Assembly (NCBI GenBank): GCA_035570235.1 | Contig: DATMML010000042.1 | Coordinates: 62,001-126,000 of the forward strand | DNA: 64,000 nucleotides | From: Vicinamibacteria bacterium | GTDB taxonomy: Bacteria; Acidobacteriota; Vicinamibacteria; Fen-336 | Direction: 5' to 3' | Part shown: in pieces, positions 1-64,000 of the stretch | How positions within the stretch are numbered: the stretch's first letter is position 1 | Layout of the letters: each line of letters begins with the position of its first letter | Notes under the pieces: generated by a model | The model's input: only the letters and a program-made list of their open reading frames with translations | What the model was told of the DNA's origin: nothing | Database searches by the model: none | Position numbers and translations under genes: made by a program

Positions 1-2
1 GC

Positions 3-1661
3 ATCCCCGACCGGGGGTTCGTCTTGCGGCACTTGGAGAGCCTCGGGGTCGTGCTGAAGCCGGCCGAGGCCATGAATCCGCGCCTGCTCGAGATCGGGGC
101 CGAGACCGGGGGCCTGCCCGAGCGGCTCGACGGGCAGCGCTCGCTGAAAGAGGCGGCGTCCCTCACCCGGCTGGATGAGTTCGAGGCGGCCAAGGTGGCC
201 TGCGGCTTGCTTTTCCTGGGCCTGGTGACGCGGGCGGAGGACGCGGTTGAAGGGGGGGCGCCGCGAGCGGGGGCGGGTGGGGAGGGAGAGTTGGACCTGG
301 CCCAGACCGCCCGCGCCGCCTTCGGAGACGACTCCCAGGGCGAGACTCCGGCCGCTCCCCACCACGCGGAAACGGATGCGCCGTTCTTCGTGTCCGAGCC
401 GACCTCGTCTTCCCCCGAGCCGGCTCTCCCTCTCCCCGGTGCCGAGCCCCCCGCCTTCGCAGCGTCCGGGCCCGCGGGCTTCCCGATGCCCGAGCCCGAC
501 CCGAGCCAGTTCGCCATGGTGGAGCCCGGGTCGCCGGCGTTCGCCGATTCGGAGGCCCCGGTCTTTGCCGAGCCGGCAGCATTCGCGCCCCCCGCCCAGC
601 CGGCGAGCCCCCTGACGCTGGGCGTGGAGCCTGAGCCCACACCCGCCGTCACTTTCGGCAGCATGGATTCCACGCCCTCCAGCCCGGGGCTGGCGGAATC
701 AGCCCCCGGCTTCGAGATCGCGACCACTTCCGGCTTTGCCTCGAGCGCACCTTCGCTTGCTCCCCGCGCGGCACCCGACACGTTCGAAGACGTCACGCCC
801 CCGCCGGCCGTGACCTACCCCGATCCGGGGCCCATCGAGGACCACACTTCCGAGCCCGTCCCCACCTCGCGCCCCTCCAGGGATGACCTGGCCGCCCTCG
901 ATGCCCTTTTGAACCCATCCGGCTCGGGGTCCGCCCTCGGTTCCGGGGAGAAGCCGAAACCTCAGGAGCGCTGGGAGCCCCAGTTCCGTCCGACGTCGGC
1001 AGGTCGGCCGAACCGCAAGCGGAGCTCGCCGGCGCTGGCCTGGGTCCTCGGGGGGCTGGGAGTGACGGCGGCGATTGCCGGAGCTGGGTTCTACTTCTTT
1101 GGATCGCAGATCCTGAGGGTTGTCGCCCGGGCCCGGCCGGCCCGTACCCCGGCGCCGGTGGCCGCCCCCACGGCCTCCCCGTCCGTGCCTCCGGAACGCC
1201 CGGTGACCCCTGCCCCTGCGCCCACCGCCAGCGCATCAGCGGCCGCTCCCGCCACCACCGCGCCTCCCCCTTCCCCGCCGGCCACGCCTGCTCCCGCCCC
1301 CACCGCCAGCCCTCGCCCGTCCACCGCGACCGCAGACGCGCACAGCCTGCTCCAGAGCGGCTCCTATCTGGAGGCGGCTCAGGCATTCGCCTCCGGCCTG
1401 AAGAAATCCGGGCCGCGGTTCAGCATCCAGATCCTCGTGGCCTGCTCCACCGAAACCATCCAGAAAGCCAACCAGTCCGTGCCGGGAGACGAGCTCTACA
1501 TCCTGCCCGTCACCTTCAAGGGGCGGAGCTGTTATCGCATCTGCTGGGGCACGTATCCGACGGAGGAGGCCGCCGCTGCGGGTCTGCGCGCGCTGCCCGA
1601 ATACTTCCGGAGGGGAGGAGCCACTCCCAAGGTCGTGCCCACGGCCGGGATGCTCAACTAA
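3..1661 (+). CDS. DUF4388-like / SPOR-like membrane protein, 5' truncated
   Basis: The frame is open from the first complete codon at 3, so the gene almost certainly begins before the window; the TTG at 24 is only the first start-like codon inside it. The first ~80 residues resemble the helical end of a DUF4388 (PATAN-type) domain, with a stretch reading LDGQRSLKEAASLTRLDEFE. A very Pro/Ala-rich linker of about 250 residues follows, then one transmembrane helix (about residues 335-360 counted from codon 24), another Pro/Ala/Thr-rich stretch, and a C-terminal ~85-residue segment shaped like a SPOR peptidoglycan-binding domain (FSIQILVACSTETIQ, then CYRICWGTYPTEEAA). Family knowledge: DUF4388 proteins are common in gliding and soil bacteria, and SPOR domains bind denuded septal glycan. 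Cytoplasmic N-terminus and periplasmic C-terminus are inferred. The next gene starts 2 bases after the stop. Confidence 0.7.
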   Translation: MPDRGFVLRHLESLGVVLKPAEAMNPRLLEIGAETGGLPERLDGQRSLKEAASLTRLDEFEAAKVACGLLFLGLVTRAEDAVEGGAPRAGAGGEGELDLAQTARAAFGDDSQGETPAAPHHAETDAPFFVSEPTSSSPEPALPLPGAEPPAFAASGPAGFPMPEPDPSQFAMVEPGSPAFADSEAPVFAEPAAFAPPAQPASPLTLGVEPEPTPAVTFGSMDSTPSSPGLAESAPGFEIATTSGFASSAPSLAPRAAPDTFEDVTPPPAVTYPDPGPIEDHTSEPVPTSRPSRDDLAALDALLNPSGSGSALGSGEKPKPQERWEPQFRPTSAGRPNRKRSSPALAWVLGGLGVTAAIAGAGFYFFGSQILRVVARARPARTPAPVAAPTASPSVPPERPVTPAPAPTASASAAAPATTAPPPSPPATPAPAPTASPRPSTATADAHSLLQSGSYLEAAQAFASGLKKSGPRFSIQILVACSTETIQKANQSVPGDELYILPVTFKGRSCYRICWGTYPTEEAAAAGLRALPEYFRRGGATPKVVPTAGMLN

Positions 1662-1663
1662 CC

Positions 1664-2962
1664 TTGCCCCAGTTTTCCCCCCTCCCTCCCTCCCGCGCCC
1701 TCCGCGCGGGCCTGCTCGGCCTGCTGCTGGCCGCCCCGGTGGGGGCCGACGTCATCACCCTGACCAACGGGCACGTCATCGAAGCGGATCGGGCATGGTA
1801 CGAGGGCTCGCAGCTACGCTACGAGAAGAACGGCGGGGTTTTCGGACTTCCCCGCGACCTCGTCCAGAAGGTCGAGGCCGGCCCGCGAGGGGAGCCGATC
1901 ACCGACTCCGAGGTTCTCCGGAGCCGGGAGAAGCTGGCCGCCCAGGATCCGGGGGAGGCGCTGCGCTTTGCCCGCCTCGCCCTGTTCCATAACCCCCAGT
2001 CCATTCCGGCCATGCAGGCCCTGATCGAGGCGCAGCTCGCCTTGGGTGAGCTCCCCGCTGCCCGCGAAACGGCCGAGCGCGCAGTGCGCATGGACGAGCG
2101 GAATCCTCGGTCACGATCGCTTCTGGGCGATGTCTTGGTCGCGCTCGGAGACCGGGCACGGGCCGAAGAGGAATATCGCCACAGTCTGGTGCTGCGCCCC
2201 GATCCCCTGGTTCGTCGGAAACTCGCGGAGATCGCGGCCCCCGCGCAGACCGCAGCCCCCGAAGCGCAGTTCCGGATCCGCTACGACGGGGGGGTCAACG
2301 AGCCCCTGGGCGTGGCCGTTCTCAAGGCCCTGACCGAGAGCTATTCCGACTACACGAAGCGCCTCGGCTTCAGCCCCGACCTCCCCGTCACTGTCGTGCT
2401 CGAGACCAACGCGGGCTTCCGGGATACCACCCGAGCCCCGGAATGGGCAGAGGGGTGGAACGACGGGACGATCCGGGTGCCGGTCATGGGCCTGGACCAG
2501 CCCACACCCCGTCTCCTCCGCGTGCTCCGCCATGAGTTGGCCCACTCGTTCGTGGCCGCCCGTACCGGCAACAACTGCCCGGTCTGGCTGCAGGAGGGGA
2601 TCGCCCAATGGCTGGAGGGCGGCGATCCCGCGCGGGACGACGCCACCCTGGCTCTCCTGGCCCGGGCTGGGCGCTTGCCCAATCTCTTGACCCTCGAAGG
2701 GCCGTTCCGCGGCCTGGCGGAGGCGGAGGCCGCGATCGCCTATGCGGAGAGCCTGTCCGCGGTGGCCCATATCCTGCGCACGCGTGGCGAGGCCGGGGTC
2801 GTTCGCCTGGTGGCCGCCCTCTCCGACCGCCTGCCCTCGGAAGAAGCACTGCCGGTGGCGCTGGCCCTCAGTTACGCCGAGTTCCAGAAGAGCTGGGAAG
2901 ACTTCCTGCGCGGGACTGACAAAAACGGCCCCGTGGGCACGCCCGCGAGCCCACCGCGTTAG
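1664..2962 (+). CDS. TPR-containing peptidase MA-like metalloprotease, secreted
   Basis: 432 residues starting at TTG, 2 bases after the previous stop, so probably cotranscribed. Residues ~11-28 form a signal peptide ending near PVGAD. Residues ~30-75 are a small beta domain common before TPRs in this type of protein, residues ~100-190 hold about three TPR helices, and residues ~205-400 match the peptidase MA (gluzincin) fold. The zinc motif HELAH is at 290-294 and a downstream glutamate at 311 lies in WLQEGIAQWLEGG, the usual second ligand motif. A periplasmic or outer-surface protease is inferred; the substrate is unknown. It converges tail to tail with the epimerase gene, with one base between the stops. 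Confidence 0.75.
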   Translation: MPQFSPLPPSRALRAGLLGLLLAAPVGADVITLTNGHVIEADRAWYEGSQLRYEKNGGVFGLPRDLVQKVEAGPRGEPITDSEVLRSREKLAAQDPGEALRFARLALFHNPQSIPAMQALIEAQLALGELPAARETAERAVRMDERNPRSRSLLGDVLVALGDRARAEEEYRHSLVLRPDPLVRRKLAEIAAPAQTAAPEAQFRIRYDGGVNEPLGVAVLKALTESYSDYTKRLGFSPDLPVTVVLETNAGFRDTTRAPEWAEGWNDGTIRVPVMGLDQPTPRLLRVLRHELAHSFVAARTGNNCPVWLQEGIAQWLEGGDPARDDATLALLARAGRLPNLLTLEGPFRGLAEAEAAIAYAESLSAVAHILRTRGEAGVVRLVAALSDRLPSEEALPVALALSYAEFQKSWEDFLRGTDKNGPVGTPASPPR

Positions 2963-2963
2963 C

Positions 2964-3935
2964 TCAGGCGCCTCCGTCCGCCCCCCCCTCGCGATACCAC
3001 TTCACCGTCCGTTGCAGACCGGTCTCGAGGTCCACCTGCGGCCGGTAGCCCAGCAGCCGGCGGGCGAGGCGGAGGTCGGCCAGGCTGTGGCGAACGTCGC
3101 CCGGGCGGCCCGGTTTACGTTCCGCGCGGGCCGGCTGTTCGGTGAGCCGGGCTAAGATCGCCAGCAGGCGCCTCACGCTCACCCGCTCTCCGAAGGCTAC
3201 ATTCACGGCCTGACCGGCGGGCTTCCGGACCTTGAGAGCGAGTTGGTTCGCCTCCACGACGTTCTCGACGTAGGTGAAGTCGCGGCTCTGGAGGCCGTCC
3301 CCGTAGATGAGGGGGCGGCGCCCGGCCAACAAGGCCCTTATGAAGAGGCTGATGACCCCGCTGTAGGGGGAGTCCGCCCGCTGGCGAGGACCGAACACGT
3401 TGAAGTAGCGGAGGGTCAGGGTTTCCATGCCGTAGAGGTTCGCGAAGAGGCGCACGTAGTACTCCCCCGTCAGCTTCCCAACCGCATAGGGAGAGAGGGG
3501 GCGGGGCGGCAGGGATTCGCGCTTCGGCAACTCCCGCGTGTCCCCGTAAACCGAGGACGACCCCGCATAGATGAAGCGGCGCACGCCCGCGTCCCGGGCG
3601 GCCAGAAGAACGGTCAGGGTGGCGGTGGGGTTGGCGCGGTGCGAGAGGGCGGGGTCCCGGACCGAGCGCGCGACGCTCGGCACCGCGGCCTGGTGCAGGA
3701 CGGTCTCCATGCCCCGCACCCCCCGGGCCGCGGCCCGCGGGTCGGAACAGTCTCCCCGCATCACCTCCACGTCGCCCCTCACGGCTCCCAGGTTGCCGCG
3801 GCTCCCGGATGAGAAGTCATCGAGCACGCGGACCCGGTGGCCGGCACGCACGAGGGCCTCTACCAGGTGGCTGCCGATGAACCCTGCTCCGCCGGTGACC
3901 AGTATCCTCAGGAGTCTCTCCTCGGCGTCCGACAT
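2964..3935 (-). CDS. NAD-dependent epimerase/dehydratase (UDP-glucose 4-epimerase type)
   Basis: 323 residues, extended short-chain dehydrogenase. The N-terminal Rossmann motif GGAGFIGSH is near residue 15, an acidic residue follows strand 2 (VLDDFSSG), and the catalytic YxxxK is in SPYAVGKLTGEYY with an upstream Ser/Thr-rich strand (YAGSSSVYGD). The C-terminal half carries the sugar-nucleotide region typical of GalE/WbpP-like enzymes (TLRYFNVFGPRQ). The reaction is probably epimerisation of a UDP-hexose for polysaccharide or glycan synthesis; exact substrate cannot be read from the sequence. ATG start at 3935. It lies just downstream of rnpB on the same strand. Confidence 0.85.
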   Translation of the reverse strand: MSDAEERLLRILVTGGAGFIGSHLVEALVRAGHRVRVLDDFSSGSRGNLGAVRGDVEVMRGDCSDPRAAARGVRGMETVLHQAAVPSVARSVRDPALSHRANPTATLTVLLAARDAGVRRFIYAGSSSVYGDTRELPKRESLPPRPLSPYAVGKLTGEYYVRLFANLYGMETLTLRYFNVFGPRQRADSPYSGVISLFIRALLAGRRPLIYGDGLQSRDFTYVENVVEANQLALKVRKPAGQAVNVAFGERVSVRRLLAILARLTEQPARAERKPGRPGDVRHSLADLRLARRLLGYRPQVDLETGLQRTVKWYREGGADGGA

Positions 3936-3967
3936 CGCCGTCGGGTCGGGCGGGAGGGAAAAGTGTC

Positions 3968-4358
3968 CGCAGAGCGGGTCTGTAAGCCGGATCCTGTCAC
4001 CGCCGCCAAGCGAAGCCGGCAGCGGGAGGCGATCATTCCTCTAGCCCCGCGGTCACCCGTGGGGTCCAGCGACCTACCCGGGGGCTTCGGCCGGGCCAGC
4101 CTCAAGCGCCCCCCTATTTGGTCTTGCTCCGTGTGGGGTTTTCCCTGCCCGTCGTGTCACCACGCCGGCGGTGCGCTCTTACCGCACCTTTTCACCCTTG
4201 CCACCCCCGGTCGCCCGGGAGTTCGGCGGTGTGTTTTCTGTGGCACTTTCCCTGAGGTCACCCTCGCTGGCCGTTAGCCAGCACACTGCCCTTGGAGTCC
4301 GGACTTTCCTCCCCGGCCTGGACATCCGGCCGCGGCGACCGCCCGACCCGCTCTACGG
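3968..4358 (-). ncRNA. rnpB: RNase P RNA, bacterial class A
   Basis: On the minus strand the 5' part contains the conserved GAGGAAAGTCCGGACTCC block, the middle contains AGGGTGAAAAGGTGCGGTAAGAGCGCACC-like helices of the specificity domain, and the 3' part contains the conserved GACAGGATCCGGCTTACAGACC block. The ends pair: AGAGCGGGTC near the 5' end is complementary to GACCCGCTCT near the 3' end, forming helix P1 and giving ends at about 4358 and 3968 (about 390 nt). It is the catalytic RNA that removes tRNA 5' leaders. Exact ends are uncertain by a few bases. Confidence 0.95.
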
Positions 4359-4366
4359 ACGACCCT

Positions 4367-4395
4367 AGAGTACGGTGCGCGCGGGAGGGGGTCAA
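4367..4395 (-). promoter_or_regulatory. sigma-70-like promoter of rnpB
   Basis: Minus strand: -35 TTGACC (4395-4390), 17-base spacer, -10 TACTCT (4372-4367). The expected transcription start about 7 bases on falls at 4359-4360, matching the 5' end of RNase P RNA deduced independently from helix P1. The -10 box is only a half match, but the position supports it. Confidence 0.6.
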
Positions 4396-4597
4396 GAGGG
4401 AGGGGCCGTCAGGTCGGGAGCAGGCAGTGTTACCCGCGCGTGTCTTCCTTGAGCCGCGTTCCCTGACCCGCGGGCGGGTGGCGCACGCCGCCCCTCGCAG
4501 CCAATCGCGGTGTTCGCCCCCGAAATGAAAAACCGCAAACCCGGTCATGAGCAGTGGGCACCAGGGAATGGCATGCCGCCGTCTCCGGTCAGGCTCT

Positions 4598-5317
4598 TCA
4601 GACCGACTGTGCACCCAGATACTTCTCGCGAACGCGCGGGTCCTGGCTGAGCTCGGCGCAGGGGCCGGAGAGCGTCACCCGGCCCGACTCCAGGACATAG
4701 GCTCGATCCGCGAGGGCCAGCGCGTGCGCCACATTCTGCTCGACCAAGAGCAGGGTCACGCCTTGCTCGCGAATCCGACCCAGGGCCTTGAACACCTCCC
4801 CCACCAGCCTTGGTGCCAGACCGAGGGCCGGCTCGTCGAGCAGGAGGAGCCGGGGCCGCGCCATCAGGCCCCGCCCGATGGCGCACATTTGCTGCTCGCC
4901 CCCGGACAGCGTTCCCGCCTTCTGGCGCGCCCGCTTCGCGAGCACGGGGAACATCGCGTAGACGGCCTCCAAGGTCTCGGCGCGTCGGGGCCGTGCGCCC
5001 GCGGCGTAGGCCCCCATCTCAAGGTTCTCCCGGACGGTCATGCCTGGCCAGAGCTGCCGCCCCTCCGGGATCAGGACCAGGCCCCGGGCCACCAGGCGGT
5101 GGGGCGGATGGCCGCCCGCGGCCTGCCCGTCGTAGAGGATCTGACCGCGGCGGGGGGGCAGAAGCCCAGCTAGAGTCTTGAGAAGCGTCGACTTACCGGC
5201 CCCGTTGGCGCCCACCACCGTCACTACCTCTCCCTCGCCGACCGCCAGGGAGACGTCCCAGAGGGCTTGGACATCACCGTAGGAGACATCGAGGCCGGAG
5301 ACTTCGAGCAGGCTCAC
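4598..5317 (-). CDS. livF: Branched-chain amino acid ABC transporter ATP-binding protein
   Basis: 239 residues, the LivF-type ATPase. Walker A is GANGAGKSTL (about residues 35-44), the signature is LSGGEQQM, and Walker B ends LLLDEPALGL with the switch histidine region after it. The length and the motif spacing match LivF. ATG/GTG overlap of 4 bases with livG places it last in the livK-H-M-G-F operon. It powers import together with LivG at the cytoplasmic face of LivHM. Confidence 0.92.
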   Translation of the reverse strand: MSLLEVSGLDVSYGDVQALWDVSLAVGEGEVVTVVGANGAGKSTLLKTLAGLLPPRRGQILYDGQAAGGHPPHRLVARGLVLIPEGRQLWPGMTVRENLEMGAYAAGARPRRAETLEAVYAMFPVLAKRARQKAGTLSGGEQQMCAIGRGLMARPRLLLLDEPALGLAPRLVGEVFKALGRIREQGVTLLLVEQNVAHALALADRAYVLESGRVTLSGPCAELSQDPRVREKYLGAQSV

Positions 5318-6063
5318 GCCCGCCCCCCGGGGACGGCAACGTCCCCCAGATACGCGGCGACGACGGCGGGGTCATTCACGACCGTGGCGGGCAGGCCCTC
5401 GGCGATCTTGCGGCCGAAGTCGAGCATGAGGATGCGATCGGAGACGCCGACCACCGCGTGGACATGGTGCTCGATCATGAGGACCGTTACTCCCTCCTCC
5501 CGGACCCACCGGATCAGCTCCATCGCCCCCTGGATCTCAGAGGGGTTCAAGCCCCCCATCACCTCGTCGAGGCAGATGACCGCCGGCTCCGTGGCGAGGG
5601 CACGCGCGATCTCGAGGCGCTTCAACTCGCCGATGGTGAGCGTGCCCGCGAGCGCGCCCGCCCGGTGCGAGAGCCCCGTGCGCCGCAGGAGCTCGGCTAC
5701 CCGCTCCTCCGGCGCCCCCCGCCCTCGGCCCCGACTGCCGAAGTGGGCCCCGATGGCCACGTTCTGGGTCACCGTCATCTCCCGGAACGGTCGCACGATC
5801 TGATGGGTCCGGACGAGACCCCGCGCCACCACCTCGTAGTTGGGAAGGCCATCGATCCGCTCGCCCCGGAAGCGCACGGTGCCCGCGCTGGGGGCCAGCG
5901 CGCCCACGAGGCAGGCAAAGAGGGTCGTCTTGCCCGCCCCGTTGGGACCGAGGATCCCGAAGATCTCGCCCCGCGCCACATCGAAGTCGATGCCTTCGAG
6001 CGCGAGGAGCCCGTCGAAGCGCTTCGAGAGGCCGCGGACGGAGAGGATCGCCTCAGGCGGCAC
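5314..6063 (-). CDS. livG: Branched-chain amino acid ABC transporter ATP-binding protein
   Basis: 249 residues, starting at GTG 6063, which lies inside the end of livM. Walker A GPNGAGKTTL, the signature region LTIGELKRLEIARAL (a LivG-like degenerate LSGGQ), and Walker B ending CLDEVMGGL are visible. It carries the LivG-type C-terminal extension after the H-loop (MIEHHVHAVVGVSDR). It is the partner ATPase of LivF. Confidence 0.92.
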   Translation of the reverse strand: MPPEAILSVRGLSKRFDGLLALEGIDFDVARGEIFGILGPNGAGKTTLFACLVGALAPSAGTVRFRGERIDGLPNYEVVARGLVRTHQIVRPFREMTVTQNVAIGAHFGSRGRGRGAPEERVAELLRRTGLSHRAGALAGTLTIGELKRLEIARALATEPAVICLDEVMGGLNPSEIQGAMELIRWVREEGVTVLMIEHHVHAVVGVSDRILMLDFGRKIAEGLPATVVNDPAVVAAYLGDVAVPGGRA

Positions 6064-7012
6064 TCGCCTCCTTCGGCGGCCGGCGCAGAGCGCGCGGAAG
6101 CCGCTCCCAAAGGCCGAGAAGGCCCTTGGGCTCGAAAAGCATGATTAGGATGAGAAGCGTTCCGTAGAGAAAGAGATAGGAATCACGCAAGGCGGGAACG
6201 GAGAGCATCTTGATCTGCAGGTAGCTGAAGAAGATCGCCCCCCAAACCGGGCCTGCGACCGTTCCCACCCCCCCCAGGATGGGCATGAGCACGATCGAGA
6301 GCGAGAGCCGAAAGTCGAAGACAGACCCGGGCGAGATGTATTGGAAGTTGATCGCGAAGAGGCTGCCCGCCGCCGCCACCAGGCCCGCGGAGAGGGCGTG
6401 GACCGCCACCTTGTAGCGAGTCGCGTTGATCCCCAGGGCCTCCGCGGCGTCGATATCCTGCCGGATGGCGGCCAGGGCCGCCCCGAAGGCGCTCCCCCGG
6501 AGCCAGGCGGCCAGGGTCACCACCGCCACCGCCAGCACCACCATGCTGGCGTAGTTCAGTCCGAAGTCGAAGGAGCCGGGCGGCATCCGGATCCCGCTCG
6601 ACCCGCCGGTGAAGGCGACTCCCCCCGCGAAGACGCGCACCGCCTCCCCCACCCCGATGGTGGCGATGGTGAAGTACGGCCCGCGGAGCCGGAAGGTAGG
6701 CAGCCCCACCACGAAGGAGAACCCCGCTCCCAGCAAGGCGGCCAAGGGCAAGGTTGCGTAAGGTTGCATCCCCCGCAGCGCGAGCAACGCCGTCGTGTAG
6801 GCGCCGATGCCCAGGAAGGCGGAGTAGCCGATAGAGACCTGCCCGGCCAGGCCGCCAAGCAAATTCCACGAAGAGGCGAGCACCACCGCGAAAGCGACGC
6901 TCCATATGTCGTTCAGAATGCCGCGCCCGAACACGCGCGGCGCGAGCAGCAGGAGCAGGCCGGCGGCGGCGACGGTGACGGAGGGCCGCAGCCGGGCGCG
7001 CAGCCCGGTCAT
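6053..7012 (-). CDS. livM: Branched-chain amino acid ABC transporter permease
   Basis: 319 residues with about 9-10 hydrophobic segments. The start is placed at ATG 7012, where it overlaps the stop of livH (TAATG). The frame stays open for another ~350 codons upstream, but that part is the antisense-free shadow of livH and has no membrane-protein character. Typical LivM blocks are GGLAGQVSIGYSAFLGIGAY, FRLRGPYFTIATIG and the EAA-like cytoplasmic loop (AIRQDIDAAEALGIN), which contacts the ATPases. Confidence 0.92.
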   Translation of the reverse strand: MTGLRARLRPSVTVAAAGLLLLLAPRVFGRGILNDIWSVAFAVVLASSWNLLGGLAGQVSIGYSAFLGIGAYTTALLALRGMQPYATLPLAALLGAGFSFVVGLPTFRLRGPYFTIATIGVGEAVRVFAGGVAFTGGSSGIRMPPGSFDFGLNYASMVVLAVAVVTLAAWLRGSAFGAALAAIRQDIDAAEALGINATRYKVAVHALSAGLVAAAGSLFAINFQYISPGSVFDFRLSLSIVLMPILGGVGTVAGPVWGAIFFSYLQIKMLSVPALRDSYLFLYGTLLILIMLFEPKGLLGLWERLPRALRRPPKEASAA

Positions 7013-7920
7013 TAGCGGAGGGCCGCCCGTCGCCGGGTCATCCGCAGGAAGGCATGGGGAAGACCCTGCGGGAAAGCCACCAGAGCGACCACAAGGAGCG
7101 TGAAGCTCACCGCATCTTGGAAGGAAGTTGGGATCCGCGTGAACGCGCCCAGCGCGTTCTCGAGGATGGCCAGGATGAAGGCGCCCGCGGCCACGCCCAC
7201 CACGCTCTCCATGCCCGCGAGCACGATGATGCAGAAAGCCTTGAGTAGGAAGCTCCGTCCGAAGTCGGGGGTGAATGCGTACAGGGTGGAGAGCAAGCCG
7301 CCTGCCACCCCGGCCAGGGCCGTCCCCATGCCGAACGCCTGGGCGGAGATGCGATCGGCGTCTACCCCGCAGAGCATGGCCGCGTCCCGGTTCTGGGTCA
7401 CCGCTCGCATGGCCCGGCCCAGGTCCGTGCGCTTCACGACCAGCTGGAGCCAGAGAAGGCAGACCGCGCCGGCCGCGAAGACGAGCAGGTTCGGAACTCC
7501 AACCCGCACTCCCGCGAGGTCGACCGCCCGCATGGTGTAATTGGTCAGGATCGACTGGGTGTCGCCGCCCCAGACCGCGTAGGCGAGGTTCTGGAGGACC
7601 AGCCAGAGGCCGAAGAGCAGGAGCAGAGACTCCATGGAAGGCGTTCCCCCCCCGGAGGGTAGCCGGCGCACAAGCAGCCGTTGCAGCACTACGCCGAGCA
7701 AGAAGAAAAGGGGTGCCACAATGACCAGGGAGAGGAACGGGTCCAGGCCAAAGCGATCGTAGAGCGTGAGGGTGACGTAGGCCCCGAGCATAAGGATCCC
7801 GGCGTGAGCGAGATTGATGATTCGCATCACGCCGTAGATGACGGCGAGGCCGTACGACATCGTGGCATACAGGCCCGCTGCGAGCAGGGCATTGACGACG
7901 ACGGCAACGAGATCGTGCAT
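7012..7920 (-). CDS. livH: Branched-chain amino acid ABC transporter permease
   Basis: 302 residues and about 8 membrane segments. The N-terminus has the LivH pattern GLYATMSYGLAVIYGVMRIINLAHA, and the EAA-like loop AMRAVTQNRDAAMLCGVD is near residue 190. ATG start at 7920. It overlaps livM by the TAATG arrangement and follows livK by 74 bases. It forms the membrane channel with LivM. Confidence 0.92.
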   Translation of the reverse strand: MHDLVAVVVNALLAAGLYATMSYGLAVIYGVMRIINLAHAGILMLGAYVTLTLYDRFGLDPFLSLVIVAPLFFLLGVVLQRLLVRRLPSGGGTPSMESLLLLFGLWLVLQNLAYAVWGGDTQSILTNYTMRAVDLAGVRVGVPNLLVFAAGAVCLLWLQLVVKRTDLGRAMRAVTQNRDAAMLCGVDADRISAQAFGMGTALAGVAGGLLSTLYAFTPDFGRSFLLKAFCIIVLAGMESVVGVAAGAFILAILENALGAFTRIPTSFQDAVSFTLLVVALVAFPQGLPHAFLRMTRRRAALR

Positions 7921-7994
7921 GGGGCGTTAGGGGGGACCGTTTGCGAAAGCGGGACCGAGGAGGGCCGGGATCATGGACGGGGCCGCCCCGACCG

Positions 7995-9224
7995 TCAGCT
8001 CCGCGGGATGGGGCCGACCGCCTCCCCCGTCTTTGACTCCTTGGGCCATACGATGTCCACCTTGTCACCCGGCTTGTTCTGGGTCACCACGAAGGGCAGG
8101 ATGGCCTGACCGGAGGCGCTGAACTTCAGGACCCCGCCGGGCAGGATCGAGTCCTTAAGCTCCACGGTGGCGAGCCCGTTGCGAATCGCGTCCGGCGACA
8201 AGCCACCGGCCTTGTGGATGGCGGCCGCGAGCGCGCGCACCGTCTCGTAGGCGGTCGCGTGGTACCACTGCGGGTCGCTGCCCGTCGCCGACTTCCATCT
8301 CGCGTTGAAGGCCTTGACCTGCGGATAGGGAAGGAGGTCCGACCACCACCCGCTCGCGAAAACGTAGTCGGTGGCCGAGCCCAGCGCTTTGCGGGCCGCG
8401 GCATCCGCGCCGCGGGCTCCATAGGTCACCATCTGGTGGTACAGGCCCATCTGCGTGTAGGCGCGGTGCATGGCGATGTAGTCTTCGAGGTGGGCGTCGG
8501 CCATGAGCACGTCCGCTCTAGCCCCCGCCACGCGCGACAAGAGGGGCTTGAAGTCAGGAGTGTAGAGCTCGAAGCTCTCTTCGAGAGCGACCACAAACTC
8601 CCCGGGATGGGCCCTGATGAAGTCCTGGACCCCCTGCGCATAGTCCTTCCCGTGTTCCGTGTTCTCGGTGACGAGTGCAATCTTGACCGGTTTCCTGAGC
8701 CTTCCCGCTCCCACCAGCGCGTCCAGGAAGTCCATCTGGGTCGAGGCCAAAACGTCCACCGGGGACAGGGTACCGAATACCCATTTGCTCCGCCCGTAGA
8801 TGCTGCGCGCACCGGCGCCGCCCGCGAGGAACGGGACGCCGTAACGCTCGGGCATCACGCTCTGGGCCTGGACAAGCTGGGAGCCATAGCCGCCGATCAC
8901 GGCGTGCACCTTCTGGGTGATGAGCTGCTCCACGAGCTGGGCGCTCTTGGCCGGGTCCGAGGTGTCGTCGAGGAGAGTGAGATCAACCTTGAACTTCCTG
9001 GCTCCAAGGTCGATGCCTCCCCCATCGTTGATCTCTCGGATCGCGAACTCGGTCGCCTGCTTGTAGGCGCTGCCGATCTTGGACTCCTTTCCGGTCACGG
9101 GCAGAACGGCACCGATCCTGATCGTCTGGTCCTCGGGGGCGCCGCCGGCGGGGGAAGCCCCCGAAAAGGCGCAGAGCGCTGCGAGCAGGAGCGGGGCCGA
9201 AACTGACTTCGGTTTCGATGGCAT
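7995..9224 (-). CDS. livK: Branched-chain amino acid type ABC transporter substrate-binding protein
   Basis: 409 residues; a signal peptide ends near residue 29 (FSGASPAGGA), then a type I periplasmic-binding fold of the Peripla_BP_6 family begins with IRIGAVLPVTGKESKIG. The ATG at 9224 is preceded by AAGGAGA 8-9 bases upstream on the minus strand, which supports this start. It is first in the five-gene operon. The ligand could be Leu/Ile/Val, another amino acid, urea or an aromatic acid; family membership alone does not decide. Confidence 0.88.
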   Translation of the reverse strand: MPSKPKSVSAPLLLAALCAFSGASPAGGAPEDQTIRIGAVLPVTGKESKIGSAYKQATEFAIREINDGGGIDLGARKFKVDLTLLDDTSDPAKSAQLVEQLITQKVHAVIGGYGSQLVQAQSVMPERYGVPFLAGGAGARSIYGRSKWVFGTLSPVDVLASTQMDFLDALVGAGRLRKPVKIALVTENTEHGKDYAQGVQDFIRAHPGEFVVALEESFELYTPDFKPLLSRVAGARADVLMADAHLEDYIAMHRAYTQMGLYHQMVTYGARGADAAARKALGSATDYVFASGWWSDLLPYPQVKAFNARWKSATGSDPQWYHATAYETVRALAAAIHKAGGLSPDAIRNGLATVELKDSILPGGVLKFSASGQAILPFVVTQNKPGDKVDIVWPKESKTGEAVGPIPRS

Positions 9225-9760
9225 GACCTCGTCTCCTTACTGAGGGCGGGCGCATACCAAGGCGACCGCAAGCTCTGGGGAAAGGCGGCTGGGCACGAGG
9301 ATATTACGGCGGCCGGGCTGGCGCCAGCCGGTAAGCCCCCCGCTTCCGAGATCGGCCGCTCGTTCTTGGAGCCCCCCAAGCGCGCCCGAGCTGCTCCGGC
9401 GGGCATCATGAGCCAAACCCTCCGGGGAGGCGGTTCCTTGACAAGCAGGGCTCGCGTGGACCACCTTAGATGCGACTGGGCTGGATGGAAAAAATAGGGA
9501 CGACGCCTGCCAGGCTCCTCCCCAGTCCCGCCCGAGTGAGAGAGTGCGGGTTGCGGTCGTGAGCCGCCAAGACTCCTGGGGCAAGCGATGCTGGAAGGTG
9601 ACGCACCAGATGGCCAGCGCAGCTCCTCCGGGACTCTAGACCCCCTGCGGGTCGGAGCGCGGCGGGCAGGGACGTGTTAGCTATGGTCAAGGGAGCGGCC
9701 AGGAGGCAGGGCCGCCCGCGTCCGCACTGGCACCTCGGATGCCGACGTCGGCTCGGGAAG
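9225..9760. other. Intergenic region between livK and the 9761 gene
   Basis: About 535 bases between divergent genes. Besides the livK leader, Shine-Dalgarno and the palindrome listed separately, I see a TTGACA at 9438-9443 on the plus strand without a fitting -10 box. The frames across this stretch look like shadows. No RNA gene is recognised. Confidence 0.5.
9301..9329 (-). promoter_or_regulatory. Candidate operator/promoter region of livKHMGF
   Basis: A perfect 14-base palindrome, GGCTGGCGCCAGCC, lies at 9316-9329, about 90 bases before the livK start. On the minus strand it sits just ahead of a -10-like TAATAT at 9306-9301, so it would cover the -35/spacer zone. No good -35 hexamer is visible, as in activator-dependent promoters. 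Binding by a regulator is inferred only. Confidence 0.35.
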
Positions 9761-11806
9761 ATGTTGCGCCTCCTTCTGCCCGGCGTGCTCAGCTTTTCTT
9801 CGATCGCGGCCCGCCCTCTAACCGCCGACACCTCGTCGGGCGGCGGCCATCTCGAGGGCAGGGTAGTGGACCCCTACGGTACCCCGCTCGCCGCGCGCAC
9901 CGTCACCGCCCGGAGCCTGGCAACGGGAATTGAGCGTCAACAGCCGAGTGACCCCTGGGGGCGGTTCGTCTTCCAGGGCCTTCCCCCCGGGGCCTACGAG
10001 GTCACGATTTCCGGGATTCGTTCCTGGGTCTTCACCTTTGACAGTGCCACCACGAGCCTCCTCGCCACCCGGACCGAGAGTGCGTTCGAGGCGTTCGAGC
10101 CGTTGCCCGACGTCCATGCTGCCCCCGCGGTCGCCCTGAAGGGGACCCTCGGCCGGGCGACCCGCCGGGGAGACGTCGCGAACGGCAGTTTCGTGGTCCC
10201 GGCCCGCGCCTTCGATGCCGAGCAAAGCGCCCCCGCGCTCCTCTCGTCCTCAGCGACCGAGAACCGCCATAGCGAGTTCGAGCCCGATCCCTCCCGGGAC
10301 CACTGGCAGTCGGGATGGCCACCGGGCTTCCGGGAGGGCTTGGCCCCGACGGACGAGACCCATGCCAGCCCATCCCCACCAAACCTCCCAGAGGTGACTG
10401 TGACTCCCCAGGGAGCTTTCGGAACGGGCGGCACCGTTCGCCTGTCCATCGCCTTCCCGAAACGGACGGGACCAGACGCGTACCCCTTTGCCTTCCCCTC
10501 CCTTCCGGACCTCCCTCCCCCGACCGGGACGGCGACCGGCGAGGAGGTCGAGCGGCCCATCGACCTTATCGTCAAGGCGGGCACGCCCCTGCGAGTAGCG
10601 CTCGACGAGCGAGTGACTCTGCGGCGCGTCGGCCAACCGGTGCTGGGCACCCTGATCGAACCGGTCTACTCCTATGATCGCGTCGTGTTGCCGGCGGGAA
10701 CGAAGGTGGTCGGACACGTGGAAAAGCTGGAGAGCGTCCGAGGGGCAACCCGACTGCGCGCGATCCTCCGAGGGGACCTGACCCCGCTTCGCCAAGCGAT
10801 TTTGAGGTTCGACACCCTGGTCTTGAGCGACTGCACCGAGATTCCCGTCGCGACCCAGGTCGACGCGGGCCTCGAGAATGTCTCCCTTGAGGTCGCGGCG
10901 GCTTCCCAAAAAGCGGGAAAGCTCGCCCAGGCCCGGCAGGAGATCGCCCAGAGAATGGAGCAGATGTCGGCGTCCCTCAAGGCGCCCGACAAAATCGAGC
11001 GGCTCAAGGAGATGCTGGCCAACCGATTGCCCTACCATTTTCAGTATCTCCACCGAGGGACCGTCTACGCCGCGGAGTTGCTCGGTCCCCTCAACTTCGG
11101 CACCGTTACTCCAACTCCACGGGCCGCCCCCGGCACGCTTGCCCCCCCCGAGAGCGTCCTCGCGGCCCGCTTGGAAACCCCTCTCGACTCGGCCAAGACT
11201 CCCCGGGGAACGCCGATCCGGGCCGTTATTACCCAGCCCTTGTTTTCGTCGGATCAGCGTCTGATCCTTCCCGAAGGCGCCGAGCTCCAGGGCGAGGTAA
11301 CCTTTGCCAAGGGAGCGGGGCGGTTCCACCACAACGGACAGTTGCGCTTCTTGTTTGAGACCGTGCAACTCCCCGGAGGGGTGGCCGACAAGCTCCTGGC
11401 CTCCCTGGTCACCGCGGAGCTCGGCCAGGACCAGCACCTCACCATCGACGAAGAGGGTGGCACCAGCGTTCCAAATTCGAAGTCACGGTTCATTTCGCCG
11501 GCGGTGTCCCTCCTTGCCCTGCGCGCCACGTTGGACCACGACCGCGGCGACCGCGATGATGTCGGTGACGCGACGGCGGGTGTGCAGCAGGGGAACGCGG
11601 GCGGCCGCGGCGTTGGAGGCTTCATGGGTTTGGGCTTCCTGGGCGCGGGGCTTGGGCAAATTTCCCGACCCGTGGCCGTGGCTCTCGGAATCCTTGGTCT
11701 GGTCCGGAGCGGCTATAGCGCCCTGCTCGGCAAGGGCAGGGAGGTCGTAATCCCCGCGCGCACGCCCATACAGCTGCAGTTGTCGCCCGCTTCCACAACC
11801 CCTTGA
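9761..11806 (+). CDS. Secreted carboxypeptidase-regulatory-like protein with two related beta repeats
   Basis: 681 residues from ATG 9761; the frame extends to 9674, but the signal peptide (MLRLLLPGVLSFSSIAARP) begins at 9761. Residues ~25-85 form a carboxypeptidase regulatory-like (CarboxypepD_reg) beta domain (GRVVDPYGTPLAARTVTA). Two later regions look like copies of one another: one with VTLRRVGQPVLGTLIEPVYS...VVLPAGTKVVGHVEK and one with TPRGTPIRAVITQPLFSS...LILPEGAELQGEVTF. These recall the LPxGTxxxGxV pattern of TrbI/VirB10-type domains. A glycine-rich hydrophobic segment is near the C-terminus. Its stop overlaps the next gene by 4 bases. Function unknown; an envelope protein is inferred. 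Confidence 0.65.
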   Translation: MLRLLLPGVLSFSSIAARPLTADTSSGGGHLEGRVVDPYGTPLAARTVTARSLATGIERQQPSDPWGRFVFQGLPPGAYEVTISGIRSWVFTFDSATTSLLATRTESAFEAFEPLPDVHAAPAVALKGTLGRATRRGDVANGSFVVPARAFDAEQSAPALLSSSATENRHSEFEPDPSRDHWQSGWPPGFREGLAPTDETHASPSPPNLPEVTVTPQGAFGTGGTVRLSIAFPKRTGPDAYPFAFPSLPDLPPPTGTATGEEVERPIDLIVKAGTPLRVALDERVTLRRVGQPVLGTLIEPVYSYDRVVLPAGTKVVGHVEKLESVRGATRLRAILRGDLTPLRQAILRFDTLVLSDCTEIPVATQVDAGLENVSLEVAAASQKAGKLAQARQEIAQRMEQMSASLKAPDKIERLKEMLANRLPYHFQYLHRGTVYAAELLGPLNFGTVTPTPRAAPGTLAPPESVLAARLETPLDSAKTPRGTPIRAVITQPLFSSDQRLILPEGAELQGEVTFAKGAGRFHHNGQLRFLFETVQLPGGVADKLLASLVTAELGQDQHLTIDEEGGTSVPNSKSRFISPAVSLLALRATLDHDRGDRDDVGDATAGVQQGNAGGRGVGGFMGLGFLGAGLGQISRPVAVALGILGLVRSGYSALLGKGREVVIPARTPIQLQLSPASTTP

Positions 11807-12765
11807 CGTCGATGCGAGTCGCGAGATCGTCGCGGCGACGCCGGCCCCCGGCCCAGGGCATTTCCGCGATCGTGGCCCTGTGCTTGCTGACCGGGCCTCC
11901 GGTCGGCGGACAGGAGCGACCGGTCTTCCGCACGGAGGCGAAGCTGGTCGTGCTTCACGCCCTCGTCCGGAACAAGCGGGGAGAGCTGGTGACGACCCTG
12001 CCGCAAGATGCATTCACCGTCTACGAGAACGGCAAGCCGCAGACGATAGCCCTCTTCCACCGGGACGACGTGCCCGTCTCCCTGGGGCTCTTGATTGACG
12101 ACAGCGGCAGCATGCGCAGGTTGCGGGCCAAGGTGGAGGCGGCCGCGCTTGCGTGCGTGCGGGCCTCGAATCCTCGAGACGAGGTCTTCGTGCTCAACTT
12201 TGCCGATAAGCCGCACATCGATGTGCCCCTCACGAGCGATGTGGGCGTCCTGGAGGCCGGCCTCGCCCGGTTGGACTCCATCGGGGGCACGGCCATGCGC
12301 GATGCCATCGTGGCCGGGGCCGACTACCTCAACGAGCACAGCCAGCGGGACCGCAAGGTCCTCCTCGTCATCACGGATGGCGTCGACAACGCCAGCATGG
12401 CCTCGATCACTGACATTCGGTCGCGGGCCGAACGCCACGAGATCTTGATCTATGCCATAGGCTTGCTCGGTGAGGAAGAGACGTCGAAGGCGGCCCACGC
12501 TCGTCACGACCTGGATCAAGTGACGGCAATGAGCGGGGGTGTGGCCTACTATCCTGCGGGCCCCGAGGCTCTTGACGAAGTCGCTCTGGGGATAGCGCGT
12601 CAGATTCGCAATCAGTACACGATTGGGTACACGCCGCCCGACCAGAGCCTTGATGGTTCTTACCGGTCGTTGCGGGTGGTGGCAAGAGGACAGGAGCGGC
12701 TCTTCGTTCTCACCCGCCCGGGCTATCGCGCCATACCCCCGCCCACGGCCAAGCCGGGGTCTTGA
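11803..12765 (+). CDS. VWFA-related secreted protein
   Basis: 320 residues from TTG 11803 (overlapping the previous stop) or 317 from ATG 11812. After a basic N-terminus and a hydrophobic signal segment, residues ~45-95 form the beta region typical of the VWFA-related family of Acidobacteria (VLHALVRNKRGELVTTLPQD, then FTVYENGKPQ). The von Willebrand A domain follows: the MIDAS motif DDSGSM, a second site Thr in GGTAMRDAI, and an aspartate in VITDGVDNAS. The C-terminal half has QIRNQYTIGYTPPDQ, characteristic of the same family. It is probably an envelope adhesion or scaffold protein; the partner may be the upstream overlapping gene. Confidence 0.8.
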   Translation: MTSMRVARSSRRRRPPAQGISAIVALCLLTGPPVGGQERPVFRTEAKLVVLHALVRNKRGELVTTLPQDAFTVYENGKPQTIALFHRDDVPVSLGLLIDDSGSMRRLRAKVEAAALACVRASNPRDEVFVLNFADKPHIDVPLTSDVGVLEAGLARLDSIGGTAMRDAIVAGADYLNEHSQRDRKVLLVITDGVDNASMASITDIRSRAERHEILIYAIGLLGEEETSKAAHARHDLDQVTAMSGGVAYYPAGPEALDEVALGIARQIRNQYTIGYTPPDQSLDGSYRSLRVVARGQERLFVLTRPGYRAIPPPTAKPGS

Positions 12766-12826
12766 GAGCCAAGCTCGAGCTCGTCGGCGCGGCCCCGCGG
12801 CCAAGGTTGCACTTGCAGCTTTGCGT

Positions 12827-13630
12827 TCACGGCTTGACCCCGGTTGCCACAATCATCCCGCGGCTGTGGCTGAGGTTGTGCCCGCAGCGCGACCCGAGTT
12901 CGCGTCGCGCACTCTTGAGGAAGTCGCTCCAACCGGCCTCCCCCAGTGCCTGACGCGCCTGCCGACCCGCCGCGCTCAACTCGCGGTCGGCCAGGTAACG
13001 CTCCACCGAAGAGGGCCAGACGAAGGGAATGCGGGCGGCCTCCACACGTGTGAACCCCGCCTCCCTCAACGCCGCGCAAACGTTGTCCGGCTCACCGAAA
13101 AAGGACTCCCACGGAGCCACTTGCCTAGTGGCTCTTTCGACCATGTCCACCCCGACCGCCCCTCCCAGGAGCTCCCTCCAGGCCGTGCTGCAGGGATCGG
13201 TCGCGGGCGCCCAGTTCGACACCCCCAGGTTTGCCGTCGCTTTGAGCACACGAAAAGCCTCGCGCAGTGCCTCACGATAGTCCCGGAGATGAGAGAGCAC
13301 GAAGTTCGCGGTCAAGAGATCGAAGGACTCGTCCCGGAACGGGAGCCCGACCGCGTCGGCGGCCACGACCTGGACCCCGGCCGCCGTCCGCCTGGCCCGC
13401 GCCAGCATGGAGAGGGACTGGTCGCAACCGACCAGGCTCACGGGTGCCGTCGCCCGTCGCCCGAGAGCTCTTGGCACCGCGCCCGTCCCGGTGCCGATGT
13501 CCAGCGCTCGCTTGATTTCCATTCCGCCGAGCCGCGACAGCAGTTGCTCGGCCGCGGCTTCGAAGCGGGGTCCCCATGTTTCGTCGTAGCGGGCGGCAAT
13601 GCCGTCGTAGAAAGGCGGCTCGCTCTTCAC
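12827..13630 (-). CDS. Class I SAM-dependent methyltransferase
   Basis: 267 residues, GTG start at 13630. Motif I is ALDIGTGTGAVPRAL at about residues 42-56, the acidic residue after strand 2 is in VGCDQSL, and motif post-I/II includes FDLLTANFVLSHL. The architecture matches UbiE/Methyltransf_11 enzymes. The C-terminal half is helical and probably binds the acceptor, which is unknown. It converges with the VWFA gene and is followed upstream by a second methyltransferase gene on the same strand, 140 bases away; the two are related only at the family level. Confidence 0.8.
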   Translation of the reverse strand: MKSEPPFYDGIAARYDETWGPRFEAAAEQLLSRLGGMEIKRALDIGTGTGAVPRALGRRATAPVSLVGCDQSLSMLARARRTAAGVQVVAADAVGLPFRDESFDLLTANFVLSHLRDYREALREAFRVLKATANLGVSNWAPATDPCSTAWRELLGGAVGVDMVERATRQVAPWESFFGEPDNVCAALREAGFTRVEAARIPFVWPSSVERYLADRELSAAGRQARQALGEAGWSDFLKSARRELGSRCGHNLSHSRGMIVATGVKP

Positions 13631-13770
13631 TTTCGCGGAACCCGAACTCCCAAAAGGCCCGGGTCCTGTCCGGGCGGCCTAGGCGCCGCTCTCCTAAGGC
13701 CGCGGTGACCCTTCTCCATCACGCTTCCCGGGCAATGCAATAAGGACCAATCTCGAGCACGCGCCGTCCC

Positions 13771-14592
13771 TCATCTCCTTCTGGCCAGGGCGTAGATTAC
13801 GTTCGTTTCCACGCTGTCCACTCTTCGGGCCGCGAGATGATGGAGCACCTCCTCCTTGACCCTCTGCCCCAGTTGCGGACCCATTTGGTCGATGGTCCAG
13901 CGGAGCCCGCTGCCAAGGGCAATGGTCCAAAAATCCTCCGGCGCCCGCAAAGGCTGCCGACCGTCCTCGGGAACGACCTCGCTCTCCTGCGCTCCTCCGT
14001 TGCGCAGCAGCTGACGAACGGCTTCGGGGGTAGTGATCCGGTCCCAGGGATTGAATGCGGTATGCAGATCTGGCCGCACCCGCCGGACCGCCTCCCGCCA
14101 GACCTCGTAGGCAGGGCTGAAAATTCGGGGTCCCCAAGTGGTGATGGCCAACTGCCCGCCCCGGGCCGTCATGCGCCAGAGCTCCGCCACCTGCCTCTCC
14201 ATCTCGGGAACGAAGAAGATGCCAAAGACGCAGATGACGGCATCGAAGTGCTGATCGGGGAAGCCCAGACTTGTCATGTCGCCGCGTACGAACTCCACCC
14301 AGCCTAAGCCGTCTGCCTGGGCCTTTGCCCGCCCCCGCTTCAACAGCTCATCCGCCAAGTCCACGGCCACGACGTGCCCCCCGGGGCCGATCGCCCGCGC
14401 GGCGGGCAAGGCAGAAGCGCCCGTTCCACAGCACACATCTAGGACGCGCCCCCCGCGAGGCAGGCCCATTCTCTCGACGGTCCGGCGGCCGTACCGGCTC
14501 CAGAACGCCAAGGGATCCGCGTCAAAGGAGTCTGCAGCGGCGTTGTAGGTTTGTTCCGCCTTGAGCCTGGCCGCGTCTAGAGGATCGACCAT
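13771..14592 (-). CDS. Class I SAM-dependent methyltransferase
   Basis: 273 residues, ATG start at 14592. Motif I is VLDVCCGTGASALPAARAIG, with the strand-2 aspartate in VAVDLADELLKRG and motif II around FDAVICVFGIFFV. It belongs to the UbiE/COQ5-like group. The C-terminus (residues ~170-273) carries an acceptor domain of the kind seen in small-molecule methyltransferases. The acceptor is not identifiable. Possibly cotranscribed with the next methyltransferase gene at 12827-13630. Confidence 0.8.
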   Translation of the reverse strand: MVDPLDAARLKAEQTYNAAADSFDADPLAFWSRYGRRTVERMGLPRGGRVLDVCCGTGASALPAARAIGPGGHVVAVDLADELLKRGRAKAQADGLGWVEFVRGDMTSLGFPDQHFDAVICVFGIFFVPEMERQVAELWRMTARGGQLAITTWGPRIFSPAYEVWREAVRRVRPDLHTAFNPWDRITTPEAVRQLLRNGGAQESEVVPEDGRQPLRAPEDFWTIALGSGLRWTIDQMGPQLGQRVKEEVLHHLAARRVDSVETNVIYALARRR

Positions 14593-14705
14593 GGGACTCT
14601 CGCCCGGAAAACAGCCGTGGCTCCGAGACTCAAGATTGCTTTCGTCGGGCCTACGCGAACGGCCCCGGTCAATGCCGGGCGAGGAAGCTTGGCGTGAGGT
14701 TTAGC

Positions 14706-14738
14706 CCGGCGGCGGGCCCTTCAAGAGCCCGCCGCCGG
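14706..14738 (-). terminator. Strong hairpin after the BNR-repeat gene
   Basis: A perfect 12-base-pair stem, CCGGCGGCGGGC paired with GCCCGCCGCCGG, encloses a 9-base loop. It lies 60 bases after the stop codon of the 14798-17473 gene. There is no U-run, so it may act as an mRNA 3' end or slow polymerase rather than be a classic intrinsic terminator. Confidence 0.5.
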
Positions 14739-14797
14739 ACAACGAGAATTGAATAGGCCGCGTCGCCAGGGGCGCTGCGGCCCACGCCGGGGACGGT

Positions 14798-17473
14798 CTA
14801 ATCCTCTTCCTTGGAGAGCTCGAACATCCCGCGGCCGTGAGTCGAAGCAACGATTTGTCCGCTCGTCGCGTTGCGCTCGAGACCGAACACGGAGACAAAG
14901 GGCAAGCCCTTGGACACCAGCTTCCAGGTCTCCCCGGAGTCGCGGCTGCGGAACACCCCGATGTCCGAGGCGACGTACAGCACCCGCCGCGGGTCGTCGT
15001 GGCCCACGTAGTCGATCACGACCGCATTGATGGGCACATCGGGGAGGTTGCCGGAGATGTTGGTCCAGGTGGGCGTGGCCGACAGCCCGTTGGTGGTGAT
15101 GAACACGTGTCCCAGCGTCGTCGGCGTGCTGGCCTCGAAGCCGGAGAACGTCACGATGGCGGTGTTGGCGGTCGCGTCCGTAGTGTCGGTGGCGATGCCG
15201 CTGACGGCGCGGTTCGGCAACGGCAAGGCGTCGATGCGGTTCCAGGCGGCGATGCCCGAGCCGTCGACCGACGCCGACGCGGAGAGCGCGCCGTCCGAGG
15301 AGCCTGCGTACAGCACTTCCTTGCCCCCCAACAACTGCGGGAACGCGGTGATCCAGCTGACGTAGTTCCCGACGAACTTGGTGAGCCGCGGGCTGACGGC
15401 GGTCCAGGAAGGGGTCTGGGCGAGTGTCGGCAGGGGGTTGGGAGAGCGGTAGACGCGATCCGAGCCGAAGTAGATCACGTTGGGCGTGAAGGCCACGTTC
15501 TGGGCCAGGGGCGCGTAGAACGAAACCGGGTCGGTGGGGTTCATTCCGTTGTAGTACGCGCTCCCGTAGCCATAATAGGCACCGACGAACGGCCAGCTCC
15601 CGGGTCCGCCCGAGCCCCCGATGTCGCTGCGCGCCGGTCCCATGAAGTTGAAGGCCTGGTTGAAGTAGGTGTGGTACATCGTCTGGGGGTTGGACTGGTC
15701 GATGATCGACTGCCCCCCGTCGCCGAAGTCGGCGTGGAACCACTTCGGAGGCTTCAACAGATCCCGGTTGCGGATGTTGGTCCCGTTGTCCTGGGTACCG
15801 CCCAGAACGGCCTTGCGCTCCGGATCTGTGGATACGCCCTGAAACTGCGTGATGGCCAAATCGGTGTTCATGGAAGTCCAAGACGCCCCGAGATCCGGCG
15901 ACCGCCAGATTCCGCCGTCGTTGCCGTCATAGACCGAGCCGTCGGCTCCGAAAGCGTACGCGTGGTCATCGGTGTGAACGCTGTCCGACGTCCCGTTGCC
16001 CTGGGAGATCGCCCTCCAGTGAAGACCCCCGTCGTCCGAGCGCCAGTTGGTGTGCCCACCGGGGACCCCCGAGAGGTCGGCCGCGAAGGCGTGGGGGTTC
16101 CCGCCGATGAAGACGCGGTTGCCCGTGGGGTCACGCGGGTCGACGGCCACGGTCATGTCGTAGAAGCATTGTCCGCTGCAGTATGCGGGCACGCTCGCCA
16201 CCGTGGACCATGTTGCGGCGCCGTCCGTGGTCTTGAAGAGACCGAGCAGGCGGCTGCCGCTGGTGTTCTCGACCGCGGCGTACAGAGTACCCGGCGCCCC
16301 CGGCCCCCCGATGGCGACATTGATGCGCCGTATGTTTGCGCTGGTGGGGAAGCCGACGCCCATCGCCGTGAACGTCGCGGGTGCACCCGTGGCCGCGTTG
16401 GTGGACTTCCAGACTCCAACCCGGCTCGAGCGGACCGCCGCGTACAGCGTCTCATGGTCGACTGGGTCGAGGACCATGTCCTGGACGGAAAAGGCGCCGG
16501 CACCTGGAACGGGAACGTTCTGCAGCTGCCAGGTCGCCCCGCTATCGGTCGAGCGCCACAGGCCAAAGGGGGCGGCGGGATTCGCGATCGAGCAAGTCGG
16601 GATTGTCCCCCCGCTTTGCACACCGATCGTGGTGGACGCCCACAGCGTCGTATGGCGGCGAGAGCCCGCGGTCTTGGGATCGATGATGATCCTCGCCACC
16701 GCCCGCCCGACGAAGGGACCCGGGTTATTGAAGACCGCGCCGCCCCCGCCCAGCAGCTTCCAGTTCTCACCCCCGTCGGTGGAACGCAGGATGCCCTGTC
16801 CATAGTACGAGTCGCAGGAGCGGTTGGGCTCGCCCGTCCCCACATAAACGATCTGAGGGTCGACGGGGTCGATGGCGATGGATCCGACCGCGAGAGATGC
16901 CTCGTGATCCGTCAGGGGTCGCCAGTGTGGGTTCGGGGAGGTGGCGTTCGTGGTCTTCCACACGCCCCCTTGCGCGCCCCCGACGTAGACGATGTCAGGA
17001 TTCGTGGGGTGGGCGGCAATCGCGGAAACGCGTCCGCTCACCGGGGACTGCGCGCCGAGCGAGCCGTCGGTCTGGCCTTTCGGGATGGTGGACGGGCCGA
17101 GCGCGCGCCAGTGCCCCTCCGCGGGGTCATCGCTGTCGGAGCTGTCGTCATTGTCTTCCCGCGACCGGTTGAACGCCGACCCGAGCGCCCCGACGGGGAT
17201 GCTGTCGGAGGGATACGCCCTCTGGGCGAAGAACCATTGGTTGAACAGGTCCCGCTCGCCCAGAGACTCCTCCTTGAGAGAGTCCCCGACTGCGGCCTGC
17301 GAGAACTCCTCCTGGAACCGCTCCTGGACGCTCCGGGGCCGCTTCCTCACTTCCGCCCTCTTAGTCGGCTTCGCAAGTGCCGATGGTAGCGAACCCTGGA
17401 AGAGGACAGAGCCCACCGCGAGCGTGACGGCGGCCGCCGTGAGGATCAGCTTTAGGCTTTCTTTGCGCACCAC
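14798..17473 (-). CDS. Secreted BNR/Asp-box repeat (sialidase-like propeller) protein
   Basis: 891 residues. The frame opens at TTG 17497, but GGAGG at 17485-17481 followed 7 bases later by GTG at 17473 marks the likely start. A signal peptide covers residues ~5-35 (LILTAAAVTLAVGSVLF). After a charged linker, residues ~110-880 hold many Asp-box hairpins of the S/T-x-D-x-G-x-T/S-W type, such as STDGGENWKLLG, RSTDSGATWQLQN and SRDSGETWKLV, the hallmark of VPS10/sialidase-like beta-propellers. No sialidase catalytic arginine triad is evident, so a binding or structural role is more likely than hydrolysis. An 850-residue frame on the other strand is a shadow. Confidence 0.82.
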   Translation of the reverse strand: MVRKESLKLILTAAAVTLAVGSVLFQGSLPSALAKPTKRAEVRKRPRSVQERFQEEFSQAAVGDSLKEESLGERDLFNQWFFAQRAYPSDSIPVGALGSAFNRSREDNDDSSDSDDPAEGHWRALGPSTIPKGQTDGSLGAQSPVSGRVSAIAAHPTNPDIVYVGGAQGGVWKTTNATSPNPHWRPLTDHEASLAVGSIAIDPVDPQIVYVGTGEPNRSCDSYYGQGILRSTDGGENWKLLGGGGAVFNNPGPFVGRAVARIIIDPKTAGSRRHTTLWASTTIGVQSGGTIPTCSIANPAAPFGLWRSTDSGATWQLQNVPVPGAGAFSVQDMVLDPVDHETLYAAVRSSRVGVWKSTNAATGAPATFTAMGVGFPTSANIRRINVAIGGPGAPGTLYAAVENTSGSRLLGLFKTTDGAATWSTVASVPAYCSGQCFYDMTVAVDPRDPTGNRVFIGGNPHAFAADLSGVPGGHTNWRSDDGGLHWRAISQGNGTSDSVHTDDHAYAFGADGSVYDGNDGGIWRSPDLGASWTSMNTDLAITQFQGVSTDPERKAVLGGTQDNGTNIRNRDLLKPPKWFHADFGDGGQSIIDQSNPQTMYHTYFNQAFNFMGPARSDIGGSGGPGSWPFVGAYYGYGSAYYNGMNPTDPVSFYAPLAQNVAFTPNVIYFGSDRVYRSPNPLPTLAQTPSWTAVSPRLTKFVGNYVSWITAFPQLLGGKEVLYAGSSDGALSASASVDGSGIAAWNRIDALPLPNRAVSGIATDTTDATANTAIVTFSGFEASTPTTLGHVFITTNGLSATPTWTNISGNLPDVPINAVVIDYVGHDDPRRVLYVASDIGVFRSRDSGETWKLVSKGLPFVSVFGLERNATSGQIVASTHGRGMFELSKEED

Positions 17474-17568
17474 TCGAGCACCTCCAAGATCCAACAATTT
17501 GAATTTAATGCCAAGTCAGTGGGAAATTCTGGGCTGACGACAGAGTCACCTGCTCCAGACATGCTATC

Positions 17569-17595
17569 CCTATAACTCCAGGGCCAGGAAGTCAA
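17569..17595 (-). promoter_or_regulatory. Possible promoter of the BNR-repeat gene
   Basis: Minus strand: TTGACT (17595-17590), 15-base spacer, TATAGG (17574-17569), about 95 bases before the GTG start, in a locally AT-rich stretch. The spacer is short, so confidence is limited. Confidence 0.35.
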
Positions 17596-17670
17596 GAACA
17601 AATTCGGTTGGATCTTTGAGGCACGATCACAAATTCGGAACCGTTTCAGACTGGGACACTTCCCGTAAAC

Positions 17671-20064
17671 TCATCGGGCCGCGGACCTCAGGAACTGCTG
17701 GACGTCGGGCTGATCGGGGTCGAGGGCGAGGGACTGCTTCCAGAGGGCCACCGCGCCCGCCTTGTCCTTGCGCTCTCCGAGGAGCAGAGCGGCCAGGGTC
17801 TTGCAGGCTAGAGGCGTCGGGCCGAGCGCGACCGATCGCTGGTAGGCGGCAATGGCGCGGTCGAGCTCGCCAACCCGACCCCAGGCCGCCCCGAGCATGC
17901 CCCACAACCGCGCAGAGCGCGGAAGGCTCGCGACCGCCTGGAGCAAGACTTTCCGCCCCTCCGCTTCTCGCCCTTGTTTCTGGAAGAGCAGGGCAAGGTC
18001 TCCCAAGCCTCCCTCACGCTCCTCATCGGTCTGAGCTTTCACGACCGCTCCCCGGAACGCCGACTCAGCCGACGGTCCCTCGTTCGCCCCCGTCAGCGCT
18101 TGACCCAGCTTCCTTTCGAGCACCGAGTCCGTGGCGTTCGCGGCCAGCGCCTCTCGATACAGGATCGCCGCCTGCTTCCAGTCCCCGCGTGCCAAGGCCA
18201 CGTCACCCCGCAAGGATGCCGGGACCGGCGACGGATCCAGCGATTGCGCCTTGCGCAAGGCGTGCTCGGCCTCGTCGGGGCGTCCGAGTTCGGCCGCTAC
18301 CCGTGCCTGCAGCCAGAGGATTTCCGCGAGCAACGGCTCCGCATCGGCCAACGCCTCCGCCCGCCGCAGCTCGGACAGCGCCTCCTCCGAGCGGCCAACA
18401 TGCTGCGCGACCCGCGCGCGCAGCAGGTGAAGCTGCGGGAGCCGATCATCGAGAGCGCCGGCCACGGCCAGCTCCGCCGCGGCCTCGTCCCAGCGCCGCG
18501 CCTCCACCGCCCAGGCCGCACGCTGGAGCCGCACGCCGATGCCATTCGGATCCAGAACGAGAGCCTGGTCCAGCAACTCCTTGGTTTTCGAGAGTTCGCC
18601 CCGGTGAATGTGGATGCGGGCGGCGAAAACGCGGGCGTTGACGTTGCGTGGATCGAGTTCAAGGGCGCGGGCGTAGTCGGCCAGAGCGCCCGCCTCGTCA
18701 CCGTCCGCGGCACGGGAGGCCCCTTCATTCAAGTACGAGGTGGCCGTCCGGCCCGCCTCGTCGTGACCTCGGTTGGCCGAATCGCCAAGATAACCCAGCG
18801 CCCGCAAGCGTTCTATGCGCTCCTCGGAGTCCTCGTCGCGGGCCGTGGTCGCTCGGGGTGGGGTGGCCACGTCGACGGGATAGTGATCGACTGCCTTGAG
18901 CTCGCGCCAGCTTCCCGGCTCGAAGGCCTGCTTAAGGCGCACGCCGGGCAGCTCGCGCGACAAGGGGACGTCGAGCAGGCCGAGAACCGTGGGGGCCACG
19001 TCCAGGATGCTCGCGCCCTCGATCGTGGCGCCGCGCCGCACTCCCGGCCCGGCGGCCAGGACCACACCGCTCAGCTTGTGCCAGAGGGGGGCCAGCCCGG
19101 TGTCCGCGCGACCGGAGGTCACGGGGCGGCTATCACCGCTCTTAAAGCCGTGGTCGGACACGACCAGCGTCACCGTGCCGGCGTCAGCCCCCTCCAGGAG
19201 CTCCCCCAAGACCTCATCTTGATAGTCGTAGCAGCGGTCCACCGTCTTCGAGAACGCCTGGAAGTCTTCGGGCAGGATCCCGGGCCGCTGGGGCGGGGCG
19301 TCCTCCATGAAGAGATGCCCACAAGCGTCGACGAGCTCGAAGTACACGGCAAGCAGGTCTGGATGGCGCTGTCCGCCTAGGTAGCGCGTGACGCCGCGAA
19401 ATAACTCGGTCGTGGCATGAATCTCCGCCAGGCGCGCCAACCGGCGGATCCCGTCCGGACTGGGGGTGGCGCCGGGTTCGACGAAGCGTGCGCGCGTGGC
19501 CTCGGTCTGGGCGGCCACCTCACCGAAGCGCACGCGCAGTTCTTGGGCGAGACCCTCCGGATAGGTCGATCCGGCCCCCCCGCTCGCGCTCTTCACTTGG
19601 TGAAAGCCTAGGTGATCCGAAACCACGAAGCCTCTCACGTGTTCCGCAGGATAGGTGGCATACCAGCCCACGACACCCGTGCTCTTCCCGGCATGATCGA
19701 GAATGTTCCAGAGTGCGGGGACGCGACGCCGGGTACTGGTGATGGGCATGAGCTTGCCCTCGGAAGAGACCTCCACGAAGTCCAGAATGCCGTGGTCCTG
19801 TCCCCGGCGACCGGTGGCAATCGTCGTCCACAGGATCGGGGAGAGTAGCGGTTCGCGCGAGCGCAGGCGACCGCTGGCCCCGGCCCTCTTCAGCCGCGCG
19901 AAGGTAGGAAGCCTGCCCTCACCAATCAGCCGTTCGAGAATGCCGGGGTCCGCGCCGTCCACTCCGACCAGCAACACCCTCTTAACCGAGCCGCCCCCGC
20001 CACAGCCCAGGCAGGTCAGGCAGAACAAGACGGCCACCCCGAAGCCTCGGCTCCTGTCCTTCAC
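17671..20064 (-). CDS. Alkaline phosphatase-family phosphodiesterase lipoprotein with TPR domain
   Basis: 797 residues from GTG 20064; the frame runs ~80 codons further upstream, but a lipoprotein signal peptide (VAVLFCLTCLGC, lipobox cysteine near residue 20) starts only here. Residues ~28-430 match type I phosphodiesterase/nucleotide pyrophosphatase: metal-binding VDGADP, the nucleophile threonine in SPILWTTIATG, and late metal ligands in LVVSDHGFKSGD. Residues ~490-790 hold about eight TPR units with the usual small-large residue pattern. Such enzymes cleave phosphodiesters or sulfo/phospho-lipid headgroups outside the cytoplasm; TPRs suggest a protein partner. The substrate is unknown. 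Confidence 0.78.
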   Translation of the reverse strand: MKDRSRGFGVAVLFCLTCLGCGGGGSVKRVLLVGVDGADPGILERLIGEGRLPTFARLKRAGASGRLRSREPLLSPILWTTIATGRRGQDHGILDFVEVSSEGKLMPITSTRRRVPALWNILDHAGKSTGVVGWYATYPAEHVRGFVVSDHLGFHQVKSASGGAGSTYPEGLAQELRVRFGEVAAQTEATRARFVEPGATPSPDGIRRLARLAEIHATTELFRGVTRYLGGQRHPDLLAVYFELVDACGHLFMEDAPPQRPGILPEDFQAFSKTVDRCYDYQDEVLGELLEGADAGTVTLVVSDHGFKSGDSRPVTSGRADTGLAPLWHKLSGVVLAAGPGVRRGATIEGASILDVAPTVLGLLDVPLSRELPGVRLKQAFEPGSWRELKAVDHYPVDVATPPRATTARDEDSEERIERLRALGYLGDSANRGHDEAGRTATSYLNEGASRAADGDEAGALADYARALELDPRNVNARVFAARIHIHRGELSKTKELLDQALVLDPNGIGVRLQRAAWAVEARRWDEAAAELAVAGALDDRLPQLHLLRARVAQHVGRSEEALSELRRAEALADAEPLLAEILWLQARVAAELGRPDEAEHALRKAQSLDPSPVPASLRGDVALARGDWKQAAILYREALAANATDSVLERKLGQALTGANEGPSAESAFRGAVVKAQTDEEREGGLGDLALLFQKQGREAEGRKVLLQAVASLPRSARLWGMLGAAWGRVGELDRAIAAYQRSVALGPTPLACKTLAALLLGERKDKAGAVALWKQSLALDPDQPDVQQFLRSAAR

Positions 20065-20381
20065 GGGCCGATCATAAACCGAGTGTCGGAGTCGGGGGCC
20101 CTCGGCGTGCGGTTCACGCTTCCCCTGGCGTCCGCCGGGGCGTCGGCGGGGTCTCGCTCCACGTGCTCTCGCTGCCGGCCCTCCGGGCCGTAGCGCCCCC
20201 ATGGAGGCAGGTCCGGATGCCACGGCACGACGAGCCGACGCCGAGTCGGATTCAACGGCCGCTCGGTCGCAAGCGCCGGCTGCTTGTGGCGGGTAATAAC
20301 CCAAGTTGAAGCCCTGTGTCCGTCGTCGAGCGGGGGGTCTCGGCAGGCGCTGCCCACCGGCCCTGGCGGGCGGGGGAAGCT
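20065..20381. other. Intergenic region, nothing recognised
   Basis: 317 bases between the phosphodiesterase start and the end of the sigma-54 activator gene, both on the minus strand. It is as GC-rich as its surroundings. I see only a small GGCCC-tcc-GGGCC hairpin at 20177-20189 and no convincing promoter, RNA or small gene. Confidence 0.5.
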
Positions 20382-21742
20382 TTAGCCGTCTTTTTCCTGG
20401 CTAATCCCGTACTGCTCGAGCTTCTTGTACAGGTTGGACCGCGGGGTGCCGATAGCGGCGGCAGTGGCCGAGATGTTCCATTTGCTCTCGCGCAACTTAT
20501 CGACCAGGAAGGCTCGCTCCGCAGCCTCTTTGAAGTCTCGGAGGGAGGCCGCGGTGTCGGCTGCGGGCGGACCGCCGTCCGCGGGACGGCGCAATACCTC
20601 CGCTAGGTGCTCGACCCGAATTTCCTCGCCTTCGACCATGATGAGGAGCCGCTCCACGGCGTTCTTCAGCTCCCGCACGTTGCCCCGCCAAGGATGCCGT
20701 TTCAAGGCCTCGACCGCCGCGGGGGCGAAGGTCTTGGGGCGAAAGTTGCTCTCCGCGGAGAACTGTTTGACGAAGTGCTGGACAAGAACCGGAACATCCT
20801 CCGCCCGCTCCCTCAGGGGGGGGACGCGGATGGGGATCACGGACAGGCGGAAGTAGAGGTCCTCCCGGAAGTCGCCCTTCTCGATGGCCCCCTCCAGGGC
20901 CTTGTTGGTTGCGGCTATCACGCGCACGTCCACCTGGATCGTCTTTTGGGAGCCGATGCGCTCGACCTCTCCCTCTTGGAGGACGCGAAGGACCTTTGCC
21001 TGGGTGCGTAGGCTCATGTCCCCCACCTCGTCTAGGAAGATGGTCCCTTTGTGGGCTAGCTCGAACTTGCCGATTTGCTTCTCGGTGGCCCCGGTGAAGG
21101 AGCCCTTCTCGTGGCCGAAGAGTTCACTCTCGATCAGCTCCTCGGGGATGGCCGCGCAATTCACCTGCACGAACGCATCGTCTTTACGCAGGCTGTTGCG
21201 GTGGATGGCCCGAGCCACGAGCTCTTTACCCGATCCGCTCTCTCCCATGATGAGTACGGTGGCGTTGGTGGGGGCGGCGCGCTTGACCGCGTCCCATACT
21301 TTTTCCAGGGCCCCGCTCTGTCCGACCATTCGATAGCGGTCATCGAAGCTGAGCTTCAACCGGCGGTTCTCGTCGCTGAGCCGCTTCTGGCCGAGCGCGT
21401 TACGTGCCACCAGCAGGATTCGGTCACTCTCCGGCGGCTTCTCGATGAAGTCGAAAGCTCCGAGCTTTGTGGCCTCGACCGCGGTCTTGACGGTGCCGTG
21501 GCCGGAGAGGATGACCACGGGCAGCGACTCTTCCAGGGCCCGGATCCGCCTCAGCGTCTCCATCCCATCCATCTGCGGCATCTTGATGTCGAGAAAGACG
21601 AGGTCGGGTCCCTCCTTCTCCACCATCTTGATCCCCGCCGCCCCGCTCGCCGCGAGCAGGCACTCGTAGCCTTCGTATTCGAAGATCATCTTCAAGGAGG
21701 AGCGAATGGCCTCCTCATCGTCGATGATGAGGACCCGGGCCT

Positions 21743-21746
<4 letters not shown>
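20382..21746 (-). CDS. Sigma-54-dependent NtrC-family response regulator
   Basis: 454 residues from GTG 21746. Receiver domain: acidic pocket at residues 9-10 and phospho-acceptor Asp53 (VFLDIKMPQMD). AAA+ domain: Walker A GESGSGKELVARAIH near residue 172, the sigma-54 contact loop GSFTGA, and Walker B IFLDEVGDMS. A Fis-type helix-turn-helix closes the protein (SATAAAIGTPRSNLYKKLEQ). It activates RNA polymerase-sigma-54 promoters; its sensor kinase is not adjacent. The start overlaps the protease stop by 4 bases, so the two are cotranslated from one message with ligA. Confidence 0.92.
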
Positions 21747-25634
<3,888 letters not shown>

Positions 25635-25654
25635 GATGCGCCCCTGCTCCCCTC

Positions 25655-26665
25655 CTAGTGGTCCCGGGCCAGGATGAAGTCGGGCAGGGCCTCGAGGGCC
25701 TCGCGGTAGGGGGAACGGTCGAAGACGAGGAGGTCCCGCCGGGCGGCGGCGGCGTATTGCTCGGCCAGGCCGCGGGCCTCGTCCAAGGCTCCGTGTTCAC
25801 GGGCCAATCGCACAATCTCCTCCCTCGAGACCCTCCCGAATCCGCGGTCCTCGAGGACGGTGGAGACCTTGTCGATGCCAGTCGCGCCTGCCCTACGCAG
25901 GAGGAAGATCATGGGCAGGGTCAACTTGCCCTCGCGGAGATCGTTGGCCACGGGCTTACCTAGGGTCTTCTCCTCTGCCGTGAAGTCCAGGAGATCGTCG
26001 ACCATCTGGAAGCAGGTCCCCAGATCCAGGCCATAGGCGGCCAAGGCTTCCTCTTTTTCCGGGCCGACCTCCCCCAGGATGGCGCCAATCCGCATGCAGC
26101 CGGCGAAGAGGTCAGCGGTCTTTCGGCGGATGATGTCGATGTGGTCCGCGGGGTTCACCTTGAGGTCGCCGTTGCGCTCGATCTCCAGGATCTCGCCCTC
26201 GATCATGCGCAGGGTCACGTCGGAGAGCAGACGAAGAATCTTGAGGTTGTCCTGGGAGAGGGCCATGGACATGGACTTGGTGTACAAGAAGTCGCCCAGG
26301 AGCACGGTGATGTCGTTACCCCAACGGCTGTTCACGCTGCGGCGGCCCCGGCGGACGGTAGCCTCGTCGATGATGTCATCGTGGAGGAGGGTGGCGGTGT
26401 GGATGAACTCCACTACCGAGGCTAGGAGGATCGCCCGACTGCCTCGGTAGCCGCAGAGCCGGCAGGCCAGAAGCAACAGAGCGGGCCGGATGCGCTTTCC
26501 CCCGCCCTCCTGGATATACCGTCCGATCTCGCTCACCAGCCTTACGTCGGAGCGGACTTGCTCCTGGAACAGCTCTTCGACGCGGGCCAGGTCGTCCTCC
26601 ACGAGCTGGACGATGTCCCTGAGGTCTGCCACCCCGCGTCCGTCGAGAGGATCCACCGCGGCCAA
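25655..26665 (-). CDS. Polyprenyl (all-trans) diphosphate synthase
   Basis: 336 residues, starting at TTG 26665 (a GTG three codons later is possible). The first Asp-rich motif is LLHDDIIDEATVRRG near residue 100 and the second is DDLLDF near residue 230. A GGGKRIRP motif is near residue 55. It condenses isopentenyl diphosphate units, and the small residues before the first Asp motif fit a long-chain (C40-C50, IspB/heptaprenyl type) product, so the pathway is probably the quinone side chain. Product length is not certain. Confidence 0.9.
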   Translation of the reverse strand: MAAVDPLDGRGVADLRDIVQLVEDDLARVEELFQEQVRSDVRLVSEIGRYIQEGGGKRIRPALLLLACRLCGYRGSRAILLASVVEFIHTATLLHDDIIDEATVRRGRRSVNSRWGNDITVLLGDFLYTKSMSMALSQDNLKILRLLSDVTLRMIEGEILEIERNGDLKVNPADHIDIIRRKTADLFAGCMRIGAILGEVGPEKEEALAAYGLDLGTCFQMVDDLLDFTAEEKTLGKPVANDLREGKLTLPMIFLLRRAGATGIDKVSTVLEDRGFGRVSREEIVRLAREHGALDEARGLAEQYAAAARRDLLVFDRSPYREALEALPDFILARDH

Positions 26666-26671
26666 GGGCTC

Positions 26672-27160
26672 CTACCTGTAGTTGGTGAACTGCATGTCGA
26701 TGCCCAGGTCGATCTCTTTCAGGACCCGCATCACGCTCTGCAGGTCGTCCTTGTTCTTCCCGGAGATCCGCACCTGGTCGCCTTGGATGGCGGCCTGCAC
26801 CTTCAGTTTCGTCCCTTTGATGACCTTCACGATCTCCCGGGCCTTTTCGGAGGGTATGCCCTTCTGCAGGCTGACCTTCTGCCGAGTGGTGCCACCCAAG
26901 GCTTTCTCGATCGTCCCGAACGTAAGGGCCTTTAGTGGCACGCTTCTCTTCACGAAGCGAGTCTCGAGCACATCGCGGACCGCTTTGAGCTTGAATTCGT
27001 CGGAGGAGGCGAGAACGACTTCCTCTCCCTGCAGGTCGATGACAGAACCGGTGCCTTTCAGGTCGTAGCGCGTGGTGATCTCCTTCATGGCCTGGGCGAT
27101 GGCGTTCCTCACCTCTTGAAGGTCCACACTGCTCACGACGTCAAAAGAACTTTCAGCCAT
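26672..27160 (-). CDS. YajQ-family nucleotide-binding protein
   Basis: 162 residues from ATG 27160, the canonical family start (MAESSFDVVSSVDLQEVRNA) and length; the frame extends upstream without support. The two beta-alpha-beta halves and the conserved ISGKNKDDLQSVM and MQFTNYR C-terminus are present. Members bind tRNA/GTP and, in Xanthomonas, cyclic di-GMP. The molecular role here is unproven. It lies 6 bases upstream of the polyprenyl synthase start. Confidence 0.92.
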   Translation of the reverse strand: MAESSFDVVSSVDLQEVRNAIAQAMKEITTRYDLKGTGSVIDLQGEEVVLASSDEFKLKAVRDVLETRFVKRSVPLKALTFGTIEKALGGTTRQKVSLQKGIPSEKAREIVKVIKGTKLKVQAAIQGDQVRISGKNKDDLQSVMRVLKEIDLGIDMQFTNYR

Positions 27161-27228
27161 GGTCCGTAGAAGCGAGGCAGGAACGCTCGGAACGAACACG
27201 CGTAAGGTGACGGATTCGGGCGGCGTTG

Positions 27229-28020
27229 TCAAACGACCCTGCGGAATAGCCGGGCAAAGTTCTCAAGGGCGGCTGCGCCGACGGTCTCCGCGGTCTCGCC
27301 ACGCAGGGCCGCAACCGTCCGCGCTACCTCCACCACAAAGGCGGGTTCGTTACGCTTGCCGCGGTGGGGCGGGGGGGCCAGGAAAGGAGCGTCGGTCTCG
27401 ACGAGCAGACGGTCCCGTGGCACCGTCTTAGCCACCCCCTGGACGACCTCGGTGCGGGGAAAAGCCACGATCCCGGAGAATGAGATGTAGAAGCCCAGGG
27501 CCAGGGCCCGCTCCGCCAGTTCCCGACCGCCCGAGAAGCAGTGGATGACGCCCCCCACCTCGGCCGCCCCCTCCTCCTCCAGGATTCCCGCGGTCTCCTC
27601 GTCCGCCTCCCGTGTGTGAACGATGAGGGGCAGCCCCGCCCCGCGCGCCAGCTTCACCTGGCGGCGGAAAACCTCCCGCTGAACGGGTCGGGGGGAATGG
27701 TCGTAGTGAAAGTCCAGCCCCACCTCGCCGATGGCCACGATTCGGCCTTCTCGAGCCAAGCCCAGCAGCTCGTCATAAACGCGTTCGTCGGCAAGCTTCG
27801 CTTCGTGGGGATGCACGCCGGCCGAGGCCGGCACTCCGAGCTCCCCGGCCACGCGCAGAGCCCGGCGGTGGCCCTCCTCCTCGTCAACTCCGCCCACAAT
27901 CAAGAGCTCGCGAACACCTTGGGCGCGCGCGCGGGCGACGACTGCCTCCCGGTCTCCATCGAACTGGGGCATGTCGATGTGACAGTGGCTGTCAACAAAC
28001 TGAGGTGTCCGATCAATCAC
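27229..28020 (-). CDS. TatD-family metal-dependent hydrolase
   Basis: 263 residues from GTG 28020. Metal ligands are present in order: His pair in VDSHCHIDM, Glu in GEVGLDFHY, His in LIVHTREAD, His in GVIHCFSGG and Asp in LVETDAPFL. Members are 3'-5' deoxyribonucleases or related hydrolases. It is the first gene of the leftward housekeeping run. Two decayed sequences resembling its first ~25 codons occur further upstream (see repeats at 28361 and 31107). Confidence 0.92.
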   Translation of the reverse strand: MIDRTPQFVDSHCHIDMPQFDGDREAVVARARAQGVRELLIVGGVDEEEGHRRALRVAGELGVPASAGVHPHEAKLADERVYDELLGLAREGRIVAIGEVGLDFHYDHSPRPVQREVFRRQVKLARGAGLPLIVHTREADEETAGILEEEGAAEVGGVIHCFSGGRELAERALALGFYISFSGIVAFPRTEVVQGVAKTVPRDRLLVETDAPFLAPPPHRGKRNEPAFVVEVARTVAALRGETAETVGAAALENFARLFRRVV

Positions 28021-28039
28021 GCTTTGTCGCTCTAGATAG

Positions 28040-28062
28040 ACTTAGGTTCATATACTTAGGTT
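28040..28062. repeat. 9-base direct repeat ACTTAGGTT, period 14
   Basis: ACTTAGGTT occurs at 28040-28048 and 28054-28062, just upstream of the tatD start (28020). The AT-rich context and position would suit a regulator site or leader element for the tatD operon; this is inference. Confidence 0.45.
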
Positions 28063-28099
28063 GGTTCAGGACGTTCCAGAGCGTTCCAGGAAGTCCCAT

Positions 28100-28134
28100 G
28101 GGGTAACAGGAATCGTGTTGCCCTGTGTTACCCC
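28100..28134. repeat. Inverted repeat GGGGTAACA / TGTTACCCC
   Basis: A perfect 9-base inverted repeat with a 17-base spacer, at 28100-28108 and 28126-28134. It could be a dimeric regulator site or a stem. It is about 80 bases upstream of the tatD start. Confidence 0.5.
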
Positions 28135-28360
28135 AGGGGCAATCAACTCCCCTCATGGGCTAAGTCATGCGCCTATAGACCGGCTGTCGATGTGTGAGGA
28201 CCGCTCCTCAGCCAGTTGCCAGAAGTATAGCCAGATTCTCTGGAAGCATCCGCCCGGCGTGGGGTCGCCCTTCCCAGCGGGCTCGGCCGCGAGAACAGTC
28301 TTGCCCCCGTGTTACCGGGGCACCCTCCAAGTCATGGGGGTGCCCGTGAAAGCACGACTA

Positions 28361-28440
28361 CCACATATCGATGTGGGTATGGCTGTCGACGAGTTGGATA
28401 TTCGGTTCCGTCGGGGGCCGTCCATGCCGCGAAAAGGGTC
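28361..28440 (-). repeat. Decayed repeat A, tatD-start-like
   Basis: On the minus strand one frame reads TEPNIQLVDSHTHIDMW and then stops (TAG). The VDSHTHIDM part is the TatD N-terminal metal motif. The same segment, without insertions or deletions over about 24 codons, recurs at 31107-31184. The core TGGGTATGGCTGTCGACGA (plus strand) differs at one base between the two copies, and GGTTCCGTC follows both after exactly 11 bases. Confidence 0.5.
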
Positions 28441-28516
28441 TAGCTCCAGATCCCTGCGGGGAGGCCACGTCTTGCCGAACTCACGGTGCAGCACTGACGA
28501 CCCCCGCGGTTGGACG

Positions 28517-28927
28517 CTACTTGGCGTTCGTGACGGCGACAGCCTCGATCTCTACGAGAAATTCCGGGCGAAAAAGCCTCGGAACCTGAATCGCCGTGCT
28601 GGTGGGTGGTTTGCTTGTGTCTATGTACTGGTCTCTTACCTCCCGAAACTCAGGCAGGTTCGATAGGTCGAGAAGGTAAATGTTGAGCTTGATCATGTCA
28701 CGAAAGCTCCCGCCTGCTGCTTCGACTCCCGCCTTCAGGTTCTCGAAGACCTGCTTAACCTGAGAGCGAAAGTCATCTTTACCAACGAGGTTGCCGGATT
28801 TGTCCACTGCGACCTGTCCCGCAACGAAGACTGTCTTTCCGCCGCTCACTATAGCGAGCTGCGAGTAGCCAACGGACTTGGGCATCGTGTCCGGGACGAT
28901 CAATTGAACAGCTGCGTTTTCAAGCAT
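28517..28927 (-). CDS. RidA (YjgF/YER057c/UK114) family protein
   Basis: 136 residues from ATG 28927; the frame extends to 29104, but the family core starts near MLENAAVQLIVPDTMPKSVG. Conserved features are FVAGQVAVDKSGNLVG, a helix QVKQVFENLKAGVEAAGGSF and LNIYLLDLSNLPEFREVR. The last strand has LFRPEFLVEIEAVA in place of the canonical arginine-containing ...ARVEIEA segment, so the enamine/imine deaminase arginine is not obviously conserved. It is divergently arranged with the LysR gene, which probably controls it. Confidence 0.82.
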   Translation of the reverse strand: MLENAAVQLIVPDTMPKSVGYSQLAIVSGGKTVFVAGQVAVDKSGNLVGKDDFRSQVKQVFENLKAGVEAAGGSFRDMIKLNIYLLDLSNLPEFREVRDQYIDTSKPPTSTAIQVPRLFRPEFLVEIEAVAVTNAK

Positions 28928-29069
28928 CTCTGCCGTAGCCTCCTTGGAGAGGAAGTTAATCCACGGGGGCGGCGCCAGGCCCACCCGCCTGCACTCCCGC
29001 GCGCACTTCACAGCTCGCAAAATAAGATCGTTTCCACTATTCTTCCAATCGATTCGTTGAATACCTGAC

Positions 29070-30008
29070 ATGCATGATGTGAATTTGGCCGCTCTGGACC
29101 TCAACCTCTTGGTCGCCCTCCAAGCACTGCTCGAGGAAGAGAGCGTCGGAGGCGCGGCGCGGCGTGTGGGGCGCTCTCAGCCTGCCATGAGTCATGCTTT
29201 GAGCCGGCTTCGCAGCATGCTCGGCGATGCCATATTGGTCCGTGTTGGTGCAGGCATGCAGGTCACCGTGCGCGGTGAGGCGCTTCGCCATCCCGTCCGA
29301 GATGCATTGGAGCGGGTCAAAGAATTGCTCGCCGGTGACACATTCGATCCTTCCCGCAGCCAGCGGACGTTTCGAATATGCGTAACCGACAATGCGAGCG
29401 ATCTTCTCCTCCCCCCTCTGTTGGCCCGGCTGCAGCGGATGGCTCCGAGCATCCGGGTGGAGATCCAGCCGTGGCGTGGAGGCTTCACGAATCCCACGGA
29501 GCTGGCCCGCGACGTCGACGCCGTGATCGCCTGCATTCCCGACTCCTTCGCGGGCTTCCACCGTCGGCGCTTGTTCAGGGATCGCGACGCGTGCGCCGTC
29601 CGCAGGAGCCACCGGGCGGCGAGGCCGATTTCCAAGCCAGAGCAATTTCTCAACTGGAAGCAGGTGGCAGTGAGGCCGCAAGGACTCTTCGCGGACCCGG
29701 TGGATACTTGGTTGAAGCAGGAAGGACTCACCCGAAACGTCGTCCTGACGGTACCGCACTACCTGCAAGCCCTGCACGTCGTGGCCCGTTCCGACCTTAT
29801 CGCCGTCCTCCCCGAGCGGCTGATAAGAACATATGCTTCTCAACTAAACGTAAGCGCGATGCCAGTACCCCTGGACGTCGGTAGTTTCGATGAGTATCTC
29901 CTGCATCCAGCGCGGACCCACACGGACACAGGGTGTGTGTGGCTGCGTAACGTGTTGAAGGACATCGGGCGAGAACTGGAGTCACAGTCACATGAGGCAC
30001 GGAAGTAG
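29070..30008 (+). CDS. LysR-family transcriptional regulator
   Basis: 312 residues from ATG 29070. The N-terminal winged helix is typical (LDLNLLVALQALLEEESVGG, then SQPAMSHALSRLR), and the effector domain starts near residue 95 (FRICVTDNASDLLLPPLL), as in NodD/PcpR-like LysR proteins. It is divergent from the RidA gene with about 140 bases between the likely starts. An ATTC...GAAT dyad at 29039-29062 is a candidate operator. Lower GC than the flanks fits an acquired pair. Confidence 0.9.
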   Translation: MHDVNLAALDLNLLVALQALLEEESVGGAARRVGRSQPAMSHALSRLRSMLGDAILVRVGAGMQVTVRGEALRHPVRDALERVKELLAGDTFDPSRSQRTFRICVTDNASDLLLPPLLARLQRMAPSIRVEIQPWRGGFTNPTELARDVDAVIACIPDSFAGFHRRRLFRDRDACAVRRSHRAARPISKPEQFLNWKQVAVRPQGLFADPVDTWLKQEGLTRNVVLTVPHYLQALHVVARSDLIAVLPERLIRTYASQLNVSAMPVPLDVGSFDEYLLHPARTHTDTGCVWLRNVLKDIGRELESQSHEARK

Positions 30009-30129
30009 AAGGTCACGGACAAAGGAGAGAGTTCGGGATCCGATCGTTCGCCGACTCATCCTTGCTGATCAGGGGTGCTCCGGATCTGACGCCCGAAGCT
30101 CACGGTTGCTTTCGCAGCATCGAGAACAT

Positions 30130-31056
30130 CTAGGGCGTGCCCGTCCGGACGGGATAGACGCACCGAAAACCGACGAATCCAACTGCGTTCGACACCTCGT
30201 GGCTATCGCGCCATCGGGTGCGCAAGTTGACGACAGCACCACCGAAACTGCCGCCGCGTATGACTCGGCGGCCGCGCACAGTACGGATGTCGATGGGAAG
30301 CCCGCCGCCGGCCACGGGATCCAGTTGAGGTTCCGCCGGATACCCCGACTCCCATGCGTCCAGCACGAACTCCCAGACGTTGCCCGCCAGATCATATAGG
30401 CCAACGGGATTCGGCGGATAGCTGCCGACCTGTCTGGTCGCGCCGACTCCACTCGCCGAGTAGTTGGCAAGCTCGGGCGATGGCAACGCGTTCCCCCAAG
30501 GAAACTCACGGTCATCTCCAGCACGAGCGGCGAATTCCCATTCAGCCTCGCTAGGCAACCGGCCGCTCGCCCACTGACAAAAGGCTTCCGCAGCATGCCA
30601 GGTCACGAATACGACGGGGTGGTTCGCCTTGCCCGCTGGGTAGCCTCCATCTTTCCAGTGCTCGAGGTAGTGCCCGTTGTCCAACTCCGGGGGAAAGTGC
30701 GATCGGCCCCACTCGGGGTGGGTCACCGTGAATTGGAAGAAGCGCTCGTTTGTGACCTCGTAGCGGTCCATCCGGAAGTCGCCCACGGTGACGAGGTGGT
30801 CCGGGACCTCACTCTCGAAGGCTCCTGGGAAACTCACGACGTAGCGACGCTTCAGCTCGGGAATCGCGGACGATGCTGTCCCCATCCGAAATGTCCCTCC
30901 CCTAACCAGCACCGCCCCCTCCTGCTGTCCAAACACGCAGGTGCTGGTGGCCAGAGCTATCCCGACCGCAACGAACGCTTGGCATATGTAGCTATTCGAC
31001 ACCCTCGCCAGCGGCCTTCGGCGAGCCTGGCCCCGGGCCCGCCTGTCGAGCACCAT
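30130..31056 (-). CDS. SUMF1/FGE-sulfatase-domain secreted protein lacking catalytic cysteines
   Basis: 308 residues from ATG 31056, or 290 from GTG 31002, which would put a signal peptide (YICQAFVAVGIALATS) right at the N-terminus; the frame is open to 31230 through repeat B. The formylglycine-generating fold is clear: MDRYEVTNERFFQF, PVVFVTWHAAEAFCQWA, LPSEAEWEFAARAG, VGLYDLAGNVWEFV, RVIRGGSFGGAVVNL and a final GFRCVYPV. In true FGE the region after GGS(Y/F) holds two active-site cysteines; here it has none, so formylglycine synthesis is unlikely. It may bind a ligand or another protein in the periplasm. Converges with the LysR gene. Confidence 0.8.
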   Translation of the reverse strand: MVLDRRARGQARRRPLARVSNSYICQAFVAVGIALATSTCVFGQQEGAVLVRGGTFRMGTASSAIPELKRRYVVSFPGAFESEVPDHLVTVGDFRMDRYEVTNERFFQFTVTHPEWGRSHFPPELDNGHYLEHWKDGGYPAGKANHPVVFVTWHAAEAFCQWASGRLPSEAEWEFAARAGDDREFPWGNALPSPELANYSASGVGATRQVGSYPPNPVGLYDLAGNVWEFVLDAWESGYPAEPQLDPVAGGGLPIDIRTVRGRRVIRGGSFGGAVVNLRTRWRDSHEVSNAVGFVGFRCVYPVRTGTP

Positions 31057-31106
31057 AGACCGACGACAAGGACGGCGGTTTGCGTGACTTGGGATCGAGC
31101 TGGATC

Positions 31107-31184
31107 CCACATTGACCTGGGTATGGCCGTCGACGACTCCTGTTCTGGGTTCCGTCAAGAGCCCTCCACGACACGAAACGCGCC
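31107..31184 (-). repeat. Decayed repeat B, partner of repeat A
   Basis: Same orientation and codon register as repeat A at 28361-28440. The minus-strand frame reads LLTEPRTGVVDGHTQVNVG, colinear with TEPNIQLVDSHTHIDM of copy A, so TEP, VD and HT are shared while the second metal histidine is lost. The frame runs on into the SUMF1-like gene. Confidence 0.5.
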
Positions 31185-31352
31185 AGACGTCAGAGTCCGC
31201 CGGGGCCAAACCTGGTCGAATGCTCAGCATAGCCTGACCGCTTCCAGTGGAGGCCAGAAAAGCCTGCGCGAGCGGGGATTGCGGTCTAAGAGGTGTCCCC
31301 GCTCATCCGCCTCTTCGAGACCCATCGAGGGCTTGCCTGAATCCGCGGCTCA

Positions 31353-31381
31353 TTGACATTCGTCTTTTCTTCGCCTAGGAT
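31353..31381 (+). promoter_or_regulatory. Near-consensus sigma-70 promoter
   Basis: TTGACA at 31353-31358, an exact 17-base spacer, and TAGGAT at 31376-31381. The predicted start near 31388 leaves a short leader with GAGAGG ahead of the ATG at 31405. It is one of the best-matching sigma-70 promoters I found by eye in the window. Confidence 0.7.
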
Positions 31382-31404
31382 AGCCGGCCCAGAGAGGTCG
31401 GGCG

Positions 31405-31590
31405 ATGCTCACCCATGAGGAAGTCGAGCGAATCCGCTTAGGCGTCCGGGATGGAACTAGGGGTCCCGTAATGCTGTCGTGGGTAGAGAAATTGTTACAG
31501 GATCGAGACGAACGGATCCAGCGCGACCGGGCGCTTGCGGCTCAACTGCTTGCCGACGCCGCGACCACGCGGCCGGCGCCGCCGCGCTAG
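31405..31590 (+). CDS. Small 61-residue protein, unknown
   Basis: 61 residues, ATG at 31405 with GAGAGG centred about 10 bases upstream and a near-consensus promoter immediately before it. The sequence is charged and predicted helical (LTHEEVERIRLGVRDG, then WVEKLLQDRDERIQRDR), ending in a short Pro/Arg tail. There is no signal peptide or membrane segment. I do not recognise a family. The combination of promoter, ribosome-binding site and balanced composition makes it more likely real than chance. Confidence 0.6.
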   Translation: MLTHEEVERIRLGVRDGTRGPVMLSWVEKLLQDRDERIQRDRALAAQLLADAATTRPAPPR

Positions 31591-31826
31591 CGGATCTTGG
31601 GCCCGCTCGGCCTCATACCTCTGACAAGACTCGAACCCACGACGGGCTCGGAGGGATCCCGAAAAACCTCGGGCGACGGGATTTCTCTAGAAGTAGTCGC
31701 GACTAAGAGCTGGTCGGTCAGGAGCATGATGCAGGGTCGGGAACCGTGACTACGCCCACCGCCGGTTTCTCACCATGCCAGACTGCCTGACGCTTGGCAC
31801 CCAAGTTGTTGGAGCGGGGGCCAGCG

Positions 31827-34331
31827 TTATCCCGACCCGCCCAGCACCTCCCTCACCTTTCGCGCGAGTGCCTCCATGGTGAAGGGCTTTTGCAGGAACG
31901 CGGCGTTCGCGGCGAGCACACCGTGGAGCACGACCGCGTCGTCGGTGTAGCCGGACATGTAGAGCACCTTCATCTCGCGGTGAGACCCTACCAAGCGGGC
32001 GGCCAACTCGCTTCCGCTCATGCCGGGCATGACCACATCGGTTATCAAGAGGTGGATGTGGACGGCGTGCGCTTGCGCGATCTCGAGGGCGTGCCCCGGG
32101 TGACGAGCTTCGACGACCGTATAGCCGCTCGCTTCCAGACACTCGCGTACCAGGCTCCGAAGCGACTCCTCGTCCTCCACGAGTAGGATTGTCTCGGAGC
32201 CCCGCTCGGGTTCCGCCTTGGCGGGGGCGGCCTTCACGACGGTCTCCGCCTCTTGGGTCCGCGGCAGGTAGACCTTGAATGTCGTGCCGTGTTCCGGCTC
32301 GCTGTACACAAAGATGTGGCCCGCGCTCTGGCTCACAATGCCATGGACGGTTGCCAGCCCCAGCCCTGTCCCCTTCCCAGCTTCCTTGGTCGTGAAGAAG
32401 GGTTCGAAGACCTGGGCGAGAACTTCCTGGTCCATTCCGTGACCGGTGTCGCTGACGGCCAGCATCACGTGGGGACCGGGCTTGACCCCAGGGCGAGACC
32501 GGGCATAGGCCGCGTCGAGGTCGACGTTGGCGGTCTCGATTGTGAGCCGGCCGCCTCGCGGCATCGCATCCCGCGCGTTCACGGCCAGGTTCATGAGAAC
32601 CTGCTCGATCTGCCCGGGATCGGCCTGAACGCGGCCCAGAGACTCGTCGAGAACGGTGATCAGCTGGATGTCCTCACCGATCAGGCGTCGCAGCATCTTC
32701 TCCATCTCGCCGACTACCGTATTCAGGTCTAGGATCCGCGGCTGGAGAACCTGCCGGCGGCTGAAGGCCAGCAACTGGCGCGTCAGGCCGGCGGCGCGCT
32801 CGGCCGCCCGCATGATGTCCTTGATGTATTTCTGGGGGCGAGCCTCGTCGGGGAGCGACTTTTCGAGCAGCTCTCCGTAACCAGTGATGACACCCAACAG
32901 GTTGTTGAAGTCGTGGGCGACGCCCCCGGCCAGCCGACCCACCGACTCCATCTTCTGCGCTTGAAGGAGCTGGGCTTCGAGGCGCTTCTTCTCCGTAATG
33001 TCATTCGCGAGGGCGAGCCACGCTTTGCGTCCCAGGAACTCGATCGGACTCACCGCAATCTCGACGTCGATTAGGGTGCCGTCCTTCTTGCGGTGTTTCC
33101 AAACCCGGGGCGAGCGGAAGGCTTCCTGACCGGGCTCCCGCAGAGCCTCCTGAAAGTGCTGCTCGACGATCGGGATGTTGTCGGATGGATGCAGGTCGCG
33201 GATCGTTTTGGCGAGGAATTCGTCGCGGGAGTAGCCGTAGTGGGCGACCGCGGCCTCATTGACCTCGAGGAAACGAGACCCTTCCCCATCGAACACCCAC
33301 ATGGGGTGGGGGTTGCTGGCGAAGAGCAGTCGGAAGCTGCTTTCACTCGCTCGCAAAGCCTCTTCGGCCCGCTTGCGGTCGCTAATGTCGAGAATGACGC
33401 CCTGCACGAAGGGGGCCGTTCCTTCCGCGCTCCGCACAACCCGCGCCATGTCACGGACCCATGTCTGCCGGCCATCGCGGGCCACCAGCCGGTACTCCGC
33501 GCTTGCCGGGGTGCCCGTCGCCCGAAGGCCGCCAAACACCGCCGTGACCCGCTCCCGGTCGTCGGGATGAATCCGGTGCGTCCAGTGGTCAGGGTCGGTC
33601 AACCAATCCGCGGTCGGGAACCCGAGCAGGGTCTCGATCTGCGGGCTCATGTAGCGCGCTTGCCCGACACGTTCGTGCGCCGCCGTGTAGACCACCGCGG
33701 GCATCTGCTCCACGAGCGTGCGGAATTTCTCTTCGGCCTGCCGCAGCTCTTGAGTGCGCTCCTGCACCTTTCGCTCGAGGTCGCGGGCCTGCTCTTCCAG
33801 TTGCAGCCGTGCCGCCTCCAGATGCTTGTGGGACTCGGAGAGCTCCTCCGAGGTGGAGAAGAGCAGTTCGATCATCTGCTGCTTGTCGGCGTTGACGACG
33901 ATTTCTCGGCCGCTGAGGCGCACGGCGACCTCCATCTCGAGGCCCCCCCTCTCCCGGTGCGCAAGGTTGTCGAAGATGCGCCGCACTCGGTCTACGAGAT
34001 AGTCGTCCTCAAAGGGCTTCGTGATGAAATTGTCCGCGCCCTTCTGAAGTCCGTGGATGATGTCCATCGGAGTGCGCTGGCCCGTCAGAAGCACGAAGGG
34101 GATCCTTTTCGTGACATCCTCCGCCTTCACGGCTTGGCAGAAGGCGAAGCCGTCCATCTCCGGCATCACCACGTCGGAGACAATTAGGTCCGGCGGCCCA
34201 GACTTTGCGGCGGCGAGACCCTCCCGGCCATTCCTTGCCACCTCCACTTGGTAGCCCTGATCCTCGAGGAGGAGGCGGAGGCGCTCCGCCTGCGTGGGGC
34301 TGTCCTCGACGACCAGGATCCTGCGTGCCAT
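31827..34331 (-). CDS. Hybrid sensor histidine kinase (REC-PAS-PAS-HisKA-HATPase-REC)
   Basis: 834 residues from ATG 34331; further upstream the frame is a shadow of cheB. Receiver 1 has acceptor Asp53 (IVSDVVMPEMD). A coiled coil (~150-200) leads to two PAS domains with PAC tails (EYRLVARDGRQTWVRDMA; DLHPSDNIPIVEQHF). The HisKA box is GGVAHDFNNLLGVITGYGEL, followed by an HATPase with NLAVNARDAMPRGG and DTGHGMDQE. A second receiver is at the C-terminus (LLITDVVMPGMSGSE). There is no membrane segment, so it is cytoplasmic. It is the last gene of the chemosensory operon, 8 bases after cheB, where Wsp systems have their GGDEF regulator. Confidence 0.9.
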   Translation of the reverse strand: MARRILVVEDSPTQAERLRLLLEDQGYQVEVARNGREGLAAAKSGPPDLIVSDVVMPEMDGFAFCQAVKAEDVTKRIPFVLLTGQRTPMDIIHGLQKGADNFITKPFEDDYLVDRVRRIFDNLAHRERGGLEMEVAVRLSGREIVVNADKQQMIELLFSTSEELSESHKHLEAARLQLEEQARDLERKVQERTQELRQAEEKFRTLVEQMPAVVYTAAHERVGQARYMSPQIETLLGFPTADWLTDPDHWTHRIHPDDRERVTAVFGGLRATGTPASAEYRLVARDGRQTWVRDMARVVRSAEGTAPFVQGVILDISDRKRAEEALRASESSFRLLFASNPHPMWVFDGEGSRFLEVNEAAVAHYGYSRDEFLAKTIRDLHPSDNIPIVEQHFQEALREPGQEAFRSPRVWKHRKKDGTLIDVEIAVSPIEFLGRKAWLALANDITEKKRLEAQLLQAQKMESVGRLAGGVAHDFNNLLGVITGYGELLEKSLPDEARPQKYIKDIMRAAERAAGLTRQLLAFSRRQVLQPRILDLNTVVGEMEKMLRRLIGEDIQLITVLDESLGRVQADPGQIEQVLMNLAVNARDAMPRGGRLTIETANVDLDAAYARSRPGVKPGPHVMLAVSDTGHGMDQEVLAQVFEPFFTTKEAGKGTGLGLATVHGIVSQSAGHIFVYSEPEHGTTFKVYLPRTQEAETVVKAAPAKAEPERGSETILLVEDEESLRSLVRECLEASGYTVVEARHPGHALEIAQAHAVHIHLLITDVVMPGMSGSELAARLVGSHREMKVLYMSGYTDDAVVLHGVLAANAAFLQKPFTMEALARKVREVLGGSG

Positions 34332-34339
34332 AAAGGTCC

Positions 34340-35368
34340 CTAGACCCTCTCCGGCTCGGTCAGCGAGCGGATCAACCCAGCGATTTCCCTTGGTGAGAGA
34401 ACGTGCTCCGCCGCCCCCCGGCGTAGGGCCTCGCCCGGCATGCCGAACACAACGCTCGTGGCCTCGTCCTGGGCCACGGTGACTGCTCCCGCCGCTCGGA
34501 GCTGCCCAAGGCCCTCCGCCCCGTCCCGACCCATGCCCGTCAGGAGGATCCCCAGCACGGAAGGGCCAAGAGCGCGCGCAAGCGACGCAAAAAGATGGTC
34601 CGCGCTGGGGTGTAATCCCTCGCCAAGATTCTGAGCCGTGAGGCGGATTCGCCCGTCCATCTCCATCCCCATCTCGATCCCATCCGGAGCGAGGTAGACG
34701 ACCCCCTCGCGCGCCCGTTCCCCGTTTTCCGCGAGCTTTACGGGCAGACGTGTCTGGCTGGCCAGCCATTCCGCCAAGCCCGCAGTGAAGCCGGGAGTGA
34801 TGTGCTGTACAACGAGCACCGGCACCGCGAGCACGTCCCCTAGACCGCCTAGAGCCTCTGCCAGCGCGGCGGGGCCACCGGTGGAGGCACCGATTCCGAT
34901 GGCGCGTATCTTGCGGCCCGATAGTCTTCCCGCGAGGGAGGGTATTTCCGCTCGCTCGCGACGGGGCCAGCGGCGCACCACTTTCACTTCCGCCATGAGC
35001 TTGACCGTCCGCGTGAGGTCGCGCGCCGCCCGGTTGTCCGGACCCTGAGGCTTGTCGAGCACCGTGAGAGCGCCCGCCTTGATGGCCTCGAAGCCCAACG
35101 CAGTCTCGTCGCGGCTAAAGCCGGCGGTGGCGAGCACGATGGGGGCGGGAGCGCGGGACATGATCTGTCTCGTCGCCTCGAGCCCACCCATCCGTGGCAT
35201 ATGAACGTCCATCAGGATGACGTCCGGCCGCAGGCTCTCCGCCTGCTCAACCGCCTCCACGCCGTCGCGGGCGGTTCCCACTACTCTGATCTCCGGGTCC
35301 TCGTCGAGCGCGGCGGCAAGATATTCGCGGGTAACCGCCGAATCCTCCGCCAGAAGAACGCGAATCAA
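34340..35368 (-). CDS. cheB: CheB-type receiver/protein-glutamate methylesterase
   Basis: 342 residues. The start is TTG 35368, after a G-rich GGGGGG sequence; the frame upstream overlaps cheA and looks unlike protein. Receiver domain acceptor is Asp54 (VILMDVHMPRM). The methylesterase domain has the triad residues in GIGASTGGPAAL (Ser), VVQHITPGF (His) and LTGMGRDGAEGL (Asp). It removes methyl groups from, or deamidates, the MCP encoded in the same operon, opposing CheR. Lies 22 bases after cheA. Confidence 0.92.
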   Translation of the reverse strand: MIRVLLAEDSAVTREYLAAALDEDPEIRVVGTARDGVEAVEQAESLRPDVILMDVHMPRMGGLEATRQIMSRAPAPIVLATAGFSRDETALGFEAIKAGALTVLDKPQGPDNRAARDLTRTVKLMAEVKVVRRWPRRERAEIPSLAGRLSGRKIRAIGIGASTGGPAALAEALGGLGDVLAVPVLVVQHITPGFTAGLAEWLASQTRLPVKLAENGERAREGVVYLAPDGIEMGMEMDGRIRLTAQNLGEGLHPSADHLFASLARALGPSVLGILLTGMGRDGAEGLGQLRAAGAVTVAQDEATSVVFGMPGEALRRGAAEHVLSPREIAGLIRSLTEPERV

Positions 35369-35390
35369 ATTCCCCCCCGTAACTCTCTGA

Positions 35391-37598
35391 TCACACCAGA
35401 CGGCGAATGATTTCCAGAAGCTTCGACTGATCGAAGCCGGACTTAATGACGTACGCATTGGCACCCACCTCGATCCCACGTTCCTTGTCATCCCGCGACT
35501 CAAGAGCGGTGACAAGGACCACGGGAAGGTCCGCGAGCGTCGGGTCCGCCCGAACGCGGGCCGTGAGGTCAAAGCCATTCATCCGCGGCATGTCCACGTC
35601 CGACACCAACAGGTCGAAGTGCTCGCTCTTGAGGATCGTCCAGGCTTCCTGACCATTGGACGCTATCGCGACCTTGTAGCCCGCCGCCTCGAGGAGATTC
35701 CTCTCCATCGTTCGCGTAGTGATCGAGTCGTCCACGACGAGAATCACCGCTTGGGATGCCAACTCCGTGGATTCTGGGGCCCGCCGGGCGGGCAAGCCCT
35801 CCTGTTGGGAACGCAGCAGGTCCAGGGGCCGCAAGATGAGCGCCAGCTCACCGTTGCCGAGCACTCCTGCCCCCGCCACGTGGCGCACCCGGGTAAGCGG
35901 GGGTCTCAGCTCTTTGACCAGTACCTCGCTCTCTCCGACCACCTCATCCACCAGCAGCCCCGTCCGCTCCGCCCCCGACCGGACAACGACGCAGGGACGT
36001 TTGGGATCCGATTTGGTCGCCTCGGGGCCGGGGTCGAGTCCCAGCAGTTCGGCCAGGGGGGTGACGAAGAGGACGCCGCCGTTCAAGCGCGTGGCGGTTC
36101 GGCCACTGACGCTCTCGAAATCACTGGGGGCCACGCTGACCGCGCGCTCGAGTGCCTCTATCGGGAGCAGAAAGGCCTGTTGGCCGGCACGGACGAGCAG
36201 CCCGCGGAACGTGACCACGGTTGCGGGGAGGAGCATACGCACGCTCGTTCCCGCGCCCAGGTGAGTCTCTACGAGGATTTGACCCCCCAGTCGCTCCACC
36301 GCGTCCCTCACGATGGCCATGCCCAGACCATGGCCCGAAAGGTCGGTGACGACGGCGCTCGTGCTCACCCCCGACGAAAAGATGAGGTCGAGAGCGGCGC
36401 TGTCCGAAAGGGCCTCCGCTTCCTCGAGACTGACCAGTCGAGCCCGGACTGCTCCCGCCCTCACCCGTGCAACGTCAATGCCCGCGCCATCGTCCTCCAC
36501 CCGGACCCCGACCCTCCGGCCTTCTTGAGGAGCAAATGTCACCCCGATCCGCCCGCGGGACGGCTTGCCCGCCCGCCGCCGGACCTCTGGGAGTTCGATC
36601 CCGTGGTCCAGGGCGTTACGGACCAGATGGATAAGGGGATCCTTGATTGCCTCCAGGACTCTGCGGTCCACTTCCTGATCCGACCCGAGCACAACGAAGT
36701 CCGCTTCCTTTCCGCGAGTGCGGGCCAGCTCGCCGACCATCCGTGGAAACGGCTCCAGCACCGAAGAGGCGGGCATCATGCGGATCTGCCGCGCCTCCTC
36801 TTGGAGCCCCTCCACAGCCGCGGCGATGAGGCGGCGGTCTCCGAGCAACCTGGCTAATTGGGTGCGCGCCTGAAGCTCGGCGGCCCGGATATCGGCGTCA
36901 AGGCCGTCTCTCGAGCTGACCCGGTTCCGGTCGTCCTTGTTGCCCGCGCGCGCTACCCGACCGCGGCTCAGCTGCTCTCGGCAACGAACAAGGACGTCGG
37001 CGAGCCGCCTGGCCCCGTGCACCCGCTCGTCCGCCGAGAGCTTCACGGCCAAGAGGTCTTCGACGCGGGAGTGGATGGTGTCCAGCCTGGCGGTGCTGAT
37101 CCGGATGGTCTCCCCGACGGACCGGGCCGGCAGTGGTGACGGTGCGCTTGAGGAGGCGGGGAGGGCCGATGATGGAACGGCCGCCGCGGGTGCTTCGGGG
37201 GAGGGTGCCGCCTTGGGCGCGCCGAGCGGGCGCGGATCGTCGTTTCCCGGTGCTGCGGCCTGGGCTTCCGTCAACAAACGAGCCACGCCATCCATCACCG
37301 CTTGGACGCGACTGAGGACGTCTCCGGTCAGCGATTGTCGGCCGCCCTTGATCTGGCTCAGGACCGACTCCACGTCCTGGCAGAGCGCCTCTGTATCGCG
37401 GAGGCCCACCGAGCGGGCGGCTCCCTTGAGCGTGTGTACGGCCCGGAACATGGACTCCACGACCCCGGCGACTTCGGCGGCTGGCAATCCCCGATCCAAA
37501 GCGAGGAGGTGGGCGGAGATCGTCTGGAGGTGTTCCGCGGCCTCCTCCTTGAAGGTAGCCATGAGGCGCGATCGAATGTCGGCCTGCCTCGCCATCAC
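35391..37598 (-). CDS. cheA: CheA-receiver hybrid histidine kinase
   Basis: 735 residues from GTG 37598 (or ATG one codon later). The N-terminal Hpt domain has phospho-acceptor His55 in FRAVHTLKGAARS. A Pro/Ala linker, dimerisation region and HATPase (LIHLVRNALDHGIELPEV; VEDDGAGID; SGHGLGMAIVRD) follow, then a CheW-like domain (~440-580) and a C-terminal receiver (VILVVDDSITTRTMERN; LLVSDVDMPRMNG). This CheA-REC layout is that of WspE/FrzE-type systems rather than flagellar CheA. No separate CheY is encoded nearby. Confidence 0.93.
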   Translation of the reverse strand: MMARQADIRSRLMATFKEEAAEHLQTISAHLLALDRGLPAAEVAGVVESMFRAVHTLKGAARSVGLRDTEALCQDVESVLSQIKGGRQSLTGDVLSRVQAVMDGVARLLTEAQAAAPGNDDPRPLGAPKAAPSPEAPAAAVPSSALPASSSAPSPLPARSVGETIRISTARLDTIHSRVEDLLAVKLSADERVHGARRLADVLVRCREQLSRGRVARAGNKDDRNRVSSRDGLDADIRAAELQARTQLARLLGDRRLIAAAVEGLQEEARQIRMMPASSVLEPFPRMVGELARTRGKEADFVVLGSDQEVDRRVLEAIKDPLIHLVRNALDHGIELPEVRRRAGKPSRGRIGVTFAPQEGRRVGVRVEDDGAGIDVARVRAGAVRARLVSLEEAEALSDSAALDLIFSSGVSTSAVVTDLSGHGLGMAIVRDAVERLGGQILVETHLGAGTSVRMLLPATVVTFRGLLVRAGQQAFLLPIEALERAVSVAPSDFESVSGRTATRLNGGVLFVTPLAELLGLDPGPEATKSDPKRPCVVVRSGAERTGLLVDEVVGESEVLVKELRPPLTRVRHVAGAGVLGNGELALILRPLDLLRSQQEGLPARRAPESTELASQAVILVVDDSITTRTMERNLLEAAGYKVAIASNGQEAWTILKSEHFDLLVSDVDMPRMNGFDLTARVRADPTLADLPVVLVTALESRDDKERGIEVGANAYVIKSGFDQSKLLEIIRRLV

Positions 37599-37607
37599 TA
37601 GGAAACC

Positions 37608-39122
37608 CTACTCCGGAGACCCCGCCTCCAAGACCGTGCTCGCCATCGCTCGCTCGCCATGCCCCGAGCCCGTCACGAGCGCCTTAAACTGCTGAGCGAT
37701 CGAACTCAGGTCCCTTGCCGCCCGCTCCATCTGCCGGGTTGCGGCCATGTTCTGGGTTGACACTTGCCGGATGTTCTCCATGGCCGTGGCTACCTGATCC
37801 ACCCCCGCCGATTGCTCTTGAGCGGTTACGAAGATCTGCTGGGCGGCTTGAGCAGCATCCGAGAGGCTCTCGGTGAGCTGCAGGATGGCCTCTCCGGCCC
37901 TACGCGCCAGGCCCTCTCCCGCCTCCGAGGCCTTCACTCCCTGCTCGGTCGCCAGCACCGCCGTCTGCGTTGCCCGCTGGATTTCTCCCAGGATCTGCCG
38001 TACCTGCCCCGTGGCCTGCTTCGACTGCTCGGCCAACGCCTTCACTTCCGAGGCCACCACAGAGAAGCCCTTCCCCGCCTCCCCCGCCTTGGCGGCCTCG
38101 ATGGCCGCGTTCACGGCCAGCAGGTTCGACTGCTCGGCGAGGCCATTCACGGTGGCAATGATTTCGCCGATAGCCTGGCCGTGCTCGCTCAGGCCCAAGA
38201 CGCGCTCCGCGATCCCCTCCATCCGCGCCTTAGCCTCTTGCATCCCTTGTAGTGTCTCCTCCGCGGCCCGGCGCCCCTCCTGCGACGTCTGGGACGTTTT
38301 GCGCACCAGATCGGCCACGGCCTGCGCCTTCTCAGAAGAGAGCTGAGCGGTTTGCCGGACCTCGTGCACGGTCGTCGTGGTCTCTTGGACAGCCGCCGAC
38401 TCCTCCTGCGTCCCCGTGGCTTGCTGGGTGGTCGCGGCGAGGATCTCGCTGGCGGCGGAAGCGATGCGCTGGACCCCGGCCTGGATCGGGCCCGAGATGC
38501 CGCGGATGATGAAAAGGCCAGCCAGGGAGACGACCGCGAATCCGAGGGCCGTCCCCCAGAGGGTGATGGCCTGCGTGGTGCGGATGCTGGATTCGCTCTC
38601 CGCTGCTCGTTCCTTGAGGAGTCGCCTCTCCTCCTCTTCCAGCTCCGTCCTCTTCTTCAGGAACCGATCGACGGTCTCTTGCGTCTCCTCGGTGGGAAGC
38701 GCCGACTCCATCGCTTCCAGGCCCTTGGCTCGGCGCAAGTCGCTCCTCTTCTTGAGTCGCAGCAAGAGGGCCTCGATCATAGGCTTGACCTCCTCCAGTC
38801 GCTGCTGCTGGCGCGGGTTGTCCGCGGTGAGCTCAGTGACCCGCTTGAGGATCACGGGGACGAGGGCGGCGCTCCTTTGGAAAGGCTGAAGGAACTCCTC
38901 CTTTCCCGTGATGAGGTAACCGCGTTGGGCGGACTCGGCCTCCAATAGGGAGATCTGAAGCTGTGCGAGCGTGTCCAAGACCTCGTAGGTGTGATCAACC
39001 CACCGGCTCGTCTCGACCGAGTTGTTCAGTGCGCGGTGGGATACCGCGCCCAAGATGACTAGAATCAGGAGGGGCAGGGCAAACCCTGCTCCCAGCCTCT
39101 GTCCGATCGACGACCTCATCAC
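37608..39122 (-). CDS. Methyl-accepting chemotaxis protein with CHASE3 sensor
   Basis: 504 residues. TM1 is at ~10-30; residues ~35-185 form a helical CHASE3-type periplasmic domain ([19 protein letters not shown]); TM2 is at ~187-210. The signalling domain has the hairpin tip [21 protein letters not shown] full HAMP domain is not evident: TM2 runs into the adaptation helices after a short [11 protein letters not shown] link. The protein ends without the CheR/CheB-tethering pentapeptide. It is the only receptor in the operon. 10 bases separate it from the cheW upstream and 9 from cheA downstream. Confidence 0.92.
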
Positions 39123-39132
39123 GCCCTCCCTT

Positions 39133-39741
39133 TCACCCCTCGTTCACCGTGATTCGCGGATCACGGGCGAGCTCGTCCAGATCCAGGACCGACACCATCT
39201 CGCCCGTCGTGCCGCGGATCCAGGCGGCCTGGCCTTCCCTTGTAATCCCTTCCCTGGTCGCGATTTCGTGGGCGTCCACGGGCACGATTCCCGTCACTTC
39301 GTCCGCGAGGAGGCCGAAGGACATCCCGCGCAGTTCCACCACCACGACGCGCCCCTCCGGCTTGGCGCCCGCGTTCTCCGGGCCCGGGCCTCCCAGCAGC
39401 CGCCGGAGGTCGAAAACCGCGCGGACCTCGCCCCGATGGTGGATCACGCCGACCAGGAATCGGCGGGCGCCCGGCAGGGGAGTTGGGCGGATGAGGGGCA
39501 GGACCTCCACGACAGAGAGAGGGTCCACTCCGTACCGCTCTCCGGCCCGTGAGAAGACGAGCACTGGCAGCTCCTCCGCGTTTGACTCGGCCTCCCTGGT
39601 AGGCTGCGCTAGTTTTCGGGCCCTCTCCTCCAGGATCCGGCGCGCGGCCTCGGGCGAGGGCTCTCCGCCGGATTCGAGGCTCAGCCGGGTCGCATCTAGC
39701 CGCGCGTGCACAGCCTGCCAATCAAAGCGGTCGCCCATCAC
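39133..39741 (-). CDS. CheW-like adaptor (second copy in operon)
   Basis: 202 residues. An N-terminal helical extension of ~60 residues precedes the CheW beta-barrel pair ([54 protein letters not shown]). It couples the MCP to CheA. The extension is unusual for plain CheW and resembles WspD-like proteins. It overlaps the cheR stop by 4 bases. Confidence 0.9.
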
Positions 39742-41030
39742 GACACCTCACCGCTCTCCCCGAGCCGCGCCGCCGTCTCGAGGTGCTTGAGCCCGTGCCG
39801 GCGCTGGCCGCGCCTCACGAGCAGAAGGCCGAGCGCGAGATGGGCCTGCGCACAATCGGGATCCAGGTACACCGCGCGACGCAGAGCGGGAACAGCAGCG
39901 GCGACATCCCCGCGCTCTTGGTGGATCGCAGCGAGTAGCCGATGGGCCTCGGCGTCCAAGCGATCTTTCGCTATGGCGGCCCGGCAGAGCCGCAAAGCCT
40001 CCTCGAGGTCTCCCCCGTCGGCGGCGCCGCGGGCGCCCGCCAAGAGCACTGCGGCGGGAGGAAGGGGCTCTCCCTTTTCTTCCAATGGCGCCGCCGGCCT
40101 CCGGGAGGGCGACTTCGCCGGCGCCCGCGCCGGCACGGAGCGAAGGTCGATCGGCTTCGGGGAGGCTTGAGGGGGCGACGCGATCGACGACCCCGGACCG
40201 TCTCCCTTCCGGAAGAAGATGGTCTGGGGGAAGTTGACAGTGACGAGCGGCCGGAACCGCTGAGCGAAGGCCTCCGCCGGAGCGACCACCAACCAACCGC
40301 CCTCCGCCAGGGCGGTCTGGAGTCGACTGACCACCGCCTTTGTTGCCTCGGGGGTGAAGTACATGAGCACGTTCCGACAAAGGATGATGTCCATGCTCCC
40401 GCTCGAGGCGGCGCGAGGGAGTCCCTCCGCCAGGTTCCCCGGCTCGAAGCTCACCATGGCTCGGATCTTGGGGACAAGGTCGAACGCCCCCGAGCTACCG
40501 CCTTCGAAATAGCGGTCGCGCACGGCCGGGCTGACGTCGCGAAGGGACCATTCGCGGTAGGTGGCGCGTCCGGCCTTCTCCAGGGCCATGGGGTCGAGGT
40601 CGGTGGCTAACACCGTGACGTCCCAAAGAGTGCGGTCGGGGAGGAGTTGGTCCACTAGGATGGCTAGCGAATAGGCTTCCTCGCCCGTCGCGCAGGCGGC
40701 ACTCCAGAGGCGGAGGAATTGCGTGCCTGCTAATCGTCGGGCCTTTATCAGCGCCGGGAGTACACGTTGCTCGAGGGCGTCGAAACACGGCCGGTCTCGG
40801 AAGAAGTAGGTCTCACCAACGATCAGAAGAGACGCCAAACGGCCCCATTCGGAGCGGTCTCCCGTGGCCAGCCGGCCAAGGTAGGCCTCGGGCGAGTCGG
40901 ATCGGGAGAGGCGCACCGCCTCCAGAAGACCGCGGTCGAACTCAGCCTCACGGTTGGCGGGAAAGTCGAGACCCAGGCGACGGGCCACCAAGAGGCGCGC
41001 CTCGCTCCGCAGGGAATTGGAGACCCTCAC
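39738..41030 (-). CDS. cheR: CheR methyltransferase with C-terminal TPRs
   Basis: 430 residues from GTG 41030. The N-terminal CheR domain is followed by the SAM-binding domain with LWSAACATGEEAYSLAI and MDIILCRNVLMYF. After a Pro-rich linker (~285-320), about three TPRs occupy 330-430. TPR-tailed CheR is the WspC/FrzF arrangement. It methylates glutamates in the MCP adaptation helices. GTGA overlap with the upstream cheW. Confidence 0.93.
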   Translation of the reverse strand: MRVSNSLRSEARLLVARRLGLDFPANREAEFDRGLLEAVRLSRSDSPEAYLGRLATGDRSEWGRLASLLIVGETYFFRDRPCFDALEQRVLPALIKARRLAGTQFLRLWSAACATGEEAYSLAILVDQLLPDRTLWDVTVLATDLDPMALEKAGRATYREWSLRDVSPAVRDRYFEGGSSGAFDLVPKIRAMVSFEPGNLAEGLPRAASSGSMDIILCRNVLMYFTPEATKAVVSRLQTALAEGGWLVVAPAEAFAQRFRPLVTVNFPQTIFFRKGDGPGSSIASPPQASPKPIDLRSVPARAPAKSPSRRPAAPLEEKGEPLPPAAVLLAGARGAADGGDLEEALRLCRAAIAKDRLDAEAHRLLAAIHQERGDVAAAVPALRRAVYLDPDCAQAHLALGLLLVRRGQRRHGLKHLETAARLGESGEVS

Positions 41031-41563
41031 CTCCGCCCCCCCAGAGCCTGATCGAGTTGACCCTCCTCATCCGGGGTGACAAAGGAGTCGATGTCGTGGA
41101 TCAGCAAGACGCCATCGGGGAGCGCCGCCACGCCGGCGACGGGAGTGTGCCCGGCAAGGACGACGGTCGCGGGCACCACCGCGTCCATCAAGGCTTCGGC
41201 GAGCCCCAGGACCCCATCCGTGGCTATGGCAAGCGTGCGCCGCCGGGTGCGCACGATCAGGAGATGGGAAGAGAGCCCGTAGGCGCGGGGATCGAGGCCG
41301 AGCCGGCGGCCGGGATCCACAACCCCGACCACCCGGCCCCGAAGGTTGATGACGCCCAGCACGACCTCCGGAGCCCCCGGGAGCGGCGAGATGGCGATCA
41401 TGGGGAGCACACGCTCCACACACTCCAGGGCCACCGCGTACCGCACCCTTCCCCCCAGGAAAACAACAAGGCGTCCGGATGGGCTCTGCGGTCTGTGGTC
41501 AGCATGCGGCGACGCATCCTCGACCGCGGGGCCGCTCTCGGCTTGGGGGACTGTCTCTGACAT
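41027..41563 (-). CDS. CheW-like adaptor (first gene of chemosensory operon)
   Basis: 178 residues from ATG 41563; the frame extends to 41674, but the stretch before MSETVPQAES has no CheW character. After a ~45-residue acidic tail comes the CheW domain (LVVFLGGRVRYAVALECVER; VVLGVINLRGRVVGVVDPGR). It is first in the seven-gene leftward operon, so its upstream region should hold the operon promoter. Confidence 0.88.
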   Translation of the reverse strand: MSETVPQAESGPAVEDASPHADHRPQSPSGRLVVFLGGRVRYAVALECVERVLPMIAISPLPGAPEVVLGVINLRGRVVGVVDPGRRLGLDPRAYGLSSHLLIVRTRRRTLAIATDGVLGLAEALMDAVVPATVVLAGHTPVAGVAALPDGVLLIHDIDSFVTPDEEGQLDQALGGRR

Positions 41564-42044
41564 TCCAACCGCCCCTCTGAAAGGCAGCCGACAGGCTGCC
41601 GCTTCCGCCTGGTGGCAGGGGGCAAGTCTCATCATTTGAGCTTCAAGACAAGAGCGACTCGCTCCATACCGCACTCAAGAAGGAGCCGGAAGGAGGGACT
41701 CGAGGCCCCTGCGGGACACGACTAGGAACCTCGGAGGGAGGCAGGTTACGCGGCTCGGGTCCTTCTTGGCGTTCCCGTGACCGTCGACGGGGGGGGCCCC
41801 GCGGTGGACGCGAACCGAGGATAGGAACTCTCATGCGGCCCACCCTCCGAGGGGCAAGACCCTTTCAGGTGCCCCCATGCTCTCCACATTTTGGAGGGAT
41901 GGCCTCTTTTCTGGTTCCAATGATCTCACATCCGCCCGCTGAAGTTCGGTTGCGATGCGGAATTTGCATAGAGCGGCCAGCGGAAGGGGCGACCCGCCCA
42001 TGTGGAGCCGATGTTTGAGTTCCGTGGGCAAGGCCCCCCCATCC
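41564..42044. other. Leader/intergenic region of the chemosensory operon
   Basis: 481 bases between the first cheW and the NarL-type regulator, all genes on the minus strand. A hairpin-forming sequence with GGGGCA (41851-41856) and TGCCCC (41870-41875) is present. No confident promoter, riboswitch or small gene was found; overlapping short frames look like chance. Confidence 0.45.
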
Positions 42045-42695
42045 CTACTCGGGCCTTATCAGGCCCACCCTCACCGCGAACCGCACGAGGCCGGCAAGGT
42101 CGTGCACGCCCAAACGCTCCATGAGTTGGGCGCGGTGTGCCTCCACTGTCCGGTAGCTGACCCCGAGACGCTCGGCGATCTCCTTGCTTGAGTGTCCCTC
42201 CGCGGCTAACTGTAGGATCTCCCGCTGCCGCGGCGTGAGCGCATCGAGGGGATCCGTGGCCCCGCCCGTTCGGCTCACGTAGTCGTCGACCACGCGCTTG
42301 GAGACCGCCGGACTCAGATAGCTCTCGCCCCGAGCCACGGCCCGCACGGCAACCTCGAGCTCCGCCACCGCCGAGGCCTTGAGGAGATACCCGGCACATC
42401 CCGCACGCAGTGCCCTCAGCACGTACTCCTCGGAGGTGTGCATGGAGAGGATGATCACGCGGATGGAGGCGTCCAGAGTCGCCAAACGCCCCGCGACTTC
42501 GAGCCCGTTCAATCCCGGCATGCCCACATCCATGAGAACGACATCCGGCCGGAGCGCCTCGGCCAGCCGCAGGGCTTCCTGACCGTCGCCCGCCTCGCCC
42601 ACAACCTCGACGCCCGGGAGTCCTTGGAGAAGACCCTGGATCCCGGCGCGAACGAGCGTGTGGTCATCGGCCAAGAGGACTCGGATGGGCGTCAT
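42045..42695 (-). CDS. NarL/FixJ-family response regulator
   Basis: 216 residues. Receiver domain with acidic pair at 10-11 and acceptor Asp56 (VVLMDVGMPGL); C-terminal LuxR-type HTH (LTPRQREILQLAAEGHSSKE, then LGVSYRTVEAHRAQLMERL). The ATG overlaps the stop of the upstream HisKA_3 kinase by 4 bases, so these form a cognate pair. It binds DNA as a dimer when phosphorylated; targets unknown. Confidence 0.95.
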   Translation of the reverse strand: MTPIRVLLADDHTLVRAGIQGLLQGLPGVEVVGEAGDGQEALRLAEALRPDVVLMDVGMPGLNGLEVAGRLATLDASIRVIILSMHTSEEYVLRALRAGCAGYLLKASAVAELEVAVRAVARGESYLSPAVSKRVVDDYVSRTGGATDPLDALTPRQREILQLAAEGHSSKEIAERLGVSYRTVEAHRAQLMERLGVHDLAGLVRFAVRVGLIRPE

Positions 42696-45600
42696 GGCAT
42701 CCGTGGGGCCCTCCCGCCCAAGGGGAGCCGGGCCCGCACCTCCGCGCCGGCTCCCGGGCGAGTCAAGAGTTCGTACTCTCCGCCCGCCAGCGAAATGCGC
42801 TCCTGCATCCCCAGGAGGCCGACCGAAGCCCCTCCGATCGCGCGCTTCCGGGCGATCCCGGCGTCAAAGCCAATCCCGTCATCGCGAACCCTCAAGTCCA
42901 GCGCCTCCGCCACGGAGTGTAGATCCACCCAAACATTCCGGGCCTGCGCGTGGCGGGCCACGTTGGTCAGCGCCTCCTGGGCCACTCGGAAGCACGCAGT
43001 CTCCAGCTCCGAGGGCAGGTGGGGAACCGCATCGATCGACAGGTGCACCTCGATGCGCGTGGTCCTTGCGAACCGATCCGCGTACCATCGGACGGCCGCC
43101 GGCAACCCGAGGTCGTCGAGCACCGACGGCCTCAGGTCCAGCGCCAGATCCCGCACCGTCTCCATCGCCCGATCGACGGAGGCGATGGCGTCCCGTAGAT
43201 GGACGGGCGCCAGGGCCGCGGCGGAGCGCTGGAGGGACGCCAGATTGATCTTCACCGCCGTGAGCACCTGCCCGAGCTCGTCGTGCAGCTCGACGGCCAG
43301 CCGCCGCCGCTCCTCCTCCTGGGCGCTGAGGAGCCGTCGGGACAGCGCCTTCAGCTGCTCACGGCCGGCGCGCACCGCTTCGTCGAGGCGGCCCCGCTCG
43401 ATGGCAGGGGCGACGCGGTCTGCGACCACCTGCAAGAGATGGAGGTCGCCTTCCGTAAAGGGCGCTACCGTGGACGTTACGCCCACGAGGCCGATGGGCT
43501 TCCCTTCCACGAGAAGGGGCGTGCTCATCGCGGCCCGGAGAGGCAGCCTCGGATCCGACCACATCTCTCCGTACCAACCGTCCCTCCCGGAAGCGGCCGG
43601 TTCTACGTCATTGGTCAAGAAAGGCGCGTCTAGGTGGACGGCGTCGAGCGGAATGCGCACTCCGGCCACCCGCTCGAAGGGTACGCCGTCGATCGCCCTT
43701 GCGTAGAGCGCCTTCCCTTCGTCGTCGATGAGCCGCACCGAAGCGACGTCCGCCCGCAGGGTGCCGCGCAGCCGGGCGAGGAGCTCGCGCAGCAGATCGT
43801 CCAGCCCGAGATAGGACAAGGCAGCGTCCGTGATTCTTTGGATGGCATGAAGCCGCTCCAGCGCCGCCTCCGCTTCAGCCCTGGCCTTGCTCTCGCTCTC
43901 CAGGAGGCCCGCGCGCTCTTCCTCGGCCTGCCGCCTATCCGTCACGTCCTCCGCGATCCCGGCGTAGCGATAGATCTGACCCGAGGCGTCTCGGATCGGG
44001 AAGCCCTGGTCACGAATCCACCGGATGGACCCGTCGCCACGCACCAGACGGTAGGTCTCGTCCAACTTGCCTCGCGCACCCTTCTCCTCGGCTGCGCGCC
44101 AAACCCGCTCCCGATCCTCCGGATGAACGGCCTCGAGCCACGACCTCGGATCACGATAGAGGCTCTCGCGGCTGCGGTTGAAGACCCGCTCGTAGGCGGG
44201 GCTTACGTAAAGCAGCTCAGTGTTGTCGCGGTTGGCGAGCCAGAACACCTCATTAATGCTTTCCGCCAGCTGCCGAAACCTTCCGTCGCTCTCGCGCAGC
44301 GCCGCCTCTGCCCGTTTGCGCTCGGTGATGTCCAGCCCCAGACTGATTCGCGAGCCGTCCGAGAGATCGAAGCATGCCCACGAGCTCTCGATAACCCGTT
44401 TGTCACGGGTGCGCATGCGGAAGTCCGCCCAGCGATTCTGCACCTGCCGGTAGAACTCAAGAACCGCTTCACGGCTCTCTGCATCCGGGTAACACTCGGT
44501 CAGGAGATCGACCTGCTGTGCCTCTTCCAGGGTCCAGCCGAGCGTTCGCTCCCACTCTCGGTTCACGCGCCAGAGCCGCTCGGATGTGTCGGTGATCGAG
44601 ATCATCACCGGGATGTTGTCGAAGATGGCTCGCAGGGTCTCCTTCTCCCGCCGCTGCGCCGCCTCCGCCTCTTTGCGCTCGGTAATGTCCAACCCGAATC
44701 CTATTCGCGAGCCGTCGGAGAGGGCGAAGCGCGCCCACGAGGCATCGATGACCCTCCCGGACTGAGTCCTCATCTGAAAGTCGGCCCAACGACGCTCCGC
44801 CCGCCGGATGAACTCCTCTGCTATTTTCCGATCCTGGGGGTTGGGGTACGCCTCGGCCAGGATGTCCAGCCGTTGTGCTTCGGAGAGCGTCCAGCCGAGA
44901 GTCCGCTCCCACTCCCGGTTCACGCGCGAGAGACGACCGGACGCGTCGAAGCACGAGATCATCACGGGTATGTTGTCGAAGATGGCTTCGAGGGTCTCCC
45001 TCTCCCGGCGCTGCGCCACCTCCACCTCGTGCCGTTCCACCGCCAGCGACAACACGTTCGCCACCGATTGCAGGAAGTCAACATCGTCGGGGCTGAACGA
45101 CCGGGAGCGCGTGGAGTGGACGGCGAGGCCTCCCCACGGAGCAGAACGACCCCGAACGACGACGCCGATCACGCTCACGACCCGGTGTTCCAAGGCAACT
45201 TGAGAGACGGCCAACCGTGACTCCGCTCCGATGTCGGGAACCACCAGGGGCGCGTCCGAGCCCAGCATGTGAGCGCTCATCAGGGCGTCGTTGGCGGCCA
45301 AGGTCATGCCGACGAGCTCTCCCCACCCCACGCCTGCGCGCAGGCGGGAGCCCTCTCCCCCTGGGAGCCACTCTCCTATGAGGGCGTGATCGGTGCCCAA
45401 CGTTGCCGCGGTGATGACCGTGGCCTCGTTCAGCAGAGCGACCAGGTCCCGGGACCGGATCGCGATCTGGCCCAAGGCGGCGACCGCCGATTGCTGGCGG
45501 TTGCGCGTGCGCAGCTCTGCGTTGGCTGCTCCGAGCTCGGCCGTGCGCTCGACGACACGCCGCTGGAGCTCATCGTTTAGTTGCTTGATCTCCGCCTTGG

Positions 45601-46216
45601 CCTGGCGGAGCTCGGGAGTCTCGACAACCTCCCAGAGTCCATTCCGCTTGGCCAGGGCGAAGTTGTGCGTTCGCGCCACATCTAGGATATCGCCGGCGCC
45701 AGTCGTGGCCAGGGGGTAGGAGCAGGACACGACCATCCTCTTGTCGCCGACCCACTCCTCGAACTTTTCTTCGTACTCGCACAAGTCGCGCCAACCCTCT
45801 CTCTCCAACCAAGACGGGCTGCCGTTTACTCTCATGCCGAGGAAGCCCCTATCCAGGGCTTGCCTGAGCTTCTTGTCCCAGGCGCCCATCAGCCCCTTGA
45901 GATCAAGGGCGCCTGCGCTCAGATACCACTCCCGGCCTTGATGGATCTCGATGCTTCCGTCTGCTTCATAGCGTTCCAGGTCCGGGATAGCCCGTCTCAA
46001 CGCACTGATCGCCTCGCCCGGCGTCGTGGGCTCGGGGACGACCCAGAGGCAGAACTCCCTCTGTTCGAGACCGGCCTTGAAGTAAGGAAGCAGGGTATCG
46101 AGGAGGTCGTCCTCCGTCTCGAAGAAGTGGCAGAAGTGCGTACCCCAGGGGACATCACCCACGAAGTCGATACCGGTCTTCCTCAAGGGCACCGTCGTCA
46201 TCCTCTGATTATCCAC
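42692..46216 (-). CDS. Multi-sensor NarX-type histidine kinase (MEDS-GAF-PAS-PAS-PAS-GAF-HisKA_3)
   Basis: 1174 residues from GTG 46216 (ATG at 46201 possible). Residues ~12-195 match the MEDS sensory domain (GDVPWGTHFCHFFETEDDLL, then AREWYLS-like strand and RMVVSCSYPL). A coiled coil and a GAF domain (~240-400) follow, then three PAS domains. The first two (~410-525 and ~530-645) are near duplicates: both contain IFDNIPVMIS and NREWERTLGWTL. A second GAF (~800-960) precedes HisKA_3 with the acceptor His in RRRLAVELHDELGQVLTAVK and an HATPase ending ASVGLLGMQERISLAGG. No membrane helix; a cytoplasmic sensor. Partner of the NarL-type regulator. Confidence 0.92.
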   Translation of the reverse strand: MDNQRMTTVPLRKTGIDFVGDVPWGTHFCHFFETEDDLLDTLLPYFKAGLEQREFCLWVVPEPTTPGEAISALRRAIPDLERYEADGSIEIHQGREWYLSAGALDLKGLMGAWDKKLRQALDRGFLGMRVNGSPSWLEREGWRDLCEYEEKFEEWVGDKRMVVSCSYPLATTGAGDILDVARTHNFALAKRNGLWEVVETPELRQAKAEIKQLNDELQRRVVERTAELGAANAELRTRNRQQSAVAALGQIAIRSRDLVALLNEATVITAATLGTDHALIGEWLPGGEGSRLRAGVGWGELVGMTLAANDALMSAHMLGSDAPLVVPDIGAESRLAVSQVALEHRVVSVIGVVVRGRSAPWGGLAVHSTRSRSFSPDDVDFLQSVANVLSLAVERHEVEVAQRRERETLEAIFDNIPVMISCFDASGRLSRVNREWERTLGWTLSEAQRLDILAEAYPNPQDRKIAEEFIRRAERRWADFQMRTQSGRVIDASWARFALSDGSRIGFGLDITERKEAEAAQRREKETLRAIFDNIPVMISITDTSERLWRVNREWERTLGWTLEEAQQVDLLTECYPDAESREAVLEFYRQVQNRWADFRMRTRDKRVIESSWACFDLSDGSRISLGLDITERKRAEAALRESDGRFRQLAESINEVFWLANRDNTELLYVSPAYERVFNRSRESLYRDPRSWLEAVHPEDRERVWRAAEEKGARGKLDETYRLVRGDGSIRWIRDQGFPIRDASGQIYRYAGIAEDVTDRRQAEEERAGLLESESKARAEAEAALERLHAIQRITDAALSYLGLDDLLRELLARLRGTLRADVASVRLIDDEGKALYARAIDGVPFERVAGVRIPLDAVHLDAPFLTNDVEPAASGRDGWYGEMWSDPRLPLRAAMSTPLLVEGKPIGLVGVTSTVAPFTEGDLHLLQVVADRVAPAIERGRLDEAVRAGREQLKALSRRLLSAQEEERRRLAVELHDELGQVLTAVKINLASLQRSAAALAPVHLRDAIASVDRAMETVRDLALDLRPSVLDDLGLPAAVRWYADRFARTTRIEVHLSIDAVPHLPSELETACFRVAQEALTNVARHAQARNVWVDLHSVAEALDLRVRDDGIGFDAGIARKRAIGGASVGLLGMQERISLAGGEYELLTRPGAGAEVRARLPLGGRAPRMP

Positions 46217-46588
46217 CTCTAAGGAGCCGGCTGGGCGGGGTTAGGTATTCGCTCCCGTGGGAATAGGGGTTCGTACGCATAGAGAGTCACGGGCCGTCAG
46301 AATACGCTGGAGCCTGACGCTGTTACAGGAGACAGGCGCCCCGAGGACCGGAGCGTGGTGTCGCTACCGAGGCCTGAGGAACATGCTGAACCGACTGGTG
46401 GCAAGGGGTCTCGATCCGAGGTTTCGGCCGGGAGACAGGCTGCGGATCAACGCCGGCCCCAGGCCTGAAGAGCAGATCCTCCTGAACCTTGCCGGCGATG
46501 TCCCTCCCTCCACGCCGAATACGGGACCTCTCGCCAGCACGACCTCAGGATCTGACTACCTCCGGTCGATGCGGCCGCCGGCAAATAC
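46217..46588. other. Divergent intergenic region
   Basis: 372 bases between the large kinase and the stand-alone receiver. A 111-codon plus-strand frame (46257-46592) crosses it but has no recognisable domain or ribosome-binding site; I treat it as doubtful. No clear promoter was found. Confidence 0.4.
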
Positions 46589-46999
46589 GTGAATTCCCCT
46601 CCGCCCACTGGCGAAATGGTGACCGTGCTGCTGGTCGAGGACGAAGAGAGCCTTCGCGAACTCATCCGCGAGATCCTGCAGGCCAACGGCTACGAGGTCC
46701 TCGAAGCAGAGGACCCGACGAAGGCGATCGAGACGGTGGCGAACTATGAGGGCGCCATCCATCTCCTCCTCACGGACGTGCTCATGCCGGGCATGAACGG
46801 ACGGGCGTTGGCGCAGCGGGTGAGGGAGCGAAGGCCGGACATCCGGATCCTCTACATGTCCGGCCACACGGAAGACTCGATCGCCCAGAGTGGTTTGGTC
46901 GAACCGGGAGCCCTGCTGATCTCGAAGCCCTTCACCCAGGAGTCTCTCGCTCGCAAGCTTCGGGAAGCCCTGGGTCCCCGACCGCGAGAACAGGGTTGA
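46589..46999 (+). CDS. Stand-alone receiver domain protein
   Basis: 136 residues from GTG 46589. A single CheY-like receiver: acidic pair in LLVEDEESLRELI, acceptor Asp in LLLTDVLMPGMNG, Thr/Ser in YMSGHTEDS and Lys in LLISKPFTQESL. It closely resembles the C-terminal receiver of the hybrid kinase at 31827-34331 (LLVEDEESLRSLV, LLITDVVMPGMSG), so the two may share ancestry. It could supply the missing CheY-like output of the local signalling block. No output domain. Confidence 0.88.
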   Translation: MNSPPPTGEMVTVLLVEDEESLRELIREILQANGYEVLEAEDPTKAIETVANYEGAIHLLLTDVLMPGMNGRALAQRVRERRPDIRILYMSGHTEDSIAQSGLVEPGALLISKPFTQESLARKLREALGPRPREQG

Positions 47000-47056
47000 G
47001 GGTCTCCTTTCCCAGGAGCCAACGGGTTCGGATCCCAAACGAATGACGCTCGCGCG

Positions 47057-48154
47057 ATGAGTCGAGTTCTCATCATCGACGATAGCGAGGAAACGTGCAG
47101 CGTCATCGCCGACATCCTGAGCGGCGAAGGATACGACGTGAGCTCGGCAGCAGAGGGGGCGACCGGCCTTGCTCAAGCCATCGCCACACACCCGGATCTG
47201 ATCCTCTGCGACATCATCATGCCGGGGATCAGTGGCTACGAGGTACTGAGCACTCTGCGCAGAGAGCCGTCGACGGCGGTGACGCCCGTCATCTTTCTAA
47301 CCGGGGTGGGAGGGCCAGAGGCGGTGCGGGTTGGAATGAACTCGGGCGCCGACGACTATCTGATCAAGCCTGTTCTCCCCGCCGACCTGATCGCCACCGT
47401 AGCGGCCAGACTAGAACGCTCGGCGGCGGTGAGAAGAGAGGCCGAGAGCTCGTTGCTGGAACTGACCGAGGAGCTGGCGGGTTCTCTTCTTCCAGATCAG
47501 TTTTTGACACCCCTCACGGCGGTCATGGGCCTGGCCTCTCTGCTGATGGAGGAAGGTGCGATTCAATCGGGAGACATAAAGGAGGTGGGCCGGGGGATTC
47601 TCGAGGCCGGCCAGGCTCTTCAGGAGCTGATAGAGAGATTTCTCGCCTACGCCGAACTCCAGGCCGCGATGCCCGATGTTGCTCTGGTTCTTCAGGGCGA
47701 TAAGGCCTTCGAGACCGCTCGTGAAGAGGCCAAGGGCCGAGCTCTGCGCGTACACCGATCCGATGATCTGCAGATCTCGGGTGTGCCTACTCAGGTCCCG
47801 ATGGCATTGGATCATTGGCGGTCGTTGATCCGGGAATTGGTCGACAACGCTCTCAAGTTCTCGCGGGCGGGGTCTCCGATCGCCTTGGACCTGACCAGTA
47901 GCAATGGCGAGCCGACGCTGACCGTTCGCGACCACGGCCAGGGGTTGCCCGCCGAATATCTCGGGGGGCTCGCGCATCGCGCGCCCCTCCTGCGGCGTAG
48001 CCCAGACCAAGCTGGTCTTGGTTTGGGGCTCAGTGTCGTTCGTCGGCTACTCCAGCTGTACGCGGGCACTCTCTCGTTTGAAACGAGCGGCGGAAAGGGC
48101 ACGACCGCCCGCGTGCGCTTCCATCCTCCCCAGGCTAAACCCTCGACGTCCTAA
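47057..48154 (+). CDS. Receiver-ATPase protein with non-histidine phospho-acceptor position
   Basis: 365 residues. N-terminal receiver with Asp in LILCDIIMPGISGYEV. The dimerisation helix reads LPDQFLTPLTAVMGLASLL, which aligns to the usual HELRTPLTAIMGYAELL, putting Asp where the phospho-acceptor His should be. The HATPase region is intact: ELVDNALKFSRAG, VRDHGQGLP and GLGLGLSVVRRLL. It may therefore bind ATP and dimerise without autophosphorylating in cis. It follows the stand-alone receiver by 57 bases on the same strand. Confidence 0.82.
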   Translation: MSRVLIIDDSEETCSVIADILSGEGYDVSSAAEGATGLAQAIATHPDLILCDIIMPGISGYEVLSTLRREPSTAVTPVIFLTGVGGPEAVRVGMNSGADDYLIKPVLPADLIATVAARLERSAAVRREAESSLLELTEELAGSLLPDQFLTPLTAVMGLASLLMEEGAIQSGDIKEVGRGILEAGQALQELIERFLAYAELQAAMPDVALVLQGDKAFETAREEAKGRALRVHRSDDLQISGVPTQVPMALDHWRSLIRELVDNALKFSRAGSPIALDLTSSNGEPTLTVRDHGQGLPAEYLGGLAHRAPLLRRSPDQAGLGLGLSVVRRLLQLYAGTLSFETSGGKGTTARVRFHPPQAKPSTS

Positions 48155-48420
48155 GAGAGTCCCGAAAAACGCCAGGTTCCTCATCTTCGCCGCGCCGCTC
48201 CCCCAATTCCCTCCTGTGGCTCACGAGGAAGGGGGCGGCTCTAAGTCGTTGAGCTCGTGCGTGAAAGCGCTGGCGGCGTGCCAGCCCAACTCGAACTCGA
48301 TTGATTGCCCCCCCGGGGTGGTCAACGGGACCGCACGACCTACAGTACTCTCGAGGAGTCGACGGCTTCACTTCCCGATTCCGAGGGGGCAACCCACCGT
48401 CGACACGAGCGGCCCTTCGC

Positions 48421-49833
48421 ATGAATCTCTACCTCGTCCTGCTTGTCGGCTATTCCGCGCTCCTCGTCGGGATCGGCATCGGGATCGGGCGGCGCACGCG
48501 CCGGGCCTCCGACTTTTTTGTCGCTGGCCGCCGGCTGGGACCGGGGCTCCTCTTCGCCACGATGCTGGCTGCCAACATCGGGGCGGGATCTACGGTGGGG
48601 GCGACCGGGCTCGGCTATCGGGACGGGATCGCCGCGTGGTGGTGGGTGGGATCGACGGCGATAGGCTCCGCGGTGCTCGCGTTCTGGGTGGGGCCGGCCC
48701 TGCGGCGGGTGAGCCAACGGTTGGACCTTCACACAGTCGGCGACTACCTGGAATACCGGTACGGCCCGGCTGTTCGCGTGGCCGAGGCGGTGATCCTCGG
48801 CTTGGCCTCGCTCGCTATCCTGGCGGGGCAGTTGATCGCCCTCGCATGGGTGCTCGAGGTGACGGTGGGCGTCCCGAAGGCTCTCGGTTGCCTCATCGGG
48901 GGCCTGGTCGTCACCGGGTATTTCAGCGTGGGCGGTCTCTCCGCGGCGGTTTGGGTGAACGTCGCCCAGCTGACGGTCAAGCTGGTCGGTCTGGGGATCG
49001 CGGTGCCCTTCGCCTTGCGGGAAGCCGGCGGCTGGCCCGGCCCTTCGTCCGTGCTCGCGGCAGACGCGGGCTACTGGGGCTTCTGGCACAACGCCGGCTC
49101 GGGGTGGCCCCTGCTCATGCTGTTGGCCCCGGCCTTTGCCGTCTCCCCCGGTCTCCTCCAGAAGATTTACGGAGCGCGGGACGACGCGGCCGCCCGCCTC
49201 GGAGCGGGCGCTACGGCCTTGGCCCTCCTGCTTTACTCCTGGGTCCCGCCCCTCCTCGGCATCCTGGCACGCTCACGGTTCCCCGACCTCGCTTCCCCCG
49301 AGCTCGCGCTTCCTATGCTCCTGAGGCACTCGGTGCCGCCCGTCATCGGTGGCCTGGGGTTGGCGGCTGTCTTCTCGGCGGAGATGAGCGCGGCCGACGC
49401 CGTGCTCTTCATGCTCTCCACCTCCATCGCGCAGGACCTCTACAAGCGCTTCTTCAACCCCGACGCTTCCGACGCTCGTCTCCTCGCGGCTGCCCGCCTG
49501 ACCGCGTACCTTTCGGGTGGCGCCGCCATCGCGCTCGCGATCACGCTAGGCAACGTCATCGGCGCCTTGAGCGTCTTCTACACCCTGCTTACGGTGAGCC
49601 TATTTGTCCCCATCCTGGGCGGCCTCCTCATCCGTGGGGCCGGCACGGCCGAGGCCCTCGCCGCCATCGCCTTGGGACTCACCGGCGCCTTGGCGGTTCA
49701 TCTCACGACCTCGTCTCGAGGCGAGGGGGCCCTCACGCCAGCCTGCGTAGGAACCCTCGCCGCCGCGGCCGGCTTCATCACGACCCGGCTGCTGCGCTTC
49801 TATTCGAGGACCAAGCCCTCGCCAATCTCTTGA
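48421..49833 (+). CDS. Sodium:solute symporter family protein
   Basis: 470 residues from ATG 48421; the extra upstream frame is not membrane-like. About 13 hydrophobic segments begin with MNLYLVLLVGYSALLVGIG. The SSS signature RRASDFFVAGRRLGPGLLFA and the Na+-site region TMLAANIGAGSTVGATGLGY are clear, as is LGLAAVFSAEMSAADAVLFM in the second repeat. It takes up an organic solute with sodium; the substrate cannot be told. Followed by hflK after 85 bases. Confidence 0.88.
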   Translation: MNLYLVLLVGYSALLVGIGIGIGRRTRRASDFFVAGRRLGPGLLFATMLAANIGAGSTVGATGLGYRDGIAAWWWVGSTAIGSAVLAFWVGPALRRVSQRLDLHTVGDYLEYRYGPAVRVAEAVILGLASLAILAGQLIALAWVLEVTVGVPKALGCLIGGLVVTGYFSVGGLSAAVWVNVAQLTVKLVGLGIAVPFALREAGGWPGPSSVLAADAGYWGFWHNAGSGWPLLMLLAPAFAVSPGLLQKIYGARDDAAARLGAGATALALLLYSWVPPLLGILARSRFPDLASPELALPMLLRHSVPPVIGGLGLAAVFSAEMSAADAVLFMLSTSIAQDLYKRFFNPDASDARLLAAARLTAYLSGGAAIALAITLGNVIGALSVFYTLLTVSLFVPILGGLLIRGAGTAEALAAIALGLTGALAVHLTTSSRGEGALTPACVGTLAAAAGFITTRLLRFYSRTKPSPIS

Positions 49834-49918
49834 CCACCCTCCAACATTGGAACGCAGACGGAAGTTCGCGGATCCGCGGGGTATACTGGTCTCGCACCAA
49901 GCAGGAAGGGAGAGCGTA

Positions 49919-50941
49919 ATGGCGCGACCCGGTTGGGATGGCGGCCCTATCGATATCGGCGGGGGTCGCAACATAAGGATTGTCCTCCCCTCGGTGCCTC
50001 CCAACGTGCTGCGGCTGGTCCTGGCCGCGGCCGCCCTCCTCATCGTGCTCGTGACCGGCTACTACCAGGTCGAACCCGATGAAGTGGGCGTCGTCCAGCG
50101 CTTCGGGCGGTTCGTCCGCACCTCGGATCCGGGCCCTCACATCAAGATTCCCTTGGGCGTCGAAACGGTGACCAAGGTTCCCGTTCAGGCGACGCTCAAG
50201 ATGGAGTTCGGCTTCCGCACCGTGAGGCCGGGGATCAAGTCCACCTTCGCCCCCCCCACCCCGGAGACCGTAGGCGAGTCCGTCATGCTCACGGGCGACC
50301 TCAACGTGGCGGTGGTGGAGTGGATCGTGCAGTACCGGATCCGGGACCCGAAGAAGTTTCTCTTTCACGTGCGGGATGTCCCCCTGACCTTCCAGTACAT
50401 GTCCGAAGCGGCCATGCGCCAGGTCGTGGGAGACCACAGTGTGGACGAGGTCTTGACCATCGGGCGCGAGACCGTCGCGCTTCAGGCCAAGGAGGAGCTC
50501 CAGCGGCTGTGTGACCTGTACGGGATCGGCATCGTTGTCCAACAGCTCATCCTGCAGGACGTGAACCCCCCGGACCCGGTCAAGGCCGCCTTCAACGAGG
50601 TGAACCAGGCCATACAGGAGAAGGAGCGTTCCATCAACGAGGCCTGGGCCGACTACAACAAGTCCGTCCCCCGCGCCAAGGGGGAAGCGGACCAAGCGGT
50701 GAGGGCGGCCGAGGGGTACGCCCTGGAGCGTGTCAACATCGCCGAGGGAGACGCAAAACGCTTTGATGCCCTCTACGAGGAGTACCGCAAGGCTCCCGCC
50801 GTGACCCGGAAGCGCATCTACCTCGAGACCATGCGAGAGCTCCTTCCGAAGCTGGGCCGGAAGCTGCTCTTGGATGACAAGGCCAAGGGGATTCTCCCCC
50901 TCTTTCAGCTCGATGGGGACCGGAAAGAGGTGAAGCCGTGA
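49919..50941 (+). CDS. hflK: HflK, SPFH/prohibitin-family FtsH modulator
   Basis: 340 residues from ATG 49919, preceded by GGAAGGGAGAG (strong ribosome-binding site); a -10-like TATACT occurs near 49882. One N-terminal transmembrane helix (~40-57, LAAAALLIVLVTGYY), then the SPFH domain (YYQVEPDEVGVVQRFGRFV) and a long helical tail (KSVPRAKGEADQAVRAAEGY). With HflC it forms a cage around the FtsH protease. The stop overlaps hflC. Confidence 0.92.
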   Translation: MARPGWDGGPIDIGGGRNIRIVLPSVPPNVLRLVLAAAALLIVLVTGYYQVEPDEVGVVQRFGRFVRTSDPGPHIKIPLGVETVTKVPVQATLKMEFGFRTVRPGIKSTFAPPTPETVGESVMLTGDLNVAVVEWIVQYRIRDPKKFLFHVRDVPLTFQYMSEAAMRQVVGDHSVDEVLTIGRETVALQAKEELQRLCDLYGIGIVVQQLILQDVNPPDPVKAAFNEVNQAIQEKERSINEAWADYNKSVPRAKGEADQAVRAAEGYALERVNIAEGDAKRFDALYEEYRKAPAVTRKRIYLETMRELLPKLGRKLLLDDKAKGILPLFQLDGDRKEVKP

Positions 50942-51873
50942 AGAACCCCCTGACCCTGTTCGCGGCCGCGGTCGTGGTCGTCCTCCTCTTCTCCTCCGTC
51001 TACACGCTCTCGGAGACCGAGCAGGCGATCCTCACCCAGTTCGGGCGGCCGGTGGGAGGATTGATCACGGACCCCGGCCTGCATATGAAGATCCCCTTCA
51101 TCCAGGATGTCCACCGTTTCGACAAACGCTGGCTCGAGTTTGACGGCGACGCCCGGGAGATCACGACCAAGGACAAGAAGTACATTTGGGTGGACACCTA
51201 CGCCCGCTGGCGCATCGCGGACCCCCTACGGTTCTACCAAGCGGTACGGGACGAGCGGGGCGCTCAAAGTCGGCTCGACGACATCGTGGACGGGGAGACC
51301 CGCAACGCCGTGGCCTCCTTCGACCTCATCGAGCTGGTCCGCTCCAGCAATCGCCCCTTCCAGACCACGGAGGAGCTGGAGGGGATCGGGGCCGCCGAGG
51401 CCATGGCCAAGATCAGCTCCGGGCGGGGTCAGATCGCCCAGATCATTCTCGATAAAGCCGCTAAGATCACCCCCGAGTTCGGTATCGAGCTCGTAGATGT
51501 CCGCTTCCGTCGCATCAACTACGTGGACACCGTGCAGCAGAAGGTGTTCGAGCGGATGATCTCGGAGCGGAAGCGGATCGCGGAGCGGAGCCGCTCCGAG
51601 GGCCAAGGACGCGCCGCGGAGATCCGCGGCGAGAAGGAGCGTGACATTCTCGCCGCCACCTCCGTGGGATACAAGAGCGCCCAGGGGCTGAAGGGCGCTG
51701 CCGACGCCAAGGCCACGGCCATTTACGCGAAGGCCTATGGGAAGGACCCGGACTTCTACCAATTCTCGAAGACCATGGAGACCCTCAACAAGAGCCTTGA
51801 CGACAAGGCGTGGCTGATCCTTTCCTCGGACTCCGAGCTCCTCAGGTACCTCAAGGGGTCGGAGGGAAGGTAG
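50938..51873 (+). CDS. hflC: HflC, SPFH/prohibitin-family FtsH modulator
   Basis: 311 residues from GTG 50938, which overlaps the hflK stop and has GAGGTG just before it. N-terminal helix (~5-20), SPFH domain (LSETEQAILTQFGRPVGG) and coiled-coil tail with RSEGQGRAAEIRGEKERDIL. Length and gene order match hflKC operons. Confidence 0.93.
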   Translation: MKNPLTLFAAAVVVVLLFSSVYTLSETEQAILTQFGRPVGGLITDPGLHMKIPFIQDVHRFDKRWLEFDGDAREITTKDKKYIWVDTYARWRIADPLRFYQAVRDERGAQSRLDDIVDGETRNAVASFDLIELVRSSNRPFQTTEELEGIGAAEAMAKISSGRGQIAQIILDKAAKITPEFGIELVDVRFRRINYVDTVQQKVFERMISERKRIAERSRSEGQGRAAEIRGEKERDILAATSVGYKSAQGLKGAADAKATAIYAKAYGKDPDFYQFSKTMETLNKSLDDKAWLILSSDSELLRYLKGSEGR

Positions 51874-51877
51874 TTCG

Positions 51878-51902
51878 GCCCCTCCGCGGCCTCGAGAGGG
51901 GC
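51878..51902. terminator. Hairpin between convergent hflC and Usp genes
   Basis: GCCCCTC (51878-51884) pairs with GAGGGGC (51896-51902) around an 11-base loop in the 61-base gap between two convergent genes. No U-run. It could serve both directions. Confidence 0.4.
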
Positions 51903-51934
51903 GGGGCTGACGGACCGGAGCCAGCTCTCTCAGA

Positions 51935-53098
51935 TCAGGATGGGTTCCCGCGCGGGGGCCGGCGCTCCGCGACCACCGTCACCTGCATGTCCTTGGCGAG
52001 ATGTACGACCCTCATGGCGGTGTGCCTCTTGTTCAGGAGGGGGATGAAACGCTTGGACGGCTTGGCAAGGAAGATCTGCGTGACCCCATTTCGGCGTGCG
52101 AAGTCCACCAGGACCTCCGCCTCGTCCCTCCCCTCCAGCACTCGGGCCTCGATGTGCAGCTTCCGCGCGAACTCCAGATGCCGCTCGAGCGCCTCGCGGG
52201 CCTCCTTCGCCAGCTCCTCGAGGCGGCCGGAGACCAACACCGACACGGCAAAGCAGTCGGCCTTTAGGTAGTCGGCGACGCGTCGGCCACGCCGGATCAG
52301 GCCCACGGTGGCGAGCGACTCCGTCAGGTGAATGAGAATCCGCTCCCGGGCCTCGGCCGTTGCCGTCGAGGGCAAGATGCTGGGCCTCGGGTCGGGCGGC
52401 GGAGCATCCAGGTCGACGGCGTCTCGTTGCCGCACATCGATTTCGTGCGCGGTCTGCCGAAGGGCCATCTCGCGTAACGCGGCCAGCGTGGACTCCTTGA
52501 AGAAGTTCTCCATCGCGCGCTCGGCCTTGTCCGGGCCATAGACCGCCCCCCGCTCCAGTCGATTGAGAAGGGCCCGCGGGGGCAGGTCGATCAAGATGAT
52601 CTGGTCCGCTTCCTTGACTACCCAGTCGGGAATGGTCTCCCGAACCTGGATGCCGGTGATCTCACGCATCTGATCGTTGAGGCTTTCCAGATGCTGAACG
52701 TTCATGGTCGTGAGCACCTCGATGCCGGCCTCGAGGAGCATCATCACGTCTTCCCAGCGTTTGGTTCGAGCCGAGCCCGGCACATTGGTGTGCGGGAATT
52801 CGTCGACGGCGCAGATCTCGGGGTGCCGCGCGAGAATGGCGTCCGTGTCCATCTCCTCGCACTCGTGCCCGCGGTACTCCATGCACCGCCGGGGGATGAC
52901 TTCCAGTCCCGCCAATTTCGCGATGGTGTCCTGGCGACCGTGCGGCTCAAAGTAGCCGACCACCACATCATGTCCCTGCGCCTTCAGCTGTTGAGCTTCC
53001 TCCAGCATCCTGAACGTCTTCCCCACTCCCGCGGCATACCCCAGGAAGACCTTGAGCCGGCCCTTCCTGATCGCCGCCAGCCCTTCCGCTTGGCTCAT
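51935..53098 (-). CDS. Free-standing KdpD N-terminal domain plus Usp domain protein
   Basis: 387 residues. The KdpD-type ATPase domain occupies ~12-215: Walker A GYAAGVGKTF at 20-29, the histidine-rich DEFPHTNVPGS motif and the LNDQMREITGIQVRET stretch. Residues ~250-380 are a Usp (universal stress) fold as in KdpD. There is no transmembrane region, GAF or kinase part, so it is not a truncated KdpD ending by accident: the stop follows the Usp domain directly. No kdpFABC is nearby. It overlaps the related upstream gene by 4 bases. Possibly a K+- or c-di-AMP-responsive accessory protein; this is inference. Confidence 0.8.
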   Translation of the reverse strand: MSQAEGLAAIRKGRLKVFLGYAAGVGKTFRMLEEAQQLKAQGHDVVVGYFEPHGRQDTIAKLAGLEVIPRRCMEYRGHECEEMDTDAILARHPEICAVDEFPHTNVPGSARTKRWEDVMMLLEAGIEVLTTMNVQHLESLNDQMREITGIQVRETIPDWVVKEADQIILIDLPPRALLNRLERGAVYGPDKAERAMENFFKESTLAALREMALRQTAHEIDVRQRDAVDLDAPPPDPRPSILPSTATAEARERILIHLTESLATVGLIRRGRRVADYLKADCFAVSVLVSGRLEELAKEAREALERHLEFARKLHIEARVLEGRDEAEVLVDFARRNGVTQIFLAKPSKRFIPLLNKRHTAMRVVHLAKDMQVTVVAERRPPRGNPS

Positions 53099-54201
53099 GA
53101 GTGGGGGAATATCCGGACGTCGATCCCGTCCGCTCCCAAGATCAGTCGCTCGACGGGGTTCGGTCGCAGGCGGCTCATCCAGCCGGCCTCCTGGCTATGG
53201 CCGACGAAGATCTGGGTGATGCCGTGCCTGGCTGCAAATTCCAGAATGGCCCGGATCGGATCCGCGGCCCGTAGGATCTCGACGTGGGCCTTGGCCTCGC
53301 GGGCACAAGCCAGATTCTGCTCCAGCACTTGGTCATCCGTGGGGCTGGATTGCTGCTGCTGGACGTAGATCACGTGGAGATCGCCATGGAACCGGTCCGC
53401 CTGCCGGCGTCCACGATGGATCATCACACTCGCGTTCGACCGCGGCGTGATGCAGACGAGAATGCGCTCGTGGGGCCCATAGGCTTGCTCGATTCCCTGG
53501 CGACGGAGGTAGTCCTCCAGCTGTTGATCGACGACCTCCGCGGCGAGGACAAGGGCGATCTCTCTCAACTGGGACAGCTGCCGCTCCGCTCGAGAAGGGT
53601 CCACAGCCGGGTCCCCCCCCTGTAGATAGCGGGTGACGCAATACTCCGGAGGGGCGTCCACCACCTCGATTTCGTCGGCCGTCCTCAGGAACGATTCCGG
53701 AACGGAGTCGGTCGCAGACTTCCCCCGAATGGCCTCTACCGCCGCCTGCCTCTCTTTGACGTACTGCAGGTTGATGGAGGTGATGACGGAGATGCCGGCC
53801 GACAGGAGCTCTTCGACGTCCTGCCACCGCTCAGAGTGCTTGCTGCCGGGGGGGTTCCGGTAGGCCAGGCCATCGATGAGGCAGACCTGGGGATGCCGGC
53901 GAAGCACGGCCGGGAGGTCGATGGCGGAGCTTCCCAGATCGGTACGGGGGGCAATGACTTCGAAGCCTTGCAGGAGATCTCTCACATCCGCCGGAGCCGA
54001 GGGCTGGGTGGCCGCGACCACGACGTCCTGGCCTCGCTTCTTGCGCCGCCGGCCCTCATCCAGCATCCGGAACGACTTTCCGACCCCCGAGGCGTATCCC
54101 AAGAAGACCTTCAGCTTCCCCCGCAGCCGGTGACGCTCTTCCGCCTCTACGCGCTTGAGAAATTGCTCCGGGCTGGGGCGGACATAGTCCCTGTCGGGCA
54201 T
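53095..54201 (-). CDS. Second KdpD N-terminal/Usp protein, motif-diverged paralogue
   Basis: 368 residues from ATG 54201 (frame open further but unsupported). Walker A is GYASGVGKSF at ~35-44. The conserved DELAHTN-type motif has become DGLAYRNPPGSKHSERW, so the acidic and histidine residues are replaced. A Usp fold fills ~235-365 (ILVCITPRSNASVMIHRGRR). It is upstream of, and overlaps, its paralogue; they are clearly homologous but well diverged. A structural or regulatory partner role, with reduced ATPase function, is inferred. Confidence 0.78.
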   Translation of the reverse strand: MPDRDYVRPSPEQFLKRVEAEERHRLRGKLKVFLGYASGVGKSFRMLDEGRRRKKRGQDVVVAATQPSAPADVRDLLQGFEVIAPRTDLGSSAIDLPAVLRRHPQVCLIDGLAYRNPPGSKHSERWQDVEELLSAGISVITSINLQYVKERQAAVEAIRGKSATDSVPESFLRTADEIEVVDAPPEYCVTRYLQGGDPAVDPSRAERQLSQLREIALVLAAEVVDQQLEDYLRRQGIEQAYGPHERILVCITPRSNASVMIHRGRRQADRFHGDLHVIYVQQQQSSPTDDQVLEQNLACAREAKAHVEILRAADPIRAILEFAARHGITQIFVGHSQEAGWMSRLRPNPVERLILGADGIDVRIFPHS

Positions 54202-54278
54202 GTCTCGGTAGCCTACCCTCTTTGGACCTCTCTCGGCCACCACCACCGGAACAGCCACCTGACGGCCACCCGACAGCC

Positions 54279-54307
54279 TTGACGCGGGAGGGAACGGTGG
54301 ATAGTCT
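54279..54307 (+). promoter_or_regulatory. Possible sigma-70 promoter of the Ser/Thr kinase gene
   Basis: TTGACG (54279-54284), exact 17-base spacer, TAGTCT (54302-54307), about 70 bases before the start codon. The -10 box is a half match. Confidence 0.4.
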
Positions 54308-54379
54308 GAGCTGCAAAGTGGACGCCACGCGCACACGTTAAGGCAGAGCCCGCTCCGAACGACATCGGGGACTGAGCCC

Positions 54380-56968
54380 GTGAAACTCTCCCTCGGGACC
54401 ACCCTCGGCCCGTACGAGATCGCCGGCCTGCTCGACACCGGCGGTATGGGCGAGGTCTACCGTGCGCGTGACCTGCGCCTGGGCCGTGATGTCGCGGTCA
54501 AGATCATCCGGGACGGGGCGAGTGCCCAGTCGGGCATGCTCGAGCGTTTTGAGCTCGAGGCCAAGTTGGCCGGGCGGCTCAACCACCCTAACATCCTCGC
54601 TATCCATGACGTAGGAACTCACGACGGTGCGCCGTATCTGGTCATGGAGCTGCTCGAAGGCGAGACCCTCGCGGCCTCCCTCGCCCGGGGGCCGATCCCG
54701 CCCCGCAAGGCTCTCGACCTCGCCCTCCAGATCGCGACCGGGCTGGCCGCGGCGCATGCCAAGGGTGTCATCCATCGCGACCTGAAGCCGTCCAACGTCT
54801 TCCTGACCAAGGATGGTCAGGTCAAGATCGTCGATTTCGGCCTGGCGGAGCCCCTGCTCTCCACGACTCCCCCCGACAGCTCGATGGCGACGACCTCCCC
54901 CGTCCTCGCGAGCCCGGAGCGCGTGATGGGAACCGCCTCCTACATGTCCCCCGAGCAGGTACGGGGTGAGGCCGCGGATCAACGCAGCGATATCTTCTCT
55001 TTCGGTGTCGTCCTCTACGAGATGCTGATGGGGCGGCGCGCCTTCCAGGCCCCCAGCGGCGTCGAGACGCTCAGCGCCATCCTGAACACCGAACCGCTGG
55101 GCCTGGGCGACGCCTCCGGAATCCTGCAGCCGGGCGTGGAGTCGCTGCTGCGCCACTGTCTCGAGAAGTCGCCGGACGCGCGTTTTCAGTCGGCCCGTGA
55201 CCTGGCCTTTCACATTTCCTCCCTCGCGGAGGACCCGACGTCGGGCCGCCATCCCCTGATCCCGGGGAACCGGCGACGGCTGACGCCGGCCGCGCTCACC
55301 CGCGCCACCATGGCCGCCGCCCTCGTCCTCGCCGCCGCCGCCGCCTACTACGCGGGGGCGCGCGGGGGCCGAAATGCCATCCCTTCTTACCAGCCCCTGA
55401 CCTTCCGCCGCGGGCTCGTTATCTCCGCCCGCTTCGGCCCCGACAGCCAGACCGTGGTCTACGGGGCGGCCTGGGACGGGCAGCCGGTTCGACTCTTCAC
55501 CACCCGCCCCGGAAGCCCGGAGTCCACTCGCCTTGACCTCCCGGATTCCGACGTGCTTGCGGTCTCTCGTTCCGGCGAGATGGCTCTCTCCCTCGGCCGG
55601 CACTTCACGTTGGGGCTCGAGACGCGGGGCACCCTGGCCCGGGTGCCCCTCTCGGGGGCGGCGCCGCGGGAGATGCTTACGGACGTGGAGTCGGCGGACT
55701 GGGCCCCCGACGGCACTGGCCTGGCCGTGATTCATGTCGTGCAGGACCACTACCGCCTCGAGTTCCCGATCGGACGGATTCTCTACGAGACCGGCGGCTG
55801 GCTCAGTCACGTGCGCTTCTCGCCGGACGGCCGTGCGATCGCCTTCATCGAGCACTCCGTCCGCAGCGACGATCGGGGCGAGATCTCGGTGACCGACCCC
55901 GGGGGCCGCAGCCGACGCCTCCTGTCCGCGGGGTGGTCGAGCGCGAATGGCCTCGCCTGGCGGGAAGACGGCAAGGAGGTTTGGTTCACGGCCTCCGAGG
56001 TCGGGCCCCGCTCCGCGCTCTACGGCGTCGACCTCTCGGGGAGGCGACGGCTTCTCACGCGGGCCCCCGGACGCCTCAAGCTGGAGGACGTGCGGGGAGG
56101 CCACATCCTCCTGACCGAGGATCGCTTCCGTCTCCAACTCGCCCTGCGCGAAGCAAGGGGGGCGGAGCGTGATCTCTCCTGGCTCGACGGCGGCACCCTC
56201 ACCGACCTCGCGGACGACGGGAGCGTGGTCGTGTTCAGCGAGCAGGGGGCGGGCGCGGGGGCGCCGTCCGGCTCCGTCTACCTGCGGCGGACAGAGGGCT
56301 CCCCTCCCGTCCGGCTTGGCGAAGGCTGGATCGGCGTGCTCTCCCCGGACGGGGCCTGGTGCGCCTCCGTCGTGCTCACGAGCCCACCCTCGCTCGTCTT
56401 GCTGCCAACGGGGCCGGGGGAACTACGGACCGTCGAACCGGGTGGCCTTGCCCATTTCGAGGCGTTGGCTTGGTTTCCCGACGGCCGGCGCCTCCTCATT
56501 GCGGGGGACGAGCCGGGGCGCGGAGTCAAGATCTACGTCCAGGAGGTGGGTCAGGGACGCCCGCGGCCGATCTCCCGCGAGGGGTTTCATTTCCCCTATG
56601 GCTCGCGCCCGATCGCACCGGACGGAAAGCGGATCGCGGCTCTCGACCCTGAGGGTCGCGTGGTGCTCTACCCCGTGGATGGAGGAGACCCGGAAGCGGT
56701 GCTGGGCCTCGACCCCGGGGACACCCCCCTACGCTGGGGAGCGGACGGGCGATCCCTCTACGTGACCCGCCGGGGCAGCCTGCCGGCCCGGATCTGGCGT
56801 GTCGACCTCGCCCGCGGATCGAAGGGGCTCACGGCAGAACTCTCGCCCTTCGACCGCGCGGGCGTCATGAACCTGATCGCGGCTCAGGTCACCCCCGACG
56901 GGCGCACCTTCGCCTACAGCTACTCCAGAACCCTCTCGGACCTTCTCCTCGTCGAAGGCCTGCCGTAG
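54380..56968 (+). CDS. Ser/Thr protein kinase with TolB-like propeller
   Basis: 862 residues from GTG 54380. The PknB-type kinase domain (~8-275) has a G-loop LLDTGGMGEVYRARD, catalytic Lys in VAVKII, HRD in GVIHRDLKPSNVF, DFG in KIVDFGLAEP and GTASYMSPEQVRG. One transmembrane helix is at ~310-330 (LTRATMAAALVLAAAAAYYA). The extracytoplasmic part (~340-862) consists of WD40/TolB-like blades (VRFSPDGRAIAFIE, LSPDGAWCASVV, QVTPDGRTFAYSYSR). This kinase-propeller design is frequent in Acidobacteria. It probably senses an envelope signal. Confidence 0.92.
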   Translation: MKLSLGTTLGPYEIAGLLDTGGMGEVYRARDLRLGRDVAVKIIRDGASAQSGMLERFELEAKLAGRLNHPNILAIHDVGTHDGAPYLVMELLEGETLAASLARGPIPPRKALDLALQIATGLAAAHAKGVIHRDLKPSNVFLTKDGQVKIVDFGLAEPLLSTTPPDSSMATTSPVLASPERVMGTASYMSPEQVRGEAADQRSDIFSFGVVLYEMLMGRRAFQAPSGVETLSAILNTEPLGLGDASGILQPGVESLLRHCLEKSPDARFQSARDLAFHISSLAEDPTSGRHPLIPGNRRRLTPAALTRATMAAALVLAAAAAYYAGARGGRNAIPSYQPLTFRRGLVISARFGPDSQTVVYGAAWDGQPVRLFTTRPGSPESTRLDLPDSDVLAVSRSGEMALSLGRHFTLGLETRGTLARVPLSGAAPREMLTDVESADWAPDGTGLAVIHVVQDHYRLEFPIGRILYETGGWLSHVRFSPDGRAIAFIEHSVRSDDRGEISVTDPGGRSRRLLSAGWSSANGLAWREDGKEVWFTASEVGPRSALYGVDLSGRRRLLTRAPGRLKLEDVRGGHILLTEDRFRLQLALREARGAERDLSWLDGGTLTDLADDGSVVVFSEQGAGAGAPSGSVYLRRTEGSPPVRLGEGWIGVLSPDGAWCASVVLTSPPSLVLLPTGPGELRTVEPGGLAHFEALAWFPDGRRLLIAGDEPGRGVKIYVQEVGQGRPRPISREGFHFPYGSRPIAPDGKRIAALDPEGRVVLYPVDGGDPEAVLGLDPGDTPLRWGADGRSLYVTRRGSLPARIWRVDLARGSKGLTAELSPFDRAGVMNLIAAQVTPDGRTFAYSYSRTLSDLLLVEGLP

Positions 56969-56973
56969 AGGGA

Positions 56974-57005
56974 GCCGGGATGGAGCGGCCCCGCTCCATC
57001 CCGGC
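56974..57005. terminator. Strong bidirectional hairpin
   Basis: A perfect 15-base inverted repeat, GCCGGGATGGAGCGG against CCGCTCCATCCCGGC, with only two bases between the arms. It lies between the stop codons of the kinase (56968) and the short peptide gene (57019) and could end both messages. No U-run on either strand. Confidence 0.6.
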
Positions 57006-57018
57006 GGCAACGCGGGCT

Positions 57019-57111
57019 CTAGCCGGGGCCGATGCAGGCGGCGGTCTTCTTCTTCTTCTTGGCCGGCTTCTTGGTGGTCTTCTTCTTGGCCGCCTTCTTC
57101 TTTTTTGCCAT
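57019..57111 (-). CDS. Lys-rich 30-residue peptide, candidate RiPP precursor
   Basis: A 30-codon gene on the minus strand. The ATG (57111-57109) shares its A with the TGA of the radical SAM gene (TGATG), and GGAAGG lies 5-6 bases upstream, so translation is well supported. The peptide starts MAKKKKAAKKKTTKK, carries 14 lysines in all within the first 22 residues, and ends KTAACIGPG. The two-part shape, a basic front and a short neutral tail with one Cys, one Ile and Gly-Pro-Gly, looks like leader plus core. The alternative is a histone H1-like nucleoid or RNA-binding peptide. It is followed by the hairpin at 56974-57005. No homologue is known to me. Confidence 0.65.
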   Translation of the reverse strand: MAKKKKAAKKKTTKKPAKKKKKTAACIGPG

Positions 57112-59192
57112 CAGTCCTTCCTTTCATCGATATAGGGGATACCCACGAGCTCTCCGATCCGCAGCTCGCCTTCGCCGTTGATCACGAAATGCGAGGGCGC
57201 CAAAGCGGAGGGACGGCGGCGCCCCCGGGTGAGGGGTCGACCCAGCGCGCGGACCACGGCGTGAAAACGCTCCACCACGGCCCGGGTGGGGGCATACTCG
57301 CCGAGGGGAACGGCCAAGGCGAGAAAACGCGTGCCCTCCCGGATCACAAGGCCGGCGTCCACGAGCCGTCCCAGGCGGTCCTCGATTTCCTCGACCGTCG
57401 CCGCCTCCCGACCCCGTCCACCGGTGGCGTCCGCCAGGCTGCGCAGGTCGACGGCGGCATCGCAAGCCAAATAAAGGAGCCGGTCGAGACCGCTCAGAAC
57501 CGTGAGGGGCTGGCGGGCCGCTGGCCTCAGGTCCCACGCCAGCAGGCGTCCGCCCGCGTCCACGCTAAAGAGGTCGCTGTCTCCGCGACTGGACGTCCTT
57601 GCCCATGCGCGGAGCGCTCGGACGAGTGGGCGCACGTAGTCGTCCACGTTACGAGGCTCCCGGTAGGTAAAGCCGAAGAAATAGGCCAGGTTGGCGCGGG
57701 CCTCTCCGCTCAGGGCGGGGTAGAGGAAGTGGTAGGACGGAAGGGGCACCACCTCCTCGAGCCCCAGCCGCTCCGCCTCGAAGAAGTTCGGGCTGAAGCG
57801 GTCGAGGCGGAGGTCCGAGAAGCCGATCGGCGGAGCCAGGTGCGCGAGTTTCGGCACCAGGCGCGCCATGCGGGCGTACTCCGCGGGGTCTTCTCCGGGG
57901 AAGCCCCAGATGATGTTCCAGTGGGGCTCGACGCCCACCTCCTTGCACCATTTTAGGAGCTGGATGTTCTGGAGACCCGTCACCCCCTTGCGCATGATCT
58001 TGAGAACGGAGTCCGAGAAGCTCTCGATCCCGGGCTGGATCCGGCGCACCCCTGCCTGGCGCAGGAGCCGGACCTGGTCCTTCTTGAGGTTGGACTTGGT
58101 CTCGTAGAAGAGGTCGACGCCCAGACGCCGCTCGGCGAGGGCGGGGAGGAAATCCTTGAAATAGCCCATGTCCAGGATGTTGTCTGTCACTTGGATGTCA
58201 CAGCCCGGATGTTCCGCGGCCAGCTGCGCGAGCTCATCGACGGCCCGGCGCGCGGACTTGCTCCGATAAGTCATGCTGGATCCGTTCAGACCGCAGAAGG
58301 TGCAGTGGCTCCTCTCGCCCCACCAGCAACCACGGGAGGTCTCGAAGAAGAGGCTCGCCTCCCACTCTCGGGGGTAGCGGCTGGCCCCGAACTGGTCGAA
58401 GAAGTCGCTGAAGTCGGGATAGGGCAGGTCGTCCAGGCGAGGAGTCGTGGGCGCGTTCGGGAACGTGCCCCGGCGGAACTCCTCCTCGACCCCCTCTCTG
58501 GTCCGAACCCCGGGCAGGCCGGAAAGGGGCCGGGAGGCGAGGGCGCGGCGCGCCAACTCCGGCAGGACGTACTCCCCCTCCCCCGAAACCACCGCGTCCA
58601 GGAAGGGAAACTGGCGCACGGCCTCTGCCCCCATGACGCCTTCGCAGTTGGCCCCGCCCATCACAACCATCGTCTCGGGGAGGGCCTGCTTGATGCGCCG
58701 GGCTAGAGCCAAGGAAGCCAGGTGTTGCTGAAAGGTGCTCGTGAAGCCCACCAGGGCCGGACGGTCGCGCACGATCTCGGCCAAGCAGGCCTCGAGGAAA
58801 GGCGCCACCGCTGCTCGAACGCGGCGGATGCGGCGGGCGCGGGCCGCGGTGACCGGCTTGGCGGAGCCCCGGTAGGTGACGGGATCCGGACGCCGCAGGA
58901 CCTCCGCCACGTAGCGATCCTCATCCTCCGGGCACGAGGGGAAGAGCGCGCTCGAGAAGATCCACTCGCCGGCGAGCGTGATCAGCGGCGGCCGTCCCTC
59001 GGCCGCGATGTCGGAATAGAAAGCCTGGCCGATCCGCTCCGCGAAGTCGAGGGAGAAGTAACGGACGCGCGCGGCCATCCCCTGGGCCGCGAGGCTCGCT
59101 TTCAGAAGGCTGAGGGCAAGAGACGGCGAGAAGAGGGGGCCAAAGGGCATCGACACGAGCCACACGCTCCTCAACTCCGTCGCCCTGCTCAT
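57111..59192 (-). CDS. B12-binding radical SAM protein, RiPP-maturase (rSAM_ocin_1) type
   Basis: 693 residues from ATG 59192; the longer upstream frame is not protein-like. Residues ~8-250 match a cobalamin-binding region with the family-typical VGFTSTFQQHLASLALARRI and VMGGANCEGVMG. The iron-sulfur cluster cysteines are Cys289, Cys297 and Cys300 in SRGCWWGERSHCTFCGLNG, the CX7CX2C spacing of ribosomal-peptide maturation radical SAM proteins, not the CX3CX2C of generic enzymes. SAM-barrel motifs FYETKSNLK, QPGIESFSDSVLKIMRKG and WNIIWGFPGED follow. Residues ~562-630 look like a winged helix (LDRLLYLACDAAVDLRSLAD, then VDAGLVIREG), which could act as a leader-peptide recognition element. C-methylation of a peptide is the likely reaction. 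Coupled to the 30-residue peptide gene. Confidence 0.85.
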   Translation of the reverse strand: MSRATELRSVWLVSMPFGPLFSPSLALSLLKASLAAQGMAARVRYFSLDFAERIGQAFYSDIAAEGRPPLITLAGEWIFSSALFPSCPEDEDRYVAEVLRRPDPVTYRGSAKPVTAARARRIRRVRAAVAPFLEACLAEIVRDRPALVGFTSTFQQHLASLALARRIKQALPETMVVMGGANCEGVMGAEAVRQFPFLDAVVSGEGEYVLPELARRALASRPLSGLPGVRTREGVEEEFRRGTFPNAPTTPRLDDLPYPDFSDFFDQFGASRYPREWEASLFFETSRGCWWGERSHCTFCGLNGSSMTYRSKSARRAVDELAQLAAEHPGCDIQVTDNILDMGYFKDFLPALAERRLGVDLFYETKSNLKKDQVRLLRQAGVRRIQPGIESFSDSVLKIMRKGVTGLQNIQLLKWCKEVGVEPHWNIIWGFPGEDPAEYARMARLVPKLAHLAPPIGFSDLRLDRFSPNFFEAERLGLEEVVPLPSYHFLYPALSGEARANLAYFFGFTYREPRNVDDYVRPLVRALRAWARTSSRGDSDLFSVDAGGRLLAWDLRPAARQPLTVLSGLDRLLYLACDAAVDLRSLADATGGRGREAATVEEIEDRLGRLVDAGLVIREGTRFLALAVPLGEYAPTRAVVERFHAVVRALGRPLTRGRRRPSALAPSHFVINGEGELRIGELVGIPYIDERKD

Positions 59193-59208
59193 GGATTTGT
59201 TACATACG

Positions 59209-59237
59209 ATTCTCGACAGGCGTTGCGGCGGTGTCAA
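59209..59237 (-). promoter_or_regulatory. Promoter candidate of the radical SAM/peptide unit
   Basis: Minus strand: TTGACA (59237-59232), exact 17-base spacer, GAGAAT (59214-59209). The predicted start near 59202 leaves only about 10 bases before the ATG at 59192 and no Shine-Dalgarno, so the message would be almost leaderless. Confidence 0.5.
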
Positions 59238-59415
59238 GAAAAAATCCCGCCCCAGATCGCCCGCGCGGAGCATCCCAAGCCCCGGTGTTCGCTCATGGCC
59301 CTCGATCTTTTCCGGGCTATGATGGCGCCCGGTTCTCGTGCCCACCGTGATGCGACCGAGGGAGCGTCGTCCCGGAGAAGCGGGGTATCGTTGCCGGGTC
59401 TGGGATCGGCCCGGG

Positions 59416-60777
59416 ATGGAGTGGCAGGTGCGCGATTTCAGGGCGGGCCGCGGGGAGCGGAGGTCAGGGCCGGGGCGAGCAACGTGGTGGTGCGGCGTCC
59501 TCGCGCTCGTTCTGCTCGGGGCGAGGGTAGGGGCCGCGGACGGCTTGACGCTGGAGGAGGCGCTCGCCCAGGCCCAAGCCGCCAATGCCCGGCTTCCGAT
59601 CGCGGCCCGGGAGGTCGAGGTCTCCCGGCAGAAGGAACGGGAAGCCCGGGCCGAGCGCTGGCTCAAAGTGTCGCTGGAGGGGGACGTGATCTATGCGCCG
59701 CCCTCCAGCTATGACGCCACGGTGACGAACCTGGGCGAAGAGCGCTTCCAGGTCATCGGCCGGCAGCCCCTCTATGACGGAGGCGCGCGGCGGGCCGCGG
59801 TCCTGCGCGCCCAGGCCGGGACCAGCGCGGCCAGCGCCCGCCATCGCATGGCCGTGAAGGACGTGGATCTCGAGGTGCGGGGGCGCTTCGGCGAGTGTGC
59901 GCAGGCGGAGAGCGAGGTCGCCGCGCGGCGGGAGGGGATCGAACGTCTGCAGCGGTACCGCACCTGGCTGCGCAGCCGCCAGGTCTCGGGTCAGGGAGTG
60001 GCGGCCGATCTCCTGAAGACCGACGTTCGCCTGGCTTCCGAGGAGGCGGATCTGGCCGGGGCCGAACGCCGTCGTGACGGGGCCCGGCTGGAGCTGAACG
60101 ACCTCATGGGGCGGGACCCCCAGACGGCGCTTGAGCTGGCCCCGCTTCCGGACCCGGCGCCACCTCTCGGCGCCGAGCCCGAGGCCTGGCGAAAGGCGCC
60201 GGAGCTCTTAGAGGCGGAGGCGAACCGCCGGTCGGCAGAGTCCGATCTCCACATCGCCCGCGCGGAGCGAAAGCCAGTGCTCTTCGCCAGCGCCGACGCC
60301 GGCCTCTGGGGGTCGGACACCTCCCATCTCCTTCCTCCCGATCTCAAGGCCGCCACCCCCGACGCCGGCTTCGGCGACCGCCTCCGCCGGGACGCCGGCT
60401 ACTCCTTGAGCGTGACCCTCTCATGGCCGCTATGGGATCTCGGCGGTCGCCGTGCCCGCCTCGCCCAGGCCGAGCTCGCCTTGAGCCAGGCCAGTGGGCA
60501 GGAGGAAGTGCAACGGCGCCAGGCGCGGCTCCAGTGGGAACAGGCCCGCGTGGCCATCGCCGGGGCCTACCGGGAAATCCTGATCCTGTCCCGGGCCCTT
60601 CCCGACGCCCGGGACTCCTATCTCGAAGCGGAGAGCCGATACCGGGGTGGGGCCGCCTCCTCGCTCGAGGTGCTGGAGGCCCACACTGCGTCCGTGGACG
60701 CAGCGGTGCGTCTCTCCGAAGCCATGCTGCGCTACCGGATGGCGGAGGCCCTGGCCATCCGCTGGGGTACCCCATGA
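59416..60777 (+). CDS. TolC-family outer-membrane efflux protein
   Basis: 453 residues from ATG 59416; the frame reaches 59338, but the signal peptide (VLALVLLGARVGAADG) fits the later start better. Two OEP repeats: the first begins LTLEEALAQAQAANARLP, the second near residue 240. Long alpha-hairpins and beta stretches (YSLSVTLSWPLWDLGGRRARL) match TolC-like proteins. The stop overlaps the membrane-fusion gene by 4 bases. Divergent from the radical SAM gene with 223 bases between the starts. Confidence 0.88.
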   Translation: MEWQVRDFRAGRGERRSGPGRATWWCGVLALVLLGARVGAADGLTLEEALAQAQAANARLPIAAREVEVSRQKEREARAERWLKVSLEGDVIYAPPSSYDATVTNLGEERFQVIGRQPLYDGGARRAAVLRAQAGTSAASARHRMAVKDVDLEVRGRFGECAQAESEVAARREGIERLQRYRTWLRSRQVSGQGVAADLLKTDVRLASEEADLAGAERRRDGARLELNDLMGRDPQTALELAPLPDPAPPLGAEPEAWRKAPELLEAEANRRSAESDLHIARAERKPVLFASADAGLWGSDTSHLLPPDLKAATPDAGFGDRLRRDAGYSLSVTLSWPLWDLGGRRARLAQAELALSQASGQEEVQRRQARLQWEQARVAIAGAYREILILSRALPDARDSYLEAESRYRGGAASSLEVLEAHTASVDAAVRLSEAMLRYRMAEALAIRWGTP

Positions 60778-61757
60778 GGCGGTGGGCCCTCGCTCTGGCC
60801 TGGCTTGGCTTCACGACCGCCTGTCAGCGTACCCCCGCGACGGAGGCCGAGAAACCCGGCCCGGAGGGGGGCTCGGGGGCCACGCCCGTCCATGTGGTCG
60901 GGGTCGCCCGCGCCACGTTGCCGCACGTCGTCACCGGACCCGGGCGAACGCTGGCCCTGGTCCAGCAGAAGGTGCGGGCCCCCTTCACGGGGACGCTCCT
61001 CGAGCTTCTCGTAACCGACGGCGACCCCGTCCGCCGCGAACAGATCGTGGGCCGGATCGTCTCCCGCGAGAGCGAAGCCGCCCTCACCGGCGCACGCCAG
61101 ATGAAGGCGGAGGCCCAAACCCCGAGAGAGAAGGAGGACGCCGAGCGCGCGCTGGCCCTGGCGGAGGCCAGGCTGGTGCGCGCGCCTCTCCTGGGCGCGG
61201 CGGAGGGCGTCGTCCTCTCCCACGCGGCCAGCGCCGGCGACCGGGTCTCCGAGGACCAGGAGATCCTCACCATCTCGGCCGCGGACTCCCTGGTCTTCCA
61301 GGCCGACATCACCCAGGCGGACCTGCCCCTCATTCACGCCGGCCAAGGGGCGGAGGTCGTGGTGCCCGGGCGCCCGCGGAGCCTGACCGGGCTCGTCCAC
61401 GGCGTATTGGCCGCCGCCATCGCGAGCGACCTCACCGTGCCCGTGCGCATCGACCTCGTACCCCTCCCCCCGCGCCTCCCCGTGGGGCTCTTCGGGACCG
61501 CCCGCATCACCGTGGGCGAGCGACGCAACGTGCCCGTGGTTCCGCCCGCCGCGGTCCTGCGCGACGACGTCAGCGGGCTGTCGCGGATCGCGAGCGTGAG
61601 CCAGGAGGGGCGCGTGCATTGGATCGCGGTCACCACCGGCCTCGTGGATGGTGAGCGGGTGGAGATCCTCTCCCCCGAGCTGGGCGCGGAAGAGCGGGTG
61701 ATCGTCTCCGGCCAGGTCGGCCTCCCGGAGGGCAGTCCCGTCGACGTCCAGCCATGA
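60774..61757 (+). CDS. RND efflux membrane-fusion lipoprotein
   Basis: 327 residues from ATG 60774 (the longer frame is a shadow of the TolC gene). A lipoprotein signal ends at FTTAC (Cys near residue 17). The lipoyl/hairpin region (VRAPFTGTLLELLVTDGDPV; VVLSHAASAGDRVSEDQEIL) and beta-barrel domain (FQADITQADLPLIHAGQGAE) fit HlyD/AcrA-type adaptors; the alpha-hairpin is short. It bridges the RND pump and the TolC-like channel. Overlaps both neighbours by 4 bases. Confidence 0.88.
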   Translation: MRRWALALAWLGFTTACQRTPATEAEKPGPEGGSGATPVHVVGVARATLPHVVTGPGRTLALVQQKVRAPFTGTLLELLVTDGDPVRREQIVGRIVSRESEAALTGARQMKAEAQTPREKEDAERALALAEARLVRAPLLGAAEGVVLSHAASAGDRVSEDQEILTISAADSLVFQADITQADLPLIHAGQGAEVVVPGRPRSLTGLVHGVLAAAIASDLTVPVRIDLVPLPPRLPVGLFGTARITVGERRNVPVVPPAAVLRDDVSGLSRIASVSQEGRVHWIAVTTGLVDGERVEILSPELGAEERVIVSGQVGLPEGSPVDVQP

Positions 61758-64000
61758 CGCTTCTTCGGCGCAGCCACCAGCGGGCCACCGCCATCTTCCT
61801 GCTCGTGGCGATCCTGGCCGCGGCCGGCCTTTTTCTGGCCCTCGACCTCCCCTCCTCCATCTTCCCCTCCGTCACTTTCCCCCTCGTCAAGGTCATCGCG
61901 GATGTGGGAGAGGAACCCGCGGCCCGGATGATGCCCACGGTTACGCGCCGCCTCGAGGAGGCGATCCACCGCGTGGTGGGGGTGCGGCGCGTGCTCTCCA
62001 CGACCTCGCGGGGCTCGACCGAGATCGCGGCCGAGTTCTTCTGGGGCACCGACATGCAGGTCGCGCTGCAGCGGGTGCAAGCCGAGGTGCAGCGGATCCG
62101 CCCCGATCTCCCCGCGGACGCGCGGATCGACGTGGAGTGGATGAACACCTCGGTCTTCCCGGTTCTCGGCTACGCCCTCACCTCCGACTCCCGTGCCGGG
62201 GCCGAGCTGTGGGATCTGGCCGAGTTTGGTCTCAAGCCCCGCCTGATCCGGATTCCCGGGGTCTCCCAGGTGCAGATCCAGGGCGGGCGCCGGCGCGAGT
62301 TCCAGGTCCGACTCGATGCGCAGGGCCTGGCCGGGCGCAAGCTATCCCCCGCGGACGTGGTGGATGCCATCCGAAAGAACAACCAGATCCAGTCCGCGGG
62401 ACTCATCGAGCAAAACCATGAGCTTTACCTGTCCCTGGTGGACGGTCGCGCGCGGGGCCTGGCCACGCTCTCCCAGATTGCGATCCCCGTGCCCGGGGGC
62501 GGGGTCCCCGTCCGCCTCGGTGATCTCGGCTCCATAGCGGCCGGGGAGGCCGTCTCCTATATCCGCACCACGGCCAATGGGCGTCCGGCCGTACTCATCA
62601 ACATCATCCAGCAACCCTCTGCGAACACCCTGACCATCGCCCAGGGGGTGGCCGACCTGGTGAAGGCCCACCCTGAGCTTCTGCCCCCCGACGTCCACTG
62701 GAGCACGTTCTACGACCAGGCCGAGTTCATCCAGAGCTCGGTCCACGGCGTTCGGGAGGCGATCCTCATCGGGGTGGCTCTGGCCGCCCTGGTGCTCTTC
62801 TTCTTCCTGCGCGACCTGCGGGTAACCCTGGTGGCGGTGGCCACCATCCCCCTCGCGGTGGCGCTGGTTCTCCTGGGGCTGGCCGTGTGCGGCCAGACCG
62901 TGAACCTCATGACCCTGGGTGGCATCGCGGCCGCCATCGGACTCGTGGCCGACGACGCCATCGTCGTGGTCGAGAACATCCACCGCCATCGCGAGACGGG
63001 CGCCTCTCCCGACCCCGCCCAATCGGGCACGGCCGAGATTCTGCCCCCCCTCATTGGCTCGAGCCTCTCCACCATCGTCGTCTTCCTTCCCTTCGCCCTC
63101 CTGGCCGGCGTGGCCGGAGCCTTCTTCCGTCCCTTGGCTCTGACCATGTCGCTGGCCCTGCTGGTCTCCTTCCTGTTGTCCGCCTTCGTGGTGCCGGTTG
63201 CGGCCCGGGTCCTCGAGCGTCGAGGCGGGCGGGAGCCGGTGCCCTCCACCCCCTCTCGCTTCGCCCGCCTCGTCCAGTTCCTCCTGCGCCACGCCTCCGT
63301 AGCGGCGGTCTTGGTTCTAGTGCTGCTGGCGGGGGGTGCTGTCCTCTACACCCGCATGGGAACCGACTTCCTGCCCGCGATGGACGAAGGCTCGATCATC
63401 CTCGATTACTGGACACCGCCCGGGACCGCGCTCACTGACACCGACGCCATGCTCAACGAAGCGGAGAAGATCATCCTCTCCATCCCCGACGTGGAGGGGT
63501 ACTCCCGACGAACCGGGACCCAGCTCGGCTTCTTCATCACCGAGCCCAATCGCGGGGACTACATCATCCGCCTCAAGCCCAGATCCGGCCGCCGGGGCGT
63601 GGACGCCGTGACCGACGACCTGCGCCAGCGGATCCACGCCGCCGAGCCCGCTATCCGCACGGACTTCGGCCAGCTCCTGGAGGACAACATAGGAGATCTG
63701 ACCGGCGGCGTTCCCCAGCCGATCGACATAAAGGTCTTCGGCGAGGACCAGGCCACCCTCCAGGAGAAGGCACGGCGCGTGGCCGAGATCGTTCGGGGAG
63801 TCCAGGGGGTGGAGGACGTGTTCGACGGGATTGTGATTGCCGGACCCGCCCTCCAGGTCCGGGCCCGCCCGCTGGAGTTGGCCCGTCACGGCCTCACCAC
63901 GGAGGACCTGCACGAAGCCATCCAGCCCGCGCTGGTGGGGACGGTGGCGGGAGACCTGCTGATCGGAGAGCGCGTCTACGACATCCGCGTCTTCCAGCGT
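61754..64000 (+). CDS. RND efflux transporter permease, 3' truncated by window end
   Basis: 749 codons are visible; family members have about 1030. TM1 (TAIFLLVAILAAAGLFLAL) is followed by the porter domain (ARMMPTVTRRLEEAIHRVVG) and TM2-TM6 from residue ~335. TM4 carries the proton-relay aspartates in GLVADDAIVVVENIHRHRE, as in AcrB/HAE-type pumps rather than heavy-metal pumps. The second porter half starts near residue 530 (MGTDFLPAMDEGSIILDY), a sequence style also seen in CzcA-like members, so the subfamily is open. Substrate unknown. Confidence 0.9.
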   Translation, partial: MTLLRRSHQRATAIFLLVAILAAAGLFLALDLPSSIFPSVTFPLVKVIADVGEEPAARMMPTVTRRLEEAIHRVVGVRRVLSTTSRGSTEIAAEFFWGTDMQVALQRVQAEVQRIRPDLPADARIDVEWMNTSVFPVLGYALTSDSRAGAELWDLAEFGLKPRLIRIPGVSQVQIQGGRRREFQVRLDAQGLAGRKLSPADVVDAIRKNNQIQSAGLIEQNHELYLSLVDGRARGLATLSQIAIPVPGGGVPVRLGDLGSIAAGEAVSYIRTTANGRPAVLINIIQQPSANTLTIAQGVADLVKAHPELLPPDVHWSTFYDQAEFIQSSVHGVREAILIGVALAALVLFFFLRDLRVTLVAVATIPLAVALVLLGLAVCGQTVNLMTLGGIAAAIGLVADDAIVVVENIHRHRETGASPDPAQSGTAEILPPLIGSSLSTIVVFLPFALLAGVAGAFFRPLALTMSLALLVSFLLSAFVVPVAARVLERRGGREPVPSTPSRFARLVQFLLRHASVAAVLVLVLLAGGAVLYTRMGTDFLPAMDEGSIILDYWTPPGTALTDTDAMLNEAEKIILSIPDVEGYSRRTGTQLGFFITEPNRGDYIIRLKPRSGRRGVDAVTDDLRQRIHAAEPAIRTDFGQLLEDNIGDLTGGVPQPIDIKVFGEDQATLQEKARRVAEIVRGVQGVEDVFDGIVIAGPALQVRARPLELARHGLTTEDLHEAIQPALVGTVAGDLLIGERVYDIRVFQR

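What the first reader, a model, noticed from the sequence alone, without database searches (positions are those of the whole stretch)
51935..54201. Overlapping pair of kinase-less KdpD sensory proteins
Two genes encode only the KdpD ATP-binding N-domain plus Usp domain. They lack the membrane and kinase parts and no kdpABC or kdpE lies nearby. The upstream copy has lost the acidic/His motif (DELAHTN-like becomes DGLAYRN), while the downstream copy keeps it, suggesting an active-inactive pair that works as a hetero-oligomer.
Basis: partly seen in the sequence, partly recalled or inferred. Interest (0 to 1): 0.55.

Follow-up and report, generated by a model that had tools for sequence, protein, structure and literature searches.

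The report
Paired active and inactive KdpD subunits
Two overlapping bacterial genes make a matched pair of short KdpD proteins, one with an intact serine-kinase active site for switching off a potassium pump and one whose active site has been disabled but kept, which suggests a two-part kinase with a built-in regulatory subunit.

Summary
Window 53095-54201 (A) and 51935-53098 (B), minus strand, overlap by 4 bases and each encode only a KdpD N-domain plus a Usp domain. 'Kinase-less' is misleading: this N-domain is an atypical serine kinase (ASK) that inhibits the K+ pump KdpFABC by phosphorylating KdpB (PMC11018627). B keeps every ASK residue checked. A keeps the P-loop Lys and Mg-site Asp, but has E61Q in 88 of 88 rows and lacks the catalytic E110 in 81 of 87. 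A and B are separate clades. In 396 genomes of the phylum the same 8 carry A and B, always adjacent. In 58 of 87 loci A follows kdpABC in the kdp operon; here the pair is unlinked, and the genome also has kdpABC with a full-length kdpD. A is under purifying selection like B. Best reading: B is the catalytic ASK, A a nucleotide-binding pseudo-ASK partner. Physical A-B contact and A's role are inferred. c-di-AMP is not a universal signal: 19 of 49 other pair genomes lack a detected cyclase. Single short KdpD is known; the conserved ASK/pseudo-ASK pair is a new variant that I did not find described.

The parts
53095..54201 (-). Gene A: KdpD N-domain plus Usp, degenerate active site (pseudo-ASK), 368 aa
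   Evidence: PF02702 4.5e-53 and PF00582 3.4e-6; E61Q and E110G signature; model pLDDT 89.7 with 2r8r Z 26.9 and 7ji4 Z 16.9
51935..53098 (-). Gene B: KdpD N-domain plus Usp, intact ASK residues, 387 aa
   Evidence: PF02702 9.1e-92; residues; model pLDDT 89.5 with 2r8r Z 31.0 and 7ji4 Z 18.9
53095..53098 (-). 4-base ATGA overlap of A stop and B start
   Evidence: read from sequence
54070..54099 (-). P-loop (Walker A-like) of A, GYASGVGKSF; coordinates worked out by hand from residue numbers
   Evidence: K37-equivalent in 85 of 85 A rows with a residue there
53854..53877 (-). Walker B-like region of A, IDGLAYRN; coordinates worked out by hand from residue numbers
   Evidence: D109 in 86 of 86 rows with a residue, E110 replaced in most
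52784..52807 (-). Walker B-like region of B, VDEFPHTN; coordinates worked out by hand from residue numbers
   Evidence: D109, E110 and H113 in 83 of 83 B rows with a residue there

Best explanation
The genes encode a two-subunit form of the short KdpD atypical serine kinase (ASK) that controls the KdpFABC potassium pump after translation. B is the catalytic subunit and would phosphorylate the TGES serine of KdpB. A is a pseudo-ASK: it keeps the nucleotide-binding P-loop and the Mg-site Asp but has lost the catalytic glutamate and a second acidic residue, and it acts as a regulatory partner of B, gating B's activity through its nucleotide site and Usp domain. Shown: domains, motif states, co-occurrence, kdp-operon location in most relatives, purifying selection, intact KdpB TGES serine. 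Inferred: nucleotide binding by A, A-B contact, direction of regulation, and that KdpB (encoded on another contig here) is the target in this genome.
For: B keeps K37, T38, D109, E110, H113, R190 and an aromatic at 39 in every row with a residue there. These, except H113 (my addition), are the residues named for the E. coli kinase in PMC11018627 (passages). A has E61Q in 88 of 88, T38S in 84 of 86 and E110 in only 6 of 87, yet keeps G36, K37, D109 and N115. The same 8 of 396 genomes carry A and B, adjacent. Where A stands without B next to it, 5 of 6 genomes searched have a B-clade gene elsewhere. A follows kdp genes on the same strand in 58 of 87 loci; KdpA is in 47 of 50 pair genomes. KdpB keeps TGES in 50 of 50 that span it. 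dN/dS 0.06-0.14 for A and 0.04-0.11 for B in four pairs of genomes.
Against: No direct evidence of A-B binding; no complex could be predicted. In this genome the pair is not in the kdp operon and a full-length KdpD with its own intact ASK motifs sits beside kdpABC, so the pair could be redundant or have another target. 6 of 87 A rows keep E110. R190 is kept in about half of A (45 of 87), including the window copy, so loss of the adenine contact is not uniform. One of six A-only genomes has no B anywhere in its assembly (G420). 24 of 87 loci show no kdp genes upstream on the same strand.
Confidence: 0.6

Rival explanations
1. Division of labour: B is the ASK for KdpB, while A is the N-terminal input domain, in trans, of the separate histidine kinase encoded in the same operons, tuning its kinase or phosphatase balance by ATP and Usp ligands.
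For: A separate DUF4118-HisKA-HATPase kinase (the KdpD C-half) and/or an OmpR-type regulator lies upstream on the same strand in 26 of 31 kdp-linked loci with enough sequence. A reference title seen says that the E. [quoted passage not shown]
Against: Other species have the same split kinase with one short KdpD (PMC11018627). In G000 kdpABC is beside a full-length KdpD that has its own N-domain; a separate KdpD-type kinase was not looked for there.
Confidence: 0.2
2. A is an antagonist or decoy: it binds KdpB without phosphorylating it and shields the TGES serine, so the A:B ratio sets pump inhibition.
For: A loses catalytic but not P-loop residues.
Against: A also loses the R65, T68 and D168 positions conserved in B and the other KdpD rows, and S149 becomes E, so a preserved substrate-docking face is not obvious; the contact residues were not mapped.
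Confidence: 0.12
3. The window pair has been repurposed after transfer and acts on a target other than KdpB.
For: Unlinked to kdp here. Flanking HflC is 79-80% identical to family members G213 and G333, which do not carry the pair. Window A and B group with loci labelled Terriglobia, Acidobacteria or Bryobacterales, not with classmates G221 and G253.
Against: Own KdpB keeps TGES; the close relatives of the pair in G396 and G397 are also on a contig other than kdpA's, yet A and B are the only KdpD domains found there.
Confidence: 0.12
4. A is a decaying paralogue without function.
For: Loss of catalytic residues.
Against: dN/dS 0.06-0.14, 44 invariant columns in 46 A sequences, exact co-occurrence with B in the phylum sample.
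Confidence: 0.02

Closest known systems
Short KdpD/Usp atypical serine kinase, e.g. Deinococcus geothermalis KdpD (PMC11018627; outline, abstract, passages and section 8 read)
   Same: B: KdpD N-domain plus Usp, no membrane or histidine-kinase part, all ASK residues, usually near the end of a kdp operon in relatives
   Different: Here two diverged subunits instead of one, the first with a disabled active site; pair unlinked from kdp in this genome; B is a clade distinct from the single short KdpDs sampled
Split KdpD of Acidobacteriota and Chloroflexota: ASK chain plus separate TM/GAF/HK chain (PMC11018627)
   Same: In kdp-linked relatives the histidine kinase and regulator are separate genes upstream of kdpABC
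   Different: The ASK chain is doubled into a pseudo-ASK/ASK pair; the passages I read do not mention two ASK chains
KdpD-N of Deinococcus radiodurans (PMC5716572, passages; locus L175)
   Same: kdpBAC followed by a short KdpD
   Different: Single gene, E110 and H113 kept, falls outside both A and B clades
NCBIfam NF038185 KdpD-like non-kinase potassium sensor
   Same: Best NCBIfam hit of both A and B, almost full length
   Different: Both score far below its curated cut-off (333.5 and 221.7 against 550 bits)

Membership tests
KdpD N-terminal ASK domain | PF02702 match above gathering score | tested here: met
   A 180.2 and B 306.7 bits, cut-off 26.1
KdpD N-terminal ASK domain | Walker A-like GKT/S | tested here: met
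   B GKT; A GKS, with K in 85 of 85 rows that have a residue
KdpD N-terminal ASK domain (gene B) | Walker B D109 and E110, both needed for phosphorylation in E. coli | tested here: met
   83 of 83 B rows with a residue; window B DE
KdpD N-terminal ASK domain (gene A) | Walker B D109 and E110, both needed for phosphorylation in E. coli | tested here: not met
   D109 kept, E110 is G in window A; E in 6 of 87 rows
KdpD N-terminal ASK domain | Adenine pair W39/R190 | tested here: inconclusive
   B: aromatic at 39 in 84 of 84 and R190 in 83 of 83; A: R190 in 45 of 87, window A has R
Short KdpD/Usp protein | Usp domain follows, no TM or HK domains | tested here: met
   A by Pfam; A and B by fold to 7ji4, Z 16.9 and 18.9
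Short KdpD/Usp protein | Serine kinase activity on KdpB | not testable with these tools
   needs purified proteins; KdpB TGES serine present in own genome and in 50 of 50 relatives that span it
c-di-AMP-binding KdpD Usp (Firmicutes type) | (A/G/C)XSXSX2N(Y/F) motif | tested here: not met
   0 of 87 A, 0 of 84 B; also 0 of 27 single short KdpDs including the D. radiodurans row, so it does not exclude other binding modes
KdpD sensor histidine kinase | DUF4118, HisKA and HATPase_c domains | tested here: not met
   absent from A and B
NF038185 KdpD-like non-kinase sensor | score at least 550 bits | tested here: not met
   333.5 (B), 221.7 (A)

The most novel reading that the evidence does not exclude
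An obligate ASK/pseudo-ASK heteromer: the KdpB serine kinase has evolved a dedicated pseudoenzyme subunit (fixed E61Q, usually E110G, intact P-loop), and the two-gene cassette is a portable module that moves between Acidobacteriota lineages and works with or without c-di-AMP, so the pseudo-subunit supplies a different K+, energy or nucleotide signal.
Probability: 0.45. Interest if true: 0.65.

Novelty: new variant of a known kind. Interest (0 to 1): 0.5.

Why it matters
The KdpD serine kinase was reported in 2024, and how short versions without K+-sensing domains are controlled was answered there for one protein (c-di-AMP, Deinococcus geothermalis). A conserved pseudo-kinase partner, kept also in genomes without a detected c-di-AMP cyclase, points to a second control route and makes it testable with two small soluble proteins and the known KdpB assay.

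Tried and rejected
Recent split of kdpD or pseudogene origin: rejected, because A and B are two separate clades and a full-length kdpD frame sits with kdpABC on another contig.

Misassembly or misbinning as the cause of the orphan location: disfavoured, because flanking HflC is 80% and 79% identical to same-family genomes G213 and G333, and the radical-SAM neighbour is 66% identical in G213 (no match in G333).

c-di-AMP as the general signal: not supported as universal. A DAC domain is in 30 of 49 pair genomes plus G000; incomplete assemblies could explain some absences, but KdpA was missed in only 3 of 50. c-di-AMP riboswitches lie near 2 of 31 pair loci searched (L010, L142) and none was found in the own genome.

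A first regular expression for the KdpB TGES site was too narrow and matched 4 of 59; the corrected pattern matched 50, the other 9 being fragments under 600 aa.

Selection bias: the loci were found with peptide patterns from A that include the P-loop end and the stretch ending at D109, so T38S, F39 and D109 in those rows are biased; E61 and E110 are outside the patterns. The 7 loci from the phylum sample were not pattern-selected: going to adds 5 G, 1 P and 1 gap at E110, none E.

AU test of A plus B as one clade: not run, the quick tree already has it at SH-aLRT 85, not starred. Fold comparison found known folds only. Literature searches for a described pair; none of the listings named one; subscription journals are mostly not held.

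Full report
OBSERVATION. The window carries two minus-strand ORFs, A (53095-54201, 368 aa, upstream) and B (51935-53098, 387 aa, downstream), overlapping by ATGA. Both match the KdpD N-domain (B 9.1e-92, A 4.5e-53); Pfam sees a Usp domain in A (3.4e-6) and no membrane or histidine-kinase domain in either. AlphaFold models (pLDDT 89.7 and 89.5) match the KdpD N-domain 2r8r (Z 26.9 and 31.0) and the KdpD Usp domain 7ji4 (Z 16.9 and 18.9). By sequence the only PDB relative found is 2r8r.

GENOME CONTEXT. The window lies on a 200-kb contig of a 5.7-Mb, 138-contig genome of unnamed origin. The pair sits between two Band_7 genes (HflK/HflC by order and family, my naming) and a divergent Ser/Thr kinase gene. 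The genome has three KdpD domains: A, B and one in a 915-aa ORF on contig 22, next to ORFs that I name kdpC, kdpB and kdpA (kdpA confirmed by PF03814). It has one c-di-AMP cyclase domain.

WHAT THE DOMAIN DOES. Silberberg et al. 2024 (PMC11018627; outline, abstract, passages and section 8 read) show that the KdpD N-domain is an atypical serine kinase that phosphorylates KdpB S162. Walker A (G36/K37/T38), W39/R190 and Walker B D109/E110 are needed, and a short KdpD/Usp protein of D. geothermalis is stimulated by c-di-AMP. So 'kinase-less' is right for the histidine kinase only.

MOTIFS. In E. coli numbering, B keeps K37 and T38 in 84 of 84, an aromatic at 39 in 84 of 84, and D109, E110, H113 and R190 in 83 of 83 with a residue. 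A keeps K37 in 85 of 85, D109 in 86 of 86 and N115 in 87 of 87, but E110 is G in 74 and E in 6 of 87 (window included), E61 is Q in 88 of 88, T38 is S in 84 of 86, H113 is kept in 5 of 88 and position 149 is E at a printed frequency of 1.0. The 27 single short and 27 full-length KdpDs all keep E110, H113 and R190. The six A rows that keep E110 still have E61Q. So A is a systematically altered form, not random decay. Pairwise dN/dS for A (0.06-0.14) is like that for B (0.04-0.11) in four pairs of genomes, with dS near saturation in two of them.

CO-OCCURRENCE. Of 80 loci found with A, 72 have B next to it on the same strand: 36 overlapping, 33 within 40 bp, 3 further (ORF starts as listed, not curated). 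Eight do not; one of these contigs ends 380 bp on. Six of the eight lie in genomes that I searched whole: five have a B-type gene on another contig, and one (G420) has none. In 396 genomes of the window's phylum, 8 have A-type and 8 have B-type genes, the same 8, adjacent; 159 have some KdpD domain at E<=0.001. Between A-type and other KdpD matches there is a gap from about 1e-101 to 1e-63.

PHYLOGENY. In a quick tree of 94 rows A (28) and B (30) are each one side of a branch with SH-aLRT 100, apart from single short (27) and full-length (9) KdpDs. A and B together are one side of a weaker branch (85), compatible with an old duplication. Window A and window B both group with L007, L011, L009, L015 and L019 (99), labelled Terriglobia, Acidobacteria or Bryobacterales, and not with the classmates G221 and G253. 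Family members G213 and G333 have hflKC-like genes 78-84% identical but not the pair, and no pair gene lies next to hflC there. I infer that the cassette moved into this lineage as a unit; loss in relatives is the alternative.

LINK TO KDP. In 58 of 87 loci A lies on the same strand within 4.5 kb downstream of kdp genes, in 24 it does not, and 5 are too short to tell (in L032 and L033 of the 24 kdp genes lie nearby on the other strand). By a separate count 31 of 52 A genes lie within 12 kb of kdpA. The usual order is histidine kinase (DUF4118-HisKA-HATPase), regulator, kdpA, kdpB, kdpC, sometimes a BBP2 porin, A, B; kinase or regulator is upstream in 26 of 31 loci with kdpA and enough sequence. 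KdpA is present in 47 of 50 pair genomes, G000 included. In 45 of 50 the KdpD-domain count is 2; G000 has 3, three others 3 or 4, and G420 has 1. KdpB keeps TGES in 50 of 50 that span the site.

SIGNAL. A cyclase (DAC) domain was found in 30 of 49 pair genomes and in G000. All six searched genomes with A away from B lack it, but they look related to each other. The Firmicutes c-di-AMP motif from PMC8214093 (passages) is absent from all A, B, single and full rows, the D. radiodurans row included, so it decides little for non-Firmicutes. c-di-AMP riboswitches lie near 2 of 31 pair loci searched.

CONCLUSION. The feature is real and conserved. The best reading is a two-subunit short KdpD: B the serine kinase for KdpB, A a pseudo-ASK that keeps its nucleotide site and regulates B. 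The catalytic assignment of B rests on residue conservation and published work on relatives; the role of A, the A-B contact and the target in this genome are inferences. The main rival is that A serves the separate histidine kinase. It is a new variant of a known kind; I found no description of the pair.

Noticed in passing
L010:34-171 (+) and 206-2392 (+): A c-di-AMP riboswitch precedes a 728-aa transporter-like ORF (KimA/APC-like by eye) immediately upstream of the HK-RR-kdpABC-A-B cluster.
   Followed up: partly
L142:13568-13716 (-): Second c-di-AMP riboswitch near a pair locus.
   Followed up: no
L009:8328-9650 and similar ORFs in L016, L038, L071: A BBP2-type porin gene lies between kdpC and A in many kdp-linked loci; an ORF that looks alike by eye lies next to kdpA in the own genome (L004:11655-13415).
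   Followed up: partly
L010:4733-5203 (+): A protein of about 160 aa without a Pfam match lies between the regulator gene and kdpA in many loci (cluster 6, 18 loci).
   Followed up: no
pair genomes: 19 of 49 pair genomes show no DAC domain, so many of these bacteria may lack c-di-AMP altogether.
   Followed up: partly
window 3967-4354 (-): Bacterial RNase P class A RNA.
   Followed up: no
window 42692-46216 (-): Large sensor kinase with MEDS, GAF and PAS domains.
   Followed up: no
L172 (G254 contig 88): Two closely related single short KdpD genes on one contig, about 9 kb apart.
   Followed up: no

Follow-up and report, generated by a model that had tools for sequence, protein, structure and literature searches.

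The window analyzed here is a stretch of 64,000 nucleotides from a Vicinamibacteria bacterium (assembly GCA_035570235.1, contig DATMML010000042.1), and the locus under study is a pair of genes at positions 57019–59192 on its minus strand. The first gene (57111–59192) encodes a 693-residue B12-binding radical SAM protein (rSAM) of the TIGR03975 family, as judged from a profile match, Pfam domains and an AF2 model; the second (57019–57111) encodes a 30-residue Lys-rich precursor-like peptide, MAKKKKAAKKKTTKKPAKKKKKTAACIGPG, recognized as an ORF and through its homologues, which contains 14 Lys and ends in TAACIGPG. The two genes share one nucleotide within a TGATG overlap (rSAM stop codon TGA, 57113–57111; peptide ATG, 57111–57109), and the peptide gene has its own Shine-Dalgarno (SD) sequence, GGAAGG (57116–57121, −). 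The original prediction had described this overlap and the 30-codon gene exactly to the base, and the 14 lysines and the tail are likewise present. Comparison of 19 related peptides suggests a division into a Lys-rich leader-like part (residues 1–22; 57046–57111) and a variable tail, the putative core (TAACIGPG, residues 23–30; 57022–57045).

A promoter-like site, TTGACA-17-GAGAAT, matching at 10 of 12 positions, lies 5′ of the rSAM gene (59209–59237, −; one such site found vs. 0.2 expected). On the other side of the pair, a long inverted repeat (56974–57005; z −3.0; no T run) separates the peptide gene from a convergent gene for a Ser/Thr protein kinase with a TM segment and a PD40 beta-propeller (54380–56968, +), and likely marks the end of the transcript.

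The window rSAM matches the full length of the TIGR03975 profile (positions 1–606 of 606) with 657.9 bits against a cut-off of 281.85, and both PF02310 (B12-binding) and PF04055 (radical SAM) are matched; by full-length score it is a RiPP maturation radical SAM C-methyltransferase of this family, peptide C-methylation itself being predicted. Both motifs on which the original prediction had relied are in place: the CX7CX2C [4Fe-4S] motif (58293–58328, −), whose cysteines C289, C297 and C300 are invariant across 40 homologues, and the GGANCEG motif of the B12-binding region (residues 179–185; 58638–58658, −), seen in the sequence and in homologues. CX7CX2C has been described in PoyC and in the bottromycin methyltransferases, enzymes that methylate Val, among other residues, at C-beta (PMC5682303). 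An AF2 model computed with 40 homologues as input (pLDDT 88, pTM 0.89) has B12 radical SAM enzymes, e.g. OxsB, TokK, TsrM and CysS, as its best PDB matches.

The C-terminal part of the model (residues 541–625; 57318–57572, −), to which the original prediction assigned recognition of the basic leader, is predicted to fold as a winged helix with the order b-b-b-a-a-a plus wing, the strand/helix order by which the RiPP recognition element (RRE) is defined (PMC12710340). A Foldseek search with this RRE-like domain returned mostly general winged helices, with the lasso RRE TbiB1 (5v1u) at rank 18 (E 0.057). The acidity of the domain does not exceed that seen in relatives that lack a Lys-rich peptide. 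At the level of single residues, Asp332 (58197–58199, −) is invariant in the clade of rSAMs that carry a Lys-rich peptide (16 of 16) and absent from near relatives (0 of 11), which makes it a candidate specificity residue by alignment; positions 65, 570, 582 and 632 are mostly acidic in the same clade. A clade-specific acidity that could explain poly-Lys binding was not found, the net charge of the clade enzymes being not lower than that of relatives.

A protein search with the peptide alone retrieved only itself, because low-complexity queries fail; instead, ORFs were scanned next to rSAM homologues, which came from the window's class (193 genomes), a phylum sample (396) and a second class (149). 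The rSAM is single-copy in its own genome by protein search, and a scan of a collection of genome contigs with this single query gave one distant match. Every rSAM in the closest clade (identity from about 52% upward), which spans 16 genomes and two or more classes of a single phylum, has a short Lys-rich ORF next to it, so that the clade holds no homologue lacking an adjacent peptide, an absence that had been named in advance as evidence against the pair. The 19 peptides of these genomes are 16–59 residues long, with 47–83% K+R ahead of a tail of 5–11 residues; all 19 have an SD of the GGAAGG type, and in most the distance from the rSAM stop codon to the peptide start is about 40 nt or less. 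In most genomes the peptide lies directly downstream of rSAM; G005 has two peptides upstream of an rSAM that is split over two contigs, G007 carries a tandem of two rSAMs that have a peptide apiece, and the rSAM frame is broken in the assembly of G153. In a maximum-likelihood tree, 13 of 13 rSAMs with a Lys-rich peptide fall into one clade (support 100/98); three further genomes, from the second-class search, were found after the tree was made.

These comparisons bear directly on whether the peptide gene is simply an open frame that AAG repeats produce by chance. Such repeats do open other registers, and a 132-residue ORF overlaps the peptide gene in another frame. However, the 16 genomes agree in reading frame, in SD, in length class and in the pattern of the tail, and a filter for Lys-rich ORFs (ATG start, 14–70 residues, at least 30% Lys) found 19 ORFs over 420 kb around clade loci, every one of them adjacent to rSAM. 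The same filter applied to 237 kb around distant TIGR03975 loci gave only three ORFs, dissimilar to the clade peptides, and no comparable Lys-rich ORF was seen beside TIGR03975 genes outside the clade. In the 5.7 Mb of the window's own genome, dense AARAARAAR pairs occur at only one place besides the peptide gene. Because homologous Lys-rich ORFs with an SD adjoin every clade rSAM, the ORF is more than chance; the comparison of genomes in effect refutes a chance frame, and we regard that explanation as extremely unlikely.

The tails are as follows: TAACIGPG in the window's genome (G000), PVAIMS in G008, AQRQVF in G040, QGPVKAF in G153, PTGVKS and GMVRGG in the two tandem pairs of G007, PVGDIFN in both G084 and G109, PKVGCIFPG in G123, VGCIFEG in G121, PAGCIYN in G111, PMTGCIYP in G118, PAAVDR and LLPVER in the two upstream peptides of G005, APKADISNGQD in G231 together with ITAIFGNPTA beside a second, partial rSAM match, DAGMI in G641, DVGLI in G644 and DVGLV in G643. 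All 19 contain Ile or Val within the final seven residues, often as G-x-[IV], a modest piece of evidence given that more than half of random 7-residue tails would contain one; Ile27 of the window peptide occupies this position. A short C-terminal tail as the core, as originally proposed, thus agrees with the comparison, but its definition as Cys-Ile-Gly-Pro-Gly does not: Ile/Val, and not Cys or Pro-Gly, is what the homologous tails share, and the suggested search for Cys-x-Gly-Pro-Gly endings beside rSAM homologues showed that ending not to be conserved. In the duplicated pairs of G007 and the duplicated peptides of G005, the Lys part is kept and the tails differ. The clade as a whole keeps the predicted combination of a maturase with a candidate substrate, whose leader-like portion is rich in Lys and whose C-terminal portion is short and variable; a short precursor gene beside a maturase, with conserved leader and variable core, is one general mark of RiPP systems, and it is seen here for 19 peptides.

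TIGR03975 enzymes usually partner with Nif11 or NHLP leaders; the window enzyme, a member of these C-methyltransferases by full-length score, is instead paired with a poly-Lys leader. The expectation that this leader would be unlike both types held, as no Nif11 or NHLP match was found among peptides of 20 residues or more, and no NCBIfam or Pfam family was matched by the poly-Lys part. Its composition raises another explanation: that this small peptide functions by binding the nucleoid, RNA or polyanions with its Lys stretch, rSAM capping or tuning the C-terminus and no cleavage taking place. The composition is like that of the Lys/Ala tails of histone H1-like proteins, and the homologues give weak matches to the HC2 profile (best E 0.0034; no match for the window peptide). 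Moreover, tail-less Lys-rich mini-ORFs occur without rSAM: two in tandem in the window's own genome, of 16 residues each, MPAKKKASKKATKKKK and MKAMKKKKKAAPKKKR (L131 9171–9418; G000:C103, ~47.2–47.4 kb), and one in G040, MAKKKAAKKKATKKKATKKKTKKKAAKKK (L132 9325–9414). All three have SD-like sequences and G+C-rich inverted repeats downstream, with a T run in two of the three; the Lys part can therefore have another use. That no protease shared among the clade loci was found also fits such a reading.

The original prediction had held that wide occurrence of the Lys-rich peptide without rSAM would speak for a nucleoid-type peptide; such mini-ORFs do exist, yet they are rare and tail-less. A MAKKK start pattern across the class mainly picked up proteins of ordinary kinds, such as ribosomal S11-like and FtsA-like ones and response regulators, and among 30 sampled matches the only Lys-rich mini-genes were the window peptide and the tail-less mini-ORF of G040. 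Peptides with a tail, by contrast, were observed only next to rSAMs of this clade; it is the tail that the tail-less ORFs lack and that duplicated copies diversify. Likewise, H1-like and HC2 proteins resemble these peptides in being Lys/Ala-rich but differ in that the peptides are shorter than 60 residues, have a specific tail and are tied to rSAM. A nucleoid-type function is therefore, in our estimation, unlikely, and the poly-Lys leader may have been recruited from a tail-less Lys-rich mini-protein.

The system was originally thought to consist of just two genes, which proved too narrow: a Hanks-type Ser/Thr kinase lies within 5 kb of rSAM at 15 of 15 clade loci on contigs long enough to be testable, vs. 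three of 20 distant TIGR03975 loci (Fisher p 3e-7, although the rows are related by descent). For comparison, the window's own genome encodes 50 kinases in 5.7 Mb, or one per 114 kb. Three gene orders occur: kinase-rSAM-peptide, all co-directional and separated by short gaps or overlapping slightly (G040, G109, G111, G118, G121, G123, G153); rSAM-peptide followed by a convergent kinase (window, G008, G007, G641, G643, G644); and rSAM-peptide-kinase (G231). The C-terminal half of the kinase consists of a PD40 propeller or TPR repeats, and the kinases of G641, G643 and G644, from another class, are at least 50% identical to that of the window, propeller half included. A kinase also adjoins rSAM in the close relatives G439, G519 and G603, and the link may therefore predate the Lys-rich peptide. 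Ser, Thr and Tyr are all missing from the peptides of G121 and G123 and from one of the two in G005, which makes it unlikely that the peptide itself is the target of the kinase.

No exporter shared among the clade loci was found, and the window's other neighbors do not recur at the other loci. Divergent genes resembling TolC/HlyD/RND efflux genes by eye (59338–63998, +) start ~150 bp from the rSAM gene; they were considered as an exporter and rejected, since they were not found at other clade loci. Two adjacent genes at 51935–54438 (−) both resemble, by eye, the KdpD N-terminal sensor domain.

Outside the clade, a 57-residue candidate precursor is encoded upstream of a sister-clade rSAM in G185 (L069 5525–5698) and G183 (L070 7806–7979); the two are nearly identical, KKVRGG-FFDVFTEVSATGAKKP, and have no NCBIfam match. 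At a further locus, L146 (G212:C53), TIGR03975-like enzymes are densely arrayed, with five matches in 14 kb. That this sister lineage has a different precursor candidate, and that the close relatives G349, G439, G217 and G519 have no clear one, could mean that rSAM really acts on something else, be it a small molecule, a protein or a different peptide, and that the Lys-rich peptide is an accessory, e.g. a regulatory element. We consider this distinctly improbable: an SD-preceded peptide adjoins the enzyme constantly across the clade, and the upstream placement in G005 speaks against a mere downstream regulatory ORF.

We therefore favor, as probable, a RiPP pair in which a peptide with a poly-Lys leader and a core of 5–11 residues is modified by the B12 rSAM, most likely by beta-carbon methylation of Ile/Val (Ile27 in the window), with the kinase belonging to the same functional module as a regulator or sensor rather than acting on the peptide. 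In such a scheme, transcription would run from the promoter-like site (59237–59209) to the hairpin (56974–57005), and translation of the peptide would be coupled to that of rSAM; the enzyme would recognize the Lys part and methylate the tail, probably at Ile27, a choice made because of the enzyme class and because Ile/Val is common to the tails. It is from gene linkage that we infer the action of the enzyme on the peptide, and the modified residue, the reaction, leader removal and export are put forward in the same conditional sense; that the kinase regulates or senses is speculative. A RiPP-based signaling module is a tentative proposal, possible but not probable: the poly-Lys precursor would give rise to a methylated short peptide, and the adjacent kinase (with a TM segment and beta-propeller, or with a C-terminal half of TPR type) would either sense this peptide or tie its production to the state of the cell.

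Bottromycin biosynthesis employs a follower peptide, YcaO enzymes and three rSAMs, whereas the loci described here have an N-terminal basic leader and one rSAM. The bottromycin rSAM methyltransferases are nonetheless similar in being CX7CX2C B12 enzymes that act on a very short core (PMC5682303). The proteusins (polytheonamide, PoyB/PoyC) share a CX7CX2C B12 rSAM and the likely chemistry, methylation at C-beta of residues that include Val (PMC5682303), but have a long NHLP leader in place of a precursor of 16–59 residues, and no second maturase was recognized among the recurring neighbors here. We found nothing in the open-access literature on Lys-rich leaders or a kinase association for such enzymes; the kinase linkage is new here.

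In conclusion, the recurring pair and its kinase point to an undescribed family of modified peptides, most of which are probably missed by gene callers. If our reading is true, this would be a family of RiPPs made by B12 radical SAM enzymes from very small precursors, one of them only 16 residues long, with a leader type that escapes leader-based mining, and it would provide a compact test bed for residue selection by a B12 radical enzyme in a tail of 5–8 residues. The kinase linkage makes the role of the peptides for their producers directly testable.
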